A DNA stretch of 64,000 bases from Fastidiosipila sp. (GCA_012511175.1 JAAZGO010000025.1:1-64000); one strand, 5' to 3'; positions 1 to 64,000 are shown, numbered from the stretch's first letter. A program made the numbers and translations. The notes: generated by a model from the sequence alone, not told the origin.

Positions 1-501
1 CTCCAGCTTGGCCCGGTCGAATTCCCGATTGCCCGCCTTTTGCTCATCCATGCATTTGATGTAGGCGGAAAAGCAGTCAGCCGCCTTGACAAGGTAGATG
101 GCTTCGCGGACCAGGGGTTCTTTTTCATCCGGCAAAAGAAGTTTTTCGTAGTGACAGGCCAGATCTTTTGGCAGCATGGCCAGGAGCGTCCGGCTGGCAT
201 CACGCTCAATCTCCCTGTAAGATGCCTCCATGCGGACATTATGGTATTTGACGGGCTTGGGCATATCACCCGTGATGATTTCGGGAAGATCGTGGAAAAG
301 GGCCAGGGCCGCGACAAAATCAGGGTCAGGGCAGAGCCTGTTTTCAGGATAATACTCCTGGCGGACCAGGGCCAGCAGGTGGGCGATCACGGCGACATCG
401 TGGGAGTGCTCTTGGAGGTTCTCCTGTTCCGTATTGCGCATCAGGCCCCAGCGGTTAATGTAGCGCATGCGGTGGATCATGGCAAAGAAGTTGGTATTCA
501 T
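1..501 (-). CDS. yfbR: HD-domain 5'-deoxynucleotidase, YfbR-like (3' end outside window)
   Basis: Reading the minus strand from an ATG at 501 gives an open frame that runs off the window's left edge, so the C-terminus is missing. The start is MNTNFFAMIHRMRYINRW, followed by an EHSHDVAVIAHLLA segment and an LFHDLPEIITGDMPKPVK segment. These supply the paired histidine and His-Asp metal ligands of the HD superfamily. The EHS-H-V and HDxPE-xxTGDxPxPxK pattern is that of YfbR-type 5'-deoxynucleotidases, which dephosphorylate deoxynucleoside monophosphates. The gene starts 4 nt after the stop of the dGTPase-like gene, so the two are probably translated together as a nucleotide-pool pair. Family assignment is firm; substrate range is inferred. 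Confidence 0.85.
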   Translation of the reverse strand, partial: MNTNFFAMIHRMRYINRWGLMRNTEQENLQEHSHDVAVIAHLLALVRQEYYPENRLCPDPDFVAALALFHDLPEIITGDMPKPVKYHNVRMEASYREIERDASRTLLAMLPKDLACHYEKLLLPDEKEPLVREAIYLVKAADCFSAYIKCMDEQKAGNREFDRAKLE

Positions 502-505
502 GGAC

Positions 506-1654
506 TCACACCCCATAGATCATCTTGAACATGCGGCTGGCAAAAGGATCAGTCATGCCGGCGATGTAGTCGGCCACCACCCTGGCCGGCCGGGCCCCCG
601 GTTCGGGGTGCCTGCTCCTGAAGTCTTCAAAAGCCAGTGCGGGAGGACTGCCATCAGACGTTCCCTTCGATGCCAAGTTCAGATAATAGTCGAAGAGACC
701 CTCCAGCGTGTTGCCCACCTGGGTCTCGTAGCGGATGACCCGGGGAGCGGTATAAATCTTCTCGTAGTTGATATCGATCAGCTCCTTGAGGGACTTGCCC
801 GTCCGCTCGCTCATGATAATGGCATCCTGGCCCAGGCTGTTCTCGATCACATCCTTGACCAGCCGGTCCACCATCTGGCTGTTGTTGGCCCCCAGTATTG
901 ACATAAGGCCGGGGGGGAGTTCATCGAAGAAAAACAGGCCGCTTCTCGTCGCGTCCTCAATGTCGCGGCCCACATAGGCAATCCGGTCCGTGATCCGGAC
1001 CACACACCCTTCCAGGGTGGCCGGGGGATCGTGACGCAGCGAACCGGGGATCAGGTCGGCTTCCTCTTTATTCCGAAGCGGAACCAGGACATATTCATCG
1101 TAACGCTCGCCGCAATGTGAAGCGATGCCGTCCCTGACCTCGAAAGTCAGATTGAGGCCGAACCGGTCCCTGTGCTCGGTCAGGATATCCACAACCCGCA
1201 GCCCGTGCCGCTCATGGCTGAAAGTCAGGCCCTGCCCGTTTGCCCGCAGCAGGCGGTCCAGGGTCGCCTCCCCGGCATGCCCGAAGGGGGCGTGTCCCAG
1301 GTCATGACCCAGGGCAATGGCCCGGATCAGATCGGTATTGAGTCGCAGTGCCCGGCCGATGGTCTCCGCCAGGTAACTGACGTAGAGGACGTGCTCCATC
1401 CGGGTGCAGACATGGTCATTTTGCGGATCGAAAAAGACCTGGGTTTTATGACGAAGTCTTCGGAAGGGAAGTGAATAGAGAATGCGGCCCATATCGCGTT
1501 CATAAACCGTCCGGACTTCACAGGCAGGCTCTTCCCTGTTGCGGCCGCGACTTTCCCTGGCCCGCATGGCAAAGGGGGACAGCCAATCCGTTTCCTGTCG
1601 TTCCTTGCTTTCGCGGGCAGTCATGGATACCGGGTATTCCTTATCTGGACACAT
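506..1654 (-). CDS. dgt: deoxyguanosinetriphosphate triphosphohydrolase-like HD protein
   Basis: 382 residues. Enzymes of this family cut dNTPs to the deoxynucleoside and tripolyphosphate. Near the N-terminus is the family block RILYSLPFRRLRHKTQVF, then RMEHVLYVSYLAETIG and a GHDLGHAPFGHAGE motif carrying the His-Asp metal pair. The ATG at 1654 is preceded by AAAGGAGGTGG with about 8 nt spacing. A GTG three codons upstream lies inside that ribosome binding site and is less likely; an internal Met at 1624 is another alternative. The gene lies 39 nt downstream of pcrA and 4 nt upstream of the YfbR-like gene, consistent with one transcription unit for dNTP sanitation and DNA repair. Confidence 0.88.
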   Translation of the reverse strand: MCPDKEYPVSMTARESKERQETDWLSPFAMRARESRGRNREEPACEVRTVYERDMGRILYSLPFRRLRHKTQVFFDPQNDHVCTRMEHVLYVSYLAETIGRALRLNTDLIRAIALGHDLGHAPFGHAGEATLDRLLRANGQGLTFSHERHGLRVVDILTEHRDRFGLNLTFEVRDGIASHCGERYDEYVLVPLRNKEEADLIPGSLRHDPPATLEGCVVRITDRIAYVGRDIEDATRSGLFFFDELPPGLMSILGANNSQMVDRLVKDVIENSLGQDAIIMSERTGKSLKELIDINYEKIYTAPRVIRYETQVGNTLEGLFDYYLNLASKGTSDGSPPALAFEDFRSRHPEPGARPARVVADYIAGMTDPFASRMFKMIYGV

Positions 1655-1693
1655 CCATTCCACCTCCTTTTCTGTCTTGATGGTGGCAACGTG

Positions 1694-4093
1694 CTATCCG
1701 TCACGTGAAAGTGCCGACTGGCTCGCCATAAAACGTCTGATCTTATCGCTGAAAGCAATGGTAAGGATGGCATCGTCCCCGGTCCTTGTGATGCCCTGGA
1801 TGGTTCCGGGGCCAAAGGACACATGGCGGACGGTGTCGCCAATCTTCAGCGAATCCGGATCCAGCGAAGCCTTGGCTTTTGCTTCAGCTGACCGGGAGCT
1901 GAGCCGGGTGACCGCCTTGTAGGCCGGCTCCTCTCCCGTTTCATCAATCTTCTTTCGGCCAAACATGGCCCAGGGAGGTGTTTGTTCGTCCCTCCTCCGC
2001 TTTTCTGAATCGGCTGATTCATTACGGTAGGCTCCGAAGGAGGCGTAGCCGAAGTAGCCGGTCTTCTCCAAAAGCTCGGCAGGGATGGCTTCGACAAAAC
2101 GGGAGATGGGATTGTACTGGGTGTGGCCAAAAAGGAGGCGGGAAACAGCCGCAGTAATAATCAATTCCTTTTTCGCCCGGGTGATGGCCACGTAGGCCAG
2201 CCGCCTCTCCTCCTCCACTCCTTCTTCTTCCTCCTGGGCCCGGATGGAGGGGAAAATATCCTCTTCGGCCCCCACAATGAAAACAGTGTCAAACTCCAGG
2301 CCTTTGGCATTGTGGACGGTCATCAGCGAGACCGCCGGTTCATCCGTCTCCTTGTCCTGGTCACTGTAGAGGGCTGCCCGTTCCAAAAAGAGGCGGAGGA
2401 GTCCAGCTGTTGACCGGTCCGTCAGATGGTCGGCAATGTCTTCCGGCAGGAACTCCCAAAGCTCGTCGATGGCCTCGACCTGCAGCCTGGCCTCAAAATC
2501 GATGGCGTCCGATATCAGTTCAATCAGGTTCTCCAATCGGGACTCCGCCTCAAAATCCCCCCTGGCTTTTAACTCCTCATAGTAGGCGATCAGTCCGGTA
2601 TCCTCTTCCACCTTCCTGATGTACTCCGCGAAAGTCAGTTCTCCCTTTTTTAATTCCTCCCGCAGCTGGTCGATCAGTTTGACAAAGATCAGGAGCCTGC
2701 CTCCGGCCCGCTCCAGGCCGGGCTCGCTTCCTGCGATCCGTGCCGCCTCAAAGAGCGGGATCCCCTTCCTTGAAGCCAGCTCTGACAGTCTTTCCAGGGT
2801 CAGGTCGCCGATTCCACGCCGCGGCTGGTTGACCACCCTTCGGAAGGCCAGATCATCTTCGGTCGACTGGATCAGGGCCAGATAAGCCGTGACATCCTTG
2901 ATTTCAGCCCGGTCATAAAAGCGGGTGCCGCCGTAGACCCGGTATTCCAGCCCCAGCTCGCGGATCGCAAATTCCAGGTTCCGCGACAGGGCGTTCAGCC
3001 GGTAAAGGACCGCGATATTGGGTTTTTCTCCCTCCCCGGCCGCCTGAAAACGCCGCTGAATCCCCCGGGCCACGTACCGTGCTTCCTCCATATGATCAGC
3101 AGCGCGGTAGAGCTGGATGGGATCTCCCTCCTCCAGAGCCGTCCACAGGGTCTTGGACTTTCTCCCCCGGTTCCCCTCGATCACATGATTGGCTGCTTCC
3201 AGAATTTTTTTGGTCGACCGGTAATTTTGCTCCAGCCGGACCACCGTGCATTCGGGAAAGTCCTTTTCAAAATCCAGAATGTTGCGGATGGTGGCGCCCC
3301 GGAAAGAATAAATGGATTGGTCGTCATCGCCCACGACACAAAGGTTGTGATGGCCGGACGAGAGGAGGCGGACCAGCTCGTACTGAACCATGTTGGTGTC
3401 CTGGTATTCGTCGACCAGAATGTATTGGAAACGCTCCCGGTAGTGGTCCAGGACAGCCGGATGCTCGCGGAAGAGCTGCAGGGTCTCCGTCAGGATGTCG
3501 TCAAAATCCATGGCATTCTTGTCGAAGAGTGACTTCTGGTAGGCCAGAAATATTTCCGACCACTGCCTGCCGAAAACACCGTAGGACACGGCGGCGTCAA
3601 CCTGGTCGGGAGTCATGTCATTATTTTTGAAATGGCTGATCCGTTTCAGGGCATCGGCGGGCGACAGCATCCGCTCGCTGATGCCCATAGCCTTGAGGAC
3701 TTCGGCCATGACACGTTTCTGGTCGTAGGTATCAAAGATGGCAAAGCCCGGCCGGTAGCCGATCAGGCCGGCATGGCGGCGCAGGATTCTCAGCATCATG
3801 GCGTGAAAGGTCCCGATCCAGCTGCCCCGGCTCTCAGGACCGATCAGCGAAACAACACGGTCCTTCATTTCGTTGGCTGCCTTGTTGGTAAAGGTAATGG
3901 CCAGGATCCTGCCGGGGTGAACGCCCCTCTCCTTGATCAGCCAGGCCACCCGGCGGGTTACCACGCGCGTCTTGCCCGATCCCGCTCCAGCCAGGATTAA
4001 AAGCGGGCCCTCCGTCGTGAGGACGGCCCGCTCCTGTTCGGGGTTGAGTTGTTTTAACAGTCTTTGACTTGTCCCGGTCTTTTCTTCCAGCAA
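1694..4093 (-). CDS. pcrA: ATP-dependent DNA helicase PcrA/UvrD
   Basis: A superfamily 1A 3'-5' DNA helicase of 799 residues. It shows a Q-motif LNPEQERAV, Walker A AGAGSGKTR at about residues 36-44, Walker B LVDEYQDTN, GDDDQSIYSFRGA, the QNYRS motif, and the late VSLMTVHNAKGLEFDTVFI and VAITRAKKEL motifs. The C-terminal tail has the GDTVRHVSFGPGTI segment typical of Gram-positive PcrA, which contacts RNA polymerase in studied species. I place the start at TTG (4093), 1 nt after the hibernation-factor stop and preceded by GGAG at 7 nt. The frame stays open further upstream, but that stretch is antisense-like sequence inside the neighbouring gene. Confidence 0.93.
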   Translation of the reverse strand: MLEEKTGTSQRLLKQLNPEQERAVLTTEGPLLILAGAGSGKTRVVTRRVAWLIKERGVHPGRILAITFTNKAANEMKDRVVSLIGPESRGSWIGTFHAMMLRILRRHAGLIGYRPGFAIFDTYDQKRVMAEVLKAMGISERMLSPADALKRISHFKNNDMTPDQVDAAVSYGVFGRQWSEIFLAYQKSLFDKNAMDFDDILTETLQLFREHPAVLDHYRERFQYILVDEYQDTNMVQYELVRLLSSGHHNLCVVGDDDQSIYSFRGATIRNILDFEKDFPECTVVRLEQNYRSTKKILEAANHVIEGNRGRKSKTLWTALEEGDPIQLYRAADHMEEARYVARGIQRRFQAAGEGEKPNIAVLYRLNALSRNLEFAIRELGLEYRVYGGTRFYDRAEIKDVTAYLALIQSTEDDLAFRRVVNQPRRGIGDLTLERLSELASRKGIPLFEAARIAGSEPGLERAGGRLLIFVKLIDQLREELKKGELTFAEYIRKVEEDTGLIAYYEELKARGDFEAESRLENLIELISDAIDFEARLQVEAIDELWEFLPEDIADHLTDRSTAGLLRLFLERAALYSDQDKETDEPAVSLMTVHNAKGLEFDTVFIVGAEEDIFPSIRAQEEEEGVEEERRLAYVAITRAKKELIITAAVSRLLFGHTQYNPISRFVEAIPAELLEKTGYFGYASFGAYRNESADSEKRRRDEQTPPWAMFGRKKIDETGEEPAYKAVTRLSSRSAEAKAKASLDPDSLKIGDTVRHVSFGPGTIQGITRTGDDAILTIAFSDKIRRFMASQSALSRDG

Positions 4094-4094
4094 A

Positions 4095-4637
4095 TTAATA
4101 CTCCGGTTCCAGCAGTCCGTAATCGCCGTCAACCCGTTTATAGACGGCACAAACGCGGTTTGTTTCCGCTGACAGGAAAAGGAGAAAAGAGTGGCCCAGC
4201 AGTTCCATCTGCAAAACAGCTTCATCGGGTGTCATTTCAGACATGGTGAAGCTTTTTCTGCGGATGATGCGGAACTCATCCTCATCGTTCATCCCTTCCC
4301 CCAAGGCCTCTTCATTATCGAAGTAGGCTTCCATGGATGAGAAATCCTTCATGCGCTTCTTCATGCGCGTCTTGTTTTTCCGAATCTGTCCTTCCAGGTT
4401 GTCGATGGCCTGTTCAACGGCCGTCATGGCATCGGATGCAACCGATTCTGCACGGAAATAAAGGGCTTGAATCTTAAAGGTGACCTCTGCGCGCACAAAA
4501 GCGCCCTCCGGCTGGAGCTTGACCTCGCCTCTGGCACTGTCATCAAAAAAGCGCTCAAATTTGGACATTTTCTGTTCAATGGCCGCTCTTAGGATCGGGT
4601 TGATACGCATGTCGATACCGAGGATTTCAACCTTCAT
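4095..4637 (-). CDS. hpf: long-form ribosome hibernation promoting factor
   Basis: 180 residues, the two-domain long form. The N-terminal domain (about residues 1-100, from MKVEILGIDMRINPILRAAI) is the YfiA/RaiA fold that sits in the 30S decoding channel. A charged linker rich in Lys/Arg and then Glu/Asp follows, and the C-terminal domain (RIIRRKSFTMSEMTPDEAVLQ to the end) mediates 100S ribosome dimerisation in Bacillota. The ATG at 4637 has AAAGGAG upstream; the frame extends to 4685 without a good site. A TATAAT -10 box lies at 4695-4700 on this strand. The gene is followed within 1 nt by pcrA, so the helicase may be co-expressed with it. Confidence 0.93.
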   Translation of the reverse strand: MKVEILGIDMRINPILRAAIEQKMSKFERFFDDSARGEVKLQPEGAFVRAEVTFKIQALYFRAESVASDAMTAVEQAIDNLEGQIRKNKTRMKKRMKDFSSMEAYFDNEEALGEGMNDEDEFRIIRRKSFTMSEMTPDEAVLQMELLGHSFLLFLSAETNRVCAVYKRVDGDYGLLEPEY

Positions 4638-4694
4638 AATGGAGCTCCTTTCGTTATTCCAGGCCATAAAGCCACGAAATAACACGTTTTGTTT

Positions 4695-4700
4695 ATTATA
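4695..4700 (-). promoter_or_regulatory. -10 element upstream of the hibernation factor gene
   Basis: A TATAAT hexamer on the minus strand, 58 nt before the hpf start codon, in a 124-nt divergent gap shared with the OPT transporter gene. No good -35 hexamer is visible at 16-18 nt, so the promoter may be weak or use another sigma factor. Confidence 0.4.
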
Positions 4701-4761
4701 CAGGATTGATCTAAACTAGGAGCTGGTACATGGTACGAAAACCAGCAGGGAGGTACCATTC

Positions 4762-6414
4762 ATGAAGAAGAAAATTCCGCACTTTACCTGGAGGGCCATC
4801 CTTCTCGCTATCCCCGGCTCCATATTGATTACGGCCTCCTCAACCTATGTGGCACTTCACGCCAGCGCGCTTCCCTGGCCGACCATTTTTGTCGCTGTCC
4901 TGTCCTTTGCCGTCATGCGTCTTTTCGGCAAAAGCGACATCAACGAGATCAATGTCGCGGCCACAGGCATGTCAGCCGGCGCCATGGTGGCCGGCGGCCT
5001 TGTCTTTACCTTGCCCGGGCTTTTTATTTCGGGGATCTGGAAGGTCGGCGACAAACAGCTGACTGCCCAGGCCTTTATCAAGGAGCACTTCCCCGTGGTC
5101 CTTTTAATCGCCCTGGCGGGGGTCCTCCTGGGCACCGCCCTCTGCTGGCTTCTTCGCAAGCGCAACATCGAACAGCAAGAGCTCCCCTACCCCATCGGCA
5201 AGGCGGCCGCCTCCACCCTGTCTGCCGGCAAAGCCGGCGGTTCACAGGCCCTGGTCCTGGTGATCGCGCTGGCAGCCGCGGCAGCTTTTACCCTGATGCG
5301 TGACCGCTTCGTCCTTTTCCCCGCCATGCTTTCTTTTTCCATCCTTGCCATCCCCCTGACCTTTTCCATGTCGCCCATGGCGGTCGGGATCGGAGGCATG
5401 ATCGGTTTTTCCTCAACTCTTTACTGGCTGTTGGGCGCGGGCATCACAACAGCAGTGCGTTTTGTCATTACGGAAACGACCCTGCTTCGCATGATCCCCG
5501 GCGCCGTGGAAAAAATCAATGAGTGGAATTTCACGGTCGCTATCGCCCTCATGGTTGGCTCGGGAGCCGGTACTTTACTGAATTTCATCTTTGGCTCCTA
5601 CCGGAAGAGAAAAGGATCTTTCCGGACCAGGACGGAACGGACTGTCCGTTTATCGAGACCCCGGGGGATCGGCCTCTTTTCCCTTATCCTGACCGCTGCC
5701 GCTTTTGTCATCACCATCCTGACCGGCATGAGGGTCATTCCCGCCCTGCTCCTCATGGCCGGTGTCTTCTTTGCCGCCCTTATGTCCTCTGTGATCACGG
5801 GTCAGACGGGCATCAACCCCATGGAGATCTTCGGGATTATTGTTCTCCTGGCCATCCGGGCCCTGGTCAAGGTGGACGCTGAGCACGCCTTCTTTATCGC
5901 GGCCATCGTGGCGGTCGCCTGCGGTTACGCCGGCGACATGATGAATGACTACAAGTCGGGGCACATCCTGAAAACCAACCCGGCCGCCCAGTTCTTCATT
6001 GAACTGATCGGCGGCTTCTTCGGGGCCCTGACAGCCTCGGTCGCCCTGCTGGCCATCATCTACTCCGCCGGCGGAGTAGGTGTCCAGGCAGGTCTTCCCG
6101 CCGCCCAGGCACACAGCGTCAATGCCATGGTCCAGGGCTTGGGAAATCCCATCATCTTTTTGGTGGCGGCCCTGGCAGGCTGTGCCCTGACCGTCTTCTT
6201 CGAGATCCCGGCCATGATCATCGGCATCGGTATGATGCTGACGGATTATGGACTTGCCCTGCCCATCTTTTTGGGAGGCATCCTGGAGTACCTGTCCCGG
6301 TCACACCTGAAAAAGGACAGCCAGCAGGCCATCCAGATGGGCGCTGCCGGCCTCCTGGGCGGGGAAGGCATTATGGGGACCATCCTGGCCATCATGGCCA
6401 TGTTCAGTCGCTAG
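4762..6414 (+). CDS. OPT-family oligopeptide/metal-chelate transporter
   Basis: 550 residues, almost entirely hydrophobic, with roughly 12-15 membrane segments. It starts at ATG 4762 after GGGAGG. Features matching the OPT family include FGKSDINEINVAATGMSAGAMVAGG near residues 55-80, the RNIEQQELPYPIGKAAAS loop around 140, and the late GYAGDMMNDYKSGHILKTNP block. OPT proteins import oligopeptides or metal-ligand complexes using the proton gradient; the substrate cannot be told from sequence. The gene stands alone on the plus strand between divergent hpf and a convergent ATPase gene 13 nt downstream. Confidence 0.87.
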   Translation: MKKKIPHFTWRAILLAIPGSILITASSTYVALHASALPWPTIFVAVLSFAVMRLFGKSDINEINVAATGMSAGAMVAGGLVFTLPGLFISGIWKVGDKQLTAQAFIKEHFPVVLLIALAGVLLGTALCWLLRKRNIEQQELPYPIGKAAASTLSAGKAGGSQALVLVIALAAAAAFTLMRDRFVLFPAMLSFSILAIPLTFSMSPMAVGIGGMIGFSSTLYWLLGAGITTAVRFVITETTLLRMIPGAVEKINEWNFTVAIALMVGSGAGTLLNFIFGSYRKRKGSFRTRTERTVRLSRPRGIGLFSLILTAAAFVITILTGMRVIPALLLMAGVFFAALMSSVITGQTGINPMEIFGIIVLLAIRALVKVDAEHAFFIAAIVAVACGYAGDMMNDYKSGHILKTNPAAQFFIELIGGFFGALTASVALLAIIYSAGGVGVQAGLPAAQAHSVNAMVQGLGNPIIFLVAALAGCALTVFFEIPAMIIGIGMMLTDYGLALPIFLGGILEYLSRSHLKKDSQQAIQMGAAGLLGGEGIMGTILAIMAMFSR

Positions 6415-6427
6415 CGGGCAGGAGAGG

Positions 6428-7642
6428 CTAGATCATCTGCCAGGGAATCAGCCAGCGCTGATGGCCCGCGGGAAGAAGTTGATCACAAGTACAGATGATA
6501 CCTGAATAGGCAATGGATTCCTTTTTCCTGCCCAGCATGGACCAATTTTTAAAGGGATGCGCGGGTTGACTGCTCTTTTTAATTTCGAATGGGTGAAGTT
6601 TCTGGTTTCGCTCAATGATCAAATCGATTTCATTCTTGTTGCTATCGCGCACGTAATAGAAGGGGGCACAGCGTCCGGAGTGAACCCAGCTTTTCATGAT
6701 TTCATTGACCACATAAGTTTCAAACAAGGCACCGCCCAACGGACCGTTGAAGGCTTCCCCCGCTGTTTCAAAGCCGCAGAGATAAGAACAGATGCCTGTG
6801 TCGGCAAAATAGAGCTTAGGCCTTTTAATAAGCCTTTTTCCCAGGTTGCCCGACCATGCGGGAAGCTTGTAGACTATGCCGGTTAGCAGGAGTATCTCAA
6901 GCCACCTTCGGGCGGTTGTCCCATCAATCCCGACCGCCGCCGAAATACTTGTAAGATTAAGCTCCTGTGCGGTCCGGGTCGCTAACAGCTGAACAAAACG
7001 CAAAAAGATGCTCATATCAAGAATATGTGTGACATCCCTTACATCTTTTTGCAGGTAAGTTTGAAGGTAGGAGGAAAAAAACTGTTGCAACTCAATGTCC
7101 CGATGCAAAACAAGTCTCGGCATGCCGCCCTCGAATATTCTTTCTGCAATTGTCTGAAAGCTGATCTCTTTCCGGATTTTCCAGCGCTCTATCAATAATT
7201 CCTCATCTTGAGGGTAAGGAGGTGAGTGATCCTTGACCAACTCCCCATAAGACAAGGGAAAGAGATTCATAACTGCAACGCGGCCCGCAAGTGATTCACG
7301 TACATTTTCCATCAACTGGAACAATTGTGATCCCGTCAGCCAGAAAAGACCCGGCTCGTCGCGCTCGTCAACGACCATCTTGATGTAGGGAAACAAGCTT
7401 GGAGCGTATTGGATCTCGTCGATCAGCAGGGGCGGCGGATAAAGCCTGAAAAAGTCAGCAGGAGACGCAAGCGCAGCCTGCTTGATGCGGGGATCATCCA
7501 GGGTGATATAGGTACGGTCCTCTGATTTTAAATATTTCAGCATGGTGCTTTTGCCCACCTGACGCGGTCCAGTCACAAGAAGAACCGGGAAACCTTTATT
7601 TGCTTTGATGACACTCGACTCAAGCTGCCTGTTGAGATACAT
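6428..7642 (-). CDS. AAA ATPase with DUF4143 domain
   Basis: 404 residues. The N-terminal P-loop ATPase (residues 1-170) has Walker A GPRQVGKST and Walker B PPLLIDEIQYAP; the C-terminal half is a DUF4143 domain with the NEIDLIIERNQKLHPFEIK segment typical of PD-(D/E)XK-like folds in this family. Members are widespread, often laterally transferred, and of unknown cellular role. Base composition is visibly more AT-rich than the flanking genes, with more A/T-ending codons, which suggests transfer. The ATG at 7642 follows AAAGGGGGGG. A 7-bp inverted repeat lies in the leader at 7686-7704. Confidence 0.85.
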   Translation of the reverse strand: MYLNRQLESSVIKANKGFPVLLVTGPRQVGKSTMLKYLKSEDRTYITLDDPRIKQAALASPADFFRLYPPPLLIDEIQYAPSLFPYIKMVVDERDEPGLFWLTGSQLFQLMENVRESLAGRVAVMNLFPLSYGELVKDHSPPYPQDEELLIERWKIRKEISFQTIAERIFEGGMPRLVLHRDIELQQFFSSYLQTYLQKDVRDVTHILDMSIFLRFVQLLATRTAQELNLTSISAAVGIDGTTARRWLEILLLTGIVYKLPAWSGNLGKRLIKRPKLYFADTGICSYLCGFETAGEAFNGPLGGALFETYVVNEIMKSWVHSGRCAPFYYVRDSNKNEIDLIIERNQKLHPFEIKKSSQPAHPFKNWSMLGRKKESIAYSGIICTCDQLLPAGHQRWLIPWQMI

Positions 7643-7685
7643 GATCCCCCCCTTTCAGAAAATAATTATGATATATATGGATAAG

Positions 7686-7704
7686 ATCCCAGTTTATCTG
7701 GGAT
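7686..7704. repeat. perfect inverted repeat in the leader of the DUF4143 gene
   Basis: ATCCCAG-N5-CTGGGAT, 44 nt upstream of the start codon and just upstream of an AT-rich -10-like region. It could be an operator or a leader hairpin. Confidence 0.45.
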
Positions 7705-7777
7705 ACGATACCAGAATATCATAAATCGAATTTTGTATCAAGCGGGTGAGACGACCGGTCAGGGCAATGAAACAAGT

Positions 7778-7805
7778 CAAAAGGGGCGCCCCGGGGCGCC
7801 CCTTT
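7778..7805 (-). terminator. rho-independent terminator after gap
   Basis: An 11-bp perfect stem (AAAGGGGCGCC / GGCGCCCCTTT, loop CCGG) lies 28 nt after the gap stop codon. On the minus strand it runs into a short T-rich tail (TTTTGAC). The palindrome also works weakly on the plus strand. Confidence 0.75.
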
Positions 7806-7832
7806 GAATAATGATCTTTTTGCCGTGATTTC

Positions 7833-8915
7833 TTACAGGCCGGCTTTTTGATCCTCCCTGGCCACATGGAGCAGGAGGTCGATGGTGCGTTCGGAATAGC
7901 CCCACTCATTGTCGTACCAGGCAACCAGCTTGAAAAAGCGCTTCTCGCCCTTAAGGTTGTTCTGGAGGGTCGCTCCTGAATCATAGATGGATGAGTAGGC
8001 GTCATGGATGACATCTGTCGAGACGATGGGATCCTTGGTGTACTTCAAGTAACCTTTCAGGTAGGTCTCCGATGCCTTTTTCATCATGGCATCGATCGCT
8101 TCGATGGAGGTATCCTGCTTGAGCAGGACCGTCAGGTCGATCACCGAACCGGTCGCGATGGGGACGCGGAAGGCCATGCCCGTCATCTTGCCCGCCACTT
8201 CCGGCAAAACGATGCCGACGGCTTTGGCCGCGCCCGTGGTGGTGGGGATGATGTTTTCAGCGGCTGTGCGGCCCAGGCGCCAGTTCTTGAGCGAGGTGCC
8301 GTCGACCACTTTTTGCGAGGCGGTGTAGGCGTGAATGGTCGTCATCAGGCCTTTTTCAATTTCCAGGCCTTCCTTGAGCAGCACATGGACAATGGGCGCC
8401 AGGCAGTTGGTTGTGCAGGAGGCGTTGGAAACAACGACATCTTCTCCAGGTACATAATTGCCCTCATTGACTCCCATGACAATGGTCTTGACGGGGCCCT
8501 TGCCGGGGGCGGTCAGGATTACCTTTTTAGCGCCCACTTCAATGTGGCCCATGGCTTTGTCGTAATCATTGAACTTGCCGGACGAATCGATGACGTAGTC
8601 AACGCCAAGCGATTTCCAGTCAAGATCCTTGGGTTCCAGGCCTGCCAGGACACTCTGGACCCGGTGCTTGCCATCGATGACGATGACATCGTTTTCTTCC
8701 AGTGAAGGATCGGATTTCTCCGTCTTCAGGTCGTGTTCCCAGCGGTGCTGCGAAGAATCGTAGGTCAGCTGATAGACAAAGTAGTCAGCCTTGGTGTTTC
8801 TTGCAACGATAGCAACCAGGTCGACTTCACTGTCAAGCAGACCGCGCTCTACCAAGCCTCTGAAGACCAGGCGTCCAATGCGGCCGAATCCGTTAATTGC
8901 GACTTTAATGGCCAT
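7833..8915 (-). CDS. gap: glyceraldehyde-3-phosphate dehydrogenase
   Basis: 360 residues, a little longer than the usual 330-340. The N-terminus has the Rossmann motif INGFGRIGR. The catalytic cysteine is Cys167 in SNASCTTNCLAP, and WYDNEWGYS near the C-terminus completes the family pattern. It carries out the NAD(P)-linked step of glycolysis that makes 1,3-bisphosphoglycerate. The extra length falls around residues 55-75. The usual Asp after the second beta strand, which favours NAD, is not in its normal context (VARNTKAD here), so cofactor preference is open. The ATG at 8915 follows AAAGGAA at a normal distance. Apparently monocistronic, with its own terminator. Confidence 0.93.
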   Translation of the reverse strand: MAIKVAINGFGRIGRLVFRGLVERGLLDSEVDLVAIVARNTKADYFVYQLTYDSSQHRWEHDLKTEKSDPSLEENDVIVIDGKHRVQSVLAGLEPKDLDWKSLGVDYVIDSSGKFNDYDKAMGHIEVGAKKVILTAPGKGPVKTIVMGVNEGNYVPGEDVVVSNASCTTNCLAPIVHVLLKEGLEIEKGLMTTIHAYTASQKVVDGTSLKNWRLGRTAAENIIPTTTGAAKAVGIVLPEVAGKMTGMAFRVPIATGSVIDLTVLLKQDTSIEAIDAMMKKASETYLKGYLKYTKDPIVSTDVIHDAYSSIYDSGATLQNNLKGEKRFFKLVAWYDNEWGYSERTIDLLLHVAREDQKAGL

Positions 8916-9118
8916 AAAAAATTCCTTTCTTGCTGAAGCGAACACTGCGTCCGCTTGTTATCTGATCAGCTCGGGTCCGGTTGGCAGCAAGCAGCGCTTC
9001 AAAGCACACGGACACCGATATCAGAAGTTATTTTAACACATGGCCAATGACGGCATCACTGGCCGATTGCACAAGGAAGAAGCGGTCTTTATTTTCCAGG
9101 GCTGGCCCTTCTCAACAA

Positions 9119-9141
9119 GGGCCGGGACAAAAGCCCGGCCC
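9119..9141 (-). terminator. hairpin after gcvPB, possible terminator
   Basis: GGGCCGGG and CCCGGCCC form an 8-bp stem with a 7-nt loop, 26 nt downstream of the gcvPB stop. The 3' tail on the minus strand is only TTGTT, so termination efficiency is uncertain. Confidence 0.5.
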
Positions 9142-9167
9142 CCGAATTCACTTTGATGGCACAGCCT

Positions 9168-10622
9168 TCAGCCGGCCAGGACAGGTTCACGCGCTGCCCG
9201 CGTCTCGTCAGGCCTTGAAATCGGCGTGTCGTGGGGCGCATTTTTGAGAAGCTCAGGATCCTCTCCGGCTTCCTCAGCAATCTTCAAGAAGGCGTCGGCC
9301 AGCTGATCCAAGTCGCGCCAGGTCTCTGTTTCCGTTGGCTCCACCATCATGGCTCCGTCAACAATCAGCGGGAAATAAATGGTGGGCGGATGGAAGCCGT
9401 AGTCGATCAGACGCTTGGCCAGATCCAGGGTGGAAATACCCGATTGTTTCTGCTGCCATTCGTCCGACATGACAAATTCATGCATGGTCGGGGTATCGTA
9501 GGGAATTCTGTAAGCCAGCTTCAGGCGTTCGCGGATGTAGGTCGCGTTGGCGACAGCCCCTTCAGCCACCTGATGCAGCCCCTCAGCTCCGTTCCTCAGG
9601 ATGTAGGCGTAGGTTTTGACCAGGACGCCGAAAGAACCGGTAAAAGAGCGGATCTTGCCGTAGGACTTGGGCCTGTCATAATCAAGCGCATAGCCCTTCC
9701 CGTCCTTTCTGACTACCGGCCTGGGCAGGTAGGGCTCCAAGTGTGCCTTGCAGCCGACAGGGCCCGCGCCCGGCCCGCCACCGCCGTGAGGTGTCGAGAA
9801 GCTCTTGTGGACATTCAGGTGAACACAGTCAAAACCCATATCACCGGGACGGGCATGCATGAAGATGGCATTGATGTTGGCACCGTCGTAATAGCAGAGT
9901 CCGCCTGCATCATGTACCATGCGCGTAATCTTTTCGATGTTCCGTTCGTAAATGCCCAGGGTATTGGGATTGGTCAGCATGAGGCCGGCCACATCATCAC
10001 CCAGAGCCTTTTCGAGTTCCTTGAGATCGACCATGCCCTCGGAATTGGATTTGACCATCCGGACCGTGTAGCCGACCATGGCCGCCGTAGCGGGGTTGGT
10101 TCCGTGTGCAGCATCGGGGATGATCATGACCTGGCGTTTGGTGTCGCCCCGGTCTTCGTGGTAGGCCTTGATCAGGAGCAGGCCGGCCAGCTCCCCGTGG
10201 GCGCCCGCTGCCGGCTGGAAGGTATAGGCATCCATGCCGGTGATGTCGTTGAGTTGCTGTTCTAGCCGGTAGAGCAACTCCAGGTTGCCCTGGACCGTCT
10301 CATCGGGCTGAAGCGGGTGGGTGGCCGCAAAACCGGGAAGGGCCGCCAGATCTTCATTGATCTTGGGATTGTACTTCATGGTGCAGGAACCCAGCGGATA
10401 GGGCCCCATCTCAACGTGGTAGTTTTTGTTGGACAGATTCGAGTAATGACGGACCACCGTAATTTCATCGACATCAGGGATGGCCGGTTTTTCTGACCGG
10501 TAATCCTTGCCAAACCATTCCGCAAAGTCAGGTTTTTCCACATCAAGCGGTCGAATGTAGCTCCCGGCCTTGCTTTGGGAGGCCAACTCAAAAATCAGAG
10601 GGGTGTGTTTGCACTTAGGCAT
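9168..10622 (-). CDS. gcvPB: glycine dehydrogenase (decarboxylating) subunit 2
   Basis: 484 residues. This is the half of the P-protein that carries the PLP lysine, in VHLNVHKSFSTPHGGGGPG. With GcvPA it decarboxylates glycine and passes the aminomethyl group to lipoyl-GcvH. The GPYPLGSCTMKYNPK block near residue 80 and PDAAHGTNPA around 160 are typical. The start ATG at 10622 sits inside the end of gcvPA (8-nt overlap) with AAGGAGG just upstream, which decides it over an upstream in-frame codon. It is the last gene of gcvT-gcvH-gcvPA-gcvPB. Confidence 0.95.
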   Translation of the reverse strand: MPKCKHTPLIFELASQSKAGSYIRPLDVEKPDFAEWFGKDYRSEKPAIPDVDEITVVRHYSNLSNKNYHVEMGPYPLGSCTMKYNPKINEDLAALPGFAATHPLQPDETVQGNLELLYRLEQQLNDITGMDAYTFQPAAGAHGELAGLLLIKAYHEDRGDTKRQVMIIPDAAHGTNPATAAMVGYTVRMVKSNSEGMVDLKELEKALGDDVAGLMLTNPNTLGIYERNIEKITRMVHDAGGLCYYDGANINAIFMHARPGDMGFDCVHLNVHKSFSTPHGGGGPGAGPVGCKAHLEPYLPRPVVRKDGKGYALDYDRPKSYGKIRSFTGSFGVLVKTYAYILRNGAEGLHQVAEGAVANATYIRERLKLAYRIPYDTPTMHEFVMSDEWQQKQSGISTLDLAKRLIDYGFHPPTIYFPLIVDGAMMVEPTETETWRDLDQLADAFLKIAEEAGEDPELLKNAPHDTPISRPDETRAAREPVLAG

Positions 10623-11973
10623 GGCGTCCTCCTTCCTGTTCGGCACAAAGGCGGAGAAGGGTCTTTGCGAAGCGGTCGAGCTGCGCTTTCGTCTTCTTTT
10701 CCGTCACCGCGATCAGCAGGCGGTTACCCGGCAGAACCAGGCCTCCGATGATGCCTTCCTCCAGCAGATCGGCATTTACCTGATCCAGATCGATGCCTTC
10801 TTTGACCTCAAGGAGGAATTCACGGAAATAGGGGGCGCTAAACACACGTTTGAAACAGCCGCCTTGCGTCAATTTCCGCTCCAGGTAAATGGCCTTGGCG
10901 GCGGATTGTTCCGCCACGTCAAGCAGGCCCGACCCTCCCTGGAGGGCCAGCCAGATGGTGGCGGCAGTCGCCATCAGGGCCTGGCTGGTGCAAATATTGG
11001 AAGTGGCCCGCTCCCTGCGGATGTGTTGTTCCCTGGCTTGGAGTGTGAGAACATAGCTGGTCCGCCCATGGCGGTCAACGGTGGCCCCGCAGATCCTGCC
11101 CGGCATCTTGCGCATCAGGCGGTCGGTGACCGCCATGTAGCCGGCCCCCGGGCCTCCGTAAGAAGTGGGGAGGCCAAGTGACTGGGCTTCGCCGACAGCG
11201 ATGTCAACCCCGCTGTCGCCGGGCCGTTTCAGGATGGCCAGGCTGACCGGATCCTGCGAGACCACGGCCAGGGCTCCGGCTTCATGTGCTTTTTCAGCCA
11301 GCAGGTCCAGATCCTCGACCACACCGTAGAAGTTGGGGCTTTGGACCAGAAAGCCGGCGTATTCCTTCTTGTCTTGCGGAAATTCACTTGTCCGGCCATT
11401 CTCGTCAAGCGGGCCGGTCACCACTTCAATGCCGGCCGCATGACAGTAGGTCCGGATGGTTTCCAGGGTGTCCGGGTGGACTCCCTCGGAGACAAAGACC
11501 TTATAAAGCCGCTTGTCCCGGCAGGCCAGCAGGGCAGCCTCCGCAGCCCCTGAAGCCGCGTCATAAAGCGAGGCGTTGGCGACCGGAAGGCCAGTCAGGC
11601 GTGTGATGTAGCTCTGCCATTCAAAAATGGCCTGCAGGGTTCCCTGGGATATTTCCGCCTGGTAGGGGGTGTAGGAAGTCAGGAACTCGGAACGGCTGAT
11701 CAGATGCTGAACGGCGGCCGGTTGATAATGATCATAATATCCGGCCCCCAGGTAGCTGTCATGGCTTTGGCTACTCGAGTTTTTGGCCGCCAGCGCCTTG
11801 ACCTCTTCAGCCACTTCCTGCTCGCTCATGCCCACATTTTGCAGGGCCTCATAGGCAGCGACCCGGACACAGTCACAGTCCGGAATCATGGCGAATAACT
11901 GATCCAGATCAACTCCCACCGACGCCAGCATCTCGCGGCGTTCTTCACGGTCCATGGGGAGGTATCCGGTCAT
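10615..11973 (-). CDS. gcvPA: glycine dehydrogenase (decarboxylating) subunit 1
   Basis: 452 residues. It is the N-terminal-half subunit of the split P-protein, with a PLP-transferase type I fold but no Schiff-base lysine. Recognisable blocks are SYLGAGYYDHYQPAAVQH, YTPYQAEISQGTLQAIFEWQ and SYGGPGAGYMA. The ATG at 11973 overlaps the gcvH stop by 4 nt (ATGA), with GAGGAAGGGG upstream. The two-subunit form is common in Bacillota and many anaerobes. Confidence 0.95.
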   Translation of the reverse strand: MTGYLPMDREERREMLASVGVDLDQLFAMIPDCDCVRVAAYEALQNVGMSEQEVAEEVKALAAKNSSSQSHDSYLGAGYYDHYQPAAVQHLISRSEFLTSYTPYQAEISQGTLQAIFEWQSYITRLTGLPVANASLYDAASGAAEAALLACRDKRLYKVFVSEGVHPDTLETIRTYCHAAGIEVVTGPLDENGRTSEFPQDKKEYAGFLVQSPNFYGVVEDLDLLAEKAHEAGALAVVSQDPVSLAILKRPGDSGVDIAVGEAQSLGLPTSYGGPGAGYMAVTDRLMRKMPGRICGATVDRHGRTSYVLTLQAREQHIRRERATSNICTSQALMATAATIWLALQGGSGLLDVAEQSAAKAIYLERKLTQGGCFKRVFSAPYFREFLLEVKEGIDLDQVNADLLEEGIIGGLVLPGNRLLIAVTEKKTKAQLDRFAKTLLRLCAEQEGGRHA

Positions 11974-12347
11974 GCCCCTTCCTCCTCACAGAAAGCATCA
12001 TAGGCGGCCTGGTCCATCAGGACATCAAGTTCCGCCGGATCCGCCATCTCAATTTTTACGAACCAGGTATCCCAGGGCGCCTGGTTGATGATCTCGGGCT
12101 CATCTTCGATGTCCCGGTTGGCGTCAACAATTTCGCCGCTTACAGGGGCGTAAAGATCCGAGGCTGTCTTGACCGATTCGACCGTCCCGATAATGTCCCC
12201 AATCTCCACCGCGGTGCCTTCAATCCCCGGCTCCGCATAGACAATGTCACCCAGCTCTTTTTGCGCGAAATCGCTGAGTCCGACAACTGCGAGATTTCCT
12301 TCCACTTTGACCCATTCATGTGTTTTTGAGAATTTCAGACCTTCCAT
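11970..12347 (-). CDS. gcvH: glycine cleavage system H protein
   Basis: 125 residues, the normal length. The lipoyl-attachment lysine lies in ESVKTASDLYAPVSGE near residue 60. It shuttles the aminomethyl group from the P-protein to the T-protein. ATG 12347 is preceded by GGAAGG at 12 nt; a TTG eight codons upstream is the alternative but would add a tail not seen in the family (MEGLKFSKTHEW is the usual start). Confidence 0.94.
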   Translation of the reverse strand: MEGLKFSKTHEWVKVEGNLAVVGLSDFAQKELGDIVYAEPGIEGTAVEIGDIIGTVESVKTASDLYAPVSGEIVDANRDIEDEPEIINQAPWDTWFVKIEMADPAELDVLMDQAAYDAFCEEEGA

Positions 12348-12436
12348 TTTCTTCCATGTCCTTCCTGTCAATGTTTTATTGCCGCGGTTTCCCGCCTCGT
12401 TATGATTTCCCGCACCGGGTGCGGGTTATTTCTTTT

Positions 12437-13543
12437 TCAGCCGACGAAGGGCGGCTCGACCACCGTAAAGGGCTGCAAATTCTTGCGGACCAGCACCTCG
12501 ACTTTTTCAACTTCCGGCGTGTCCAGGTCAACCAGGGCAAAGGCGATGCCCTTATCCAGGGTCGGGGAGAAGGTTCCCGAGGTAATGACGCCAACCTTGC
12601 TGCCCTCTACATAGACTTCATAACCTTCACGGGGGATGGCCTTGGTGTCGCTGACCAGTGCCAGCTGACGGCGCTTCACCTTGTCTTTCATGACCCTGCC
12701 CTGGAAATCGTGATCCAGATCAACGAAGAAACTCATGCCCCCTTCCAGAGCATTGATATCAGCCGACATTTCATGGCCATAAAGCGGCATGCCCGCTTCC
12801 AGACGCAGCGTATCACGGGCACCCAGTCCGCAGGGAGTCACGCCGGTTTCAATGAAGAGATCCCAGTAATGACCGGTCTTTGAGGCCGGGAGATAGAGTT
12901 CATAGCCGTTTTCACCCGTATAGCCGGTACGGGAAATGATCATATCCAGGTCTTCCCCCTCCATTTTTACGAAGAGGGCACGGAAACGTTTCAGGTCACG
13001 CAGTTCTTCCTTTTCCTCCGGACTCAGGCCCAGCTGTCCCGCAAGCTCCAGCATGAGATCCAGGCTGCCCGGCCCCTGAACGGCAAGCTGTCCATAAAGA
13101 TCGGACTCATCGATGATGGCAATCCCCGACGGGCGGTCCGGATAAGCCATCTTATAGGCATCGAGGCTTCCCCTGATATGGATCAGATCCTTGTCCTTAT
13201 TGGCGGCATTCACCACCAGAAGATAGTCTTCCTCCCCCATGGTGTAGACGAGCAGGTCGTCCACAGTTCCGCCATCGGCGGCGCTCATAATGGCATAGGT
13301 AATCCGGTCGGGTTTTTTCCCTGTCACACGCCGGGTCAGCAGCCAGTCGAGAAAGCCGCCCGCGCCCCGGCCCGAGACCCGGATCTCGCCCATATGCGAG
13401 ACGTCAAATATGCCGGTTTCCTCCCTCACCGCTGCGATTTCCTCCTTGACTCCCGCGTACTGAACCGGCATATTCCAGCCGGCGTAGTCGACCATGCGGG
13501 CTCCGAGGGCGACATGGCGATCGTATAATGGTGTTTTTTTCAT
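12437..13543 (-). CDS. gcvT: aminomethyltransferase (glycine cleavage T protein)
   Basis: 368 residues. It transfers the methylene carbon to tetrahydrofolate and releases ammonia. Signature parts are GARMVDYAGWNMPVQY, FDVSHMGEIRVSG, and a late RTGYTGENGYELYLP then GLGARDTLRLEAGMPLYGHE. ATG 13543 has GAGGAGGA upstream. It is the first gene of the gcv operon. The 110-nt leader contains no recognisable tandem glycine riboswitch, so control by glycine must work some other way or be absent. Confidence 0.95.
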   Translation of the reverse strand: MKKTPLYDRHVALGARMVDYAGWNMPVQYAGVKEEIAAVREETGIFDVSHMGEIRVSGRGAGGFLDWLLTRRVTGKKPDRITYAIMSAADGGTVDDLLVYTMGEEDYLLVVNAANKDKDLIHIRGSLDAYKMAYPDRPSGIAIIDESDLYGQLAVQGPGSLDLMLELAGQLGLSPEEKEELRDLKRFRALFVKMEGEDLDMIISRTGYTGENGYELYLPASKTGHYWDLFIETGVTPCGLGARDTLRLEAGMPLYGHEMSADINALEGGMSFFVDLDHDFQGRVMKDKVKRRQLALVSDTKAIPREGYEVYVEGSKVGVITSGTFSPTLDKGIAFALVDLDTPEVEKVEVLVRKNLQPFTVVEPPFVG

Positions 13544-13653
13544 GAAAACGTCCTCCTCAAGGCAGATAAATAATTGTCAAACCTGTTAAATACTACCACT
13601 CATCACGAAAATTTTCTGCCCGGTTCGGTACACAGGCGACAGCAGCCGCTCCT

Positions 13654-14367
13654 TCACCTGCTCTGTTGGCCGTCTGATAAATCGAACTTGCGTTTGATGC
13701 GTGTCAGCTTGCGGCTCCAGGGCTCCAGGATGGGCAGGAGAAAAAGAAGGGTGGCCACGGACAGGGTCAGATTCATAGGCAGGCCGGCGCCGTAGGCAGC
13801 CAGGGCGTTTTTCCAGGTCAGGGGCTGGATAAAGCCGATGATATGCCAGGAATCCATAATCAGGCCGAAAATCAAGCCTGAGAGAAAACCATAAAGATAA
13901 ACAAAAAACCGGTGCCGGAACCAGCCGCGCTCGCTGAAGGTTCCCGCCAAATAGCCGATCAGGCCCCAGGCGAACATTTGCCAGGGCGTCCAGGGCCCCT
14001 GCCCGAAGAACATATTCGAGCTCAAAGCGGTCAGGGCGCCAGTTACAAAGCCTGTCTGCCGGCCAAAGGCGATGGCGGTCACAATGATGACCGCTCCGAC
14101 GGGCTTGAAACTGGCGACGGGGGCGAATACCAGCTGGCCGGCTGTGGCCAGGGCCGCCATGACGACGGGAGGCATGATGTCACGCGGCTTGGGGTCTGCC
14201 CCTTCGAAACGGAAAAAGAAGGGAATGATGGCAAGGATGGCCGCAAAGAAAGTCAAGACCGCCGCCTGGGTGATTTCGAGCCAAGCGCAAAGCACGAGAA
14301 GGGCCGGTACCGCCAGGATTACCATCCATTCCAGCAGACGGGAGCTTCTCCTGCCTTCAGTCCTCAT
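13654..14367 (-). CDS. ECF transporter substrate-binding (S) component, probably for cobalamin
   Basis: 237 residues with about six hydrophobic segments, typical of ECF S-components. The ATG at 14367 overlaps the ATPase stop by 11 nt (ATGAGGACTGA); the much longer open frame upstream of it is antisense-like sequence within the ATPase gene. The GQGPWTPWQMFAWGLIGYLAG segment near the middle is characteristic of S-components found with DUF4430 proteins. As the last gene of the B12-riboswitch operon it is the likely specificity subunit for cobalamin or a precursor. The family is clear; the vitamin is inferred only from the riboswitch. Confidence 0.82.
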   Translation of the reverse strand: MRTEGRRSSRLLEWMVILAVPALLVLCAWLEITQAAVLTFFAAILAIIPFFFRFEGADPKPRDIMPPVVMAALATAGQLVFAPVASFKPVGAVIIVTAIAFGRQTGFVTGALTALSSNMFFGQGPWTPWQMFAWGLIGYLAGTFSERGWFRHRFFVYLYGFLSGLIFGLIMDSWHIIGFIQPLTWKNALAAYGAGLPMNLTLSVATLLFLLPILEPWSRKLTRIKRKFDLSDGQQSR

Positions 14368-15973
14368 GGCCGGCCTTTCGGATCTTTTGGAGATCTGCCG
14401 CGGTGATGATGTCCGGAATGATCCCTTCCGTAACGCGTGCGTAATCGGTTGTGTAAAAGGTATTGCCCCTGAAGAAGGGCCTGGCCGCTTCGGTTGCCAC
14501 AATGCGGCCATCAAAAAGGAGTGAGCAGGTGTCCGCTGTTTCAGCGCTGAAATTGAGGTCGTGGGTGACCAGGACCACCGTCTTTCCCTCGGAGGCCAGC
14601 GTGCGCAGGCAGTCGCTGAATTGCTCCTTGCTGGCGCTGTCCATGCCCTTGACCGGTTCATCCAGGAGCAGAAGGTCGGGCGACAAGAGCAGGAGCTTGG
14701 CCAGGGCAGCTTTCTGGATCTCGCCACCGCTTAGATCGTAGGGATGGCGGTCCGCCAAGCCCTCCAGACCGAATCGCTCCATGATTCCGAGGACTTCTTC
14801 CCTGCCATAACCGCCCAGTTCGGACAGTTCCATCAGTTCTTCGAAAAGGGCATCGGCGGAGAAAAGTGCCTGGGTATGCTGGGTCAGAAGTCCGGTCCGG
14901 ATCCCTGATCTTTTTTTGACCTTCCCGCTGACAGGATCCAGCAGGCCGCTCAGCAAGTGAAGCAGGGTGCTTTTTCCGCTGCCGTTCCCACCGATGACAG
15001 CGTGGATGGACGCTTCCTCAATGACCAGGGAAGCTCCCTTCAGCACCTCGGGCAGGCCGGCCTGGTAACGGAAAAACAATTCTTTGGCCTCCAGGATCAC
15101 TTCCCTGGACTGTCTTGCCTCCGGCACCGCCTCTGGCGGGTTGGTCAGGGGCGCAAGCTGGCGCAGCCTCCGCCTGGCTGCAGGCACATCAAGCGAAGGA
15201 GGGCCGGCAGCTGACTGGCCGGTTTCTTCCTCCAGCCTCCTGACCGCCTTGGTTGCGGCGGGAAGAGCTGCCCTGAAGGGAAGATCGCGGTCAAGGAGAT
15301 AGCCGGCAAAGCTGCCTGGTTTTCCGTTAAAGGCGATTCGGCCGCCGTCCAGGAAAAGGACCCGGTCGACCATGGACAGGACATCCGTCATCCGGTGCTC
15401 CGACATGACCAGGGTCCTCCCCGTCTCTCGATGAATACGATCCAGCAGGTCAAGGAAATGGGCAACGGAGACCGGATCCAGCCTGGCTGTCGGTTCGTCA
15501 AGAATCAGGATGTCAGGGTTCATGATCAGGGTCGAGGCCAGATTAAGGATTTGCATCTCTCCGCCGGACAATTCATTCACGGGCCGGTCAATCCAGTGTT
15601 CGATGCCGAAAAAATGCGCTGTCTCAGCGATTCGCCGCTCAATGGCGGCGGGGGCCAGGCCCAGGTTTTCAAGGCCAAAAGCCAGCTCATGCCAGACCCG
15701 GTCCATGACGATCTGGTTGGAAGGGTCCTGCATGACGAAACCCGTCTCCCCGTCCACCTCCACACTTCCCTGATAGATACCGGCAGGCTTCAATTCTTCT
15801 TTCAAGGCCCGGAGCAGAGTAGTTTTTCCGCTTCCGCCCGGCCCGGCGACCAGGAGAAAGGCCCCGGCCGGCACTTCAAAAGACAGCTCCTTGAGTGCCT
15901 CATTCTTCTCGCCCGGGTAAGTGAAGCAGAAACCATCAGCGCGGATGATGGGGCTGACCTGCTGATCTTTCAT
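14357..15973 (-). CDS. ecfA: ECF transporter double ATPase (fused A and A' subunits)
   Basis: 538 residues containing two complete ABC ATPase domains. Domain 1 (about 8-235) has Walker A GPGGSGKTT, Q-loop VMQDPSNQ, signature LSGGEMQ and Walker B ILILDEPT. Domain 2 (about 290-510) has GGNGSGKST, LLTQHTQ, LSGGEIQK, LLLLDEPV and VTHD. In most ECF modules these are two separate genes; here they are joined through a linker of about 50 residues. The gene overlaps the T-component stop by 4 nt. It powers vitamin uptake together with the neighbouring T and S subunits. Confidence 0.93.
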   Translation of the reverse strand: MKDQQVSPIIRADGFCFTYPGEKNEALKELSFEVPAGAFLLVAGPGGSGKTTLLRALKEELKPAGIYQGSVEVDGETGFVMQDPSNQIVMDRVWHELAFGLENLGLAPAAIERRIAETAHFFGIEHWIDRPVNELSGGEMQILNLASTLIMNPDILILDEPTARLDPVSVAHFLDLLDRIHRETGRTLVMSEHRMTDVLSMVDRVLFLDGGRIAFNGKPGSFAGYLLDRDLPFRAALPAATKAVRRLEEETGQSAAGPPSLDVPAARRRLRQLAPLTNPPEAVPEARQSREVILEAKELFFRYQAGLPEVLKGASLVIEEASIHAVIGGNGSGKSTLLHLLSGLLDPVSGKVKKRSGIRTGLLTQHTQALFSADALFEELMELSELGGYGREEVLGIMERFGLEGLADRHPYDLSGGEIQKAALAKLLLLSPDLLLLDEPVKGMDSASKEQFSDCLRTLASEGKTVVLVTHDLNFSAETADTCSLLFDGRIVATEAARPFFRGNTFYTTDYARVTEGIIPDIITAADLQKIRKAGHED

Positions 15974-16917
15974 TGTGGGCCTCCTGACTTGATCCGGGGC
16001 ACCATGGCCGTTACAAAGGGGTCGGTGTCAGCCCGCTGCCGCCTGGCCTCCCGGATCCGGTCCGACAAGACCGAAAGGGCATCCGCCAGAAAGGGAACCG
16101 CGAAGAGGGCAGCGCTGCCGGTCAGCCAGCCGGCCATGGCCCAGCCGGCCCGGGCCCGGGTCGGGACGGCCAGAAAGGGATAGTAGAGAAAGGCGCTGCC
16201 GCCTGCCAGCGCGCCTGCAGCTGCCAAGGCAAGGAAAAGAGCCATGGCCGCCATCGGCGGAATGTCCCGGGCGCTCCGCCGAATCCGGCCGTAAGCCCGC
16301 CTTCTCCCCGCGTCAAAAGCCTTGGCCCGCATGGCATCGGCGGTTTCGATGGCGTTCTCCATGCTCCAGGCCATGAGGACCGTCGTCATCCGGATGGCAC
16401 CGGCAAGGCGAAAGCGCCCTTTGGGTTCTCCCAGGAGCGCCCTGCGGCTCATTTCAATTTCATGTCCGTGAGCCACGGATTCAGGGATCAAGCGAAAAAT
16501 CATGGAGATCATCATGCTGATGACGGGCAGCCTTCTCCCCATGAGGGCCAGAAAGCGTCCGCTGTCCATCATGTTGTTATAGCTTTGGAACCAGAGCATG
16601 ACCGCCGACAGCATCAAGCCCGATACCAAGCCATAGAGGACACTCTCCAGGGTTACCGAAAGGCGGCGGATGGAAAAGAGTACCGTCAGGCCCCGGTCGT
16701 TGAAGAGGGAGTTGAACAGAATCATCAGCAAAGTCATGGGAACCAAATAGGGAAGCGACCTTGCCGCCTTGCGGATTCCCGCCAGACGGACCCGGAGCAA
16801 AAAAGCCGACAGCAGGGACATGAGGGCAATCGCCGGATGATGGGTCGACAGGGTCAGCACCAGGACAGCCGCAAAGAAAAAGAGGATGACGGCGGGATGG
16901 CGATCCTTCAGCTTCAT
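15970..16917 (-). CDS. ecfT: ECF transporter transmembrane (T) component
   Basis: 315 residues. Several hydrophobic helices fill both ends, with a cytoplasmic coupling region between about residues 150 and 215. EcfT proteins have two Ala-Arg-Gly coupling motifs that touch the ATPases; the visible equivalents are SRRALLGEPKG and ADAMRAKAFDAG, both slightly altered from the consensus. It overlaps its neighbours by 4 nt at both ends, so expression is tightly linked to the ATPase and the DUF4430 lipoprotein. Confidence 0.88.
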   Translation of the reverse strand: MKLKDRHPAVILFFFAAVLVLTLSTHHPAIALMSLLSAFLLRVRLAGIRKAARSLPYLVPMTLLMILFNSLFNDRGLTVLFSIRRLSVTLESVLYGLVSGLMLSAVMLWFQSYNNMMDSGRFLALMGRRLPVISMMISMIFRLIPESVAHGHEIEMSRRALLGEPKGRFRLAGAIRMTTVLMAWSMENAIETADAMRAKAFDAGRRRAYGRIRRSARDIPPMAAMALFLALAAAGALAGGSAFLYYPFLAVPTRARAGWAMAGWLTGSAALFAVPFLADALSVLSDRIREARRQRADTDPFVTAMVPRIKSGGPQ

Positions 16918-17480
16918 GGCGAGTCCCCCATGGTATCAGCCTCTTCTACCGAGTAACGCCATCGGACCTGATCGCCATCCGCCAGTTGATAAAGACCGCT
17001 GCTGACGGCGGGTGCCTGGCCATTCACCAGGTAAACCCAGCCGCTGGTTCCCCCACCGTCTCCCTGGCCCAATCCCTCAATGGCTTGCACAAAAGGGCCG
17101 AAGGAACTGTCCAGGTAATTCACTTTGAGGCCTGTGGCCTGCAGGGCATCGAAAGCAGAGGCTCCCGCGTAAAGGACCAAATCGCCTCGGAAGAAGACCC
17201 CTTCCCGATCACACCGTCCACGGGCAATCAGCAGGTCGACCACGTCTTTGGCATTCTGCTTGGTTTTTTCCTTTTCCAGAACAAGGGAGCAGTCGACCGA
17301 TACTTCGACCCGGATGGGGTCACCGGCCTCCGTTTCGGTCACTTCCGGCTCACCGGGAGGGGCCGTGCCCGAACAGGACGCGACAAAGAGGAGGACCGCC
17401 AGGAGGAGAAGCAAGGCAGGGCAGAGCCGCCTTTTCTTTCTCAGACCGTTCCCTGCCCGAAGCCTTTTTATGTCAGACAC
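16914..17480 (-). CDS. DUF4430 lipoprotein (transcobalamin-like C-terminal fold)
   Basis: 188 residues. A basic, hydrophobic signal ends in a lipobox VASC at Cys36, so the protein is probably anchored to the outer membrane face. After a Pro/Glu-rich spacer comes a DUF4430-type domain: the DALQATGLKVNYLDSSFGPF block, SGWVYLVNGQ, then LADGDQVRWRYS. This fold resembles the C-terminal domain of transcobalamin/intrinsic factor. The GTG start at 17480 overlaps the propeller gene by 8 nt. Its place between the propeller and the EcfT gene suggests it captures B12 and hands it to the ECF transporter. Confidence 0.82.
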   Translation of the reverse strand: MSDIKRLRAGNGLRKKRRLCPALLLLLAVLLFVASCSGTAPPGEPEVTETEAGDPIRVEVSVDCSLVLEKEKTKQNAKDVVDLLIARGRCDREGVFFRGDLVLYAGASAFDALQATGLKVNYLDSSFGPFVQAIEGLGQGDGGGTSGWVYLVNGQAPAVSSGLYQLADGDQVRWRYSVEEADTMGDSP

Positions 17481-18930
17481 TCATTTTGCCTTTCCTGGCC
17501 TTGATGACAAGAAAAAGCAGGAAGGCCACTAAAACAAGCCCCCCAGCCCCGGCAACGAAATACCAGGCAGGGATGCCGGGATCAGAAGCAGAGGGGGGCG
17601 GAAGCATCTCCGCGATGGCAAACACATAGCCCGAATCCAGCGCGTAATAGACCGTTCCGTTCTGATCCGCCACCGGGCTGAAAAGGGTGTAGTTCCCCTC
17701 CTCCTCAGAAGGTTGGTAAGCTTCTTCGACCTGACCTTCCACCAGGACATAGAGGCTGCCCGGTGACTGGTTGGCGGTGAAATAGACGTAAGGGGTCCCC
17801 TTCCTGCCCGCGATGACCAGGGGTGAGGCGCCCACCTCGCCGTCGACTTCATGTTGCTCGGCCACTTCCATGGTCTTCATGTCAATCACGGCCAGCACGC
17901 CCCTGTCAGGTGTTGCCGTCTCCCAGTCGCCATATTCGGCCAGCCCGCCCACATAGAGCCTGCCCCCATAAATGGCGGGAGTTGAGATGGACTTGAGGGC
18001 GAAGGCCGTGTCTGACCGTTTCTCCAGTTCCTGGGCATGGGGATCAAATTCACAGGCGATCAGGCGGCCGTCGTAGGTGGTGAAATAGAGGCGGTAATCC
18101 CGGCGGACCAAATCCGAGTTAATCTTGGAGCCAAGATTGAGTGTGCTCACAAGCTGACCTTTTTGGGCGTCAAAAACCATCAGATCTCCTTTTTCGCTTC
18201 CCGTCACAAGCCAGTGGTCCAGGATGACCGATCCGGTCATGTGAAAGCCGGCAGAACCGCCCTCCTCCGGCTGGTCCTCATGAAGCCAGATGGTTTCACC
18301 CGAGCGGATATCCACGGCATGGACGTACCCGCCCACCGCCATCCAATTCTCATCCAGGGCCAGGGTCAGGGAATAACAGATCCCGTTGTAGATGGTGAGC
18401 GAACTGGTGTTCTGAAGCGGCAGGAGTTCCGCTCCCTTCTCCCAGTCACCGGGGCCTTGCTGGTACCAGACGGATTCCATGGCATGGGGATCGACGGCTT
18501 CCAACGCCCCGCCGTCCAGAGGAAGGATGATGATGCCTCCGGTGAAGGCCGGCCTGGCCGCGTAGCCGACCGGTCCCTTCAGTTCCAGCTGGCCCGTCAG
18601 TTCGCCCTCTTTGCTCAAACGGTAGAGCTGGTCATCCGAGGCAAAATAAAGGAACTCCCCGATGACCAGGATGCCCGACTTGCTGTTGGTTCCCCACTCA
18701 CTCAGCTTGCCATCCATCCGGCCCCAGTATTTGACCGTAGCCGGTCCTTTGACATGGTCGATTTCCTTGACCGCGTTATGGTCCTCATCTCCGCGGAAGG
18801 CGTACCAGTAGTCCTGGGTCGGAAGCGGTGCAGCTTCCTGGGCTGACAGCCTCCCCGCTCTCAAGAGGGAGAGGGCCGCTGCCATGACCAGAATCATGGC
18901 GGCCAGTCTCATGCTTGCCTGTTTTTTCAT
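17473..18930 (-). CDS. exported, membrane-anchored PQQ-like beta-propeller protein
   Basis: 485 residues. An N-terminal signal peptide (MKKQASMRLAAMILVMAAAL) is followed by repeated propeller blades (for example SKSGILVIGEFLYFASDDQLYRL and GSVILDHWLVTGSEKGDLMVFDA, each split by variable loops). A C-terminal transmembrane helix at about 450-472 with a KARKGK tail anchors it, leaving the propeller outside. No PQQ cofactor ligands can be claimed. ATG 18930 is preceded by AAAGGGA; the frame upstream runs into the riboswitch. As first gene of a cobalamin-riboswitch operon it is probably an outer accessory or docking factor for corrinoid uptake. That role is inference. Confidence 0.83.
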   Translation of the reverse strand: MKKQASMRLAAMILVMAAALSLLRAGRLSAQEAAPLPTQDYWYAFRGDEDHNAVKEIDHVKGPATVKYWGRMDGKLSEWGTNSKSGILVIGEFLYFASDDQLYRLSKEGELTGQLELKGPVGYAARPAFTGGIIILPLDGGALEAVDPHAMESVWYQQGPGDWEKGAELLPLQNTSSLTIYNGICYSLTLALDENWMAVGGYVHAVDIRSGETIWLHEDQPEEGGSAGFHMTGSVILDHWLVTGSEKGDLMVFDAQKGQLVSTLNLGSKINSDLVRRDYRLYFTTYDGRLIACEFDPHAQELEKRSDTAFALKSISTPAIYGGRLYVGGLAEYGDWETATPDRGVLAVIDMKTMEVAEQHEVDGEVGASPLVIAGRKGTPYVYFTANQSPGSLYVLVEGQVEEAYQPSEEEGNYTLFSPVADQNGTVYYALDSGYVFAIAEMLPPPSASDPGIPAWYFVAGAGGLVLVAFLLFLVIKARKGKMSV

Positions 18931-18985
18931 GCTTGATCCCTTTCTTCTTTGAAGGTGGAACAGGCCGGGCTTTCGGGCCGGCATA

Positions 18986-19019
18986 AGAAAACCGCGAAAC
19001 TGCCTTGCAGCTCCGCGGT
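18986..19019 (-). terminator. riboswitch expression-platform terminator
   Basis: On the minus strand ACCGCG...CGCGGT forms an imperfect hairpin with internal pairing GCTGC/GCAG, followed by TTTTC. It lies between the cobalamin aptamer and the first gene, the expected place for a B12-dependent terminator. Confidence 0.6.
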
Positions 19020-19083
19020 CCGTTTTTACCGTCGGCTTTGCGCCTTGCCCGTAACGCACAATAAACCGTTGTTCCGTTACGTC

Positions 19084-19241
19084 GATGCCCGGCAGGTCTT
19101 CTGGCTCATGAGCCGGGGTTGTCCCCTGTTTCTTCCCGCCTTCCCGATTGCTCAGTGGCCGGCTTGCGCCATGGGAGAAACCCTCATTGACAGCGGCGGT
19201 ACCGCACAGGATTCACACCTGTTTCCCTTGACCAGGACATC
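19084..19241 (-). promoter_or_regulatory. cobalamin (B12) riboswitch aptamer
   Basis: The minus strand carries the conserved cobalamin aptamer parts in order. They are GGGAAACAGGTGTGAATC followed by CTGTGCGGTACCGCCGCTGT (the B12 box region), then GGCCACTGAG, GGGAAGG, and finally AGCCAGAAGACCTGCC. The outer stem is closed by GATGTCC (19241-19235) against GGGCATC (19090-19084). The aptamer begins about 10 nt after the predicted transcription start and precedes the propeller-DUF4430-ECF operon. Confidence 0.95.
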
Positions 19242-19256
19242 TTGTCTTACAAACTT

Positions 19257-19285
19257 ATGGTAGGGGCTTCCACCCCTCTTGTCAA
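19257..19285 (-). promoter_or_regulatory. promoter of the cobalamin-riboswitch operon
   Basis: TTGACA (19285-19280), a 17-nt spacer and TACCAT (19262-19257) on the minus strand. The predicted start near 19250 falls just before the aptamer, which supports the call. It lies just downstream of the OsmC stop codon. Confidence 0.65.
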
Positions 19286-19299
19286 TGGGCAGAACCCCA

Positions 19300-19734
19300 T
19301 CAATTGATCGTATGTGAGATCCTGGCCGCCTTGGTCAGGGTGTCCTGGACAGGGCAGTTGCGCTCGACAAAGTCGATGTAGCGCTCAATTTCTTCATCCG
19401 TATTGTCGGCTTCAATAAAAAAATGTGAGCGGATCTCCGAGAAGCCGATTTTCGCCTCCGGGTTTTTCCCGAGAAAACCATCAGGATCCAAATCGCCTTC
19501 AACTTCGACCCTGATTGACTTGAGTTTGATCCGGTATTTCCTGACAAAAGCCCGGACCACAATGCTCTTGCAGGCAGCAAGAGAAGCCAGGAGAGCCTCG
19601 ACGGGATTCATGCCCGTATCGGTACCGCCCAGCTCAGCCGGTTCATCGAGGGTGATCTCGAAATCCCTGGAAACAACTTTGGTCGCGAGTCCTTCCCCGG
19701 CTTCCGCGACTGCTTTGAAAACGACATTGGCCAT
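19300..19734 (-). CDS. OsmC-family peroxide-reducing protein
   Basis: 144 residues. OsmC/Ohr-like proteins reduce organic hydroperoxides with a pair of cysteines. Here one cysteine lies in the helix LLASLAACKSIVVRAF and the second in ERNCPVQDTL, the normal arrangement. ATG 19734 follows AAGGAGG; the open frame continues upstream without a better site. It lies between the serpin island and the riboswitch operon and looks independent of both. Confidence 0.88.
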   Translation of the reverse strand: MANVVFKAVAEAGEGLATKVVSRDFEITLDEPAELGGTDTGMNPVEALLASLAACKSIVVRAFVRKYRIKLKSIRVEVEGDLDPDGFLGKNPEAKIGFSEIRSHFFIEADNTDEEIERYIDFVERNCPVQDTLTKAARISHTIN

Positions 19735-19840
19735 AACAAATCCTCCTTGCAAGGTCATATTCTGTTATCAGTTTATGCCCATATAAGGCGTGCAACAAAC
19801 AAGGTGCCACTCGTAACAAAACGAAAGACCAAGATGAAAA

Positions 19841-21091
19841 TTAGTCGAATAAAGAGCGAATGACGCCCGCCGCCAAGAGATGACCCTCACTGTCTGACAA
19901 GACGAAAAGGAAGGGGCGGTCAAAGTCGACGATCTCTGACGGTGAAGCTGCCCCTTCAGCCGGAACAGGAATCCACTGAAACTCAGCGCGCTGCCGGATG
20001 ATGGACAGGCTGCGATTTTCCACCTCCTTCTCAAAGTCCTCCAGCCGGTCCCGGCCCAGCCAGTCATGATCCCGGGTGACACCAAAAACCGGCAGGCGGA
20101 GGGCAGCCTCTCCGCCTTTGCCCGAAAAGCCGGAAAACCAGGAAGAGAGCCCATTTTGCTCAAGGAGCTCATCAACCGTTTTGGAGGGGTCAGGGAGAAT
20201 CAGCTGGAACCTTCCGCTCTCAACCGGAACCTCCGCCATGACCGTCCGGTCATGCTCCCTGTAATAAACAGTTGCCTGCGAAATCAGCTCATGGCGGATG
20301 CCGTCCACGGTTTCAGCGGCATCCTCGACGACCGGAAGTCGCAAATTGGCTTCGAAGCGCTGCAAGAATATCCGGCCCTCCAAAACAGCCCTGTCTTGAC
20401 CTTGATCAGGGCAGCCGCTATCCCACAAGATTGCCCCTGATAAAATCCGCTCCAGGCAGTCTTCAGAAAAATGGCTCGTTGCCAGGACTTGGATGGGGAA
20501 CAAGGAAGATTCCTCAGCCGCAAGATCGGATTCCGGCACCAGGAGACAGTTGGAAAGCGAAAAATATTGCCTCTCCGGGTGAACCGGTGACAGCCAGTCA
20601 GCCGCCGCCTCACCTCCGTCATCCGGCATGCGGGAATAGATCAGGGTTTGATAGAGCCCGAGGGGTGAATAGACCTGGTCGCCCCGGCCCGAAAGGATGA
20701 TGGCAGCCGTCCGGTCAGCCAGATCAGGAAGACCATCGGAAACCTGGGAAACCTGCAAATCTTCAGTTCCGGAAGCGGCTTCCTTTTCCCCTCTTGTACT
20801 TTCAGGCAATGCTTCGGGGGCCATGTCGATGGGGAAGGATCCCTCCCCTGGAACGTGCGCTTTGTCCATTTGACCTGTACCGCTCCAAAGAACCTGCCGG
20901 ATGATCAGGCCGGTGACCACGAGCACGAGAAAGACTGCAGCGACCGAAGCCCAGCGCTGCCATGTCCGTACCCTGGCAGGGCGCACGACCATGACCGGCC
21001 GGGCCGGTTCCACATCACGGAGCAGGCCGCCGTTGATTTCCGACATGGCGTCCAGGAGAAGAAGGCCTTGTTTTTCTCTGTTCTTAATCAC
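19841..21091 (-). CDS. membrane anti-sigma-like protein with degenerate serpin ectodomain
   Basis: About 416 residues. A short cytoplasmic N-terminus (~55 residues) precedes one transmembrane helix (ASVAAVFLVLVVTGLIIRQV) and an acidic spacer. The outer domain then matches the neighbouring serpins at landmark points: VYSPLGLYQTLIYSRM against their LYSPMSLYYALAML, and a C-terminal FDRPFLFVLSDSEGHLLAAG matching the serpin signature. The DEKG-EAA reactive-loop hinge of its neighbours is missing, and the loop is short. The gene overlaps the sigma factor, the usual layout for a sigma/anti-sigma pair. Start: GTG 21091 (8-nt overlap, GGGG upstream) or TTG 21106. The anti-sigma role is inferred from topology and context; the serpin relation is visible. 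Confidence 0.72.
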   Translation of the reverse strand: MIKNREKQGLLLLDAMSEINGGLLRDVEPARPVMVVRPARVRTWQRWASVAAVFLVLVVTGLIIRQVLWSGTGQMDKAHVPGEGSFPIDMAPEALPESTRGEKEAASGTEDLQVSQVSDGLPDLADRTAAIILSGRGDQVYSPLGLYQTLIYSRMPDDGGEAAADWLSPVHPERQYFSLSNCLLVPESDLAAEESSLFPIQVLATSHFSEDCLERILSGAILWDSGCPDQGQDRAVLEGRIFLQRFEANLRLPVVEDAAETVDGIRHELISQATVYYREHDRTVMAEVPVESGRFQLILPDPSKTVDELLEQNGLSSWFSGFSGKGGEAALRLPVFGVTRDHDWLGRDRLEDFEKEVENRSLSIIRQRAEFQWIPVPAEGAASPSEIVDFDRPFLFVLSDSEGHLLAAGVIRSLFD

Positions 21092-21662
21092 TGTATCCCC
21101 GTTCAATCAGTTCCATCTTCAGTTCCTGCCTCATCCGGTGCAAGAGCACCTTGACGGCTCCTTCCGTCGTCCTTTGCTCATGGGCAATCTCCTTGATCGA
21201 TGAGGCAAAGTAATAGCGTTTCAAGAAGATGATCCTGCGCCGGTCCGGCTGTTTTTCCAGGTAGCCGCTGATCATCCTGCCCAGTTCCCTGACCTCCGCT
21301 GTCCGGGCCACATCGCTGCCCGAGGCAAGGATCTCCTCCAATTCGTCCAGGAGGAGCGGTATCTGACCCCCGCCCCTTTTCTCCCTGGTTTTGGCCCTGA
21401 CCTTGTCGAGCGAAAAATTTCTGGCCACCTTGCAAAGGTAGGCTTTGAAATAGTGCGGTCTTTCCGGCGGGATGGCGTTCCAGGCCGCCAGGTAGGTGTC
21501 ATTGAGACATTCCTCGACATCCTCCGGGTTGCCCAGGATGTTCCAGGACAAGGTCCGAAGCAGCCCCCCGTATTTGGCCATGGTGGCCTCGATGGCCTCC
21601 TCCGACCGTTCGAAATATAAATCCAGTAGGGCGCTGTCTGTTTTGTCCCCATCCGCTGCCAC
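21084..21662 (-). CDS. ECF-type RNA polymerase sigma factor
   Basis: 192 residues. Region 2 includes the ILGNPEDVEECLNDTYLAAWN block and ends with FKAYLCKVARNFSLDKVRAK; region 4 is KRYYFASSIKEIAHEQRTTEGAVKVLLHRMRQELK with a helix-turn-helix. It belongs to the Bacillota ECF group with EECLNDTYL and IPP-RP motifs. The start is a GTG at 21662 with AGGAA upstream. It lies 84 nt after serpin 1 and overlaps the membrane serpin-like gene. It probably drives the serpin genes through the repeated GTAACC-N15-CGTCA motif. Confidence 0.9.
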   Translation of the reverse strand: MAADGDKTDSALLDLYFERSEEAIEATMAKYGGLLRTLSWNILGNPEDVEECLNDTYLAAWNAIPPERPHYFKAYLCKVARNFSLDKVRAKTREKRGGGQIPLLLDELEEILASGSDVARTAEVRELGRMISGYLEKQPDRRRIIFLKRYYFASSIKEIAHEQRTTEGAVKVLLHRMRQELKMELIERGYSD

Positions 21663-21746
21663 GATGCTGTGATTCCTGCCTTGGAAGTAGTGAGAGGCCG
21701 GTTCCCCCCTGGCAGAAATTGTAACATGCGGCAGCCTCCCAAAGCC

Positions 21747-23030
21747 CTATTCCCCCAAAGGGTTGCGGACGATCCCGACAAAGAGGGGAGTTCCCGCCTC
21801 ATCCGTGATCAGGTAGAGGAAGGGGCGGTCCAGGATCAGGATCAGGGTCTCGATCTCCTCCGGGAAGGGCATGGAAGTTTCCTTCATCATGATCTCGGTA
21901 TAGCCGGCCGCCTCCACGCCCTTCTCATCCAGGGCGATGTAGGTCTCCTGGGAGATGGCACTGACTTCAGCCTCCCGATCCAGCATGGCGGAAAAATCGG
22001 GAGCTTCTTGGACCATCCGGGTCAGGCCCAGCCCCTCCATGTCTTTCAGGATGTCCATCCTGGTCCGGTAACTGAACTTGGGAAGCTGGATGATTAGCTC
22101 GGCTCTTCCCCAGCCTGTTTCCCTGAGATCAGTCAAAAAGCCGGGGTCCTGGATCAAGTCCTCCGGTGTCAGCCCCTCCGCCGGCAAAATGAAGCGCATC
22201 TGGCCATTCATAAGCGGCAGCTGGCCTGCGGTGAAACGGTCGGTCTTGAGAACCGGATAAGAATCAAAACGCCCCCGAAGGTAGGGAACGGCTTCAAAGG
22301 TCCGGTCCAAGCCGTAAAAGACGTCGTCCTCGATGGCATCTTCGGAAAAGGGCTCCACCCAGTCTGCCTTGAAGTAAACCGTATTCATGAGGACCAGAAG
22401 CAGATAGGGGTCGCTTAAGTCAATCTTGGGCTTGATCTTGCCCCGGGTCTGCTCCTCCACCCAGCGGCTCATCCGGTCAGCTGTTTTTGGGTCGGCAAAA
22501 TCGACGGCAAAGGCTGAGGCGTAGAAGTTGTCCGCCATCTGGTCCAGCCAGGCCTCTTTGACACCAGCCCCTTTTTCTCCCACCAGGTCTTGCCTGGCCC
22601 AGAAGGCATTGGCGATCTGTTCGGCCGCCCCCTTGCCGTCAACCGTCATCAGGGCGTAAAGATTGCGCAATTCCTCCCCGATATCCATGGCCTCCGGCGC
22701 GTCAAGGAAGGCGCGAAGGTCTGCTTTGGTCTTGCCGGCCGCCCCGGCTTCCAGCATGGCCAGGGCATAGTAGAGGCTCATGGGCGAGTAAAGTGAGTTT
22801 TGATCTGCCTTCCCATAGAGGACGGATCCCGATGTCTTATCGGCAAAGGCCCAAAGTGCCTGGCGAAAGGCATCGGACACATCGTAATAATCGACGCCCT
22901 CCTTGATCTTGCCCGGTGTGACCAGGGTATCAGCACTAACAGGATTGACGGCAGGTCCGCTTGCCTGGCAGCCGAATAGCGGTATCGCCAGCAAGAGCAG
23001 GCTCATCAGCAAAGCAATTTTCTTTTTCAT
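21747..23030 (-). CDS. secreted serpin lipoprotein 1
   Basis: 427 residues. Signal peptide with lipobox LFGC (Cys21), then a full serpin fold: NSLYSPMSLYYALAMLEAGA, the NAFWARQDL helix, the VLMNTVYFKADW strand, and the C-terminal DRPFLYLITDEAGTPLFVG signature. The reactive-loop hinge is DEKGVEAAGYTE, close to the inhibitory consensus. Counting 17 residues from the hinge Glu gives a Thr-Ser bond as the nominal P1-P1', but the loop is longer than in alpha-1-antitrypsin, so P1 is uncertain. The ATG at 23030 follows AGGAG and lies 37 nt downstream of an ECF-like promoter. Likely a surface inhibitor of external serine or cysteine proteases. Confidence 0.93.
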   Translation of the reverse strand: MKKKIALLMSLLLLAIPLFGCQASGPAVNPVSADTLVTPGKIKEGVDYYDVSDAFRQALWAFADKTSGSVLYGKADQNSLYSPMSLYYALAMLEAGAAGKTKADLRAFLDAPEAMDIGEELRNLYALMTVDGKGAAEQIANAFWARQDLVGEKGAGVKEAWLDQMADNFYASAFAVDFADPKTADRMSRWVEEQTRGKIKPKIDLSDPYLLLVLMNTVYFKADWVEPFSEDAIEDDVFYGLDRTFEAVPYLRGRFDSYPVLKTDRFTAGQLPLMNGQMRFILPAEGLTPEDLIQDPGFLTDLRETGWGRAELIIQLPKFSYRTRMDILKDMEGLGLTRMVQEAPDFSAMLDREAEVSAISQETYIALDEKGVEAAGYTEIMMKETSMPFPEEIETLILILDRPFLYLITDEAGTPLFVGIVRNPLGE

Positions 23031-23066
23031 GATTCTCACACTCCTTGAATCAGGTCTCCACCTCTT

Positions 23067-23093
23067 CTGACGTCAGGACTCGACGACGGTTAC
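23067..23093 (-). promoter_or_regulatory. ECF-sigma-like promoter before serpin 1
   Basis: GTAACC (23093-23088), 15 nt, CGTCAG (23072-23067) on the minus strand. The first hexamer overlaps the 3' end of serpin 2. The same motif with the same spacing and nearly the same distance to the start codon precedes serpin 3. Confidence 0.6.
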
Positions 23094-24404
23094 GCCCGGA
23101 TTGCGGATGATGCCGACAAAAAGCGGCGCGCCGGCCTGGTCAGAGATGACATAGATGAAGGGGCGATTGAGGTGGATCTCAATGAGCTCGGTCTCCTGGG
23201 GCGCCCCTGAGTCCGCCATGAATACTTCCGTATAGGCAGCCGCCTCAATGCCCTTCTCATCCAGGGAGATGAAGGCCTCCTGGCTGATGCCGCTGACCCG
23301 GATCTCCCCGTCATACATGGCTGAAAAATCGGGGTTGTCGGTCACGGTGGCAGTCAGGCCCAAGCTGGCCATTTTTTCCAGGATGTCGATCTTGTTGTTG
23401 TAAGTGAATTGGGGCAATTTGAAATCGATGTCATAGAAGCCGGGCTCCTCCTCCCGCAGATCGGTTAGAAAAGCCGGATCCTCCAGCAGGTCCTCCGGCG
23501 TCAGCCCTTTGGCCGGTAGGATGAATTCGATAAAGCCATTCTTGAGCGGCACCTGAGTGGATACAAAGCGGTCCGTCCGAACTGCCGGATGCTGTTTAAA
23601 CAGCCGGCTCAGATAGGAAGCTTCCAGGTTCATGGTCCGGTCGCCATAGAAAGGCCCATTCACCAAGCCGGGATCAAAACGGTCCGCCCACTCGGCCTTG
23701 AAATAGAGGGTATTCATCAGGACCAGTAAAAGGAGCGGATCACTGACGTCGATCTGTGGCTTGATCTTGCCCTTGGTTTGGTCTTCCACCCAGCGGCTCA
23801 TTTTTTCGGATGTTTCGGGGTCCGTGAAATCGACGGCAAAAGCGGAGGCGTAGAAATGGTTGGCCATCTGGTCCAGCCAGCCATCCTTGAGACCCTCTTC
23901 CCTGTTGGCCAAAAGTTCCCTTTTAATCCAGAGGGCGTTGGCTACCTGCTCGATCGAGCCCTCCCGCGCCCCGGCCATGAGAGCATAGAGCTTGCTCAAC
24001 TCTTCACCGATATCAGCTTCTCCCGCTGCCATCAAGCCGCGAAGATCGGCCTTGGTCGCGCCGGCCGCCCCCGCCTCCAGCATGGCCAGGGCGTAATAAA
24101 GACTGAGCGGCGAATAGAGTGAATTGACATAGGATTCGGCCTCCAGAGCCGCGCCCGATGTCTTGGCGGCGAAAGTCCACAGCGATTGCCTGAATGCTTC
24201 AGAGATGTCGGAATAAAAAACATCCTTCCTGACGGCCCCCGGTACAACCAGGGTGTCCGCGTAAACTTCATTTTCATTTTCAGGCAAGCTTGCATCCGTT
24301 GAAGGCGCAGACTTTGCGCTATCCTCCGGCTCTGTCACCCCGCAGCCCACCAGGGACGTGGCCAGTATCAGCAAACCCATCAGTATTGCCAGAGCTTTCT
24401 TCAT
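23073..24404 (-). CDS. secreted serpin lipoprotein 2
   Basis: 443 residues. Signal peptide with lipobox LVGC (Cys21), an acidic linker and a complete serpin domain (LYSPLSLYYALAMLEAGA, NALWIKREL, VLMNTLYFKAEW, NRPFIYVISDQAGAPLFVG). The hinge DEKGIEAAAYTE fits an inhibitory serpin. The loop beyond it (FMADSGAPQETE) differs from both neighbours, so its target protease probably differs. ATG 24404 follows AAGGAGG, 13 nt after the serpin 3 stop, so the two are likely co-transcribed. Confidence 0.93.
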   Translation of the reverse strand: MKKALAILMGLLILATSLVGCGVTEPEDSAKSAPSTDASLPENENEVYADTLVVPGAVRKDVFYSDISEAFRQSLWTFAAKTSGAALEAESYVNSLYSPLSLYYALAMLEAGAAGATKADLRGLMAAGEADIGEELSKLYALMAGAREGSIEQVANALWIKRELLANREEGLKDGWLDQMANHFYASAFAVDFTDPETSEKMSRWVEDQTKGKIKPQIDVSDPLLLLVLMNTLYFKAEWADRFDPGLVNGPFYGDRTMNLEASYLSRLFKQHPAVRTDRFVSTQVPLKNGFIEFILPAKGLTPEDLLEDPAFLTDLREEEPGFYDIDFKLPQFTYNNKIDILEKMASLGLTATVTDNPDFSAMYDGEIRVSGISQEAFISLDEKGIEAAAYTEVFMADSGAPQETELIEIHLNRPFIYVISDQAGAPLFVGIIRNPGVTVVES

Positions 24405-24417
24405 GGTGTTTTCCTCC

Positions 24418-25746
24418 TTAAGATTGGGCGGGATTTCTTACGATCCCGACAAAGAGCGGCGCGCCCGCCTGATCCGAAATGACGAAGAGGAAGGAGCGGT
24501 CAAGATGCAGGTCCATGTGTTCGTCCGGGGCCAGGGGCATGGACTCTACGATCCCGATTTCTGTGTAGGCGGCCGCTTCAACCCCCTTCTCATCCAGGGC
24601 GATGAAGGCCTCCTGGCTGATGGTGCTGACTTCAGCCCCCCGGTCGATCATGGCGGAAAAATCCGGTCCGCCCTTGACAATGGCTGGCAGACCCAGTGAT
24701 TCCATGGCCTTCAAGATATCTGTCTTTGTCTTATACTCAAATTTCGGCAGTTTCAAGTCGACACCGTAATCCCGCCAGGCTGCGCTCCGGAGGCCGGCCA
24801 AAAAGGCTGGATCCCCCAAGAGGTCCTCAGGACTCATTCCTTCCGCGGGCAGGATCAGGTCAAGCCTGCCGTTGGTCAGCGGCAGGGCTGCCGCCGTGAA
24901 TTGATCAGTCTTTAGAGCCGGCAGTGAAATGAAGTCCCTGCGAAGATAGGAAATGTCCGTCAAGGTGCCTTCATGTCCGAAAAAGTCGCCCTTGACCACT
25001 TCATCCTCACGGAAGTTTTCGATCCAACCTGCCTTGAAATAAAGGGTGTTCATTAAAACCATGAGCAGGCCGGGATCGCTGACATCGATCTGCGGTTTGA
25101 TCTTGCCCCGGGTCTCCTGCTCCACCCAGCGGCTCATCTCTTTGGCTGTTTCAGGATTGGTAAAATCGACGGCAAAGGCCGAGGCATAAAAATCATGGGA
25201 CAGCTGATCCAGCCAGGCCTGCTTGACGCCGCCGCCAGAGCCGCCGACCAGATCCTTCCTGGCCCAAAGGGCATTGGCGATCTGCTCGATGGAATCTTCC
25301 CGGTCAATGGACATCAAAGCATAGAGTTTACCCAGCTCCGGCCCGATCGCCTGATCCCCATGAACCGCCATGAAGGCACGCAGCTCTGCTTTTGTTTGGC
25401 CGGCAGCTCCCGCTTCCAGCATGGCCAGGCCATAATAGAGGCTGACCGGCGAATAAAGTGAATTCGATGCGGCCGGCCCCGTAAGCGCGGCAGACGACGT
25501 TTTGCCCGCGAAAGACCAAAGCGTCTGCCGGAAGGCTTCGGATACATCCATGTAGTCGACGTCTTCACTGATTTTCCCCGGTGCCGCCAAGGTTTCCGCG
25601 TGGACCAGGCCTCCAGGTTTTTCCGTCTTACTTGCCGGTGGCGCTGCCGTTGGCTCCAGGTTGGGACCCGCTTTTTCACATCCCAGGGAAATGGTCAAGA
25701 GGATGGCCGAGGCCATCAGGAACAGGATCAATCTTTTCGTGCTCAT
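24418..25746 (-). CDS. secreted serpin lipoprotein 3
   Basis: 442 residues. The signal peptide ends at SLGC, a slightly atypical lipobox, so either lipidation or simple secretion is possible. The serpin domain is complete (LYSPVSLYYGLAMLEAGA, NALWARKDL, VLMNTLYFKAGW). The hinge is DEKGVEAAAYTE and the loop then reads IGIVESMPLAPDE. The C-terminal signature has DRSFLFVISDQAG, with Ser where the others have Pro. ATG 25746 follows AAAGGAGA. It is the first gene of the island and has an ECF-like promoter 36 nt upstream. Confidence 0.92.
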   Translation of the reverse strand: MSTKRLILFLMASAILLTISLGCEKAGPNLEPTAAPPASKTEKPGGLVHAETLAAPGKISEDVDYMDVSEAFRQTLWSFAGKTSSAALTGPAASNSLYSPVSLYYGLAMLEAGAAGQTKAELRAFMAVHGDQAIGPELGKLYALMSIDREDSIEQIANALWARKDLVGGSGGGVKQAWLDQLSHDFYASAFAVDFTNPETAKEMSRWVEQETRGKIKPQIDVSDPGLLMVLMNTLYFKAGWIENFREDEVVKGDFFGHEGTLTDISYLRRDFISLPALKTDQFTAAALPLTNGRLDLILPAEGMSPEDLLGDPAFLAGLRSAAWRDYGVDLKLPKFEYKTKTDILKAMESLGLPAIVKGGPDFSAMIDRGAEVSTISQEAFIALDEKGVEAAAYTEIGIVESMPLAPDEHMDLHLDRSFLFVISDQAGAPLFVGIVRNPAQS

Positions 25747-25781
25747 GAGTCTGTCTCCTTTCGAAGCTGCTCTCATAAGCT

Positions 25782-25808
25782 ATGACGACAAAAAGGGGGC
25801 AGGGTTAC
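25782..25808 (-). promoter_or_regulatory. ECF-sigma-like promoter before serpin 3
   Basis: GTAACC (25808-25803), 15 nt, CGTCAT (25787-25782) on the minus strand. AAC in the -35 and CGTC in the -10 fit the general ECF sigma promoter pattern. The spacer is T-rich near the -10. Confidence 0.65.
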
Positions 25809-25832
25809 TTGTGAGCGGAAGTCTGAAAGGAA

Positions 25833-26768
25833 TCAGGCTTGGGGATCAACCCAGACAAGAGGGTCTTCTTTTGCCGGTTTCGGGATGACAAGGGGCCCTT
25901 GGGGGAGCCTGGCCCGGATGGTCATGGCAGAAATACGCGCCCTTCTGTCTCTTCTGGCAGTCAACTCAATGTCGCCGTGTTCAGGGCAGGAGCCGGCCGC
26001 AAACCAGTGCCTTCCGGCCTTGATCTCGATCCAGTCGCCTGTGACTGGCCGGCCGCAGGCCGGGCAGACAAAGGAACGGCTCTCAAGATAACGGCGCGGG
26101 TCGTCTCTTTTACCGAGTTCCACGCGCTCCTCCCACTGGCTGACCAGGAAGGGGTCGTAAATGAAAGGCTTGAGCAGGGAGACAGCTTTCAGGCCAGGTT
26201 TGCCTTTTAATTCAGGTTTGACCGTTTCCTCCAGGATACGGGCCGCATAGACAGCATCCGAGAGGGCCTCATGAAAGGGAAGATCCTTGTCCAGCCTCAG
26301 GAAATCGAGCGCATATTCGATGGAACGCTGGTTGCCCCGGGTCGTCCCTTCAGCCAGCCTGGAGAAAACAGCCTGGATGTTAAGCGCCTTAAAGGGGGGC
26401 AGCTCCTTGACTGAGTGAAAATCCAGATTGGAGATCAGAACCTCCGGGTCCGAAGTTCCCCAGGAGGCGAAGACGGCCTGATCGCCTGCAAACTCAAAGA
26501 GTTGGCGGGCCGCCTGTTCAAAGGTTTTGCCATGGTTCAGGCTTTGCTGGGTCCGCCGGGTGACCTGGGCGATGTGGTACTGGATCTGCTTGTAGAGAAC
26601 CGGTACGACACGGCGGTGGAAGCTGCCTCTTACCCGCAGCTGATCGTCCAGCTTGACCGCTCCGATCTCGATGATCTCAAAGGGCATCCTTGAAGCCAGC
26701 TCAGGGTCAACTTTTGGCTTTCGCGAGGCCGTGTTCCATTCAAGGTCGATGACGATCAGATCTTCCAT
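25833..26768 (-). CDS. DEDDh 3'-5' exonuclease with C-terminal zinc ribbon
   Basis: 311 residues. The N-terminal exonuclease domain shows VIDLEWN (the first two acidic residues), an Asp in WGTSDPEVL, and HEALSDAVYAA carrying the catalytic His and last Asp: the DEDDh set. The C-terminus has CPAC and a later CPEH, a likely zinc-binding knuckle. Relatives degrade DNA or RNA 3' ends; the substrate is not evident. ATG 26768 lies 4 nt after the dnaJ stop, so it is probably read with the heat-shock operon. Confidence 0.82.
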   Translation of the reverse strand: MEDLIVIDLEWNTASRKPKVDPELASRMPFEIIEIGAVKLDDQLRVRGSFHRRVVPVLYKQIQYHIAQVTRRTQQSLNHGKTFEQAARQLFEFAGDQAVFASWGTSDPEVLISNLDFHSVKELPPFKALNIQAVFSRLAEGTTRGNQRSIEYALDFLRLDKDLPFHEALSDAVYAARILEETVKPELKGKPGLKAVSLLKPFIYDPFLVSQWEERVELGKRDDPRRYLESRSFVCPACGRPVTGDWIEIKAGRHWFAAGSCPEHGDIELTARRDRRARISAMTIRARLPQGPLVIPKPAKEDPLVWVDPQA

Positions 26769-26772
26769 CCGC

Positions 26773-27945
26773 TTAACGTGCCCGGGCTGAACCAAAAACG
26801 CCTTTCACCTTGTCGAAGAAAGATTTCCGGCGCTCGTAATTTTGTTCCGTCAGGCTGTCTTCAAACTTCTGGAGCATGTCTTTTTGCCCATCTGAAAGGT
26901 TGCGGGGCACTTCAATGAGGACGCGGACCTGGTGGTCTCCGCGGGAACCCGGACGATTGATATAGGGAATGCCCTTGCCGCGGAGCGTGTAGACATCGCC
27001 AGACTGCGTGCCCTCGCGCAACTTGAAAGCGGCCGGGCCGTCTATGGTCGGGACCTCAATCTCTGAACCGAGCGCCGCCTGTGCGTAGGTAATGGGCAGT
27101 TCGCTGAAGGTCCGGTTGCCTTCCCGGGTGAAGATGGGGTGCGGTCGGATGAAGACCTGGACGTAGAGGTCTCCGTAAGGTCCTCCCCGAAGCCCCGGTT
27201 CCCCCTCACCCCGCAAAGTCAGCATCTCTCCGTCATCGATGCCGGCGGGCACACTGACCAGGAGTTTTTTCTCCCGCATGATGATCCCTTCGCCATGGCA
27301 TTGGCTGCAGGGTTTTTCGATAATCTGGCCGGTACCGCCGCAACGTGAACAGGTCCGCGTCGTCATGACCTGGCCAAAAAGCGTCTGCTGCTGGGTGTAT
27401 TCCTGGCCCGATCCGTCACAGACGGGGCAGACAGCCGGTTCCGACCCGTCAGCTGTTCCCTTGCCCTTGCATTTGGGGCAGCGTTCGGCTTTCCGGATTG
27501 AAATTTCGCGCTCAGTCCCGAAGGCGGCTTCCATGAAATCAAGATTCATCCGGTAACGAAGATTGGCACCGCGTGTCGGCCCGGTCCGGCGGGCTGTCCG
27601 GGTCTGCTGGCCGAAACCGCCAAAACCCCCGAACCCTCCGAAACTGCCGAAAAGGGTCGAAAACAGATCATCCAGATTGATATCGTAAGCGGCCTGATGA
27701 CCGGCGGCGAAGTTTTCATCGACGCCCGCGAATCCCAGCTGGTCGTAATTGGAACGTTTGTCAGGATCTGACAGGACCTCATAGGCCTCATTGGCTTCCT
27801 TGAATTTGGCTTCCGCATCCTTGTCATCCGGATTGACATCCGGGTGATATTTCTTCGCCAGCTTCCAAAAGGCCTTTTTAATGGTACTGTCATCCGCGTC
27901 CCGCGGGACACCCAGTACTTCGTAATAATCGCGTTTAGCCGCCAC
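26773..27945 (-). CDS. dnaJ: chaperone protein DnaJ
   Basis: 390 residues, the full type I form: J-domain with HPD (KYHPDVNP), a Gly/Phe-rich stretch ([11 protein letters not shown]), four zinc-binding CxxCxGxG repeats ([32 protein letters not shown]) and the C-terminal substrate-binding domains. It stimulates DnaK ATPase and delivers substrates. I choose the GTG at 27945 because GGAGG lies 5 nt before it and it gives the normal start [13 protein letters not shown]; the ATG four codons upstream has no ribosome binding site. Confidence 0.95.
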
Positions 27946-28019
27946 TTGATCCTCCATGGCCGAAACCGGCCGTTTACCATGTTACCACTTTGTCGGGCAA
28001 GCCGGATGTCAGATGCCAG

Positions 28020-28049
28020 GGGAGCGGGCGCCTTTTGACGCCCGCTCCC
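28020..28049. repeat. strong hairpin between dnaK and dnaJ
   Basis: GGGAGCGGGCG pairs perfectly with CGCCCGCTCCC around an 8-nt loop. On the minus strand no T-run follows, so it is more likely an RNA processing or stabilising hairpin, or a leaky terminator, than a full stop. It could lower dnaJ expression relative to dnaK. Confidence 0.6.
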
Positions 28050-28076
28050 GCGGCTCCAGGGTCATGCCCGCTTCAG

Positions 28077-29906
28077 TTAATTCTCGTCACCGCCGACATC
28101 CTTGAAATCGGCTTCGTAAGTGCCCGGCTCCTGCTGCTGAGGAGGGGCTTCCTGCTCAGGCTGGGCCTGCTGCTGAGTCTTCTGGTACATGGCCTCTGAG
28201 GCCTTGTAGACCGCCTGGCTAAGCGATTCCATGTCTTGTTTCATGGCATCAAGGTCCCCCTTGCCGTGGCTGTCACGCAGTTTGGACAAATGTTCCTCGA
28301 TGGCCGTTTTATCAGCCTCCTCGAACTTGTCGCCGGATTCCTTGAGCAGCTTTTCCGTTTCGTAGATGGTGGTCTCGGCCCGGTTCTTGGTGTCAACCTC
28401 ATCCTTTTTCCTGCGGTCTTCCTCCGCAAAGCGCTCCGCATCCTTGATGGCCTGATCAATGTCGGCATCTGACAGGTTGGACGAGGCTGTGATGGTGATG
28501 TGCTGGGTGCGGTTGGTTCCCTTGTCGATGGCCGAAACGTTGACGATACCATTGGCATCGATGTCGAAACTGACCTCGATCTGAGGAATACCGCGCGGCG
28601 CGGGGGCGATCCCGTCAAGGATAAAACGCCCGAGCGACTTGTTGCCAGCCGCCATCTCGCGCTCACCTTGGAGTACATGGACTTCCACCTGTGTCTGGCC
28701 ATCGGCGGCAGTCGAGAAGATCCGCTTCTTGCTGGTGGGAATCCGGGTATTGCGGTCGATCATGCGTGTCATGACGCCGCCAAGGGTTTCGATGCCCAGT
28801 GAAAGCGGTGTCACATCGATCAGAACCATGTCGTCGATGTCGCCCGCCAGGATGCCGGCCTGGATGGCCGCCCCCATGGCAACACATTCGTCCGGATTGA
28901 TGCCCTTGAAAGGATCCTTGCCAAAGTAGCTGCGGACCATATCCTGAACGGCCGGGATCCGGGTCGAACCGCCGACTAGCAGAATCTTGTCGATATCTTC
29001 CGGCTTCAGGCCGGCATCCGACATGGCCGCATTCAAGGGGCCCTTGGTCTTTTCGATCAGGTCTTTGGTCATATCATCAAACTTGGCCCGTGACAGGGAA
29101 AGATCCAGATGTTTGGGCCCTTCCTGATCAGCTGTGATGAAGGGCAGGTTGATGGAGGCAGTCAGTACATTTGACAGCTCAATCTTTGCTTTTTCTGCCG
29201 CTTCACGCAACCTTTGCATGGCCAGCCGGTCGGAGGAAAGATCGACGCCCTGCTCCTTTTTCATGGTGTCAATCATCCAGTCAACAATCTTGTTGTCAAA
29301 GTCATCGCCGCCCAGGCGGGTGTTGCCGGAAGTCGATTTAACTTCAAAGACACCATCGCCGATCTCCAGGATGGAGACGTCAAAGGTGCCGCCGCCCAAG
29401 TCAAAGATGACAATCTTCTGATCGTGTTCCTTGTCGAGTCCATAGGCCAGCGAGGCCGCAGTCGGCTCATTGATGATCCGGTCCACGGTAAGGCCCGCGA
29501 TTTTCCCGGCATCCTTGGTCGCCTGGCGCTGTGAATCCGAGAAATAGGCCGGAACCGTCACAACCGCATGGGTGACTGTCTCACCCAGGTAGGCTTCCGC
29601 GTCATGCTTCAGTTTCTGAAGGATCATGGCGGAGATCTCCGGCGGTGTGTAGGACTTGCCATCGATTGTATTCTTATGATCGGTTCCCATCTCGCGTTTG
29701 ATGGACATGACCGTGCGATCCGGATTTTTTTGTGCCTGGTTTTTGGCAATCTGCCCGACCAGGCGCTCTCCTGTATTGGTGAAAGCGACCACCGAAGGTG
29801 TGGTCCGGCTGCCTTCCGCGTTGACGATGACAACCGGCTCACCGCCTTCCATGACCGATACGACAGAGTTGGTCGTTCCCAAGTCAATTCCTATAATCTT
29901 GCTCAT
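28077..29906 (-). CDS. dnaK: chaperone protein DnaK (Hsp70)
   Basis: 609 residues, the normal Gram-positive length. The nucleotide-binding domain has [31 protein letters not shown] and [11 protein letters not shown]; the linker is followed by the substrate domain and a Gln/Pro-rich tail ending in DVGGDEN. ATP-driven folding chaperone working with GrpE and DnaJ. ATG 29906 follows AGAGGGAAAG. Controlled with hrcA from the CIRCE promoter. Confidence 0.97.
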
Positions 29907-30013
29907 CTTCTTTCCCTCTTTTCATCAAACTGTTTCCGCGCCCTCCTCCTGACTGTCCCGTGCCGGCGCGGTAAGCCGGGACATCAAGTAATTTTTCGTT
30001 GACCGCAGAGCTT

Positions 30014-30556
30014 CTAATTGACCACCCGGACCATGCTGTGCCGGATGACACGATCCCCCTTGCGGTAACCCTTCTGGTAGACTTCGACGACGTAATTCTC
30101 GGGAAGTTCCTCATCCTCGCCGTGGATGACCACCTGATGGATGCTGGGATCGAAGTCCGATCCCTTGCCATCGATTTCCGTCACGCCCAGCTTCTGGAAG
30201 GCTTCTTCCAGCTGGAGGGCAATCAGGACGACCCCCTGGGCAAATTCCCGTGCCTCATCTGTCGCGCAGGCTTGCGCCGCCTTGATGGCCGCGTCCACGC
30301 TGTCGACAACCGGAAGCAGCGCGCGGACGGTATCAATGACGGCTTCCTCATAGCCTGCCGCCCGATCCTGCCGTGTTCTCCTTCTGAAATTGTCGAAGTC
30401 GGCACAGACACGCAAGTAGCGGTCGTTGAGCTCACGCAGTTCATCCTCCGGTGATTTTTCCTCCCCCTCCTCCGCTTCCTCCATGATTTCGAGTTCCTCC
30501 GCAGGTTCGGCCGGAGCCATTTCCTGTTTCTTTTCTTTTTCCTTTGATCCGCTCAT
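30014..30556 (-). CDS. grpE: nucleotide exchange factor GrpE
   Basis: 180 residues. A Glu-rich, coiled-coil N-terminal half is followed by ADFDNFRRRTRQDR and the C-terminal beta domain ending GDRVIRHSMVRVVN. It releases ADP from DnaK. The ATG at 30556 overlaps the hrcA stop by 4 nt. Confidence 0.95.
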   Translation of the reverse strand: MSGSKEKEKKQEMAPAEPAEELEIMEEAEEGEEKSPEDELRELNDRYLRVCADFDNFRRRTRQDRAAGYEEAVIDTVRALLPVVDSVDAAIKAAQACATDEAREFAQGVVLIALQLEEAFQKLGVTEIDGKGSDFDPSIHQVVIHGEDEELPENYVVEVYQKGYRKGDRVIRHSMVRVVN

Positions 30557-31740
30557 GCTTGTCCCTCTGTTCTTTTCTTTTCCCGACCGGACGCCTCATC
30601 ATCACCGGCCGCCTGTCTGTAATGTTCACCGGCAGCTTCCATCAGGGCCTTGTTGACGAAGCTGATCTGGGAGATAATCCTTCCGTACTGCATCCGTTTC
30701 GGCCCGATGACACCGATCTGTCCTGATATCTGGCGGCCGATCCGGTAGGTAGTCGTAATGAAGGACATATCCTCCATGCCTTCCAGCGCGATCTCCTGGC
30801 CGATCCGGACCATGTAGGAAGGTTTGGTTTTGGGGATCGAAAGGGCCGACTCCCCCTCTTCCTCAAGCGCCTCCAGGCAATCGAGATCCCAGTCACATCC
30901 TTGGGCCCGCCGTTCTTCATGCTCCCGCCGCATTTCCATCATGTAACCGGCAACCATCTGTTCCTGGTGGACGGCCCGGTAAAAACGGTTGGCCCGGTCC
31001 ACATCCCGGAATTCCGGCTGCCTCAGAAGGTAATGCCTGCCGTCCATAAAGACCTCGATTTTTTCCGTCTGCTTGATGGCCACGTAGGCTTCGTAGAGCA
31101 CCTGGTTGACCAGAGCCTCGGGCAGCCCCGTCCCTTCGGCAGCCGATGAAATGGTGACCAGGGTGATGTCGTCCAGCTTCTTGCCGGCCAGGCAACGTTC
31201 CACGGCCCGGCCGATGCTGTCAAGCTGTTTTTCATCGATCATGGCGGGAATCCGGATCAAGCGGTCATGGACAACGCCGGCAGATAAGACCAGAACAACA
31301 ATGGCCCGGCCCGGTTCGATCATCATGATCTTGATCTGCTCCAGGCTGGAGTCCGAGTATTGCGGCGACAGGGCGACTGACAGGTAATTGGTCTTGCCGG
31401 CCAGGTACTCAGCCGCGCGCTCAATCAACTCTCTGGCCTCATCCAGATTCTTGAGGAGAAATTCGCGGATTCCCAAGGCTTCCGCGGGAGATACCTCAGG
31501 CAGGGACATCATATTGTCAACGTAGGCCCGATAGCCCTTATCCGACGGCATCCTGCCAGCCGAGGTGTGGGGTTTCTCCAGGTAGCCCATTTCTTCAAGT
31601 TCCGCCATCTCATGGCGGATGGTAGCCGAAGAATACTGGAGATTGTGGCGTTCGACGAGCGACTTGGAACCGACCGGCTCGGCCGTTTCGACGTAATCAT
31701 CTACAATCGCCTTGAGGATCTGCTTCTTGCGCTCGTCCAT
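30553..31740 (-). CDS. hrcA: heat-inducible transcription repressor HrcA
   Basis: 395 residues, somewhat longer than the usual ~345; the added length seems to sit in the loop with RREHEERRAQGCDWDLDCLE and in a charged C-terminal tail. The N-terminal winged helix (RKKQILKAIVDDYVETAEPVGS, SSATIRHEMAELEEMGYL) binds the CIRCE operator. ATG 31740 has AAAGGGA upstream. It is the first gene of hrcA-grpE-dnaK-dnaJ and represses its own operon through the perfect CIRCE 20 nt upstream. Confidence 0.96.
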   Translation of the reverse strand: MDERKKQILKAIVDDYVETAEPVGSKSLVERHNLQYSSATIRHEMAELEEMGYLEKPHTSAGRMPSDKGYRAYVDNMMSLPEVSPAEALGIREFLLKNLDEARELIERAAEYLAGKTNYLSVALSPQYSDSSLEQIKIMMIEPGRAIVVLVLSAGVVHDRLIRIPAMIDEKQLDSIGRAVERCLAGKKLDDITLVTISSAAEGTGLPEALVNQVLYEAYVAIKQTEKIEVFMDGRHYLLRQPEFRDVDRANRFYRAVHQEQMVAGYMMEMRREHEERRAQGCDWDLDCLEALEEEGESALSIPKTKPSYMVRIGQEIALEGMEDMSFITTTYRIGRQISGQIGVIGPKRMQYGRIISQISFVNKALMEAAGEHYRQAAGDDEASGREKKRTEGQA

Positions 31741-31760
31741 GACACCATCCCTTTCAAATA

Positions 31761-31787
31761 TTAGCACTCGATCGCGTCGAGTGCTAA
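31761..31787. promoter_or_regulatory. CIRCE operator (HrcA binding site)
   Basis: TTAGCACTC-N9-GAGTGCTAA, a perfect match to the CIRCE consensus, between the hrcA promoter and its start codon. Confidence 0.98.
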
Positions 31788-31791
31788 TATG

Positions 31792-31820
31792 ACTTTAACA
31801 CCTGAGCGTAAGGCTGTCAA
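31792..31820 (-). promoter_or_regulatory. vegetative promoter of the hrcA operon
   Basis: TTGACA (31820-31815), 17-nt spacer, TAAAGT (31797-31792) on the minus strand. The predicted start lies within or at the edge of CIRCE, as expected for HrcA repression. Confidence 0.88.
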
Positions 31821-31883
31821 TCAGGGGGATGTGGCGAAAGTGACAAAGAGGTGAAAATTCTCTGAATTCCGGAAAAATTGCCT

Positions 31884-33116
31884 TCAGAGCAGTTCACGGG
31901 CCACCCGGTCAGCAAAATCCAGGCCTTTTTCAGTCAGCCGGACGGCGGATTTCTCAAGGGCCAGCAGGCCCGCTTCTTCCAGCAGCCGAAGCTGCTCACC
32001 GAAGACCTGATCGTAGTCCAGGCCATGCCGTTCCCTGAAGCGGGAACGCGTCACACCCTCCAGGATACGGAGTCCCAGGATCATAGTCTCGATCCGGGCT
32101 GCTTTTTCATCCACTACTTCTTCGATGGTGGAGCGGCTGAAGGGACCCGCTGCGTCATGGTCCATCAGGGCTGTCCAATCCCCGAGTGAAGCGGGGTTTT
32201 GCCGCCGGATGCCCGCCATGTAGCTGGCGGCGGCCGGGCCTGCGGCCATATAAGGGTCGGCTTTCCAATAAGTCAGGTTATGGCGGGAGCGGGCGCCCGC
32301 TTTGGCAAAATTGCTGATCTCATAATGCTCAAAACCCAGTGAATTCAGCCTATGGATGACCCGGTGCGTCATCTCACGTTCCAGGCCGTCATCCGGAAAC
32401 AGACCCGGTGAAGCCTCGAAGAGAGCGGCCAGCGGCGTTCCCTGGGCGAGGGTCAGGGCGTAGGAGGAGACGTGGCTGACCGGCAGCCCGGCAATCAGTT
32501 CCAACGTTTCATCAATGTCTTCCAGGGTCTGGCCAGGCAGTCCCGTCATCAGATCGACCGCGAGCTGGCTGATTCCTGCCCCGGCTGCCGCTTCAAGGGC
32601 AAAGATGACATCCATGACCGTATGGCGGCGCCCGATACGGCGCAGCAGCTTGTCCGATGATGACTGCAGCCCGAAACTGATGCGGTTGACGCCTGCTTCA
32701 GCCAGAATTTCCAGAGCTCCGGCCTTTTGTGCTGTACTGTAGGATTCGGGATTGGCTTCGATCGTGATGTCGCAGGAGGTGGCCAGGGAAAAAAGCTTTT
32801 CTGTCCGATCAATGAGGGAGATGAGCATGTCCGGCGGCAGAAGGGAAGGGGTGCCTCCGCCAAAATAGAGAGTCTCAAGGGGTGCCAGATGAAGGCCCTG
32901 AACTTCAGCTTCTTCAGCCAGCCGCTCCAGTTCCCGGATCAGGCTGCGGTGCCAGCTTTGAATCAGGCCGGACCCGGCCTGGGGAACCGAATAAAAATCA
33001 CAGTAAAAACACTTGCTTTTGCAAAAGGGAACATGAATGTAAAGCGAGGTGACCGGCTGCTTGGCAGCATAGGTCACCCCGCCTGGATACAAAGGATCAG
33101 ACTTGGTTTTCGTCAT
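31884..33116 (-). CDS. hemW: radical SAM heme chaperone HemW-like protein
   Basis: 410 residues. The iron-sulfur motif is CKSKCFYC in VPFCKSKCFYCDFYS, with GGGTPSLLP and RISFGLQSSSD following, as in HemW. Members were long named oxygen-independent coproporphyrinogen oxidase, but HemW types deliver heme; the absence of other heme-synthesis genes here leaves the role open. The ATG at 33116 overlaps the end of the SPFH gene by 20 nt and has GGAAG upstream; in-frame sequence further upstream is shadow of that gene. Confidence 0.88.
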   Translation of the reverse strand: MTKTKSDPLYPGGVTYAAKQPVTSLYIHVPFCKSKCFYCDFYSVPQAGSGLIQSWHRSLIRELERLAEEAEVQGLHLAPLETLYFGGGTPSLLPPDMLISLIDRTEKLFSLATSCDITIEANPESYSTAQKAGALEILAEAGVNRISFGLQSSSDKLLRRIGRRHTVMDVIFALEAAAGAGISQLAVDLMTGLPGQTLEDIDETLELIAGLPVSHVSSYALTLAQGTPLAALFEASPGLFPDDGLEREMTHRVIHRLNSLGFEHYEISNFAKAGARSRHNLTYWKADPYMAAGPAAASYMAGIRRQNPASLGDWTALMDHDAAGPFSRSTIEEVVDEKAARIETMILGLRILEGVTRSRFRERHGLDYDQVFGEQLRLLEEAGLLALEKSAVRLTEKGLDFADRVARELL

Positions 33117-34068
33117 CCGCTTCCGCCGGCGCAATGTTGGAATCCGACAGCAGCTCCTTGAAGGATACGGCCAGGCCGGCCAGACCCTGCATATTGGAGG
33201 GAATGATAATTTTCGTGGCCCGCCCATCCGCCACCGCCGCCATGGTTTCCAGGCTCTTGATAGCGATCAGGGCTTCATCGGCGCCCACATCCTTGATCAT
33301 CTGGAGCCCTCTGGCAGTCGCCTCCTGAACCTTCAGGATGGCCGCAGCCTTGCCCTCTGATTCACGGATGGCCTGCTCTTTTTTGGCCTCCGCCCTCAGG
33401 ATGGCCGCTTCTTTCTCACCTTCAGCCACCCGGATCAGGGCTTCTTTCTTACCCTCGGAAATCAGGATATTCTCGCGTTTTTCGCGCTCGGCCTTCATCT
33501 GGCGTTCCATGGCTGTCTGAATCTCGCGCGGCGGGATGATGTTTTTCAACTCAACCCGGTTGACGCGGATCCCCCAGGGATCGGTCGCCTCGTCCAGGGT
33601 CTGCCGCATGCGTGTATTGATGACATCGCGCGACGTCAGGGTCTCATCCAGTTCAAGGTCGCCGATCAGGTTGCGCAGGGTGGTAGCCGACAGATTTTCG
33701 ATGCCGATGATGGGGTTTTCAATCCCGTAGCAATAGAGCACCGGATCGACAATTTGGTAGAAAACGACCGTGTCGATCTGCATGGTGACGTTGTCTCTTG
33801 TTATCACAGCCTGGGGCGGAAAATCTGCCACGCGCTCCTTCAGCGAAACCCGGCGTTCAATCCGGTCGATGAAGGGCATTTTGGCGTGGATGCCCGTCTG
33901 CCAGGTCGCCTTGTAGGTGCCCAGGCGTTCGATCACGAAGGCCGTGGCCTGCGGGACGACCCGGATATTGCGGATGAAGAGGACCAGGATGGCCAGGGCG
34001 ACGAGGCCCAGCACAATCAGCCCCCAGTTAAAGGGCGCCATGGCGCCTGCCACCAAGAACAATTTCAT
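33097..34068 (-). CDS. SPFH/stomatin-like membrane protein
   Basis: 323 residues. One N-terminal hydrophobic segment (about 12-32) is followed by the SPFH (band 7) domain with VPQATAFVIERLGTY and DPWGIRVNRVELKNI, then a long Ala/Glu/Lys coiled coil (about 185-255). It probably forms membrane-surface oligomers that organise microdomains. ATG 34068 follows AAAAGGAG. It is paired with the NfeD-type gene 25 nt upstream, a classic association. Confidence 0.92.
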   Translation of the reverse strand: MKLFLVAGAMAPFNWGLIVLGLVALAILVLFIRNIRVVPQATAFVIERLGTYKATWQTGIHAKMPFIDRIERRVSLKERVADFPPQAVITRDNVTMQIDTVVFYQIVDPVLYCYGIENPIIGIENLSATTLRNLIGDLELDETLTSRDVINTRMRQTLDEATDPWGIRVNRVELKNIIPPREIQTAMERQMKAEREKRENILISEGKKEALIRVAEGEKEAAILRAEAKKEQAIRESEGKAAAILKVQEATARGLQMIKDVGADEALIAIKSLETMAAVADGRATKIIIPSNMQGLAGLAVSFKELLSDSNIAPAEADDENQV

Positions 34069-34093
34069 AATTTTCTCCTTTTCTGACTCTCAA

Positions 34094-34594
34094 TCAAGGT
34101 TCGGGCTCTTGTTCGGATTCCAGGGGCTCGACCGGCACGACGATGGCCTTGACGCCGCGCAGGCCGATCACCCTGACGGGTGTTCCCTTGGGAATAAACG
34201 TTTCATCTTCGGTACGTGCACTCCATACCTGGCCTTCCACCCGGATCAGGCCGCCGCCGCTGGTCGGGTTGATGGCATCGGTGACGACACCTTCCTTGTT
34301 CATGATGCGGTCGGCATTGGTGGGCGTGATCAAGCGCTTGCCGAGTTTCGGGCGGATCAGGAGGATAAAGATCAAAAATCCGCCGATGGAGCAGGCCGCG
34401 AAGAGGACGAATTGAACCGTCAGGGATGCACCCAGCAGGGCGGCAATCATGGCGATCAGTGCGGCTGCGACAAACCAGATGGAAACCAGATTCAGGGTGG
34501 CCAGCTCAGCGACTGCCGCGGCCGCCATGATCAAACCCCAAAAGAGGGCAGCTGAGAGGCCCAGGATCACGGTTTCCAAGATAAGTGGATTCAT
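34094..34594 (-). CDS. NfeD-family membrane protein
   Basis: 166 residues. Three or four hydrophobic helices in the first 80 residues precede a C-terminal OB-fold-like domain (EGVVTDAINPTSGGGLIRVEG, then GTPVRVIGLRG). This short NfeD form partners stomatin-like proteins. ATG 34594 follows GGAGGGG. Confidence 0.9.
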   Translation of the reverse strand: MNPLILETVILGLSAALFWGLIMAAAAVAELATLNLVSIWFVAAALIAMIAALLGASLTVQFVLFAACSIGGFLIFILLIRPKLGKRLITPTNADRIMNKEGVVTDAINPTSGGGLIRVEGQVWSARTEDETFIPKGTPVRVIGLRGVKAIVVPVEPLESEQEPEP

Positions 34595-34639
34595 TTTCCC
34601 CTCCTTTTCCTGCCGTCAGACCGTCGCATCCCGGTCCGG

Positions 34640-35986
34640 CTAATCCTTATAGTCATAGTTGAGCGGCCCTTTTCTCGTCAGCTGAACCAACACGAAGGCA
34701 GTGTTATTGATGCGCTGGACCAGCCTTGGAACGATGACCTGTTTTGAATTGTCCTTGGGGCTGCGCCCTGCACCCGTTTCACCGGGCGGCAGTCCATCCG
34801 GATCGATGGCGGGGATGGTCTGGCCCACTGTTTGTTCATCCATTTGACGGAACAATTCCTCCAGGATGCCGGTCTGGTCAAAACGGGTGCCCGAAATCAC
34901 ACCTCCCGTGTCCTGGAAATAGGGATTGCGGCTTTCGATGTAGACATCATCCGTCGTTTTGACCCGGTAGTCTCCTGATTCCATGAAGACGACTGGAATG
35001 CCAGCCCGGTCAAAAGGCGTGTGGTCCGACAACTTGGTTGTCCATTCGCGAAAGACCGCCTGGCCCCCTGAATCCAGGTCCACAAAGAAAGAGGCCTGGT
35101 TGGTATAGATGGCATAGCGGTTTCGCGTGTTGAGCTGAAACTCAAAGAAGATATCCGTGACCTGGTAGAGCTTCCGCCTTTTCGCATAGTCCTTATACTC
35201 GCCGCTTCTAACTGAATTCTGGCCTGCATGTGCATAGACTTTGTCGCCTGCATAGACGGGGCCGATATTGACCATGACATCGATTCTGCGCCGTTCTTCC
35301 GAAGAAAGTGAAGACAGGAAATGACTGGCGCCCCGGTAGTTATCCGTACCAGCGCCAAAAAACACAAAAACCAGATCGTAGCCGGGCGCTTCCTGGCGAA
35401 GAATGCGTGCCGCCGTCAGAACAGAGGCAACCCCCGATGCGTTGTTATGGATCCCGTCAGGGAGGAGCACCTCTTCTTCCTGTCCGTCCTCCGTTTGTTC
35501 CGGCAGGATGAAGGCGGGAGTGTCATAGTGGGCGCCGATAACCATGATCCGGTCGTTTACTTCCGCCGGCAGCTGTCCGGGATCTGACCCGTCACGCTTT
35601 TGTGCCAGCTGGAATCCCCTGCCCTTCAACCGGGCGATGACATTGGCTGAGCTTTGACGGCCGCCCTCCTGGTCTGTCACTGTAAAGGTCTGTTTTTCCG
35701 GTTGGTAGCCGTATTTTGTCAATTCTTCCATGATCAGGTTGGCCGCCCTGGCTTCCTGGTCTGAATAAGGGATCCGGTGCGGGCAGGAAGAAGCCAGTTT
35801 GCGGGCAAACTGTGCACCCTCCTCTCCGTATGCGGCAATTTCGGGGACCTCTTCATCCGCTTCCCGCGAACAGGCAGCAAGCAGGGAAAAACAGCAAAGG
35901 AGCGCCAGCAAAACCGCCCAAAAGCGGTAAACCGGGCCGTAAAGCCGGTGATCACTCTGATGATTGATTTCAGCTCTTTGAACCAC
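34640..35986 (-). CDS. M28-like exported lipoprotein, probably not a peptidase
   Basis: About 448 residues. A hydrophobic signal ends in lipobox LAAC (Cys39 from the chosen start). The fold is that of M28 aminopeptidases: GAHYDT near 151-156, NNASGVASVL near 181, FVFFGAGTDNYRG near 207, and LSDHTPFDRAGIP late in the chain. Most catalytic positions are changed. The bridging Asp of the usual DNASG is Asn, the Glu-Glu pair of FGAEE is Gly-Thr, and the Asp of the NLDMVG-type motif is Gly; the two outer histidines remain. It may bind peptides or sugars instead. Start: GTG 35986 with GGAGGGG at 6 nt; a GTG at 36019 is possible. Divergent from the S11-like gene. Confidence 0.78.
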   Translation of the reverse strand: MVQRAEINHQSDHRLYGPVYRFWAVLLALLCCFSLLAACSREADEEVPEIAAYGEEGAQFARKLASSCPHRIPYSDQEARAANLIMEELTKYGYQPEKQTFTVTDQEGGRQSSANVIARLKGRGFQLAQKRDGSDPGQLPAEVNDRIMVIGAHYDTPAFILPEQTEDGQEEEVLLPDGIHNNASGVASVLTAARILRQEAPGYDLVFVFFGAGTDNYRGASHFLSSLSSEERRRIDVMVNIGPVYAGDKVYAHAGQNSVRSGEYKDYAKRRKLYQVTDIFFEFQLNTRNRYAIYTNQASFFVDLDSGGQAVFREWTTKLSDHTPFDRAGIPVVFMESGDYRVKTTDDVYIESRNPYFQDTGGVISGTRFDQTGILEELFRQMDEQTVGQTIPAIDPDGLPPGETGAGRSPKDNSKQVIVPRLVQRINNTAFVLVQLTRKGPLNYDYKD

Positions 35987-36097
35987 CTCGAACCCCTCCG
36001 GAGAAGTCTTGGCAGGCACCTTTTCTCACGCAAGTATAACACAGCGCTGTCGGGCCAAGAGGCCGTCCGAACGACTTCCTTATGGTATGATTCAGGC

Positions 36098-37612
36098 ATG
36101 AAAACCGTGATGAAAGCACGATTTCACAAGACATTTCCCTCCAGGGCGGCGGACCGCTTCCTCTTGGCCGCTGCCTTCTTTCTCCTTCTTTCTTTTTGCC
36201 TTCCTTCACTTCCCGTCAAAGCCCAAAGGATGAGCGACGGATTTGATCCCGAAACGCAACTCCCTGCCGTCTACTCAATCGGCTCTCTGCAGCCGTCAGA
36301 ATTGTATGCAAAAAACAGCGAGACGGCTCTTGAGATTCCGGCCGTTGCCCGGCTCATGACCCTTTACCTGGCGCTGGAAAGGCTATCATCCGATGAACAG
36401 ATTCCGGTCAGCGGACTGGCTGCCCGCTACGACCGGGAAGAGCGCAGGGATAACCGCTACGTCATGAGAGCCGGTGATTCACTCCCGCTCCGGTATCTGC
36501 TCCTGCGCATGCTCTACAACAACTCGGACGCGGCAGCCATCGCCGTGGCCGAAAAGATTTCCGGCTCGCAGGAGGTTTTTCTTCAGGAAATGCAGCGCAC
36601 AGCCGGTCTTTTAGGTATGAACAAGACGGAATTTTTTGCCTGCGACGTCGCGCGCGCTGAACGCGAGTCGGAAATACCGGAGGAAATTTCCGAAACAGCG
36701 CACGTCTGGGAGGAGCAGCAGAAGGCAGCCAGCGGGCAGCCCCTCTCCCTGCCTGAGGCAGGTCAAACCGTCAAAACGGCCAGGACAAGCCTGCGGGACG
36801 TCATGCGCCTGGTTACCACCCTCTTGAGCAACTCGCGGGCCAAGGCCATTCTCGGCGTCACTGACGAACTGGTACAAATCACTTCCGGCGGCATGGCTCA
36901 AATTGTTCCCATCCGCTCATCTGCCAGTCACCTGATGACCCTTTCGGAAAACAGAATCAGCGTGGCCTACCTGTCCTTATCCAACCGCTATTCGCTCCTT
37001 TGCTGCTGGGGGACCACACCAGCCAACATCCCGGTGACCACCGTGGCCGCCCACCTGCGCCAGACAGGCATCATGCAGCCGGCACTCCAGCTCTACTCCA
37101 CCCTGGATGCCTTTTACGACAGGTCTTCGCTCACCCAGGCCGGCGGCAAGTACCCGGGCGCCTCTGAAAAAGCAGCCAATGGCGAACTCTTCGATCTGGT
37201 TTATCTGGATTCAGTCGATTACATCCACCCCAAAACCGATCACTATCTTGAGGAGAAGCTTGATTATCTTGGCAATGCCCCCTATCCGCTTCCCATCCGG
37301 AAAGGCGCCATGACGGGCCAGGTCATTTTCACCTTGAAAGACGGCATGCAGATCCCTGTGCGGGTGGGTTCCGACCGGGATATCCTGACCGACAGCAACC
37401 TGGTCAGCCGCGCGCTTCTGCTTTTGCAGGGCAACCCCAATTTGGCCTATACCATCCTGGGGCTGACCTTGATTTTGTGCCTGGCCCTCCTGATCGTTCT
37501 TGTCCGTGAATCCATCAGGCTCCGTTACTGGTTCAGGCTGCAGCGAGTGGAACAGATCGCAGCAAGCGCCCGCTCCATCCTGTTGGGGAAAAAAACCGGC
37601 ATGGAAGATTAG
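36098..37612 (+). CDS. S11 (DacF/DacA-like) exported protein lacking the catalytic motifs
   Basis: 504 residues. Signal peptide (about 20-43), a D-alanyl-D-alanine carboxypeptidase fold, a PBP5-like C-terminal beta domain, and a C-terminal transmembrane helix (about 455-478). Alignment by eye to the three penicillin-binding motifs shows all are lost. SxxK reads AVAR (82-85) in PAVARLMTLYL, SxN reads NNS (141-143) in YNNSDAAAIAVAE, and KTG reads TSG (262-264). It is therefore unlikely to cleave peptidoglycan or bind penicillin and may be a cell-wall binding or regulatory pseudoenzyme. ATG 36098 has only a weak AGG upstream. It converges with the membrane-protein gene by 4 nt. Confidence 0.75.
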   Translation: MKTVMKARFHKTFPSRAADRFLLAAAFFLLLSFCLPSLPVKAQRMSDGFDPETQLPAVYSIGSLQPSELYAKNSETALEIPAVARLMTLYLALERLSSDEQIPVSGLAARYDREERRDNRYVMRAGDSLPLRYLLLRMLYNNSDAAAIAVAEKISGSQEVFLQEMQRTAGLLGMNKTEFFACDVARAERESEIPEEISETAHVWEEQQKAASGQPLSLPEAGQTVKTARTSLRDVMRLVTTLLSNSRAKAILGVTDELVQITSGGMAQIVPIRSSASHLMTLSENRISVAYLSLSNRYSLLCCWGTTPANIPVTTVAAHLRQTGIMQPALQLYSTLDAFYDRSSLTQAGGKYPGASEKAANGELFDLVYLDSVDYIHPKTDHYLEEKLDYLGNAPYPLPIRKGAMTGQVIFTLKDGMQIPVRVGSDRDILTDSNLVSRALLLLQGNPNLAYTILGLTLILCLALLIVLVRESIRLRYWFRLQRVEQIAASARSILLGKKTGMED

Positions 37613-38157
37613 GACTTCCGCTGTCTCGAAGGTGAGATCCGCTGGTCATAAAAAATTTCAAATTGAGCCAGCGCGTACTGATAAATGAAGAGGAAAAGCT
37701 GAAGAAGCGCCGCCAGAATCCCCGCGGTGATCAGCCATGAGGCGGGGGCGTACCGAAGGGCAAATATCTCCGAACCGAAGAGCAGAATAAGGATGAAAAG
37801 CAAGGCGGTCATGACCAGGTGCGTGATCAGCCTGGCTATGGGAGGGGGAACCATCCGCCTCAGCCAGACAATGAGCAGGGGCAGGACCCCAAAAAAAAGA
37901 CCAAATTGGGCGGCGGTCACGATTCCCGGCGCCAAAAGGGCAAGAAAGGAGGCAAGCAGGTAGACCAGAAAGGCGCCGCCCTTTCCCGTCTCGCGGTCCG
38001 CGACCACGATGACAAAGGAGGCGATCATGAGGACAAAAAGCCTGCCGGTCGGCAGAAGCCCCGCCCCCAGGAGCAAGAGCCAGCATAAAGCTGTCAGCAG
38101 CGCACCGGCAGCAATCTTATAGGAGTGTTTGGAAGGGCCGCCCCTCTGCCTCGCCAT
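37609..38157 (-). CDS. hypothetical integral membrane protein
   Basis: 182 residues with about five hydrophobic segments and a basic N-terminus (MARQRGGPSKHSYK) and C-terminus (RISPSRQRKS). I do not recognise a family. The start ATG at 38157 lies 9 nt after the J-protein stop and has only a weak ribosome binding site, so it may depend on coupling with that gene. Its stop overlaps the convergent S11-like gene by 4 nt. Confidence 0.65.
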   Translation of the reverse strand: MARQRGGPSKHSYKIAAGALLTALCWLLLLGAGLLPTGRLFVLMIASFVIVVADRETGKGGAFLVYLLASFLALLAPGIVTAAQFGLFFGVLPLLIVWLRRMVPPPIARLITHLVMTALLFILILLFGSEIFALRYAPASWLITAGILAALLQLFLFIYQYALAQFEIFYDQRISPSRQRKS

Positions 38158-38166
38158 GATCCGGTC

Positions 38167-38562
38167 TCAACAGCAAAGGCAAAGATCGCCGCCCATGCAT
38201 TCGCAGCAAGAGTCCGCGCAGCAAAGGCAAGTCAGGGTCTGGCAGCAGGAATCGCCCCCGCAGCCCGAGCGGTAGTAGGGCGACGGGTTGGGATTGCTAT
38301 AAGGGGAACCATAAGGCGGAGGCTGGTTGGGAGCCTGTTGGCGGCTCCAGGCTGAATGGCTCGTCTGCTGTTGATTGCCCAGTGTGATGGCATCATAGGC
38401 CGCATTGATCTCCCGCATCTTGGCCTCGGCCAGTTCCTTGGCCCGGGAGTCCGTGAACTGATCGGGGTGGTATTTTCTGACCAGCTCACGATAGGCGTCA
38501 CGGACTGTTTCCTCCGACGCCCCATGGGGGATGCCCAAAACTTCATAGGGATTGTTGTTCAT
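38167..38562 (-). CDS. short J-domain protein with cysteine-rich tail
   Basis: 131 residues. Residues 1-62 are a J-domain with KYHPDQF (HPD intact) that should stimulate an Hsp70. A Pro/Gln/Ser-rich linker leads to a C-terminal tail of about 32 residues with 13 cysteines, many as CC pairs. There is no DnaJ zinc-finger spacing, so it may bind metal or a cluster in another way, or be lipid-modified. ATG 38562 follows GGAGG. It lies 26 nt after the DUF5685 gene and is probably co-transcribed with it. Confidence 0.85.
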   Translation of the reverse strand: MNNNPYEVLGIPHGASEETVRDAYRELVRKYHPDQFTDSRAKELAEAKMREINAAYDAITLGNQQQTSHSAWSRQQAPNQPPPYGSPYSNPNPSPYYRSGCGGDSCCQTLTCLCCADSCCECMGGDLCLCC

Positions 38563-38588
38563 CTAATCCTCCGCCGCAGGCCCTGCTT

Positions 38589-39443
38589 TCAGAGGGCAGG
38601 AAGCCGCTCACCGGCCAAAACGCGCTGCCTGGTGGCGGGCAGTCCTATGGTTACGATATTATACACGAGTCCCCCCAGTTGCTCATAGGAAAGCAGGGCC
38701 AGATTGCGATCCACCGTTTCCTCGGCTTCAATCAGCAGGCTTCGGGCTGACACAAGCGCCTCGTCCCGGGTCATCGCCAAAAAGTGGTTGGGGTTGCCCT
38801 TTTTCCTGTCCCGCTCCAGGTCATCCACCGCGTCCATCAGATAGATCCAGCGCCCCAGCGCCTGACCGGCATCTCCCAAAAGCAGTGCCATCACACCGCT
38901 CTCATCTTCCCTTTTAAGGAGGGAAAAACCGCTCAGAAAGATCATTTTCAGAATCGAACCGAAGCAGTCGGCTGTTTCCTCAACTGAATCTCCCCTTTCA
39001 AGCTGGCTAAGCCTGCCCAGAGCTTCTCTGATCGAGGTATTCAATTCAGGGTGGCGCGCCATGACCTTGCGGGCGGAAGGGCGAAAAAGCAGAGCCTTCA
39101 GCCTGCCGCGGACGGGCCGGTCATCCGCCGCATCGTCCCTGGCCGAGTAAAAAGCCAGAAGACAGGAAAGATCAGCCGCGAATTCCAGTACGGGGCTGGA
39201 GGCCAGGACCGGCTTCTTTTTCAAGGGATTCAAAACACAGGACTCCTGTTTGACTGCAAGCGCTTCCGTTGACAGGGCCAGCAGGATGAGGGAAAGAAAA
39301 GTCATGTCGTAGGTCACCGCTGTCCGCGGGATCTGACCGCAGCGGCGGCCAATGCTTTTGCAAAGCCCGCAATAGATGGCCCGGTAAGCAGTAAAGTCAC
39401 GTATTAAAAGATCCGGCTTTTCCGGCCTGACATATCCGAACAT
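38589..39443 (-). CDS. DUF5685-family protein
   Basis: 284 residues. It begins with MFGYVRPEKPDLLIRDF and YRAIYCGLCKSIGRR, the family's Cys-containing start, followed by mostly helical sequence. A late YLMDAVDDLERDRKKGNPN segment resembles the Asp-rich loops of all-helical isoprenoid-synthase-like folds, but activity is unknown. ATG 39443 follows AAGGAG. Its operon partner is the Cys-rich J-protein, so the two may act together, for example with the J-protein serving as its chaperone. Confidence 0.78.
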   Translation of the reverse strand: MFGYVRPEKPDLLIRDFTAYRAIYCGLCKSIGRRCGQIPRTAVTYDMTFLSLILLALSTEALAVKQESCVLNPLKKKPVLASSPVLEFAADLSCLLAFYSARDDAADDRPVRGRLKALLFRPSARKVMARHPELNTSIREALGRLSQLERGDSVEETADCFGSILKMIFLSGFSLLKREDESGVMALLLGDAGQALGRWIYLMDAVDDLERDRKKGNPNHFLAMTRDEALVSARSLLIEAEETVDRNLALLSYEQLGGLVYNIVTIGLPATRQRVLAGERLPAL

Positions 39444-39554
39444 GGGCGTAAAAACTCCTTGCCGGCAGGCAAATCCGCGTCCTTTCAGGCCCCTCTATGT
39501 TATCATCAGGATTGATTCTTGAGGAATCGATTTTTCATCCGGGAACCGATACAA

Positions 39555-41012
39555 ATGCCAAATAGAAAAGTCAAGACCAGATTCGCGCCAAGCCCCACCG
39601 GCATCATGCATATTGGCAACCTCCGGTCAGCCCTCTATGAATACCTGATCGCCCGGTCCATGGGCGGCGCTTTTATCCTGCGGATCGAGGACACAGACCG
39701 CGGCCGCTACCTTGAGGGAGCTGTTGAAGTCATTTACCGGAACCTTGAATTGTGCGGGCTGACTCATGACGAGGGCCCTGATATCGGCGGCCCCAATGGA
39801 CCCTACACGCAAAGCGAACGGCTCCCCCTCTACCGGAAATACGCTCAAGAGCTGGTCCTGCAAGGCCATGCCTACCCCTGTTTTTGCGCCTCAGCGGGCT
39901 CATCGGAGACCGATGAGGGAGAAGAGGCCGCAAGCTTCGGCTATGACCGCCGCTGCAGGGGCATCGATCCGGAACTTGCCAGGGAGCGGATGGCATCGGG
40001 CGAAACTTATGCCATCCGGCAGAAGATGCCGCTTGAAGGATCAACTTCTTTCTCTGACGAGGTTTACGGCACCATCACCGTCAACAACCGGGAGCTTGAG
40101 GATCAGATTCTCCTCAAATCGGATGGCTTCCCCACCTACAATTTTGCCAATGTCATCGATGACCATCTGATGGAGATCACCCATGTGGTCCGCGGTTCGG
40201 AGTATCTTTCCTCCACACCCAAATACTGCCTGCTTTATGAGGCGCTGGGCTGGGAGATCCCCCGCTTCGTTCACCTGCCCCTGATTGTGGGTGAAGACGG
40301 CAGGAAGCTTTCCAAGCGCCACGGCTCCACAGGTTTTGATGACCTGATTAAAGAAGGTTACCTGCCCGAAGCCATCGTCAACATGATTGCTTTTCTGGGC
40401 TGGTCGCCCGGGGGCGAAACCCGGGAGCTTTTTTCACTCAAGGAGCTTGAGCAGGCTTTCCACATCGGGGGCATCAATAAGGCGCCGGCTGTCTTTTCCT
40501 ACCACAAGCTGGATTGGATGAATGAGCAGCACATCCGGGCCATGCCCTTTGACCGGTGGAAAAAAGAGGTCAAGGAACTGGCTGATCCTGCATTCAAGGG
40601 AAGGCCCTACGCCCTCGACCAGCTGGCACAGGTCCTGCAGCCGCGTGTGACCAAGCTTTCCGACATCCCGTCCATGATTCGCTTTCTGACTGAGCGGCTG
40701 CCCCTTTCCCGGGATCTCTTTTTCAATAAGCGTGCTAAACTGGACGCTGACCGGGCAGCCGTCATTCTCCGGGCAATCTGCCCCGGGCTGCAAGCGCTGG
40801 ACGACTGGACTGAAGCGGGCCTTCATGACCTGCTGGAGAAAACGGGCCAGGCCCTTGACATTAAGAAGGGTCAGCTGATGGGGTCGCTTCGCGCCGGTCT
40901 GGCGGCCCAGCAGGTCACCCCGGGCGGTGCCATCGAAACGGCACTGATCCTGGGACGCCGGGAGTCACTTGAGCGGCTTGATCGTGTACTTAAATTTCTG
41001 GATGAGGCATAA
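39555..41012 (+). CDS. gltX: glutamyl-tRNA synthetase
   Basis: 485 residues. Class I catalytic core with FAPSPTGIMHIGNLRSALY (HIGN in place of HIGH), RIEDTD, and KLSKRHG as the KMSKS loop. It charges tRNA-Glu. ATG 39555 gives the normal start MPNRKVKTRFAPS; the ribosome binding site (GGGAACC) is weak, and the frame extends 12 codons upstream without a better one. It is followed within 3 nt by glnS. Confidence 0.95.
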   Translation: MPNRKVKTRFAPSPTGIMHIGNLRSALYEYLIARSMGGAFILRIEDTDRGRYLEGAVEVIYRNLELCGLTHDEGPDIGGPNGPYTQSERLPLYRKYAQELVLQGHAYPCFCASAGSSETDEGEEAASFGYDRRCRGIDPELARERMASGETYAIRQKMPLEGSTSFSDEVYGTITVNNRELEDQILLKSDGFPTYNFANVIDDHLMEITHVVRGSEYLSSTPKYCLLYEALGWEIPRFVHLPLIVGEDGRKLSKRHGSTGFDDLIKEGYLPEAIVNMIAFLGWSPGGETRELFSLKELEQAFHIGGINKAPAVFSYHKLDWMNEQHIRAMPFDRWKKEVKELADPAFKGRPYALDQLAQVLQPRVTKLSDIPSMIRFLTERLPLSRDLFFNKRAKLDADRAAVILRAICPGLQALDDWTEAGLHDLLEKTGQALDIKKGQLMGSLRAGLAAQQVTPGGAIETALILGRRESLERLDRVLKFLDEA

Positions 41013-41015
41013 AAG

Positions 41016-42752
41016 ATGGAGAAAAATGAGGTGAAGAGACTGCCCGGTCTGGTGACGGGCGTGACCCCGAAAGAAGAAATTTCCACGGGCAACAAGATTT
41101 CACATTTTATTCTTGATGAAATTGTCAAGGACACCGGCCCGGGTGGCCGCCTTGAGGGTTTGCGGGTCCACACCCGCTTTCCGCCCGAACCCAACGGCTA
41201 CCTGCACATCGGTCATGCCAAGGCCATCATCATCGATTTTGGAACAGCCGAACTTTTAGGCGGGCTTTGCAACCTCCGCATGGACGACACCAACCCGGTC
41301 AAGGAGGATGAGACCTTCGTCCAGGCCATCAAGGACGATATCCACTGGCTGGGCTACGACTGGAGTGACCGCTTTTTCCACGCCTCCGACTATTTCGAAG
41401 AAATCTACCTTTACGCGGAGGAACTGATCCGGAAGGACCTCGCCTTCGTCTGCGAACAGACGCCCGAAGAGGTCCGCCAAGCGCGGGGCACCTTGACCAC
41501 GCCCGGGACCGAGAGCCCCTGGCGAAACCGGCCCCTGGAGGAGAGCCTGGATCTTTTCAGGCGGATGCGGGCCGGCGAATTCCCTGACGGCCGCTACACC
41601 CTGCGGGCCAAAATTGACATGAGCGACGGCAACATGAATATGCGGGATCCGGTCATCTACCGTATCCAGCACGCCAGCCATCACCAGACGGGTGATCGGT
41701 GGTGCATTTACCCCATGTACGATTTCGCCCACCCCATCAGCGACTCATTGGAGCATATCACGCACTCCCTGTGTTCTCTTGAATTCGAAGACCATCGGCC
41801 GCTTTATGACTGGGTCATCAATAATTGCTCGCTCCCCGTCAAATCCCGTCAGATTGAGTTTGCCCGCTTGGATATCAACTACACGGTCATGAGCAAGCGC
41901 AAGCTTAGGGCCCTGATCGAAGAAGGCCTGGTCGATGGCTGGGATGACCCCCGCCTGCCCACCCTCTGCGGTTTGAGACGCCGTGGCTATACGCCTCGTG
42001 CCATCAGGGATTTCAATGAACGCAATGGTGTCTCCAAAGTGCCCAGCATGGTCGACATCCGCTTTTTGGAGCACTGCCTGAGAGAAGACCTGAACAAGCG
42101 GGCCCCCCGGGCCATGGCTGTGCTTGACCCAATCCGGCTGACCCTCACCAACTATCCGGAAAACCAGGAGGAAACCTTTGCCCTGGAGAATTTGCCAGGA
42201 GATCCAAACGCCGGTACACATGACATTACATTCTCTCGTCATCTCCTGATCGAACGCAGTGATTTCGAAGAAGTACCGCCAAAAAAATACTACCGGCTCT
42301 TCCCCGGCAACCTGGTCCGCCTGAGGGGTGCCTACATGGTGCGCTGTACCGGCTGTGTCAAGGACAGTCGCGGCCGGGTCATCGAAGTCCTGGCCGAATA
42401 TGACCCAGGGACCCGTGGCGGCACGGCCGCGGATGGCCAGAAGGTCAGGGGGACCATCCATTGGCTGGATGAGGCCACGGCAATTGAGGCAGAAGTCAGG
42501 CTTTACGATCATCTCTTCACCGTCGAGGCACCCGACGATGACGAGCGCGACTACCACGAACTCCTCAACCCCGATTCGCTGACTGTGATTGAAACGGCTT
42601 TCGTCGAACCCTGGCTGAAAGAAGACCGGTCATACCTGGGCTACCAGTTCATGCGCCTGGGCTATTTCATCCACGACAGCCATGACACTTCGGAAAATAA
42701 ACTGGTCTTCAACCGGTCGGTTAAACTGAAGGATTCCTACCGGCCTGACTGA
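41016..42752 (+). CDS. glnS: glutaminyl-tRNA synthetase
   Basis: 578 residues. Motifs include RFPPEPNGYLHIGHAK (HIGH), RMDDTNP, VMSKRK as the KMSKS equivalent, and the GlnRS-specific C-terminal beta-barrel anticodon domains. It attaches Gln directly to tRNA-Gln. Many Bacillota lack it and use Glu-tRNA amidation, so its presence beside gltX indicates a direct glutaminylation route. The amidotransferase cannot be excluded outside the window. Confidence 0.95.
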   Translation: MEKNEVKRLPGLVTGVTPKEEISTGNKISHFILDEIVKDTGPGGRLEGLRVHTRFPPEPNGYLHIGHAKAIIIDFGTAELLGGLCNLRMDDTNPVKEDETFVQAIKDDIHWLGYDWSDRFFHASDYFEEIYLYAEELIRKDLAFVCEQTPEEVRQARGTLTTPGTESPWRNRPLEESLDLFRRMRAGEFPDGRYTLRAKIDMSDGNMNMRDPVIYRIQHASHHQTGDRWCIYPMYDFAHPISDSLEHITHSLCSLEFEDHRPLYDWVINNCSLPVKSRQIEFARLDINYTVMSKRKLRALIEEGLVDGWDDPRLPTLCGLRRRGYTPRAIRDFNERNGVSKVPSMVDIRFLEHCLREDLNKRAPRAMAVLDPIRLTLTNYPENQEETFALENLPGDPNAGTHDITFSRHLLIERSDFEEVPPKKYYRLFPGNLVRLRGAYMVRCTGCVKDSRGRVIEVLAEYDPGTRGGTAADGQKVRGTIHWLDEATAIEAEVRLYDHLFTVEAPDDDERDYHELLNPDSLTVIETAFVEPWLKEDRSYLGYQFMRLGYFIHDSHDTSENKLVFNRSVKLKDSYRPD

Positions 42753-42796
42753 GCAGAAAACCTTTCAGTTCTTGTCCCGGCAAAGAATCCTCATTT

Positions 42797-42874
42797 TCGC
42801 ACGATATCCAGTCAAATATCGTACGAATACAATTAAATTTTATTTCTTTATGCTACAATAGTATCGTACGAATA
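42797..42874 (+). promoter_or_regulatory. promoter and repeated operator of the toxin-antitoxin pair
   Basis: TATCGTACGAATA occurs twice exactly (42817-42829 and 42862-42874), with an inverted near-copy at 42797-42806 (TCGCACGATA). The core TCGTACGA is palindromic. Between the copies is an extended -10 (TGCTACAAT, -10 hexamer at 42854-42859). Antitoxin binding to the repeats should block RNA polymerase, giving the usual autoregulation. Confidence 0.7.
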
Positions 42875-42895
42875 TGAATCTCTGAAAGGATCTTT

Positions 42896-43108
42896 ATGCT
42901 GCAGATTACTATCACCGAACTGAAAAACCAAACGGGCAGGTATTTGGCCCTGGCTGACAGAGAAACAATCTATGTCACCAAACACGGCAAGCGGATTGCC
43001 AAGATAAGCGGAACCCGGATTGGAAAAGAGGAGGCTGTAACCTCACTGTTTGGCTTGCTGCCAAATGACATCGACCTTGATGAGGCAAGGACGGAGCGCC
43101 TCCGGTGA
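42896..43108 (+). CDS. Phd/YefM-type antitoxin
   Basis: 70 residues. The N-terminus (ITITELKNQTGRYLALADRETIYVTKHGKRIAKI) is the Phd/YefM DNA-binding fold; the C-terminal tail (SLFGLLPNDIDLDEARTERLR) would bind the toxin. The ATG follows GAAAGGA. It overlaps the toxin by 4 nt, so the pair is translationally coupled. Confidence 0.9.
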   Translation: MLQITITELKNQTGRYLALADRETIYVTKHGKRIAKISGTRIGKEEAVTSLFGLLPNDIDLDEARTERLR

Positions 43109-43539
43109 AGGTGCTTCTGGACACCAATATCCTGCTTGACGCCCTGGCCGACCGCCAGCCGTGGGCGGAGGATGCCTGTAAGATTATCCGGCTTGTTGCC
43201 CAGGAGAAAATCGACGGCTACATCACGGCCAACAGCCTGACTGACATCCATTACCTGATCCGCAAGCACCGCTCGGAATCGGTCGCCCGGGAGGCGCTGG
43301 ATAATATCTTGCAGGTTTTCAAGCTGATCGACCTGCTTGGATCGGATTGCCAAAAGGCCCTCGATCTTTCCATGCCGGATTACGAAGATGCGCTTGCTTT
43401 GACCCTGGCCGGAAAGGCCGGCGTGGATTTCATTGTTACCCGTGATCTGGCTTTCATTGCACATGGCATGGTGCCGGAAACCCTTCAGCCGGGCGATTTC
43501 CTGGAAAAAACGGAACTCCGGGGGATTCCGGGTCACTGA
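43105..43539 (+). CDS. PIN-domain ribonuclease toxin
   Basis: 144 residues. The PIN acidic residues are visible: LLDTNILLDAL near the start, then Asp/Glu in MPDYEDAL, and VTRD near the end. VapC-like toxins cut RNA when freed from the antitoxin. Start is GTG at 43105 (GTGA overlap). A strong bidirectional terminator follows. Confidence 0.9.
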   Translation: MKVLLDTNILLDALADRQPWAEDACKIIRLVAQEKIDGYITANSLTDIHYLIRKHRSESVAREALDNILQVFKLIDLLGSDCQKALDLSMPDYEDALALTLAGKAGVDFIVTRDLAFIAHGMVPETLQPGDFLEKTELRGIPGH

Positions 43540-43554
43540 ACTCAGGAGAAGCCT

Positions 43555-43585
43555 AAAAAAGACCCCCATGGCGGGGGTCTTTTTT
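43555..43585. terminator. bidirectional rho-independent terminator
   Basis: A6-GACCCCC, 5-nt loop, GGGGGTC-T6, between the convergent toxin and acyl-CoA synthetase genes. It has T-runs on both strands. Confidence 0.93.
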
Positions 43586-43609
43586 ATAACAGGAAAGGGC
43601 GGGCCGCCA

Positions 43610-45391
43610 TCAGTGGCGAATGATCTTCTTGGCCGTTGTCTTGGGGAACTCCGTATCCCTCAGGGAAATGGAGCGGACCGCCTTGTAGGTGATGAGCCCA
43701 CTGTTGACTTCCTTGACCACCTGACTGATCTTTTCCTTGATTCTGTCGTCGGTCAGAGGCAGCCCCTTGAGCTCCGGATCCTCGTCGACGGCTTCCCGGT
43801 CGGGGAAGATCTCAGCATGGATCAGGCTGTCCCCGTCTTTCCTCTCCTTGCCCGACACCACAGCTTCCGCGATCAGGGGGTGCTGGGTCAGGAGAAACTC
43901 AATCTCTTCGGGGAAGATGTTCTTGCCGTTCTTGGTCACGATGATATTGGCTTTGCGGCCCGTGATGATGACAAAGTTGTTTTCGTCCAGGTAGCCATAG
44001 TCACCGGTGTGGAAGAAGCCCTCCTCGTCGATGACCTCCCGGGTCGCCTCCTCATTCTTGTAGTAGCCCAGCATGACGTTGTCACCGCGGCCCGCGATCT
44101 CACCGATGCCGTTCTCGTCAGGGTCAAGGATCTTGACATCCACGCCTGGCAGGGGCAGGCCGGCCGACCGGTTATTGAAGTATTCCGCACGGTTCAAGGC
44201 CAGAATGGGCGCACACTCCGTCAGCCCATACCCCTGGATGCAACCGAAACCCAGATCCTGCATGTCGGAGAGAAGCTCGGGGGCAATGGCCGCGCCGCCC
44301 GCGATCAGGAGCCGGATCCGGCCGCCGAAGTTTTCGTGGACTGAATCAAAGATCTTGCGGCGTAGGTCAATGCCCACTTTGCGGAGGGCCTTGGTCAGTT
44401 TCAATCCGAAATTGAATTTTTTGGCCAGTTTGGGGTCTCCCTTGACCTTCTTCATGACGCCCCGGTGGAAGGCCTCCATCATGAGGGGGACCACCAGGAC
44501 GATGGTGGGCTTGGCCTCCTGCATGTTGGGCACAATGTAGCGCAGGCCTTCGCAGACGGCCACCGAGCAGCCCCGGTAAAGCGGGCAGAGATAGCCGCAG
44601 GTGCATTCATAGGTGTGGTGGATGGGCAGGACTGACAGGAAGGTGTCATTCTCGTCGATATAGACCATGGAACACATGCCCATGAGGTTCTTGCAGATAT
44701 TCTTATGGCTCAGCATGACGGCCTTGGGGTTGGAGGTCGTACCCGAGGTAAAAAGCAGGATCTGCATGGCCTCCGGGTCCAAAGGCAGGGCCTCATAGGC
44801 CTTGTCCCCTTCAGTCAGGGCGCTGGCTCCTTCCTGCAGGATATCCCAGAAATAGAGGTCGGACTCCCCTTCAGCCGGCAGGTCAAAATCAATGTAATGC
44901 GCGATGCCCGGCATGCGGTCACGGACACTGTCGACAACCTCCTTTTTGCTCTTGGAGAACAAAAGGACATCGGCCCCCGAGCTGGTCACCAGGTTGACCA
45001 CTTCATTGGCCGGCTGCTCCTTGTCCAGGGGAACCACCACAGCCAGGCCGTTGACAACCGCCAGATAGGTCACGTACCACTCGTAGCGGGTTTCGGCATA
45101 GATGGCCACCCGGCTCTTTTCATTGATCCCCAACCGCATCAGGCCGGTTCCCAGAGCGCGGACATCGTCCGCGAACTGTTGGTAGGTGATGGGAAGGTAG
45201 GGCCTTCTGCGATCGATTTTCAGATTGACCGCCTCTTCCGAGCGTGGCATGACCTGGCGGGCGGCGATGGGATCCTTGGTCCAGTAAGCCGTTTTATCGG
45301 CATAAAGTTTTTCACTTTGGCGGAGCATGTCGCGAAGATCAGTGATCTCCCGAACCTCTACCAGAGGGTATTTGTAGATATCAGTCTTCAT
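43610..45391 (-). CDS. long-chain acyl-CoA synthetase (AMP-forming)
   Basis: 593 residues. ANL-superfamily motifs: LLFTSGTTSNPKAVMLSH (ATP-binding loop), GYGLTECAP, then FHTGDYGYLDENNFVIITGRKANII and the catalytic Lys in FPKTTAKKIIRH. It activates a carboxylic acid, probably a fatty acid, to its CoA ester through an acyl-AMP. ATG 45391 follows GGGAGGGAG; the frame upstream is shadow. It stands alone with its own promoter. Confidence 0.88.
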   Translation of the reverse strand: MKTDIYKYPLVEVREITDLRDMLRQSEKLYADKTAYWTKDPIAARQVMPRSEEAVNLKIDRRRPYLPITYQQFADDVRALGTGLMRLGINEKSRVAIYAETRYEWYVTYLAVVNGLAVVVPLDKEQPANEVVNLVTSSGADVLLFSKSKKEVVDSVRDRMPGIAHYIDFDLPAEGESDLYFWDILQEGASALTEGDKAYEALPLDPEAMQILLFTSGTTSNPKAVMLSHKNICKNLMGMCSMVYIDENDTFLSVLPIHHTYECTCGYLCPLYRGCSVAVCEGLRYIVPNMQEAKPTIVLVVPLMMEAFHRGVMKKVKGDPKLAKKFNFGLKLTKALRKVGIDLRRKIFDSVHENFGGRIRLLIAGGAAIAPELLSDMQDLGFGCIQGYGLTECAPILALNRAEYFNNRSAGLPLPGVDVKILDPDENGIGEIAGRGDNVMLGYYKNEEATREVIDEEGFFHTGDYGYLDENNFVIITGRKANIIVTKNGKNIFPEEIEFLLTQHPLIAEAVVSGKERKDGDSLIHAEIFPDREAVDEDPELKGLPLTDDRIKEKISQVVKEVNSGLITYKAVRSISLRDTEFPKTTAKKIIRH

Positions 45392-45429
45392 GGGTCTCCC
45401 TCCCTGTGTCTTTATCAGACTATCCTGGT

Positions 45430-45459
45430 ATTTTACAGGTGCTTTCATGGCAAGGTCAA
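45430..45459 (-). promoter_or_regulatory. promoter of the acyl-CoA synthetase gene
   Basis: TTGACC (45459-45454), 18-nt spacer, TAAAAT (45435-45430) on the minus strand, 39 nt before the start codon. Confidence 0.6.
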
Positions 45460-45524
45460 GAAACAAACTGTGAACAAAGGCTGTGAAAGAGTTGAATTCC
45501 CGGAGGATCTTCAAAGAATCTTCA

Positions 45525-45899
45525 TTAATTCCGGACGGTCTTTGCCAGGTAGCGCTCCACCGATTCGATGCATTTGTCGAGGAAAGCTTCCTCGCCAAAG
45601 GTATTGATTTTGAAGAAAATGGCCTGGCTGCCGCCTGAAGTGATCGCCGATAAACGAAGCTGATTGCCCTCCCCGGCCACCATGAGATTGAGACTGACCC
45701 GGTTGCCGCCGATCCAGCTGTAACGCTCATAGACGCGGACCGCGATCCGGACCGGTCCCATGAAGAGGTCACTGCCGTCTTCATAGCTGGCCGAGACGCT
45801 GCCCCGGGTGATATCCAGGTGCAGGTGATTGAGCAGGCTGTCGAAATCGCCTGTCAGATAGCGTTCATATTTAGCCATGAGATCCTTTACCTCCTCCAT
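45525..45899 (-). CDS. DUF6054-like small protein
   Basis: About 124 residues, no signal peptide. The second half has VYERYSWIGGNRVSLNLMV, ITSGGSQAIFFKINTFGEE and FLDKCIESVERYL, a pattern I associate with DUF6054 proteins of anaerobic Bacillota; no function is known. The start is uncertain: ATG 45899 is used, but ATG 45878 (AAAGGA nearby) and GTG 45914 are possible. A TATAAT at 45926-45921 on this strand would start transcription close to 45914. Confidence 0.68.
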   Translation of the reverse strand: MEEVKDLMAKYERYLTGDFDSLLNHLHLDITRGSVSASYEDGSDLFMGPVRIAVRVYERYSWIGGNRVSLNLMVAGEGNQLRLSAITSGGSQAIFFKINTFGEEAFLDKCIESVERYLAKTVRN

Positions 45900-46018
45900 G
45901 CTGCGGTAAACCACCGCCTTATTATAGGGTTTTATCAGGGAAAAGCGAAACGGCTTGCCTTCCCTGCCCCCGGGGTCGTATGATCAGTGCATCAAACAGG
46001 GGATGTGGGAGGGCTGCC

Positions 46019-46612
46019 GTGCTCGAGATTGAACTCAAGGCATCAATTGATGACCAAACATTCGAAAACCTGGATGAGAAGCTGAAAGGCCGCTTTATTT
46101 ACCTTCAGTCCCTGGAGGAAGAAGATCACTATTACAATGCCCCCGATCGCGATTTCAAAAAGACCGATGAAGCCCTCCGGATCCGCGAAATACGGGGTAC
46201 CGAAAAACAAAGCTGCCTGACCTACAAGGGGCCCAAGCTGGATGCCCTGTCCAACACCCGGGCCGAGTACGAGACCCCGGTCGATCAAGCCCAGGCGCTC
46301 CATGAGATCCTGAACGCCCTGGGCTACCGGGTCATCCTGGCTGTCAGAAAAAAGCGCCTTGAATACGGGGGTACCGGGGACCTCGAAGACGTCACCCTTT
46401 GCCTGGATCAGGTGGAGAACCTGGGGGCTTTCATTGAACTGGAATATGTGGCGCCGGACCACCTCTCAGACAAAGAAAGGGAAGGCGTCCGTGACCGCCT
46501 GCTTTCCCTGCTTGATGACCTGGGTATTCCCCGCCGCAGGCTTGTCAGAGAATCCTACCTGGAACTCTTGATCAGGCGGGCCACGTCAAAGAAATCCTCC
46601 CAGGGCTCGTAA
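46019..46612 (+). CDS. CYTH-domain protein (CyaB / thiamine-triphosphatase-like)
   Basis: 197 residues. It starts with the EIELK (ExExK) motif that defines CYTH proteins, which bind triphosphates with metal ions in a beta tunnel. Basic strands LRIREI, SCLTYKGPK, VRKKRLEY and acidic LCLDQVENLGAFIELEY follow in order, as in class IV adenylate cyclases. The natural reaction (cAMP synthesis or triphosphate hydrolysis) is unknown. The GTG at 46019 has GGGAGGG upstream. Its last 58 nt overlap the convergent phosphatase gene. Confidence 0.87.
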   Translation: MLEIELKASIDDQTFENLDEKLKGRFIYLQSLEEEDHYYNAPDRDFKKTDEALRIREIRGTEKQSCLTYKGPKLDALSNTRAEYETPVDQAQALHEILNALGYRVILAVRKKRLEYGGTGDLEDVTLCLDQVENLGAFIELEYVAPDHLSDKEREGVRDRLLSLLDDLGIPRRRLVRESYLELLIRRATSKKSSQGS

Positions 46613-47187
46613 GGCACGCCTTGTTTTTTTAAGATGGCCGCCAGGGTGTCCCGGGCAAAGACCTGTTCGGAAGCCAGGGCCATGCGGACATCGGTGTGGC
46701 CGTCACCGGCACAGATGGCCTCTTTGTAGCTGTACTGCGCCATGATCCGGGTCTTCTCCATCAGGTCGCCCTTATCCTCGTAAGGTGAGATGAGGCGAAT
46801 CCTGCCGTCAACGCAGCGGGTTTCCACACTGTGGACATCAAGCAGCCGGTCCCGGTAGGGGGACAGTTTTTCCTCGATGACGGGTTTCAGGCCGCCCGAG
46901 ATGACCACCACCGGAATCCCTTTTTCCTCCGCCAGATCCAGGAGTTGGTCAAAACCGGGCCGCAGGGGGACGTTTCGCACATAGGCCATGATGTCCGCCA
47001 TACGGTTGCAGGGGATCAGGCTGAAGGCCAGGTGGAGGGTATCAGCCAGACTGCGCCTGCCTTCCAGCATCTCCCGCTCTTTCTCCTCATAAAGGAGGGG
47101 GTCGATGCAGAGCCGCATCGACCCCTCCAGGGTTTCCTCACTGGTGATCGTCCCGTCAAAGTCCAGAAAGAGAATGGTTTCGTACAT
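46555..47187 (-). CDS. MtnX-like HAD phosphatase
   Basis: 210 residues. Motif I is FLDFDGTIT, motif II VVVISGGLKP, and motifs III/IV KEAICAGDGHTDVRMA. The overall pattern, including LRPGF-LLDLAEEKGIPVVVISGG and VFARDTLAAILKKQGVPYEPWEDF, follows MtnX, the phosphatase of the methionine-salvage pathway. It starts 5 nt after the RuBisCO-like gene and closes module A. It probably removes phosphate from the product of that enzyme; the actual substrate is unknown. Confidence 0.85.
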   Translation of the reverse strand: MYETILFLDFDGTITSEETLEGSMRLCIDPLLYEEKEREMLEGRRSLADTLHLAFSLIPCNRMADIMAYVRNVPLRPGFDQLLDLAEEKGIPVVVISGGLKPVIEEKLSPYRDRLLDVHSVETRCVDGRIRLISPYEDKGDLMEKTRIMAQYSYKEAICAGDGHTDVRMALASEQVFARDTLAAILKKQGVPYEPWEDFFDVARLIKSSR

Positions 47188-47192
47188 AAAGC

Positions 47193-48509
47193 CTACTTCA
47201 TCAGATCAAAATTTTTCAAAACGTCAGGATCAAGCATCTCGGCCATCCGCATCAATTCCTTGTGCGTCTTGGCGTACTCGAGCAGGTTGATCCCCTCAAC
47301 CGCCGCGTCAATGGCCTGGCGCATGGATTTGGCGCCTGCACAGCTGCCGTCGGGATGGCCGTGGACGCCGCCGCCCGCCGCCAGGATGATGTCGGTTCCC
47401 AGGGCATCAATCATATTTTTTACCACCAGCTGGGTGGTGCCGCCGGAACAGGCGTACATCATGGGCTTGATGTGCCACCAGGGCTGGGTGAAGAACTTGA
47501 AGCTGCGGTAGAAGGTCTTGTAGGGGATGGGGAATTTGCCCCAGGGGTGGCCATTGATCTGGAAGTCACCGCCTGCCAGCCGCGTCAGCTTGCCGATGAC
47601 CAGGGGTGCCGAGATACCGGTATAGGTGGAACCGGCGTAGGCGCCCACAAAGTCCACATGGGCCAGAATGGGAACCTGGATGTCCGGATCCTCGGCCAGC
47701 ATCTGGAGGGCACCGTGGCTGGCGGTGTAGACATTGAGCATGAGGCTGTTGGCCCCATACTCGATGGCGCGCAGGGCATTGTCCCTGATCTTGTCCGCCC
47801 GGTCGGTAATGTTGACCGAGTAGAGCGTGTGCTCACCTGTTTCCTCAAAGACTTTTTTCTCCATGGCCATGAATTTGGTGACGCGCTCTTTGAGGGGGCA
47901 AAAAGCCTCGTCCGCTGGCAGAAGTTCGTCGTCCTTGATAATATCTACACCGCCTTTAGCCGCCTGGTAAAAGATCTCGGCGCCCTCGTCGGGCGTCCAG
48001 CCCAGATTGGGCTTGATCATGGCATTCAAAAGGGGCCTGTCCGGCACTCCCAGGACATCCCGCAGACCCTGGACCCCGAATTTGGGGCCTGTAAACTGGT
48101 CCACATAGCGCTTGGGGAAAGCCACGTCAATCCACTTCAGCATACCGGCTGCCGAGATGTTGCCGAAGATGGTGGTCAGCATCATGGACAGGCTGGAGCC
48201 GAAGTTGTCCATGGGAAAGGCCACCTGAAGGATGTAAAGGGGCGGCAGGTCCTCCACATAGTCGGCACCCGCGTCGGGCACCTCGTAAATGGCAACCACC
48301 TTGGCCCCGAACCGTTTTTGCTTTTCGAGCGAGTCGGCCCCCACCTTGATCCAGGTGCCGGTCGTCTGCTCGGAGGCAATAGCCAGGGCCAGCCGCTCCA
48401 CATTGCTTGTTTTGACGCGCATCTGGAAGGTCCCGATGATATAGTCTTCACTGAAAGCCACTTCGGGAAAGGCATGCGCCAGGTTTTCAATTTCCAGTTT
48501 TCTTATCAT
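47193..48509 (-). CDS. RuBisCO-like protein (type IV)
   Basis: 438 residues. The large-subunit fold is clear: TTGTW (Glu47 and Trp53 equivalents), GN117, IKPNLG (Lys166), the KDDE metal site (Lys192, Asp194, Glu195), PWGK (Lys325), ACSGG and the triple Gly AAGGGVHGHP. Lys192 could be carbamylated as in RuBisCO. But the loop lysine of KPKLG is Asn168, and the Arg295 and His327 positions (AHVDF and FQING) are changed. It is therefore a RuBisCO-like enolase, isomerase or decarboxylase rather than a carboxylase. ATG 48509 follows AAGGGG. It lies between an aminotransferase and an MtnX-like phosphatase. Confidence 0.92.
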   Translation of the reverse strand: MIRKLEIENLAHAFPEVAFSEDYIIGTFQMRVKTSNVERLALAIASEQTTGTWIKVGADSLEKQKRFGAKVVAIYEVPDAGADYVEDLPPLYILQVAFPMDNFGSSLSMMLTTIFGNISAAGMLKWIDVAFPKRYVDQFTGPKFGVQGLRDVLGVPDRPLLNAMIKPNLGWTPDEGAEIFYQAAKGGVDIIKDDELLPADEAFCPLKERVTKFMAMEKKVFEETGEHTLYSVNITDRADKIRDNALRAIEYGANSLMLNVYTASHGALQMLAEDPDIQVPILAHVDFVGAYAGSTYTGISAPLVIGKLTRLAGGDFQINGHPWGKFPIPYKTFYRSFKFFTQPWWHIKPMMYACSGGTTQLVVKNMIDALGTDIILAAGGGVHGHPDGSCAGAKSMRQAIDAAVEGINLLEYAKTHKELMRMAEMLDPDVLKNFDLMK

Positions 48510-48521
48510 GATGCTCACCCC

Positions 48522-49964
48522 TTAGATTTCAATATTGCTGAAGACTTCATCAAAGGCCTTCAGCGATTCTTCAATGGTTTCGTCATTGTCGGCCATGCTG
48601 GTGTAGATCCGGCTGCCGGCCAGCGTAATGACCCCGTTTGCGGTCAGGGCTGCTCCGAACTCCTCGATGCTGTGCTGGCGTTCAGGAATCTTCTTGAAAA
48701 TATCAGGATCCTGGACCGACAGGTACATGACCCCCGACACCTCAAAGTGAACGATGGAACCCGTGTTCCAGGTGACGAAAGGCAGGCCGTACTTGTCGAT
48801 CAGGGCCTGGATGCCGGCGCAGAGCTTGTCGCCGTTTTCCCCGGCCTTTCTGGCGGCATCCTGCTCAATGATCTCCTTGATGGCAAAATAGCCCGCCGCG
48901 CAGCTCAGAGGATTGGCTGTCAGGGTTCCACCTACGTAGGCCCGCTTCTTCCCGGCCTTGACACCGGCCGCCATGCAGCTCATGACGTCTTCCCTGCCGC
49001 CAACACCGCCCGCCATGGGGAAGCCGCCGGAGACGATCTTGCCAAAGACCGTCAAATCGGGAATGACGCCGAAGTAACCTGCCGCGCCGCCGGGACCGAC
49101 CCGGAAAGCCGAGACCACCTCATCAAAGATGAGCAGGGTCCCGAACTCATCGCAAAGCTCCCTGGCCTTGGCGCAATAGTCATAGGGCATCATGCGGGTG
49201 CCGCTTTCGGGGCCGATGGGTTCCAGGATGACGGCAGCTGTCCCGCCTTCTTTTTCATTGGCGACCAGGGCCTGACGAAGGGATTCGATGTCACCCGGAT
49301 AGCATTCGGTGGTGTGTCCGGTGCACTCCTTGGGTATGCCGTGGGCTTCAAAAGTCTTGGTATAGGGGATGTGGAGGGAGTAGACCAGCTGGTCGGACCA
49401 GCCATGGTAGGCCCCGCCCATCTTGATGATTTTGGGCTTGTCCGTGTAAGTGCGGGCCACCCGGATGGCCGCCATATCGGCCTCGGTGCCGCTGGCAAAG
49501 CACCTGTACTGCTCGACCCAGGGCATGCATTCATTGATGATTCGGGAGAGTTTGAGTTCGTATTCATGAAAGAGGCCCGTGACCGCCCCGTGCTCCCGGA
49601 TTACCTCGATGACCTTGTCGGTGACCGGCTTGTAGTTGCTGCCCAGGAGAGTGGGCCCTCCGGCCTGCAGGTAGTCCACATAGCGGTTGCCGTCCACGTC
49701 ATAAAGGTAGGCGCCTTCCGCCCGGTCGATGGCCAGCGGGAAGGGATAGTTGAAGGCCAGATTATGCTGGACACCGCCGGGGATGTACTGCCTGGCCTCG
49801 GAGATAATCTTTTTGGAACCTTTGCACTGGTTATGAAAATAGTCCATGTAGCGGGCCATGGCCTCGGCTTTGATGGGATGGAGTTTGTCATTGATGAGCC
49901 GGTCCATCCTGGCCGCGATATCCTGGACATCCGGCCATTTGGAAATACTGTATTGTGCTTTCAT
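48522..49964 (-). CDS. class III aminotransferase, GSA-aminomutase-like (module A)
   Basis: 480 residues. PLP site: LLIFDEVVSAF (Asp281) and the Schiff-base lysine Lys309 in DLTVFGKIVSGGFP. The IPGGVQHNLAFNYPFP and YHGWSDQLVYSLHIPYT blocks are shared with the module B paralogue. The closest well-known fold relatives are glutamate-1-semialdehyde aminomutases, but no heme genes are near. It may transaminate or shift an amino group on the pathway substrate. ATG 49964 follows AAGGAGGA; the long upstream frame overlaps the transporter gene and is not used. Confidence 0.9.
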   Translation of the reverse strand: MKAQYSISKWPDVQDIAARMDRLINDKLHPIKAEAMARYMDYFHNQCKGSKKIISEARQYIPGGVQHNLAFNYPFPLAIDRAEGAYLYDVDGNRYVDYLQAGGPTLLGSNYKPVTDKVIEVIREHGAVTGLFHEYELKLSRIINECMPWVEQYRCFASGTEADMAAIRVARTYTDKPKIIKMGGAYHGWSDQLVYSLHIPYTKTFEAHGIPKECTGHTTECYPGDIESLRQALVANEKEGGTAAVILEPIGPESGTRMMPYDYCAKARELCDEFGTLLIFDEVVSAFRVGPGGAAGYFGVIPDLTVFGKIVSGGFPMAGGVGGREDVMSCMAAGVKAGKKRAYVGGTLTANPLSCAAGYFAIKEIIEQDAARKAGENGDKLCAGIQALIDKYGLPFVTWNTGSIVHFEVSGVMYLSVQDPDIFKKIPERQHSIEEFGAALTANGVITLAGSRIYTSMADNDETIEESLKAFDEVFSNIEI

Positions 49965-49992
49965 GTTTTTGTCAGTCCTCCTTCTTTTCGGT

Positions 49993-51243
49993 TTACTTTT
50001 CAAGTTTGGTTTCTTTGGCCAGGAACATGAGGCCGACACACAGGGCACTGATGGCGGTCATGAAGATCATGATGCTGAGATGGTTGGCTCCAAAGAGCGA
50101 GGCCAGCCCGAGAAAGATGACCCCGCCTACATTGCCGGCAAACATGAGCAGGCCCTCGCTGGTCCCTTCCGAGGCGGGATAGGCCGCTTCGGCCGCAAAG
50201 GTCAGGACTACCGGGGCGCTGCCAATGGTAAAAAAGCCGTAGAGCAGGCCGGAGGCCAGCATGCCCGGGAAGCCGTTGAGCAGCATGAAGAGGCCGAAAC
50301 CGATCACGCCCGCCACATTGCAGACGATCATGTAGGGCAGCCGTCTGTGCCTCTTGTCCTTGTCGGAAAAAGCCGAGATGACGACACTCCCGACAATGCC
50401 GGCGACCAGGATGCCGACACCGACGATGCCGGCGCCTGTGGAATCGACTCCGCCGCCGGTCATGGAAGAGATGATGGGTTCAATCATGGTGAAAAAGGTA
50501 TTGAAGACGCCCAGCATGCAGAAGAAGACCACTACGGTAATCAGGAAGTTCTTGCGCTTGAAGGCGATCCGGAAGCCCTCCTTGAAGTCAGCCCGCAGGG
50601 CCTCCTCCTCCGCGCAGGGCGGGGTGGGCGGTTTTTCCCTGGCAAAAACCAGGAAAAAGGCGGCGCAGGCCGCGGCGGCAATGCCGTAGATGAGCAGGAT
50701 GGTCCGGATGGCCATGCCCCCTTCCAGGAGCAGGGGCGTTAGAAGCAGGCCGATCCCCATGCCCAGATAGTTGGCCAGGAGGCCGATACCGTTGGCCGTG
50801 GCCCGCTCATTTTCAGGGAACCATTTGCCGGCCACAAGGCCGGGCGCGTTGAGAATGAAGGGCTGGGCGATGGCGAAACCCACCGTCATGGCCAGGACCA
50901 CCGTGTAGTTATCACCCAGGATGCCCCGGACCAGGCCGCAGACGCCCATGAGGGCGGCGCCGAAACCTACGGCTTTTTTAAAACCCCATTTTTCAAAGGC
51001 CGCCATGGAGGGAATGGACAGGGCGATCATGCCCACCATGAAGATGATGGACAAAAGACTGATGGCATTCTCCCCTCCGACGGCTTCCTTGAAACCGTAA
51101 TACTTCCAGGCTTCGGTGGTGATGGAAAAGAAGGTGGCCCAAAGCAGCTGGATCATGGCCGTGATCAAAAGATACGAGGCCAGAACGACATAGCGGTACC
51201 GGTAAACCTGGTAGGCGCCTCCCTTTGTTTCGAGATCTTCCAT
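49993..51243 (-). CDS. MFS transporter (module A)
   Basis: 416 residues with twelve predicted membrane segments, a charged central loop near residue 200 (AREKPPTPPCAEEEALR), and AGKWFPENERATANG after helix 4-5, typical of organic-anion/sugar-acid importers of the major facilitator group. It lies between the kinase and the aminotransferase and is likely the uptake system for the unknown substrate. ATG 51243 follows AAGGAG. Confidence 0.88.
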   Translation of the reverse strand: MEDLETKGGAYQVYRYRYVVLASYLLITAMIQLLWATFFSITTEAWKYYGFKEAVGGENAISLLSIIFMVGMIALSIPSMAAFEKWGFKKAVGFGAALMGVCGLVRGILGDNYTVVLAMTVGFAIAQPFILNAPGLVAGKWFPENERATANGIGLLANYLGMGIGLLLTPLLLEGGMAIRTILLIYGIAAAACAAFFLVFAREKPPTPPCAEEEALRADFKEGFRIAFKRKNFLITVVVFFCMLGVFNTFFTMIEPIISSMTGGGVDSTGAGIVGVGILVAGIVGSVVISAFSDKDKRHRRLPYMIVCNVAGVIGFGLFMLLNGFPGMLASGLLYGFFTIGSAPVVLTFAAEAAYPASEGTSEGLLMFAGNVGGVIFLGLASLFGANHLSIMIFMTAISALCVGLMFLAKETKLEK

Positions 51244-51263
51244 GGTGATACTCCTTGCTTCGC

Positions 51264-52799
51264 CTAGCCGTTCAGTGCAGCGAATGATTTTTTGTTGTCC
51301 TTGTAAAGGTTCTTGAAGACGGGATAGATCTTGTCATAGACAGCGGTGTGATCGGGGTTGGGAGAATAGTGCCCGCTGACGCTGATGGCCTCCTTGATGT
51401 GCTTGATGTCTTCCAGGAGGCCGAAACTGACCGCGATCAGGGCGGCAGCCCCCATGGCACCGACATGGCGCGGGTTTTCCACGGTCTCCACTTCCCGGCC
51501 CAGGACGTCGGCCAGGATCTGGCAGACGGTTGCAGACATGGCGCTCCCACCGGTAAAGCGGACCACTGGCGAAGTTTTGAAACGTTTTTCCGTGGCCGTC
51601 AGCATCCAGCGCATATGAAGGCAGACGCCCTCGATGACAGCCTTGATCAGGTCGCTGCTGCGGTTGTCCACATCGATATTGAAGAGGACGCCCCGGGCAT
51701 GGGCATCCTCAAAAGGACAGCGGTTGCCGTGCATCCAGGGTGAAAAGACCACCCCGTTACTGCCTGCCGGCGTGTTCCTGATGTAGTCGAACATTTCCTG
51801 GTATTCGGCGATGGGAGTATGGCTCAGGCGTTCTTTGACCCACTCCATGCACTTGCCGGCTGTTTCGCTCTCGGCCACGTAGTTATAAGTTTCCGGGTCG
51901 GCGCCCACGATGCTGCCGATCAGGTTTTCCAGATCCAGATAAAGTCTGTCAACCGTGGTGCAAACCCAGCCCGAGGTGCCGGAGTAAACGTGGACGTCAC
52001 CCACGTCAACACAGCCGGCGCCCACCTGGCAGAGGCTGATGTCGCCGCCGCCCGCGATCACGGGCGTCCCTTCGGTCAAACCGAGCTCTTGCGCCGATTT
52101 CGCCGTCAGTCCGCCCAGATTGTCGGTCGCTTCGCAAAGCTCGGGCAGATGCTTCATGTCCACACCCAGCATTTTGCATAGGCCCTTGCTCCACTCACGT
52201 TTTTTGACGTTGTAAAGAAAGGTCAGGCTGGCGTCGTCCCGGGTCGATTTCAAGTTGCCCGATGCCCGGAAAGTCAGATACTGCTTGGCGTCCACCCACT
52301 TATAAATTTTTGCGAAGAGCTCCGGCTCGTTTTCCTTGACCCAAAGGTATTTCCAGCCCGGATCCTTGGCGCTGCCCGAGACGGCGCCCGTGACCCGCAA
52401 ATAGCGGAGCACCCGGAGCAGGTTCAGGCCTTCCACCTTGATCCCCCGGCACATGCCCTCTTCAAACTGCTTGTTGGCCCGGGTATCCATGCAGCTCATG
52501 GAGGGCCGCAAAGGCTTGCCTGCCTCGTCCAGGAGGACCACTGTCTGCATCTGGGAGCAGAAGGAAATGCCCTTGATTTCCTCAGCCGGTGTCCCCGTAT
52601 CTTTCAGCAATTTTCGGGTGGTATGGCACATGACCGACCACCATTCCCCGGGATCCTGTTCCACCCCTCCGTTTGGCAGGATGTTGAGGGCGTAATGACC
52701 CACCTCCCCCGCCAGATAACGTACACTCTCTTCCTTGGAAATTTCGAACAGACAGGTCTTGAGGCCTGTTGTTCCGACATCATAGGTGATTACCTTCAT
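51264..52799 (-). CDS. FGGY-family carbohydrate kinase (module A)
   Basis: 511 residues. N-terminal phosphate loop YDVGTTGLKTCLF, a CMDTRAN segment, the catalytic Asp in IAGGGDISLCQVGAG, GTSGW and the late RFTGGSAMSATVCQILADVLG of the FGGY signature. It transfers phosphate from ATP to a sugar, polyol or sugar acid. It is the first gene of the module A operon, opposite TetR-A, with GGAAAGGCGG before ATG 52799. It is paralogous to the kinase of module B. Confidence 0.92.
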   Translation of the reverse strand: MKVITYDVGTTGLKTCLFEISKEESVRYLAGEVGHYALNILPNGGVEQDPGEWWSVMCHTTRKLLKDTGTPAEEIKGISFCSQMQTVVLLDEAGKPLRPSMSCMDTRANKQFEEGMCRGIKVEGLNLLRVLRYLRVTGAVSGSAKDPGWKYLWVKENEPELFAKIYKWVDAKQYLTFRASGNLKSTRDDASLTFLYNVKKREWSKGLCKMLGVDMKHLPELCEATDNLGGLTAKSAQELGLTEGTPVIAGGGDISLCQVGAGCVDVGDVHVYSGTSGWVCTTVDRLYLDLENLIGSIVGADPETYNYVAESETAGKCMEWVKERLSHTPIAEYQEMFDYIRNTPAGSNGVVFSPWMHGNRCPFEDAHARGVLFNIDVDNRSSDLIKAVIEGVCLHMRWMLTATEKRFKTSPVVRFTGGSAMSATVCQILADVLGREVETVENPRHVGAMGAAALIAVSFGLLEDIKHIKEAISVSGHYSPNPDHTAVYDKIYPVFKNLYKDNKKSFAALNG

Positions 52800-52885
52800 A
52801 CGTTTCCGCCTTTCCGAATGGCTGACCTCTTTTGATTGATCTGCTGAGAATTGGCTTCTTTCGATGTCTTCAATTTGTGCCTTTT

Positions 52886-52919
52886 ACTATACTCAACTCT
52901 AAATTTAGTGTCAAGTATA
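52886..52919 (-). promoter_or_regulatory. module A promoter overlapped by a palindromic operator
   Basis: TTGACA (52914-52909), 17-nt spacer, TATAGT (52891-52886) drive the kinase operon. A 32-bp near-palindrome at 52888-52919 (arms TATACT/AGTATA, centre CTAAATTTAG) covers both hexamers. It is the likely TetR-A site. Confidence 0.8.
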
Positions 52920-52952
52920 ATTATTTTTCTCTTTTCTGCCGCCCTGATGGTG

Positions 52953-52958
52953 TATAAT
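52953..52958 (+). promoter_or_regulatory. -10 box of TetR-A; transcript predicted leaderless
   Basis: TATAAT ends 7 nt before the A of the TetR-A start codon, so the expected transcription start coincides with the ATG. No ribosome binding site is present. Confidence 0.55.
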
Positions 52959-52964
52959 ACTGGC

Positions 52965-53558
52965 ATGCCTTATTCAAGACGTGAGCTGAACAAGATTGAA
53001 TCCCGCCGCCGTATTCTCAAGGCATCGCGCAAACTTTTCTCCCAGCAGGGTTACGAAGAAACCATGATGGAGGAGATTGCCCGCAGGGCCAAGGTTTCCA
53101 AGGCCACTGTCTACAATTATTTCCCCAGCAAGGAAAGCCTCCTGATCGGCATCGTCGATGAGGTGGTCGACCGGGTGGAGGAATTATTGGAGACCAATCT
53201 TGAGGATTGCAGCGACAGCCTCCAAAAACTCCGCCGGGTTCTTGAGGAGATCGTGGAGGCAAGCCTCCAGTATCCGGTCCTGTCACGCCGGATCGCCTGC
53301 CTGCATGCCGATGAGGAAAGCTCCCTCTTCGGTTCCTGGGATGACATGACCGGCATCTTGAAAAAGCTGATCCTGGCCTCACAGGAAGAAAAGCTGCTCA
53401 AAAAAAGCGAGAATGCCGATGAAATCCTGGACGGCGTGATGGGGGTTTACCTGATCGCACTCTTCCAGTGGCATGGCACTGACCTGAGTAAACCCGGCGC
53501 CCTGAGCAGCCGGCTCAACCAAACCTTTGACGCCCTGATGACCCGCTACCTCATCTAA
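52965..53558 (+). CDS. TetR-family regulator (module A)
   Basis: 197 residues. The N-terminal helix-turn-helix is RRILKASRKLFSQQGYEETMMEEIARRAKVSKATVYNYFPSK; the rest is a ligand-binding helical domain. I start it at ATG 52965 (MPYSRRELNKIE); the longer upstream frame codes for a non-homologous hydrophobic stretch across the operator and is rejected. It is divergent from the kinase-MFS-aminotransferase-RLP-phosphatase operon and is its likely repressor. Confidence 0.9.
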   Translation: MPYSRRELNKIESRRRILKASRKLFSQQGYEETMMEEIARRAKVSKATVYNYFPSKESLLIGIVDEVVDRVEELLETNLEDCSDSLQKLRRVLEEIVEASLQYPVLSRRIACLHADEESSLFGSWDDMTGILKKLILASQEEKLLKKSENADEILDGVMGVYLIALFQWHGTDLSKPGALSSRLNQTFDALMTRYLI

Positions 53559-53561
53559 GCC

Positions 53562-54110
53562 TCACTTGATCAGCTGGGACAGGGTTTTGAATTCCGGTGT
53601 TCCCGATACTTTCAGCAAGTCGAAGACAGCTGTTTCCGTATTGGTGATAACCGCTCCCATGGACCGGATCAGATCCAGCCCGTTCAAATAGTTGAAGCGG
53701 TTCCTTGAAGTCACGGCGTCACTGACCAGAAAGACCTGGTAACTTTCTTTCAAAAGATCCCGGACCGTCTGAAAGACGCAGACATGGGTTTCCATGCCGA
53801 TGATTAAAATTTTCCTTTTTCTCTGGGCGGCCAGGACCTCACGCACCTGGTCGGTACAGGCAGTGAAGCTGTTCTTGGAGAAAATCCAGTCCTCATCCAG
53901 CCATTCCAGAAGCTCCGGAACGGTCCGCCCCAAACCCTTGGGGTACTGCTCAGTGGCGAGGATGGGAAAACCCAGCTCCATGGCGGCCCGAATCAGGATC
54001 AGGCTGTTTTTAACCACCTGGTCCCGGTCTTCCATGACCCGGGCCAGCCGGTCCTGGATGTCGATGACCAATAAAAGGCTTTCTTCTCTTGTCAAGGTAT
54101 ACTGATCCAT
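53562..54110 (-). CDS. isochorismatase-family cysteine hydrolase
   Basis: 182 residues. Catalytic set visible: Asp in LLVIDIQDRL, Lys in ATEQYPKGLG, Cys in GMETHVCVFQT. Members cleave amides or vinyl ethers (nicotinamidase, ureidoacrylate and similar substrates). ATG 54110 follows CAGGAGGG. It converges with TetR-A with only a 3-nt gap. Whether it belongs to the catabolic locus is unclear. Confidence 0.87.
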   Translation of the reverse strand: MDQYTLTREESLLLVIDIQDRLARVMEDRDQVVKNSLILIRAAMELGFPILATEQYPKGLGRTVPELLEWLDEDWIFSKNSFTACTDQVREVLAAQRKRKILIIGMETHVCVFQTVRDLLKESYQVFLVSDAVTSRNRFNYLNGLDLIRSMGAVITNTETAVFDLLKVSGTPEFKTLSQLIK

Positions 54111-54153
54111 AAGACCCTCCTGTTTAAACGAGTCTACCAAAAAGGAGTCAAGC

Positions 54154-54741
54154 ATGCGTACAAGCCAAATCACCCGCGAAAAAGCCCTGGAACTGCTGAA
54201 AAAATACAACAAGGAAACCTTCCATCTGGAACATGCCCTGACCGTGGAGGCCGTCATGGCCTGGCTTGCGGAAAAGAGGGGCTACGGGGAGGAGAAGGAA
54301 TACTGGGCCATAACCGGCCTGCTCCACGACATCGACTTTGAAAAATACCCCGATAAACACCTGGAACACACGCCCCGGATCCTTGAGGAGGCCGGCGTGG
54401 GCGAGGACATGATACGGTCCATCGTCAGTCACGGTTATGGCATCTGCTCCGATGTGGAACCTTTGCATGAAATGGAAAAAATCCTTTACGCCATGGACGA
54501 ACTCTCCGGCCTGATCGGGGCCGCCGCCCTGGTCCGTCCTTCAAAAAGCGTCTCAGACATGCAGGTTTCCAGCGTCAAGAAAAAATTCAAGTCCAAAGGC
54601 TTTGCCGCCGGCTGTGACCGGGAGACCATCCAGAAAGGGGCCGACGCCCTGGGCTGGACCCTGGACGAGCTGATCGCCCGGACCCTGGAAGCCATGCAGG
54701 CGTCGGAAGATGAAATCCGGCGGGAACTGGAAGCCATTTGA
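54154..54741 (+). CDS. HD-domain phosphohydrolase
   Basis: 195 residues. Metal residues in HLEHAL, GLLHDIDFEKYP and the following VSHGYG match small HDIG-type proteins; these act on nucleotides or other phosphoesters. ATG follows AAAAAGGAG. Divergent from the isochorismatase gene by 43 nt, and convergent with kinase B by 8 nt. The substrate is unknown. Confidence 0.82.
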   Translation: MRTSQITREKALELLKKYNKETFHLEHALTVEAVMAWLAEKRGYGEEKEYWAITGLLHDIDFEKYPDKHLEHTPRILEEAGVGEDMIRSIVSHGYGICSDVEPLHEMEKILYAMDELSGLIGAAALVRPSKSVSDMQVSSVKKKFKSKGFAAGCDRETIQKGADALGWTLDELIARTLEAMQASEDEIRRELEAI

Positions 54742-54749
54742 GCATAGCC

Positions 54750-56327
54750 TCAGGGCCGGTTCAGGATGGAAAAGAGCTCCTTGTTCTTCGCGTAAAGTTT
54801 GGTGAAGACAAGATAGTTTTTCCTATAGGCTTCCCATTTGGCCGGATCCGGCTGGTAGACCACTGGTTCCGCCAGCATGAGCTTGGCCTTTGCGACCGAG
54901 GGGATCCTGCCCCGTGCCGCGGCAATCAGGACTGCCGCCCCCAAAGCTCCCGCGTTTTGCGGGTCAGGGAAAGCGGCTATGGGATGGCCTAGGATATCAG
55001 CCAGCATCTGGCAAATAACCGGCGCGTTGGCAATGCCGCCGCAGACCCGGATGGTGTCAGCCACGGCAAGTTTTCGCTCATGGGCCTCCATCATGAATCG
55101 GCAGTGGAAGGCAATGCCTTCGACCACCGACCGGATCAATTCCGATTTGCCTGTTTCCAGGCCAATGTTGAAAAAAAGTGCCCGGGCACTGGCATCTTCA
55201 AAGGGGCAGCGGTTACCGTGCAGCCAGGGGGTGAAGAGAACGCCCCCGCTGCCTGCCGGCACCTGATCAATGACTTCACAAAGATAGTCATAAAGGCTGC
55301 GGTAGACCGATTCCAGAGAATCGGTCACCTCCTTTTTTTCCAGGTAGATGTCAATCTCATCCAGAGCCAGGTGTTCCTTGACCCACTCCAGACTCTTGCC
55401 GGCTGTCTCCATCTCGGCGAAGTAATGGTAGCGGTCCGGCTGGACCCCCACGATAGAGGCCATGGACCGCCGGATATCCACAATCTGTTTGTCTGTTACC
55501 GTGGAAATCCAGCCCGAGGTCCCCAGGTAAAGGTGGGTATCGCCCGGCTCCACCGCGCCCACTCCCACACCGATGAGTTCGGCATCCCCTCCGCCGCTGA
55601 AAACGGTGGTTCCCTCCGCCAGTCCCAAAGCCTTCGCCGCCTCAGCCGTCATGGGCCCCACGGGATCGCTGGCCCCGATGATGGGGGGCAGATGCTCCAT
55701 CCTGACGCCCGCCAGGCGGCAGAGCTTTCTGCTCCATCCATGTTTGCCCGGCCGGACATCGTACAAAAAAGTGGGAAAGGCAGATCCCTCGGTCATGGTC
55801 ACCCTGCCCGTCAACCGCAGGGCCAGGTAGTCCTTGGCGTCCAGCCAGGCATGAACCCGGGCGAAGTGTTCCGGCTCATGTTTTTCCACCCATTTGTAGC
55901 GCCAGAGCGGGTCTTTGGCACTGACAGGAGCCGCCTTGGTCAGGCGCAGCCAGGTCAGCAGCTGGAAAGGGCCGGGTCCCTTGCCGAAGAGTTCACTGGC
56001 CCGGTTGTCCATGTAGGACATGGCGCGGCGGACCGGCCGGCCTTCCCGGTCCGTCAATACCAGGCACTGCATCTGGGAGCAAAAGGAGACCGCTTGAATC
56101 TGGCCGCCCGAAAACTCCGTCCTGGCCAGGACTTCCTTGGTGGTGGCGCACATGGCCTGCCACCAGTCTTCGGTATCCTGCTCGGCGCCTCCGCCGTCCA
56201 GGACGTAGAGAGGATAGGCGGCATAGTCGCTTGCCAGCAAGGTAATCCTGTCCCCCAGCTCGAAAAGACAGGTCTTGATCCCCGTGGTTCCCAGGTCATA
56301 GCAGATGACGTGTTCAGATTCCTTCAT
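54750..56327 (-). CDS. FGGY-family carbohydrate kinase (module B)
   Basis: 525 residues. YDLGTTGIKTCLF, SYMDNRAS, catalytic Asp in SGGGDAELIGVG, LGTSGW, and RVCGGIANAPVICQMLADILG. It shares order and wording of nearly all motifs with the module A kinase, so the substrates are probably related. ATG 56327 overlaps the TetR-B stop by 14 nt, with GGAGG 8 nt upstream. Confidence 0.92.
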   Translation of the reverse strand: MKESEHVICYDLGTTGIKTCLFELGDRITLLASDYAAYPLYVLDGGGAEQDTEDWWQAMCATTKEVLARTEFSGGQIQAVSFCSQMQCLVLTDREGRPVRRAMSYMDNRASELFGKGPGPFQLLTWLRLTKAAPVSAKDPLWRYKWVEKHEPEHFARVHAWLDAKDYLALRLTGRVTMTEGSAFPTFLYDVRPGKHGWSRKLCRLAGVRMEHLPPIIGASDPVGPMTAEAAKALGLAEGTTVFSGGGDAELIGVGVGAVEPGDTHLYLGTSGWISTVTDKQIVDIRRSMASIVGVQPDRYHYFAEMETAGKSLEWVKEHLALDEIDIYLEKKEVTDSLESVYRSLYDYLCEVIDQVPAGSGGVLFTPWLHGNRCPFEDASARALFFNIGLETGKSELIRSVVEGIAFHCRFMMEAHERKLAVADTIRVCGGIANAPVICQMLADILGHPIAAFPDPQNAGALGAAVLIAAARGRIPSVAKAKLMLAEPVVYQPDPAKWEAYRKNYLVFTKLYAKNKELFSILNRP

Positions 56328-57015
56328 TCTCCTGTCCTCCCGGCCTGATCCCCAGCATGGTTTCCAGGGCCTTGATCATGCTGTGGATCAAGTACTCATT
56401 GTCCGCAATATTCTTTTCCCCGACGAAAAGCGAAATCCGCTTCTGGTGGTAGCCGCAGGCGAAGGAATACTGCATGACCAGAAGCTGGTTGTCGATGAGA
56501 AAAGCCAGAATGCCCGGGTCAATGTCATCCCGGACCTGGCCTTTCTCCTGGGCTTGCCGGATCAAATCCCTGTAGGCTTTGGCCGTAATGCTTTCCAATT
56601 TGCCCGCGATGAACTCCGCCCGGCCACAGTCGCTTTCAGTGGAAAAAACATTGTAGAGCCGGATCAGATCCGGGTCTTGCCTGGAATAGTCCTGGGCCAG
56701 CCGCAGGAGCCGTTCCAGCTTGGAGGACAGGCGGATGTCCGCTTCGATGATCTCCCTCACATAGCGGTCGAGACCCGCCGCAGCCACCTCCACGATGTGC
56801 ATGAAGAGCCTCTCCTTGGACGGGAAGTACTTATAAAGGGCTCCCACGCTGATGCCCGCCCCCCTGGCGATCCGATTGACGTTTGCGCCGGTAAAACCAT
56901 GGCCGGCGAATTCCCTGACCGCCACATTGATGATCCGGCGCCGTTTTTCCTCCGGGATGCGCATGAAGAGATCCGAGGCCTGGCCGTCGCCCCTGACTGA
57001 ATAATCGATCTGCAT
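56314..57015 (-). CDS. TetR-family regulator (module B)
   Basis: 233 residues. The helix-turn-helix region is EKRRRIINVAVREFAGHGF followed by GANVNRIARGAGISVGALYKYFPSK; the C-terminal half is a ligand-binding domain. ATG 57015 follows GAGGG closely. It is co-transcribed with the module B kinase and divergent from the aminotransferase-aldolase pair, which it probably controls through AAGTGA/TCACTT sites in the shared gap. Confidence 0.88.
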   Translation of the reverse strand: MQIDYSVRGDGQASDLFMRIPEEKRRRIINVAVREFAGHGFTGANVNRIARGAGISVGALYKYFPSKERLFMHIVEVAAAGLDRYVREIIEADIRLSSKLERLLRLAQDYSRQDPDLIRLYNVFSTESDCGRAEFIAGKLESITAKAYRDLIRQAQEKGQVRDDIDPGILAFLIDNQLLVMQYSFACGYHQKRISLFVGEKNIADNEYLIHSMIKALETMLGIRPGGQENEGI

Positions 57016-57050
57016 CAAGCCCTCACTTCCTCTTTTTCAAGTTAAAGAAC

Positions 57051-57062
57051 AAGTACTCACTT
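57051..57062. promoter_or_regulatory. possible second TetR-B half-operator
   Basis: AAGTACTCACTT, sharing CTCACTTT with the 57143-57162 repeat, 36 nt before the TetR-B start. It would allow autoregulation. Confidence 0.4.
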
Positions 57063-57108
57063 TGTGCTTAATCATAAGGGCAAGGGGCAAAGATTACAAG
57101 CAAATTAA

Positions 57109-57162
57109 TTGACAGCTGCGCAGTGGTGTGCTAATTCTAAGGAAGTGAATGAATGCTCACTT
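57109..57162 (+). promoter_or_regulatory. module B promoter and inverted-repeat operator
   Basis: TTGACA (57109-57114), 17 nt, TAATTC (57132-57137), then AAGTGA-N8-TCACTT (57143-57162) at the predicted transcription start. Repressor bound there would block initiation. Confidence 0.65.
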
Positions 57163-57189
57163 TCATTGCCAGGAGGAAGGAAGTTTCCC

Positions 57190-58692
57190 ATGGATAAGAA
57201 GAAATCCCTGCACCGCTACCCCGACGCCCGGTCTGTTACCGCCAAGCTGGATGAGCTGATCCGGCTGCCCGTTTACTCGATCTCGGACCAGGCCCTGGAA
57301 AATTATGAACGGGACTACTACGGCAAGAAATGCGCCGCCTCAAAAGCACAGATTACCAAAGCCCGGGAGATCATCCCCGGCGGCGTTCAGCACAACCTGG
57401 CCTTCAATTATCCCTTCCCCCTGGTCTTCACCCGTGCCAAAGACCACACCCTGACCGACCTGGACGGCAATACCTATTTTGACTTTCTCCAATCCGGCGG
57501 GCCCACGGTCCTGGGCAGCAATCCGGATGCCGTGCGAGAAAAAGTCTTCGAGCTCCTCGAGACTTGCGGTCCTTCAACCGGACTCTTCCACGAATACGAA
57601 TACCTGCTGGGACAGAAAATTGTGGACTCCATGCCCAGTGTCGATATGTTCCGCATGTACACCTCAGGAACCGAGGCCTGCATGGTGGCTGCCCGGGTGG
57701 CCCGCCTGGCCACGGGCAAAAAGAATATCGTGAAAATGGGCGGCGCCTACCACGGCTGGAGCGACCAGCTGGCTTACAGCATCCGCATTCCCGGTACCAA
57801 GGGCCTCCAGTCCCCCGGCATCCCGGGCTTTGTCTTCAAGAAAACCCGGGAATTCTTCCCTAACGATTTGAACAGCCTGGAAGCCGTCCTCCGCAAGAAC
57901 CGGATGAGGGGCGGCACGGCAGCCGTCTTCATCGAACCTGTCGGTCCCGAAAGCGGCACCCGGCCTCTGGATTTGGGCTTCAACCGGGGGGCTGAGGAGC
58001 TCTGCCGGCAATATGGCTCTCTCCTGGTTTTCGATGAAGTGGTTACCGGTTTTCGCCTGGGCATGGATGGCGCCCAGGGCTACTTCGGGGTATCGCCTGA
58101 TCTGACCGTCTTCGGCAAAGTGATCGCTGGCGGCTACCCGGGCGCTGGCGGCGTCGGAGGCAAGCATGAAGTGATGAGGTTTTTGGGGGCGGGCCTGGAC
58201 GGCGGCGGCAAGAAGGCCCTGTCCGGCGGCACCCTGGCTGCCAATCCCTTAAGCTGCGCGGCAGGTTACCACACCCTCTGTGAAATTGAGCGGACCGGCG
58301 CCTGCGCCAGGGCCAACGCCATGGGCGATTTATTGACTGACGGCTTGAATGACCTGATCGATAGGCATCAGCTGCCTTTTGTCGCCTACAACATCGGCTC
58401 AATCTGCCACCTGAATACCCTGGGTACCATGCATTACGCCATCCGCTGGAGCAGGCCCTGGACCATCCCCGGGATCCTCAAGGAGACCTCCATCCGCAAA
58501 AAGGAGATGGAACGCATGGGAGCCGCTTACATGGCTGAAGGCCTGGTCACCCTGGCGGGCAGCCGGCTCTATGTCAACGCCACCTACACGGAAGAAACCA
58601 TCAGGGAAGCCCTGGCCCGCTTTGACCGGGTCTTTCAACAAGTGGTAAAAAAGGATTACGGGGATCACCATGGAAAAAAGCCGGGCAATTGA
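57190..58692 (+). CDS. class III aminotransferase, GSA-aminomutase-like (module B)
   Basis: 500 residues. PLP residues in LLVFDEVVTGF and DLTVFGKVIAGGYPGAGG; IIPGGVQHNLAFNYPFP and YHGWSDQLAYSIRIPGT match the module A enzyme. A basic N-terminal extension (MDKKKSLHRYPDARS) is present in both paralogues in different form. ATG 57190 follows AGGAGGAAGG. It is translated with the aldolase, which overlaps it by 23 nt. Confidence 0.9.
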   Translation: MDKKKSLHRYPDARSVTAKLDELIRLPVYSISDQALENYERDYYGKKCAASKAQITKAREIIPGGVQHNLAFNYPFPLVFTRAKDHTLTDLDGNTYFDFLQSGGPTVLGSNPDAVREKVFELLETCGPSTGLFHEYEYLLGQKIVDSMPSVDMFRMYTSGTEACMVAARVARLATGKKNIVKMGGAYHGWSDQLAYSIRIPGTKGLQSPGIPGFVFKKTREFFPNDLNSLEAVLRKNRMRGGTAAVFIEPVGPESGTRPLDLGFNRGAEELCRQYGSLLVFDEVVTGFRLGMDGAQGYFGVSPDLTVFGKVIAGGYPGAGGVGGKHEVMRFLGAGLDGGGKKALSGGTLAANPLSCAAGYHTLCEIERTGACARANAMGDLLTDGLNDLIDRHQLPFVAYNIGSICHLNTLGTMHYAIRWSRPWTIPGILKETSIRKKEMERMGAAYMAEGLVTLAGSRLYVNATYTEETIREALARFDRVFQQVVKKDYGDHHGKKPGN

Positions 58693-59722
58693 AGAAGTCC
58701 TGGCCGCGGGCCGGGAGCTGGTGGCCCGGGGCCTGGTCGCCAGGACCTGGGGCAACATCAGCTGCCGCATCGATGACAAAAGCTTTGCCATTACACCAAG
58801 CGGCATCGATTATGCCCGCCTGACCCCCGAAACCATCGTTCAGGTGGACATGGAATCCCTGGCCCATGAGGGCCCTGTTAAACCCTCCTCCGAGAAAGGC
58901 ATCCATGCCGCCGCCTACCGGCTGGACCCGGACACCCAGTTTGTCATCCATACCCATCAGACCTGCGCCAGTTGCCTGGGCATCGCAGGCTTCCACACCC
59001 TGAAGCTTACGGCTGAGGAAAAGGAGGCTTTGGGCGGTGATCTGCTGCTTGCCCCCTACGGCCTGCCCGGTTCCAAATCTCTGCGCAAAAAAGTGGAGGA
59101 AAAACTGAAGGGAAGCCGGGTCATCCTGATGGAAAGGCACGGGATCCTGATCACCGGCAGCAGCCGGGGAGAGGCCTTCGACCGCTCGGTGGTGGTCGAG
59201 GACATCTGCTGTCGGGCCATGAAAGGTTTAAGCTTCAGCCACGATGCGCCGGAAAGTGTCAGCTCCAAAGATCAAAAGAGTTGCCTGACCTTCAAAAATC
59301 AGCCACAAGAGGAAATCGAAAGGATCCACCAGGCCCTGCACCAGGCGTGCCCGGACCTCCGTTTCATCCTGCACCGGACGTCCCCGGCCATCCGATCCGT
59401 CATGGAAAAAACCCGACGTCTGCCTGCCCTCCTGGACGATTTTGCCCAGCTTGTGGGAAGCGACATCCGCCTGGCATCAAGCCAGGACCTGCCGGCCCTG
59501 GCCAGGGCGGCCAGGGGGCGAAACGCGGTCCTGGTCGAAGACATTGGCGTCTTCTGCCTGGCCGGTGAAGAAGCCGACGCGGAAGCTATCCTGACCCTGG
59601 TGGAAAAGAACGCGCTCTGCTACCTGAACGCATCCCGCTATGGCAAGCCCGAACCCCTGTCCTGGCTTGACCGCAAACTGATGCGGCTGGTTTACACCCG
59701 TTTCTACTCGAAGAAGAAATAG
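58670..59722 (+). CDS. class II aldolase with a second, degenerate aldolase domain
   Basis: 350 residues, against about 210 for FucA-type enzymes. Domain 1 (1-190) is intact: RTWGNIS, TPSGIDY, Glu75 in SSEKGIH, metal ligands in HTHQ (His94, His96) and ERHG (His157). Domain 2 (about 213-320) repeats the layout. IHQALHQACPDLRFILHRT parallels IHAAAYRLDPDTQFVIHTH, GSDIRLAS parallels GGDLLLAP, and AVLVEDIGVFCLAGEEADA parallels VILMERHGILITGSSRGEA. Domain 2 has lost the metal histidines. Family members cleave or epimerise phosphorylated sugars, or dehydrate (MtnB). Start at 58670 with GGGGATCACC. Confidence 0.87.
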   Translation: MEKSRAIEEVLAAGRELVARGLVARTWGNISCRIDDKSFAITPSGIDYARLTPETIVQVDMESLAHEGPVKPSSEKGIHAAAYRLDPDTQFVIHTHQTCASCLGIAGFHTLKLTAEEKEALGGDLLLAPYGLPGSKSLRKKVEEKLKGSRVILMERHGILITGSSRGEAFDRSVVVEDICCRAMKGLSFSHDAPESVSSKDQKSCLTFKNQPQEEIERIHQALHQACPDLRFILHRTSPAIRSVMEKTRRLPALLDDFAQLVGSDIRLASSQDLPALARAARGRNAVLVEDIGVFCLAGEEADAEAILTLVEKNALCYLNASRYGKPEPLSWLDRKLMRLVYTRFYSKKK

Positions 59723-59745
59723 CCTGCTGCCCGCCAAGCGAACAC

Positions 59746-59788
59746 GCCGCCAAGCCAGGCCCTTTTCAGGCCCGGCACATTTGGCGGC
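59746..59788 (+). repeat. hairpin after the aldolase gene
   Basis: GCCGCCAA (59746-59753) pairs perfectly with TTGGCGGC (59781-59788), with further pairing inside. No T-run follows, so it is not a clear terminator. Confidence 0.35.
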
Positions 59789-59848
59789 ATCCCTGAAACA
59801 GGAGGGGCAGAAGCCCAAGAAAAAGCACTAACCGGAACGGCTCCCGGG

Positions 59849-60286
59849 TTAGGAAGCCGCCGGGTAGAGTGCCTTCTTCTTGTTTGTCACGGTCCTGAAC
59901 TTCCAGCCAGCCCTTCTGGCTGATTCTTCGACCGTCTCGGGTATAGCGCCCAAATCAAACGCGTATTCATGCGCTTGGCCGTCCGGGCCGTACTGCACGC
60001 GTTTGACCTCGCGATGCAGGGTCTTGCCGGACTCGATGGGTACGTCGGCGCTTACACCGAATGAGTGGTAGCCGTTTATCTCGGCTGCCCGCCCATACAT
60101 GTAGACCACCCGATGGTTTTCATTGGCCAAAATCAAAACTTCACAGTGGACCCGCCGATCGTCGACCGGCCATTTGGCATCCAGGAATTCTGCATTGACC
60201 ATGATGTCGGTGCCGTAGCCACAATGCAACGGAACACCACGCGCTTTCAGCCCTTCACTGATCTCACAAAGAATCGACTGCCTCAT
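59849..60286 (-). CDS. hypothetical protein, copy A of a duplicated pair
   Basis: 145 residues, no signal peptide. I do not recognise a domain. Notable stretches are CGYGTDIMVNAEFLDAKW, YMYGRAAEINGYHSFG and KRVQYGPDGQAHEYAFDLGA. The gene at 61543-61980 encodes a protein of exactly the same length and very similar sequence. ATG 60286 follows AGAGGAA and a strong promoter lies just upstream. It faces the aldolase gene tail-to-tail. Confidence 0.8.
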   Translation of the reverse strand: MRQSILCEISEGLKARGVPLHCGYGTDIMVNAEFLDAKWPVDDRRVHCEVLILANENHRVVYMYGRAAEINGYHSFGVSADVPIESGKTLHREVKRVQYGPDGQAHEYAFDLGAIPETVEESARRAGWKFRTVTNKKKALYPAAS

Positions 60287-60321
60287 TTCGGGTTCCTCTT
60301 CTTAAAGATCTGCGCTGTAAC

Positions 60322-60349
60322 ATTATACATCTACCGTCATTTTTGTCAA
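60322..60349 (-). promoter_or_regulatory. strong promoter of hypothetical gene A
   Basis: TTGACA (60349-60344), 16-nt spacer, TATAAT (60327-60322) on the minus strand: both hexamers are consensus. The -10 surroundings resemble those before copy B. Confidence 0.8.
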
Positions 60350-60704
60350 GAACCCTTTATTCAGCAATAGACCCATCAGATGACTTCCCCTTTCTTATCT
60401 CATCGTATAAATATTAATCATTAAAGGAGTTTTAAGAAGATGCCAAGGCCTTCGAAAAAGACCGGTCTTATGGAGCTCGACCAGGGATGCTTTCTTCTGC
60501 CGGCGGCGGAACAAAGGGGTGGGTACCCAAGATGCCTCATGTCGAATTGAAAAGTTGGCAGCCAGTGAATGCGGGACAGGTGTGCAGAAAGCGGCTCCTG
60601 CCCGTCTTTGTGGACAGACGGCGACCTCAAAAAATGGGCCGGTCAACCAGGCCATGGAGGACATCTCTGACTGATCCTTTTTCAAAGGATTACAAGAAAC
60701 CCTT
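60350..60704. other. 355 nt without a recognisable gene
   Basis: Short open frames here show no family motif and no good ribosome binding site. Given the pseudogene that follows, this may be decayed coding sequence. I found no clear match to the aldolase gene in this part. Confidence 0.4.
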
Positions 60705-60883
60705 GATTGGGAAGTCTTCTGGCTGGCCGGGGAAAAGCCGGATGCGGAAGCCATCCTAACCCTGGAATTAAAAACACGCTTTGCTGCCTGAACCTGCCCC
60801 ACTACGAAAAACCTGGCCCCTGTCCTGGCTGGATCGCAAACTGATGCCAACGGCTTACATCAAAATCTGATGGAAAAGAAATG
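60705..60883 (+). pseudogene. decayed fragment of a class II aldolase gene (3' end)
   Basis: The stretch reads VFWLAGEKPDAEAILTLE and then, after frame breaks and a stop, remains alignable at DNA level to the last ~170 nt of the aldolase gene at 58670-59722. Shared runs include CCCCTGTCCTGG, CGCAAACTGATGC and GAAGCCATCCT (GAAGCTATCCT in the intact gene). No full-length counterpart upstream is visible. It is a remnant of a second copy. Confidence 0.8.
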
Positions 60884-60993
60884 CTTCTTCTCTCGATGCA
60901 CTTTGGGCACCTGCCTGAAGGCGGTCAAAAATCGGCAGGATTTTTGCATAGGAAGACGAGGGAAAGTGTCAATTTTTTATGTTAAGTTAGACG

Positions 60994-61010
60994 CGGTCAA
61001 TTTTTGACCG
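60994..61010. repeat. inverted repeat before the small lipoprotein gene
   Basis: CGGTCAA-N3-TTGACCG. GTCAATTTTT is also repeated directly at 60968-60977. Possible operator for the lipoprotein gene. Confidence 0.45.
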
Positions 61011-61032
61011 GAAGGAAAGAAAGGAAATAAAT

Positions 61033-61380
61033 ATGAGAAAACAAAAAGCGACCTGGTTGATCCTGACAGCAGCCCTTGCGGCTATGTTCTTCTTGACTGC
61101 CTGCAGCGGCGGCGGCGGCGACGCCCTCAAGGGAAGCTGGGAGGGAAGGAGCCAGGACATGGGCACCACCTGGACCTTTGACGGCAAAGGCGGCTGCAAG
61201 ATGGAAAATGAATTCGGCATCAAGGACGACGGCAGCTACACCATTGACGGCGGGAATGTATCCATCAAGCTGTCGCGCTGGGATGACCCGATCCTCTACC
61301 AGTTCAGGATCGATGGCGACAAGCTCTCCCTGACAACGGAGGAGCCTTTGCGACCCACTTACGAGCTAACCAGGAAATAA
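61033..61380 (+). CDS. small lipoprotein with lipocalin-like domain
   Basis: 115 residues. Signal peptide with lipobox LTAC (Cys24), a Gly run, then a compact beta domain: LKGSWEGRSQDMGTTWTF, GSYTIDGGNVSIKL, YQFRIDGDKLSL. This 'gain of weight' pattern (LxGxW ... W-F ... G-Y-I) is common in small lipocalin-like lipoproteins of Bacillota; no function is known. ATG follows GAAAGGAAA. A good terminator follows. Confidence 0.8.
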   Translation: MRKQKATWLILTAALAAMFFLTACSGGGGDALKGSWEGRSQDMGTTWTFDGKGGCKMENEFGIKDDGSYTIDGGNVSIKLSRWDDPILYQFRIDGDKLSLTTEEPLRPTYELTRK

Positions 61381-61392
61381 TTTCCTGTCTCA

Positions 61393-61421
61393 AGCGGGGG
61401 TCACCGTGACCCCCGCTTTTT
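61393..61421 (+). terminator. rho-independent terminator of the lipoprotein gene
   Basis: AGCGGGGGTCAC and GTGACCCCCGCT form a 12-bp perfect stem around one base, followed by T5. Confidence 0.92.
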
Positions 61422-61542
61422 GCCCCTGATCATCTGAATCAAAACGTTCACTGCCGGCTTTCAATCGAACAGTCATGCTGTCCTGACATCAGGCTGGCCT
61501 AACCTTTACGGTAAAAGTGCGAAACAATCGAATTCTTAATCC

Positions 61543-61980
61543 TTAAGTCGCTGCCGGATAAAGGGCCTTTTGCTTGCTGATCACGGTCTTGAACTTCCAG
61601 CCGGCCCGCGTAGCCGCTTCCCTGGCTGCCGCGGGTATGGCTCCCAGGTCAAACGCATATTCATACGCCTTGCCATCCGGCCCGTACTGTACGCTTTTAA
61701 CCTTGCGGAAAAGAGTCCTGCCGGTCTGAAAGGATGAATCGCTGCTCATGCCGAAAGAGTGGCCGCTCCCGATCTCGATGGTCCGCTCATACATATAGAC
61801 TGACCGTGCGCCTTCATTGGCCAGAATCAAGGCTTCATAGTGAATCCACCGGCTGCCGGTACGCCATTTAGCGTCCAGAAATTCGGTATTGATCATGATA
61901 TCGGTCCCATATCCATAATGGAACGGGACTCCAAGAGCCTTTAGCCTTTCACTGATTTCATAAAGAATTGACTGCTTCAT
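61543..61980 (-). CDS. hypothetical protein, copy B of a duplicated pair
   Basis: 145 residues, co-linear with copy A over its full length (YGYGTDIMINTEFLDAKW, YMYERTIEIGSGHSFG, KSVQYGPDGKAYEYAFDLGA). Function unknown. ATG 61980 has AAGGAGGAG upstream; an upstream in-frame codon is disfavoured. Promoter TTGCCG-N17-CATAAT at 62042-62014 is homologous to that of copy A but weaker. Confidence 0.8.
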   Translation of the reverse strand: MKQSILYEISERLKALGVPFHYGYGTDIMINTEFLDAKWRTGSRWIHYEALILANEGARSVYMYERTIEIGSGHSFGMSSDSSFQTGRTLFRKVKSVQYGPDGKAYEYAFDLGAIPAAAREAATRAGWKFKTVISKQKALYPAAT

Positions 61981-62042
61981 CCAGGGGCTCCTCCTTGGAA
62001 AACTCACTGTAATATTATGCACCCGGGCTCTTCCTCCGGCAA

Positions 62043-62576
62043 GCGCGCGATCGTTCTGATTTAACGCACTTATCGATGCTTCGCTTCATTACTAAACACT
62101 TAATAATTATAATTCATTTACAGGGACTTGGTGGCATCCAGGCCGAGTTAAAAGCCCGGTTTTATCAAGGAGATTTCCACCATGGATACTTTCTTGTGCC
62201 CCGGTGCGGCAAGCGGATGAAAGCCGGGGACCGTTTTGTACACCTTGCCCACACCTCTGCCTGCAGCCCGCAGGGCCAAACTCCAGACTTGCACAGTGAT
62301 TCTAATCGTCCTTTCTGATCCTGTTTTACTCGCAATCTCCGCTTTTGCCGTCTGGCATTTCCTTTAAAACCGGGAGGATCCGGCCAGGAAGTGACGGGGG
62401 CACCCTGCCGCTCTTTTTCGAGGGAACGTCCCCGGCCCAGGCGGAAAGAATGCCGCCTGCGCATGCGCTGGGAAGTACCCGTCAGAGTCCAGAACGCAGG
62501 GATTACCTGACATGCAGACTGCTTATGGGGAGCCAGGGACTTTGGAGAAAGGAGAACCCGGACCGGGACAGTGTTT
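62043..62576. other. 534 nt without a supported gene
   Basis: Overlapping open frames exist on both strands but lack family motifs, good ribosome binding sites or codon structure like the neighbours. It may be decayed sequence upstream of the fragment at 62577-62686. Confidence 0.45.
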
Positions 62577-62686
62577 TGGAATTCGACAATGACCTGAAGG
62601 GGCTGGAGCCGAACGATATCGCCCTCCTTGACATGCTCTACAACCCCGCCATACACTCAGGGATGACGGCAGATAGGGCTTTTTAA
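62577..62686 (+). pseudogene. short coding remnant, possibly of a DUF2927-like protein
   Basis: Reads LEFDNDLKGLEPNDIALL then DMLYNPAIHSGMTADRAF and a stop. The LLYNPxIxxGMT pattern recalls DUF2927-type proteins. No matching N-terminus or start is visible, so it looks like a gene remnant. Low certainty. Confidence 0.3.
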
Positions 62687-62754
62687 GTGCTCTCTGATTG
62701 ATCTGGAAGGTGTGGCCGAACTGCAGCTTTGACCGGCAATGAACCTGTCAGCGG

Positions 62755-63225
62755 CTAACTGATTCTCGCAAAGATCACAAAATACAAAAACCAGGAAGCC
62801 GTAATAATAATGGTTTTTGCCGTGAAATTGAGGTTTCGGTTGTTGACCGCCAAAACCGTAAGGGGGAGAGGAAAGATAAAGATCCAGCCCAGCACCCAGA
62901 GCCAGGTCAGTCTCCTCCTGGCGGGTTGAGGCGGCGAAGGGGCGTCGTAGTAGGGCGGGGTGGTGTAAGCTGCCGCTGCCGGCACCGCGCCCTGGGATCT
63001 TATGTAGCCGCAGTCAGGGCAAGCTGCGGAATAGTAGCGGGTCCCGCAGCGGGGGCAGACTTTGGGCCGGGCACCTGCCTTGACCCCGCACTGGGGACAA
63101 AAATTGCTCTTTTCGAAAACAGTTCCGCAGTTTTCGCACTTGTGTTTAAAATCGCTGGCTCCGCAGGCAAAACAGACAAGGGAGCCATCCTGGTTGCGGG
63201 TATTACAGTACTTGCATATCAGCAT
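62755..63225 (-). CDS. multi-zinc-ribbon membrane protein
   Basis: 156 residues. Four CxxC-type knuckles in the first ~75 residues (CKYC, CFAC, CENC, CPQC, then CPRC and CPDC) form two or three zinc ribbons. A Pro/Tyr linker and two membrane helices (LWVLGWIFIFPLPLTVLAV and IIITASWFLYFVIF) follow. The zinc part probably faces the cytoplasm; role unknown. ATG 63225 follows GGAAGGGAT. Confidence 0.82.
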   Translation of the reverse strand: MLICKYCNTRNQDGSLVCFACGASDFKHKCENCGTVFEKSNFCPQCGVKAGARPKVCPRCGTRYYSAACPDCGYIRSQGAVPAAAAYTTPPYYDAPSPPQPARRRLTWLWVLGWIFIFPLPLTVLAVNNRNLNFTAKTIIITASWFLYFVIFARIS

Positions 63226-63478
63226 CCCGATTCTGATCCCTTCCGACTGTACAGATGCCAGGTTCAAAAACCTCTGACAAACCCAGGACAAGACCCTGTG
63301 CAAGATAACTCAAGGAAACACATCTTGCGGTGATCTCCTGTCATAGTATAGCAAACCCACCGAAATTTGACCCGGATGGCTGGATTCTATTCCCTTCCAC
63401 CCGGATCGGCCCGGGACCTGCTTTGAATGCGTCGGCCGCTCTTATTCGGGAACCCGGCCGGCGAATCCATGTTCCGGA

Positions 63479-64000
63479 CTAATAGCGGTTATGGACATCT
63501 TCGGCAAAACAGAGCAAATCGCGGACTTCCAGAATCCTGCCGTCATCCAGGACAGCCTGGCCCCGCATCCGCCCGAAGACCTGATGCTGCTCGGTCGCAA
63601 TGACCAGGGCATTGGTTTTGGCATAGCGGTCCATGATGGGATGAAAATCCATCTCAAAGCGGCCGTCACTTGAGCTGAATCGCCAGTCCTCCAGGTAGTT
63701 GTCAGGATTGAAGTGAAAGGTGACATCACCCAGTTTATGAGCTTTGCCCCCGTAAAAGAGCATATTTTCGGAGGCCGCCCGGGTGTCGCCAAAACCGTAA
63801 CCGATATTGAAGCCAAAGGCCTCGCCATCGATCCGCTGATTGCCTGACCCCCAGTACCAGCGGTTGTTGTAAGTCCAGACACCCCGCCCCCAGTCCAGAA
63901 TGCCAAAGTCGGTCTCCGGGTTAAAAACATAATCCCGGCCTTCGAAGGACATCCGGCCTTTTGCAGGCATGCAGTTGATCTTCTGGTTGTAGTAGAAGGC
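63479..64000 (-). CDS. DUF2804-family protein (5' end outside window)
   Basis: The minus-strand frame enters from the right edge and ends at 63479, giving the last ~173 residues. FYYNQKINCMPAKG, DWGRGVWTYNNRWYWGSG and FGFNIGYGFGDTRAASEN match DUF2804, a family of lipocalin-like or carotenoid-hydratase-like folds with unknown function. The start codon lies beyond 64000. Confidence 0.83.
   Translation of the reverse strand, partial: AFYYNQKINCMPAKGRMSFEGRDYVFNPETDFGILDWGRGVWTYNNRWYWGSGNQRIDGEAFGFNIGYGFGDTRAASENMLFYGGKAHKLGDVTFHFNPDNYLEDWRFSSSDGRFEMDFHPIMDRYAKTNALVIATEQHQVFGRMRGQAVLDDGRILEVRDLLCFAEDVHNRY

Follow-up and report, generated by a model that had tools for sequence, protein, structure and literature searches.

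Anti-sigma factors that carry sensor ectodomains are already known. The ectodomain of RsiV binds and inhibits lysozyme, thereby freeing sigma-V (PMC5014341). The outer domains of RsgI proteins, which belong with SigI in C. thermocellum and its relatives, derive from the same enzymes or binding modules that are encoded under their control (PMC3990059, PMC3413522). Serpin expression in Bifidobacterium breve is protease-induced and is autoregulated by the adjacent SerRK regulators (as cited in PMC8012564). SerRK is a sensor kinase with a response regulator, and is not known to include a serpin-derived sensor or a sigma factor.

Miropin, the siropins and the cellulosomal serpin PinA are surface or secreted bacterial serpins with an inhibitory-type hinge. 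To our knowledge they are effectors only, and none has been described as the ectodomain of an anti-sigma factor. In the passages of the literature that our search returned and that were checked, no work was found that joins a serpin with an anti-sigma factor; where both words occurred, they stood in unrelated passages.

Here we describe a locus in Fastidiosipila sp. that is probably a sigma/anti-sigma unit in which a sensor derived from a serpin governs a regulon of serpin genes. Its logic is closest to that of RsiV and sigma-V in B. subtilis and C. difficile, in which an ectodomain that binds and inhibits the attacker leads to its own proteolysis and to expression of a protective regulon. In RsiV, however, the ectodomain is no serpin and the enzyme is lysozyme, whereas here both the fold and the output are serpins and the inhibitory loop of the sensor has been lost. 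The likeness to RsgI is that the outer domain of the anti-sigma factor derives from the class of product under its control. RsgI differs in having its own domains and in sensing polysaccharides. A Pfam scan of the membrane protein described here found no match to RsgI-type domains or to an RsiV-type lysozyme-binding ectodomain; its fold is that of a serpin. The likeness to SerRK, as far as the citing source describes it, lies in a protease-inducible, autoregulated serpin with its regulators encoded next door. Since a protease-induced serpin is described there for B. breve, the physiology of the switch proposed here is plausible. The serpin ectodomain appears to be the new part.

Organization of the locus

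The analysed stretch of 64,000 nucleotides (the window) lies on contig C25 of a 1.7-Mb genome that is 97.7% complete. In an alignment-based scan, the nearest named relatives were Clostridia MAGs such as 'Clostridiales bacterium DTU023' and 'Mageeibacillus sp. UBA5438'. Many of these relatives presumably originate from anaerobic digesters, judging by the isolate series. The genomes of the genus (given here by G numbers) are all drafts and are probably metagenome-assembled.

The minus strand of the window encodes, in order, three serpins, an ECF sigma factor and a membrane protein with a single transmembrane segment, whose gene overlaps that of the sigma factor. Serpin 3 (24418..25746), serpin 2 (23073..24404) and serpin 1 (21747..23039) match the Pfam Serpin family with E-values of 2.3e-57, 8.7e-56 and 3.1e-60, respectively. 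Their hinges, DEKGVEAAAYT, DEKGIEAAAYT and DEKGVEAAGYT, are of the inhibitory type, and they belong to the same family as miropin, the siropins and PinA. No other Pfam serpins are present in the whole genome. A single-protein contig scan with serpin 1 as the query gave no match; the alignment-based scan succeeded. A reading of the locus made earlier from the sequence alone (the sequence-only reading) had described three consecutive secreted serpin genes. The three consecutive genes are there, but their products are probably surface lipoproteins and not proteins secreted in free form. All three have lipobox-like cysteines, which are clear in serpins 2 and 3 but less so in serpin 1. Serpin 3 almost certainly starts at the second ATG (25746) and not at the annotated position 25776, because only 8 nt separate the end of the ECF-type promoter in front of the operon from the annotated ATG, and an AAAGGAG ribosome site precedes the second one.

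The sigma factor (21084..21662, minus strand, 192 aa) has Pfam matches above the cut-off to Sigma70_r2 (E 6e-11) and Sigma70 r4_2 (E 3e-8). It contains sigma regions 2 and 4 only, which places it in the ECF class and bears out the earlier call of an ECF sigma gene beside the serpins. The window genome has only four Sigma70_r2 genes including this one. Of the other three, one is housekeeping-like, another has an RsgI-type partner, and the third is accompanied by a short membrane partner. A paralogous sigma/partner pair lies on contig C24 of G000, and its partner contains RsgI_M.

The gene for the membrane protein (19841..21091, minus strand, 416 aa) starts either at GTG 21091, with an 8-bp overlap with the sigma gene, or at TTG 21106, and ends at 19841. 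Homologues occupy the same place in relatives. Hydropathy predicts one transmembrane segment (20900..20953, minus strand), centred near residue 59-64, and the overlapping gene for a single-pass membrane protein is thus as first described. The protein has the layout of a membrane anti-sigma factor of the ECF type: it is co-encoded with the sigma factor, with translational overlap, and has a single transmembrane segment and a cytoplasmic N-terminus, the topology being predicted from hydropathy. The candidate sigma-binding module is the cytoplasmic N-terminal part (LLLLDAMSEINGGLLRDVEPA; 20954..21091, minus strand). It contains a motif, LLDAIG.ID..LI, that recurs in the membrane partners of the sigma subfamily irrespective of the ectodomain they carry, and it therefore matches what is expected of a sigma-binding module. 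The Pfam scan recognized no anti-sigma domain in the membrane protein. The zinc-type motif of Class I, Hx3Cx2C, is absent, and residues 1-47 contain neither His nor Cys. This motif is missing from many membrane anti-sigma factors (PMC7406223). A site-2 protease gene is present in the genome.

The ectodomain is a degenerate serpin

The ectodomain (19844..20722, minus strand) ends in VDFDRPFLFVL, the C-terminal serpin signature, which is invariant among the degenerate homologues. The sole Pfam match of the membrane protein is to Serpin at residues 387-414, with 10.9 bits against a gathering cut-off of 27, a cut-off that marks a detection threshold and not a biological feature. Because this score is below the cut-off, the assignment to the serpins rests on profile comparison and fold. 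When an alignment of six homologues was compared by hhalign with an alignment of the neighbouring serpins, the match covered the whole domain (333 columns) with 99.6% probability and an E-value of 4.8e-25. A profile search of the PDB with the homologue alignment matched solved serpins, whereas a PDB search with the membrane protein as a single sequence gave no match; a profile is therefore needed for the assignment. The degenerate ectodomains are only 24-46% identical to one another.

Structure prediction gave a serpin fold in two AlphaFold models, as the sequence-only reading had anticipated. One model was made from an alignment of three membrane proteins that contained no serpins. It is of low overall quality (pTM 0.45), with a poor N-terminal half, yet its best 50 Foldseek matches are all serpins (E about 1e-5). 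The deeper model, with the neighbouring serpins added, has a pLDDT of 80 and a pTM of 0.82, although it is biased toward the serpin fold because serpins are in its alignment. Its Foldseek matches are serpins only (E 1e-16), as are its matches in the VIA comparison (Z 24.2, rmsd 3.1 over 283 residues). The fold matches of the ectodomain include non-inhibitory serpins such as angiotensinogen, HSP47 and PEDF. In these proteins, as in the window ectodomain, the serpin fold is reused without protease trapping; they are eukaryotic, however, and are not membrane-anchored signalling receptors.

The P17-P8 hinge of small residues (DEKG-EAA), which inhibitory serpins have in their reactive loop, was not found in the window membrane protein or its closest homologues when they were aligned with the neighbours and with intact relatives. 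At the site of the hinge and loop the neighbours read ALDEKGVEAAGYTEI, whereas the membrane protein has a short FQWIPVPAEGAASPSEIV before VDFDRPFLFVL. The ectodomain thus shares serpin landmarks with its neighbours and lacks their hinge, and both halves of that original description are confirmed.

Distribution of the sigma/membrane-serpin pair

Within the genus, membrane proteins with a degenerate serpin follow the sigma gene in G018, G029, G027, G028, G030 and G023, and the pair is kept beside serpins in relatives, as had been predicted. Five intact membrane serpins served as queries against 188 genomes of the order. With the upstream genes checked, a gene of the same ECF-sigma subfamily was found directly upstream of a membrane serpin in about 20 genomes, belonging to three families (f1, f3 and f4). 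The partner usually overlaps the sigma gene and has the LLDAIG.ID..LI motif, one transmembrane segment and a complete serpin. Three of the intact membrane serpins were tested against Pfam and scored 207-234 bits. Such proteins retain hinges of the inhibitory type, for example DEKGVTGAAYT, DENGVEASAFT and DEEGCKAAAVT. A class-wide sample of 391 genomes added the pair in f15 and f18; the same arrangement occurs in f69, but with a sigma factor of a different subgroup. Occurring as it does in these three families and in at least two others elsewhere in the class, the pair is not a local accident.

The membrane serpin is intact, with an inhibitory-type hinge, in most relatives of the pair, and it is degenerate or replaced in the sigma clade to which the window belongs. 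The clade sigma of G019 and G024-026 adjoins serpins, and its partner has an ectodomain of another kind. A serpin sensor is therefore not indispensable for serpin control. The proposition that all sigma/membrane pairs of the subfamily carry serpins was rejected, since many have other ectodomains. In a sigma tree, the sigma factors of the genus that have degenerate-serpin or replaced partners all fall into a single supported clade (100/99), within which partners of the same type cluster. The tree requires several changes of partner type, and it does not establish a single origin of the association with serpins.

Promoter motif and regulon

An ECF-type promoter motif, GTAACC-N13-GTCGTC, stands in front of the serpin operon (25784..25808, minus strand). 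The 1.7-Mb genome has no other exact match, and the same motif is found in sister species. Across 14 whole genomes of the genus, the exact pattern (GTAACC-N12-14-GTCGTC) occurs 15 times and the reversed pattern three times. Eleven of the 15 occurrences stand immediately in front of a serpin gene or the sigma gene, and the chance of these positions under random placement is below 1e-30. The other four comprise two upstream of other lipoproteins and two inside coding sequence. In G027, G028 and G030, the exact motif precedes the sigma gene of the pair and, on a different contig, the serpins; the motif of the sigma gene on contig C68 of G023 is one base off (GCAACC). Autoregulation is typical of ECF sigma factors.

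Allowing one mismatch adds two sites in the window genome. One is a copy just upstream of serpin 1 (GTAACC-N13-GACGTC; 23069..23093, minus strand), found by motif scan, and the other precedes a DUF4349 lipoprotein, whose homologue in G027 has the exact motif. Within one mismatch, the motif accompanies 13 of 24 serpins of the genus and none of the 18 serpins of sister genera. The second genes of serpin operons are usually without it. The motif is also at serpins of G022 (exact) and G021 (one mismatch), in whose incomplete assemblies the clade sigma was not found. In G024-026, where the clade sigma has a partner with a different ectodomain, the motif has apparently shifted. Sigma control of the serpins is well supported, since serpin and sigma genes share this motif whether or not they are linked, and the earlier proposal that the sigma factor governs the inhibitor genes gains accordingly.

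The intact-type sigma factors of G017, G022, G023 and G024 have a motif of their own. A family-wide search of 38 genomes with the strict form of this motif found it only at those four operons themselves. The intact-type pair forms a unit of its own, and what it chiefly makes is the receptor-inhibitor.

The sigma/anti-sigma pair of the window probably has a basal promoter as well. An extended -10-like element, TGTTACAATTTC, lies between serpin 1 and the sigma gene (21715..21726, minus strand) and is a probable housekeeping promoter of the pair. The same type of element (TGNTACAATTTC) is upstream of the clade sigma genes of G018, G029, G027, G028, G030, G023 and G024-026, and from its conservation it looks like a basal extended -10 promoter.

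Proposed mechanism and alternative explanations

Basal transcription would supply the sigma factor and its membrane partner. From what is generally known of ECF systems, the sigma factor would be held by the short cytoplasmic N-terminal module of the partner, and a signal at the outer serpin domain would cause the partner to be lost. Stepwise proteolysis is the probable route, and a site-2 protease is encoded. The freed sigma factor would then act on GTAACC-N13-GTCGTC promoters, which precede the surface serpins and, in sister species, also the sigma operon, giving more inhibitor and more of the switch. The signal may be attack by an extracellular protease. Receptors with an intact loop would probably trap the protease and signal through the shape change of the serpin or through being cut, as RsiV does with lysozyme. 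The window receptor is degenerate and cannot trap; it is therefore more likely a decoy that is cut by the protease or a detector of neighbouring serpins that are depleted or protease-bound. We infer that the ectodomain senses protease attack or the occupancy of the serpins. A larger reading, which as a whole we hold only tentatively, is that in this lineage the receptor has become a dedicated non-inhibitory serpin sensor, and inhibition is left to the separate surface serpins.

The pair could also control the serpins in response to a cue other than a protease, such as a small ligand, a polysaccharide or envelope stress, much as non-inhibitory serpins have turned into carriers and chaperones. 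The absence of the reactive-loop hinge from the window protein and its closest relatives would fit such a cue, as would the unrelated ectodomains of related partners in the same operon position and the motif before the DUF4349 lipoprotein, which is more reminiscent of envelope stress. We consider this somewhat unlikely, since the output consists of protease inhibitors and relatives of the same architecture keep an intact, inhibitory-type serpin. A further reading, which is unlikely, takes the protein as an anti-sigma factor with a serpin ectodomain that no longer functions, the signal being read elsewhere, at the linker or by a site-1 protease. The poor conservation of the degenerate ectodomains and their replacement by other domains in G019 and G024-026 speak for this reading. 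Against it, an open, foldable frame is kept across several species of the genus with its C-terminal signature unchanged, whereas loss or truncation would be the expected fate of a relic.

That the membrane protein is an inhibitor or adhesin merely co-transcribed with the sigma gene, and not an anti-sigma factor, is very unlikely. Such a role would agree with the missing Pfam anti-sigma domain and zinc motif of the N-terminal part, but not with partners across the subfamily that share LLDAIG.ID..LI and overlap the sigma gene whatever their ectodomain. It is highly improbable that a different sigma factor recognizes the promoter motif and that the linkage of serpins and sigma is coincidental. 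The motif at serpins of G021 and G022, where the clade sigma was not found, would be explained in this way. Against it, the motif precedes the clade's own sigma gene in three genomes, with one base different in a fourth, and the serpins of sister genera lack it. The window genome, moreover, has only two other alternative sigma genes, one of them with an RsgI-type partner.

If the locus is a sigma/anti-sigma unit with a serpin-derived sensor, it would be, so far as the literature searched shows, the first case of a serpin that serves a transcriptional switch as its sensor, and of an anti-sigma factor with a serpin ectodomain. It would give a testable promoter and regulon. Intact, degenerate and replaced receptors form a natural series in which the change from inhibitor to receptor may be studied. 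In these bacteria an inhibitor of proteases seems to have become a sensor that calls for more of the inhibitor, which would offer an answer to how serpin-making bacteria detect proteases.

Genomic neighborhood and probable regulon of the serpin unit

The grpE-dnaK-dnaJ genes and an exonuclease gene (window 25833-30556) precede the serpins, and the same order, matched on gene size, lies ahead of the serpins in the genus relatives G018, G019 and G024-026. Therefore, read-through from the heat-shock operon into the serpin unit may occur. On the downstream side, an OsmC-like gene separates the membrane gene from a cluster (window 14357-19059) that encodes a DUF4430 protein and a PQQ repeat protein resembling BamB, together with ABC/ECF-transporter-like products. 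In G019 and G027 the same kind of cluster, including the PQQ protein, adjoins the sigma/membrane pair; in G028 such a cluster, judged from size and TM pattern, also flanks the pair.

The serpin/sigma promoter motif (GTAACC-N12-14-GTCGTC) also occurs upstream of a DUF4349 lipoprotein gene, exactly in G027 (contig C8, L207:1591-2655) and with one mismatch in the window's own genome (G000, contig C5, L216:459-1427). Judging by this upstream motif, the DUF4349 gene is probably a further member of the serpin/sigma regulon.

Other sigma factor and serpin pairings

The window's genome has a second sigma/anti-sigma pair (L147, contig C24), whose RsgI-like partner contains an RsgI_M domain as well as two peptidase propeptide domains of the PepSY type.

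In G357 and G418 (L236:1492-3781 and L237), an ECF sigma factor of a different subgroup is followed by a 578-aa protein in which a TM segment links a long cytoplasmic N-terminus to an intact serpin. This is apparently an independent pairing of a sigma factor with a serpin receptor. The membrane serpins at L087 (G010), L088 (G015) and L092 (G014) carry an anti-sigma-like N-terminus, and no sigma gene was found upstream of them; they are possible orphan receptors.

In Lachnospiraceae MAGs (L138, L140, L141, L144 and L145), a sigma factor of the same subfamily and its membrane partner are followed, directly or one gene further on, by a secreted serpin gene. The membrane partners at these five loci lack a serpin match, and that of L138 has a Big_14 domain. 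These loci represent another sigma/serpin linkage.
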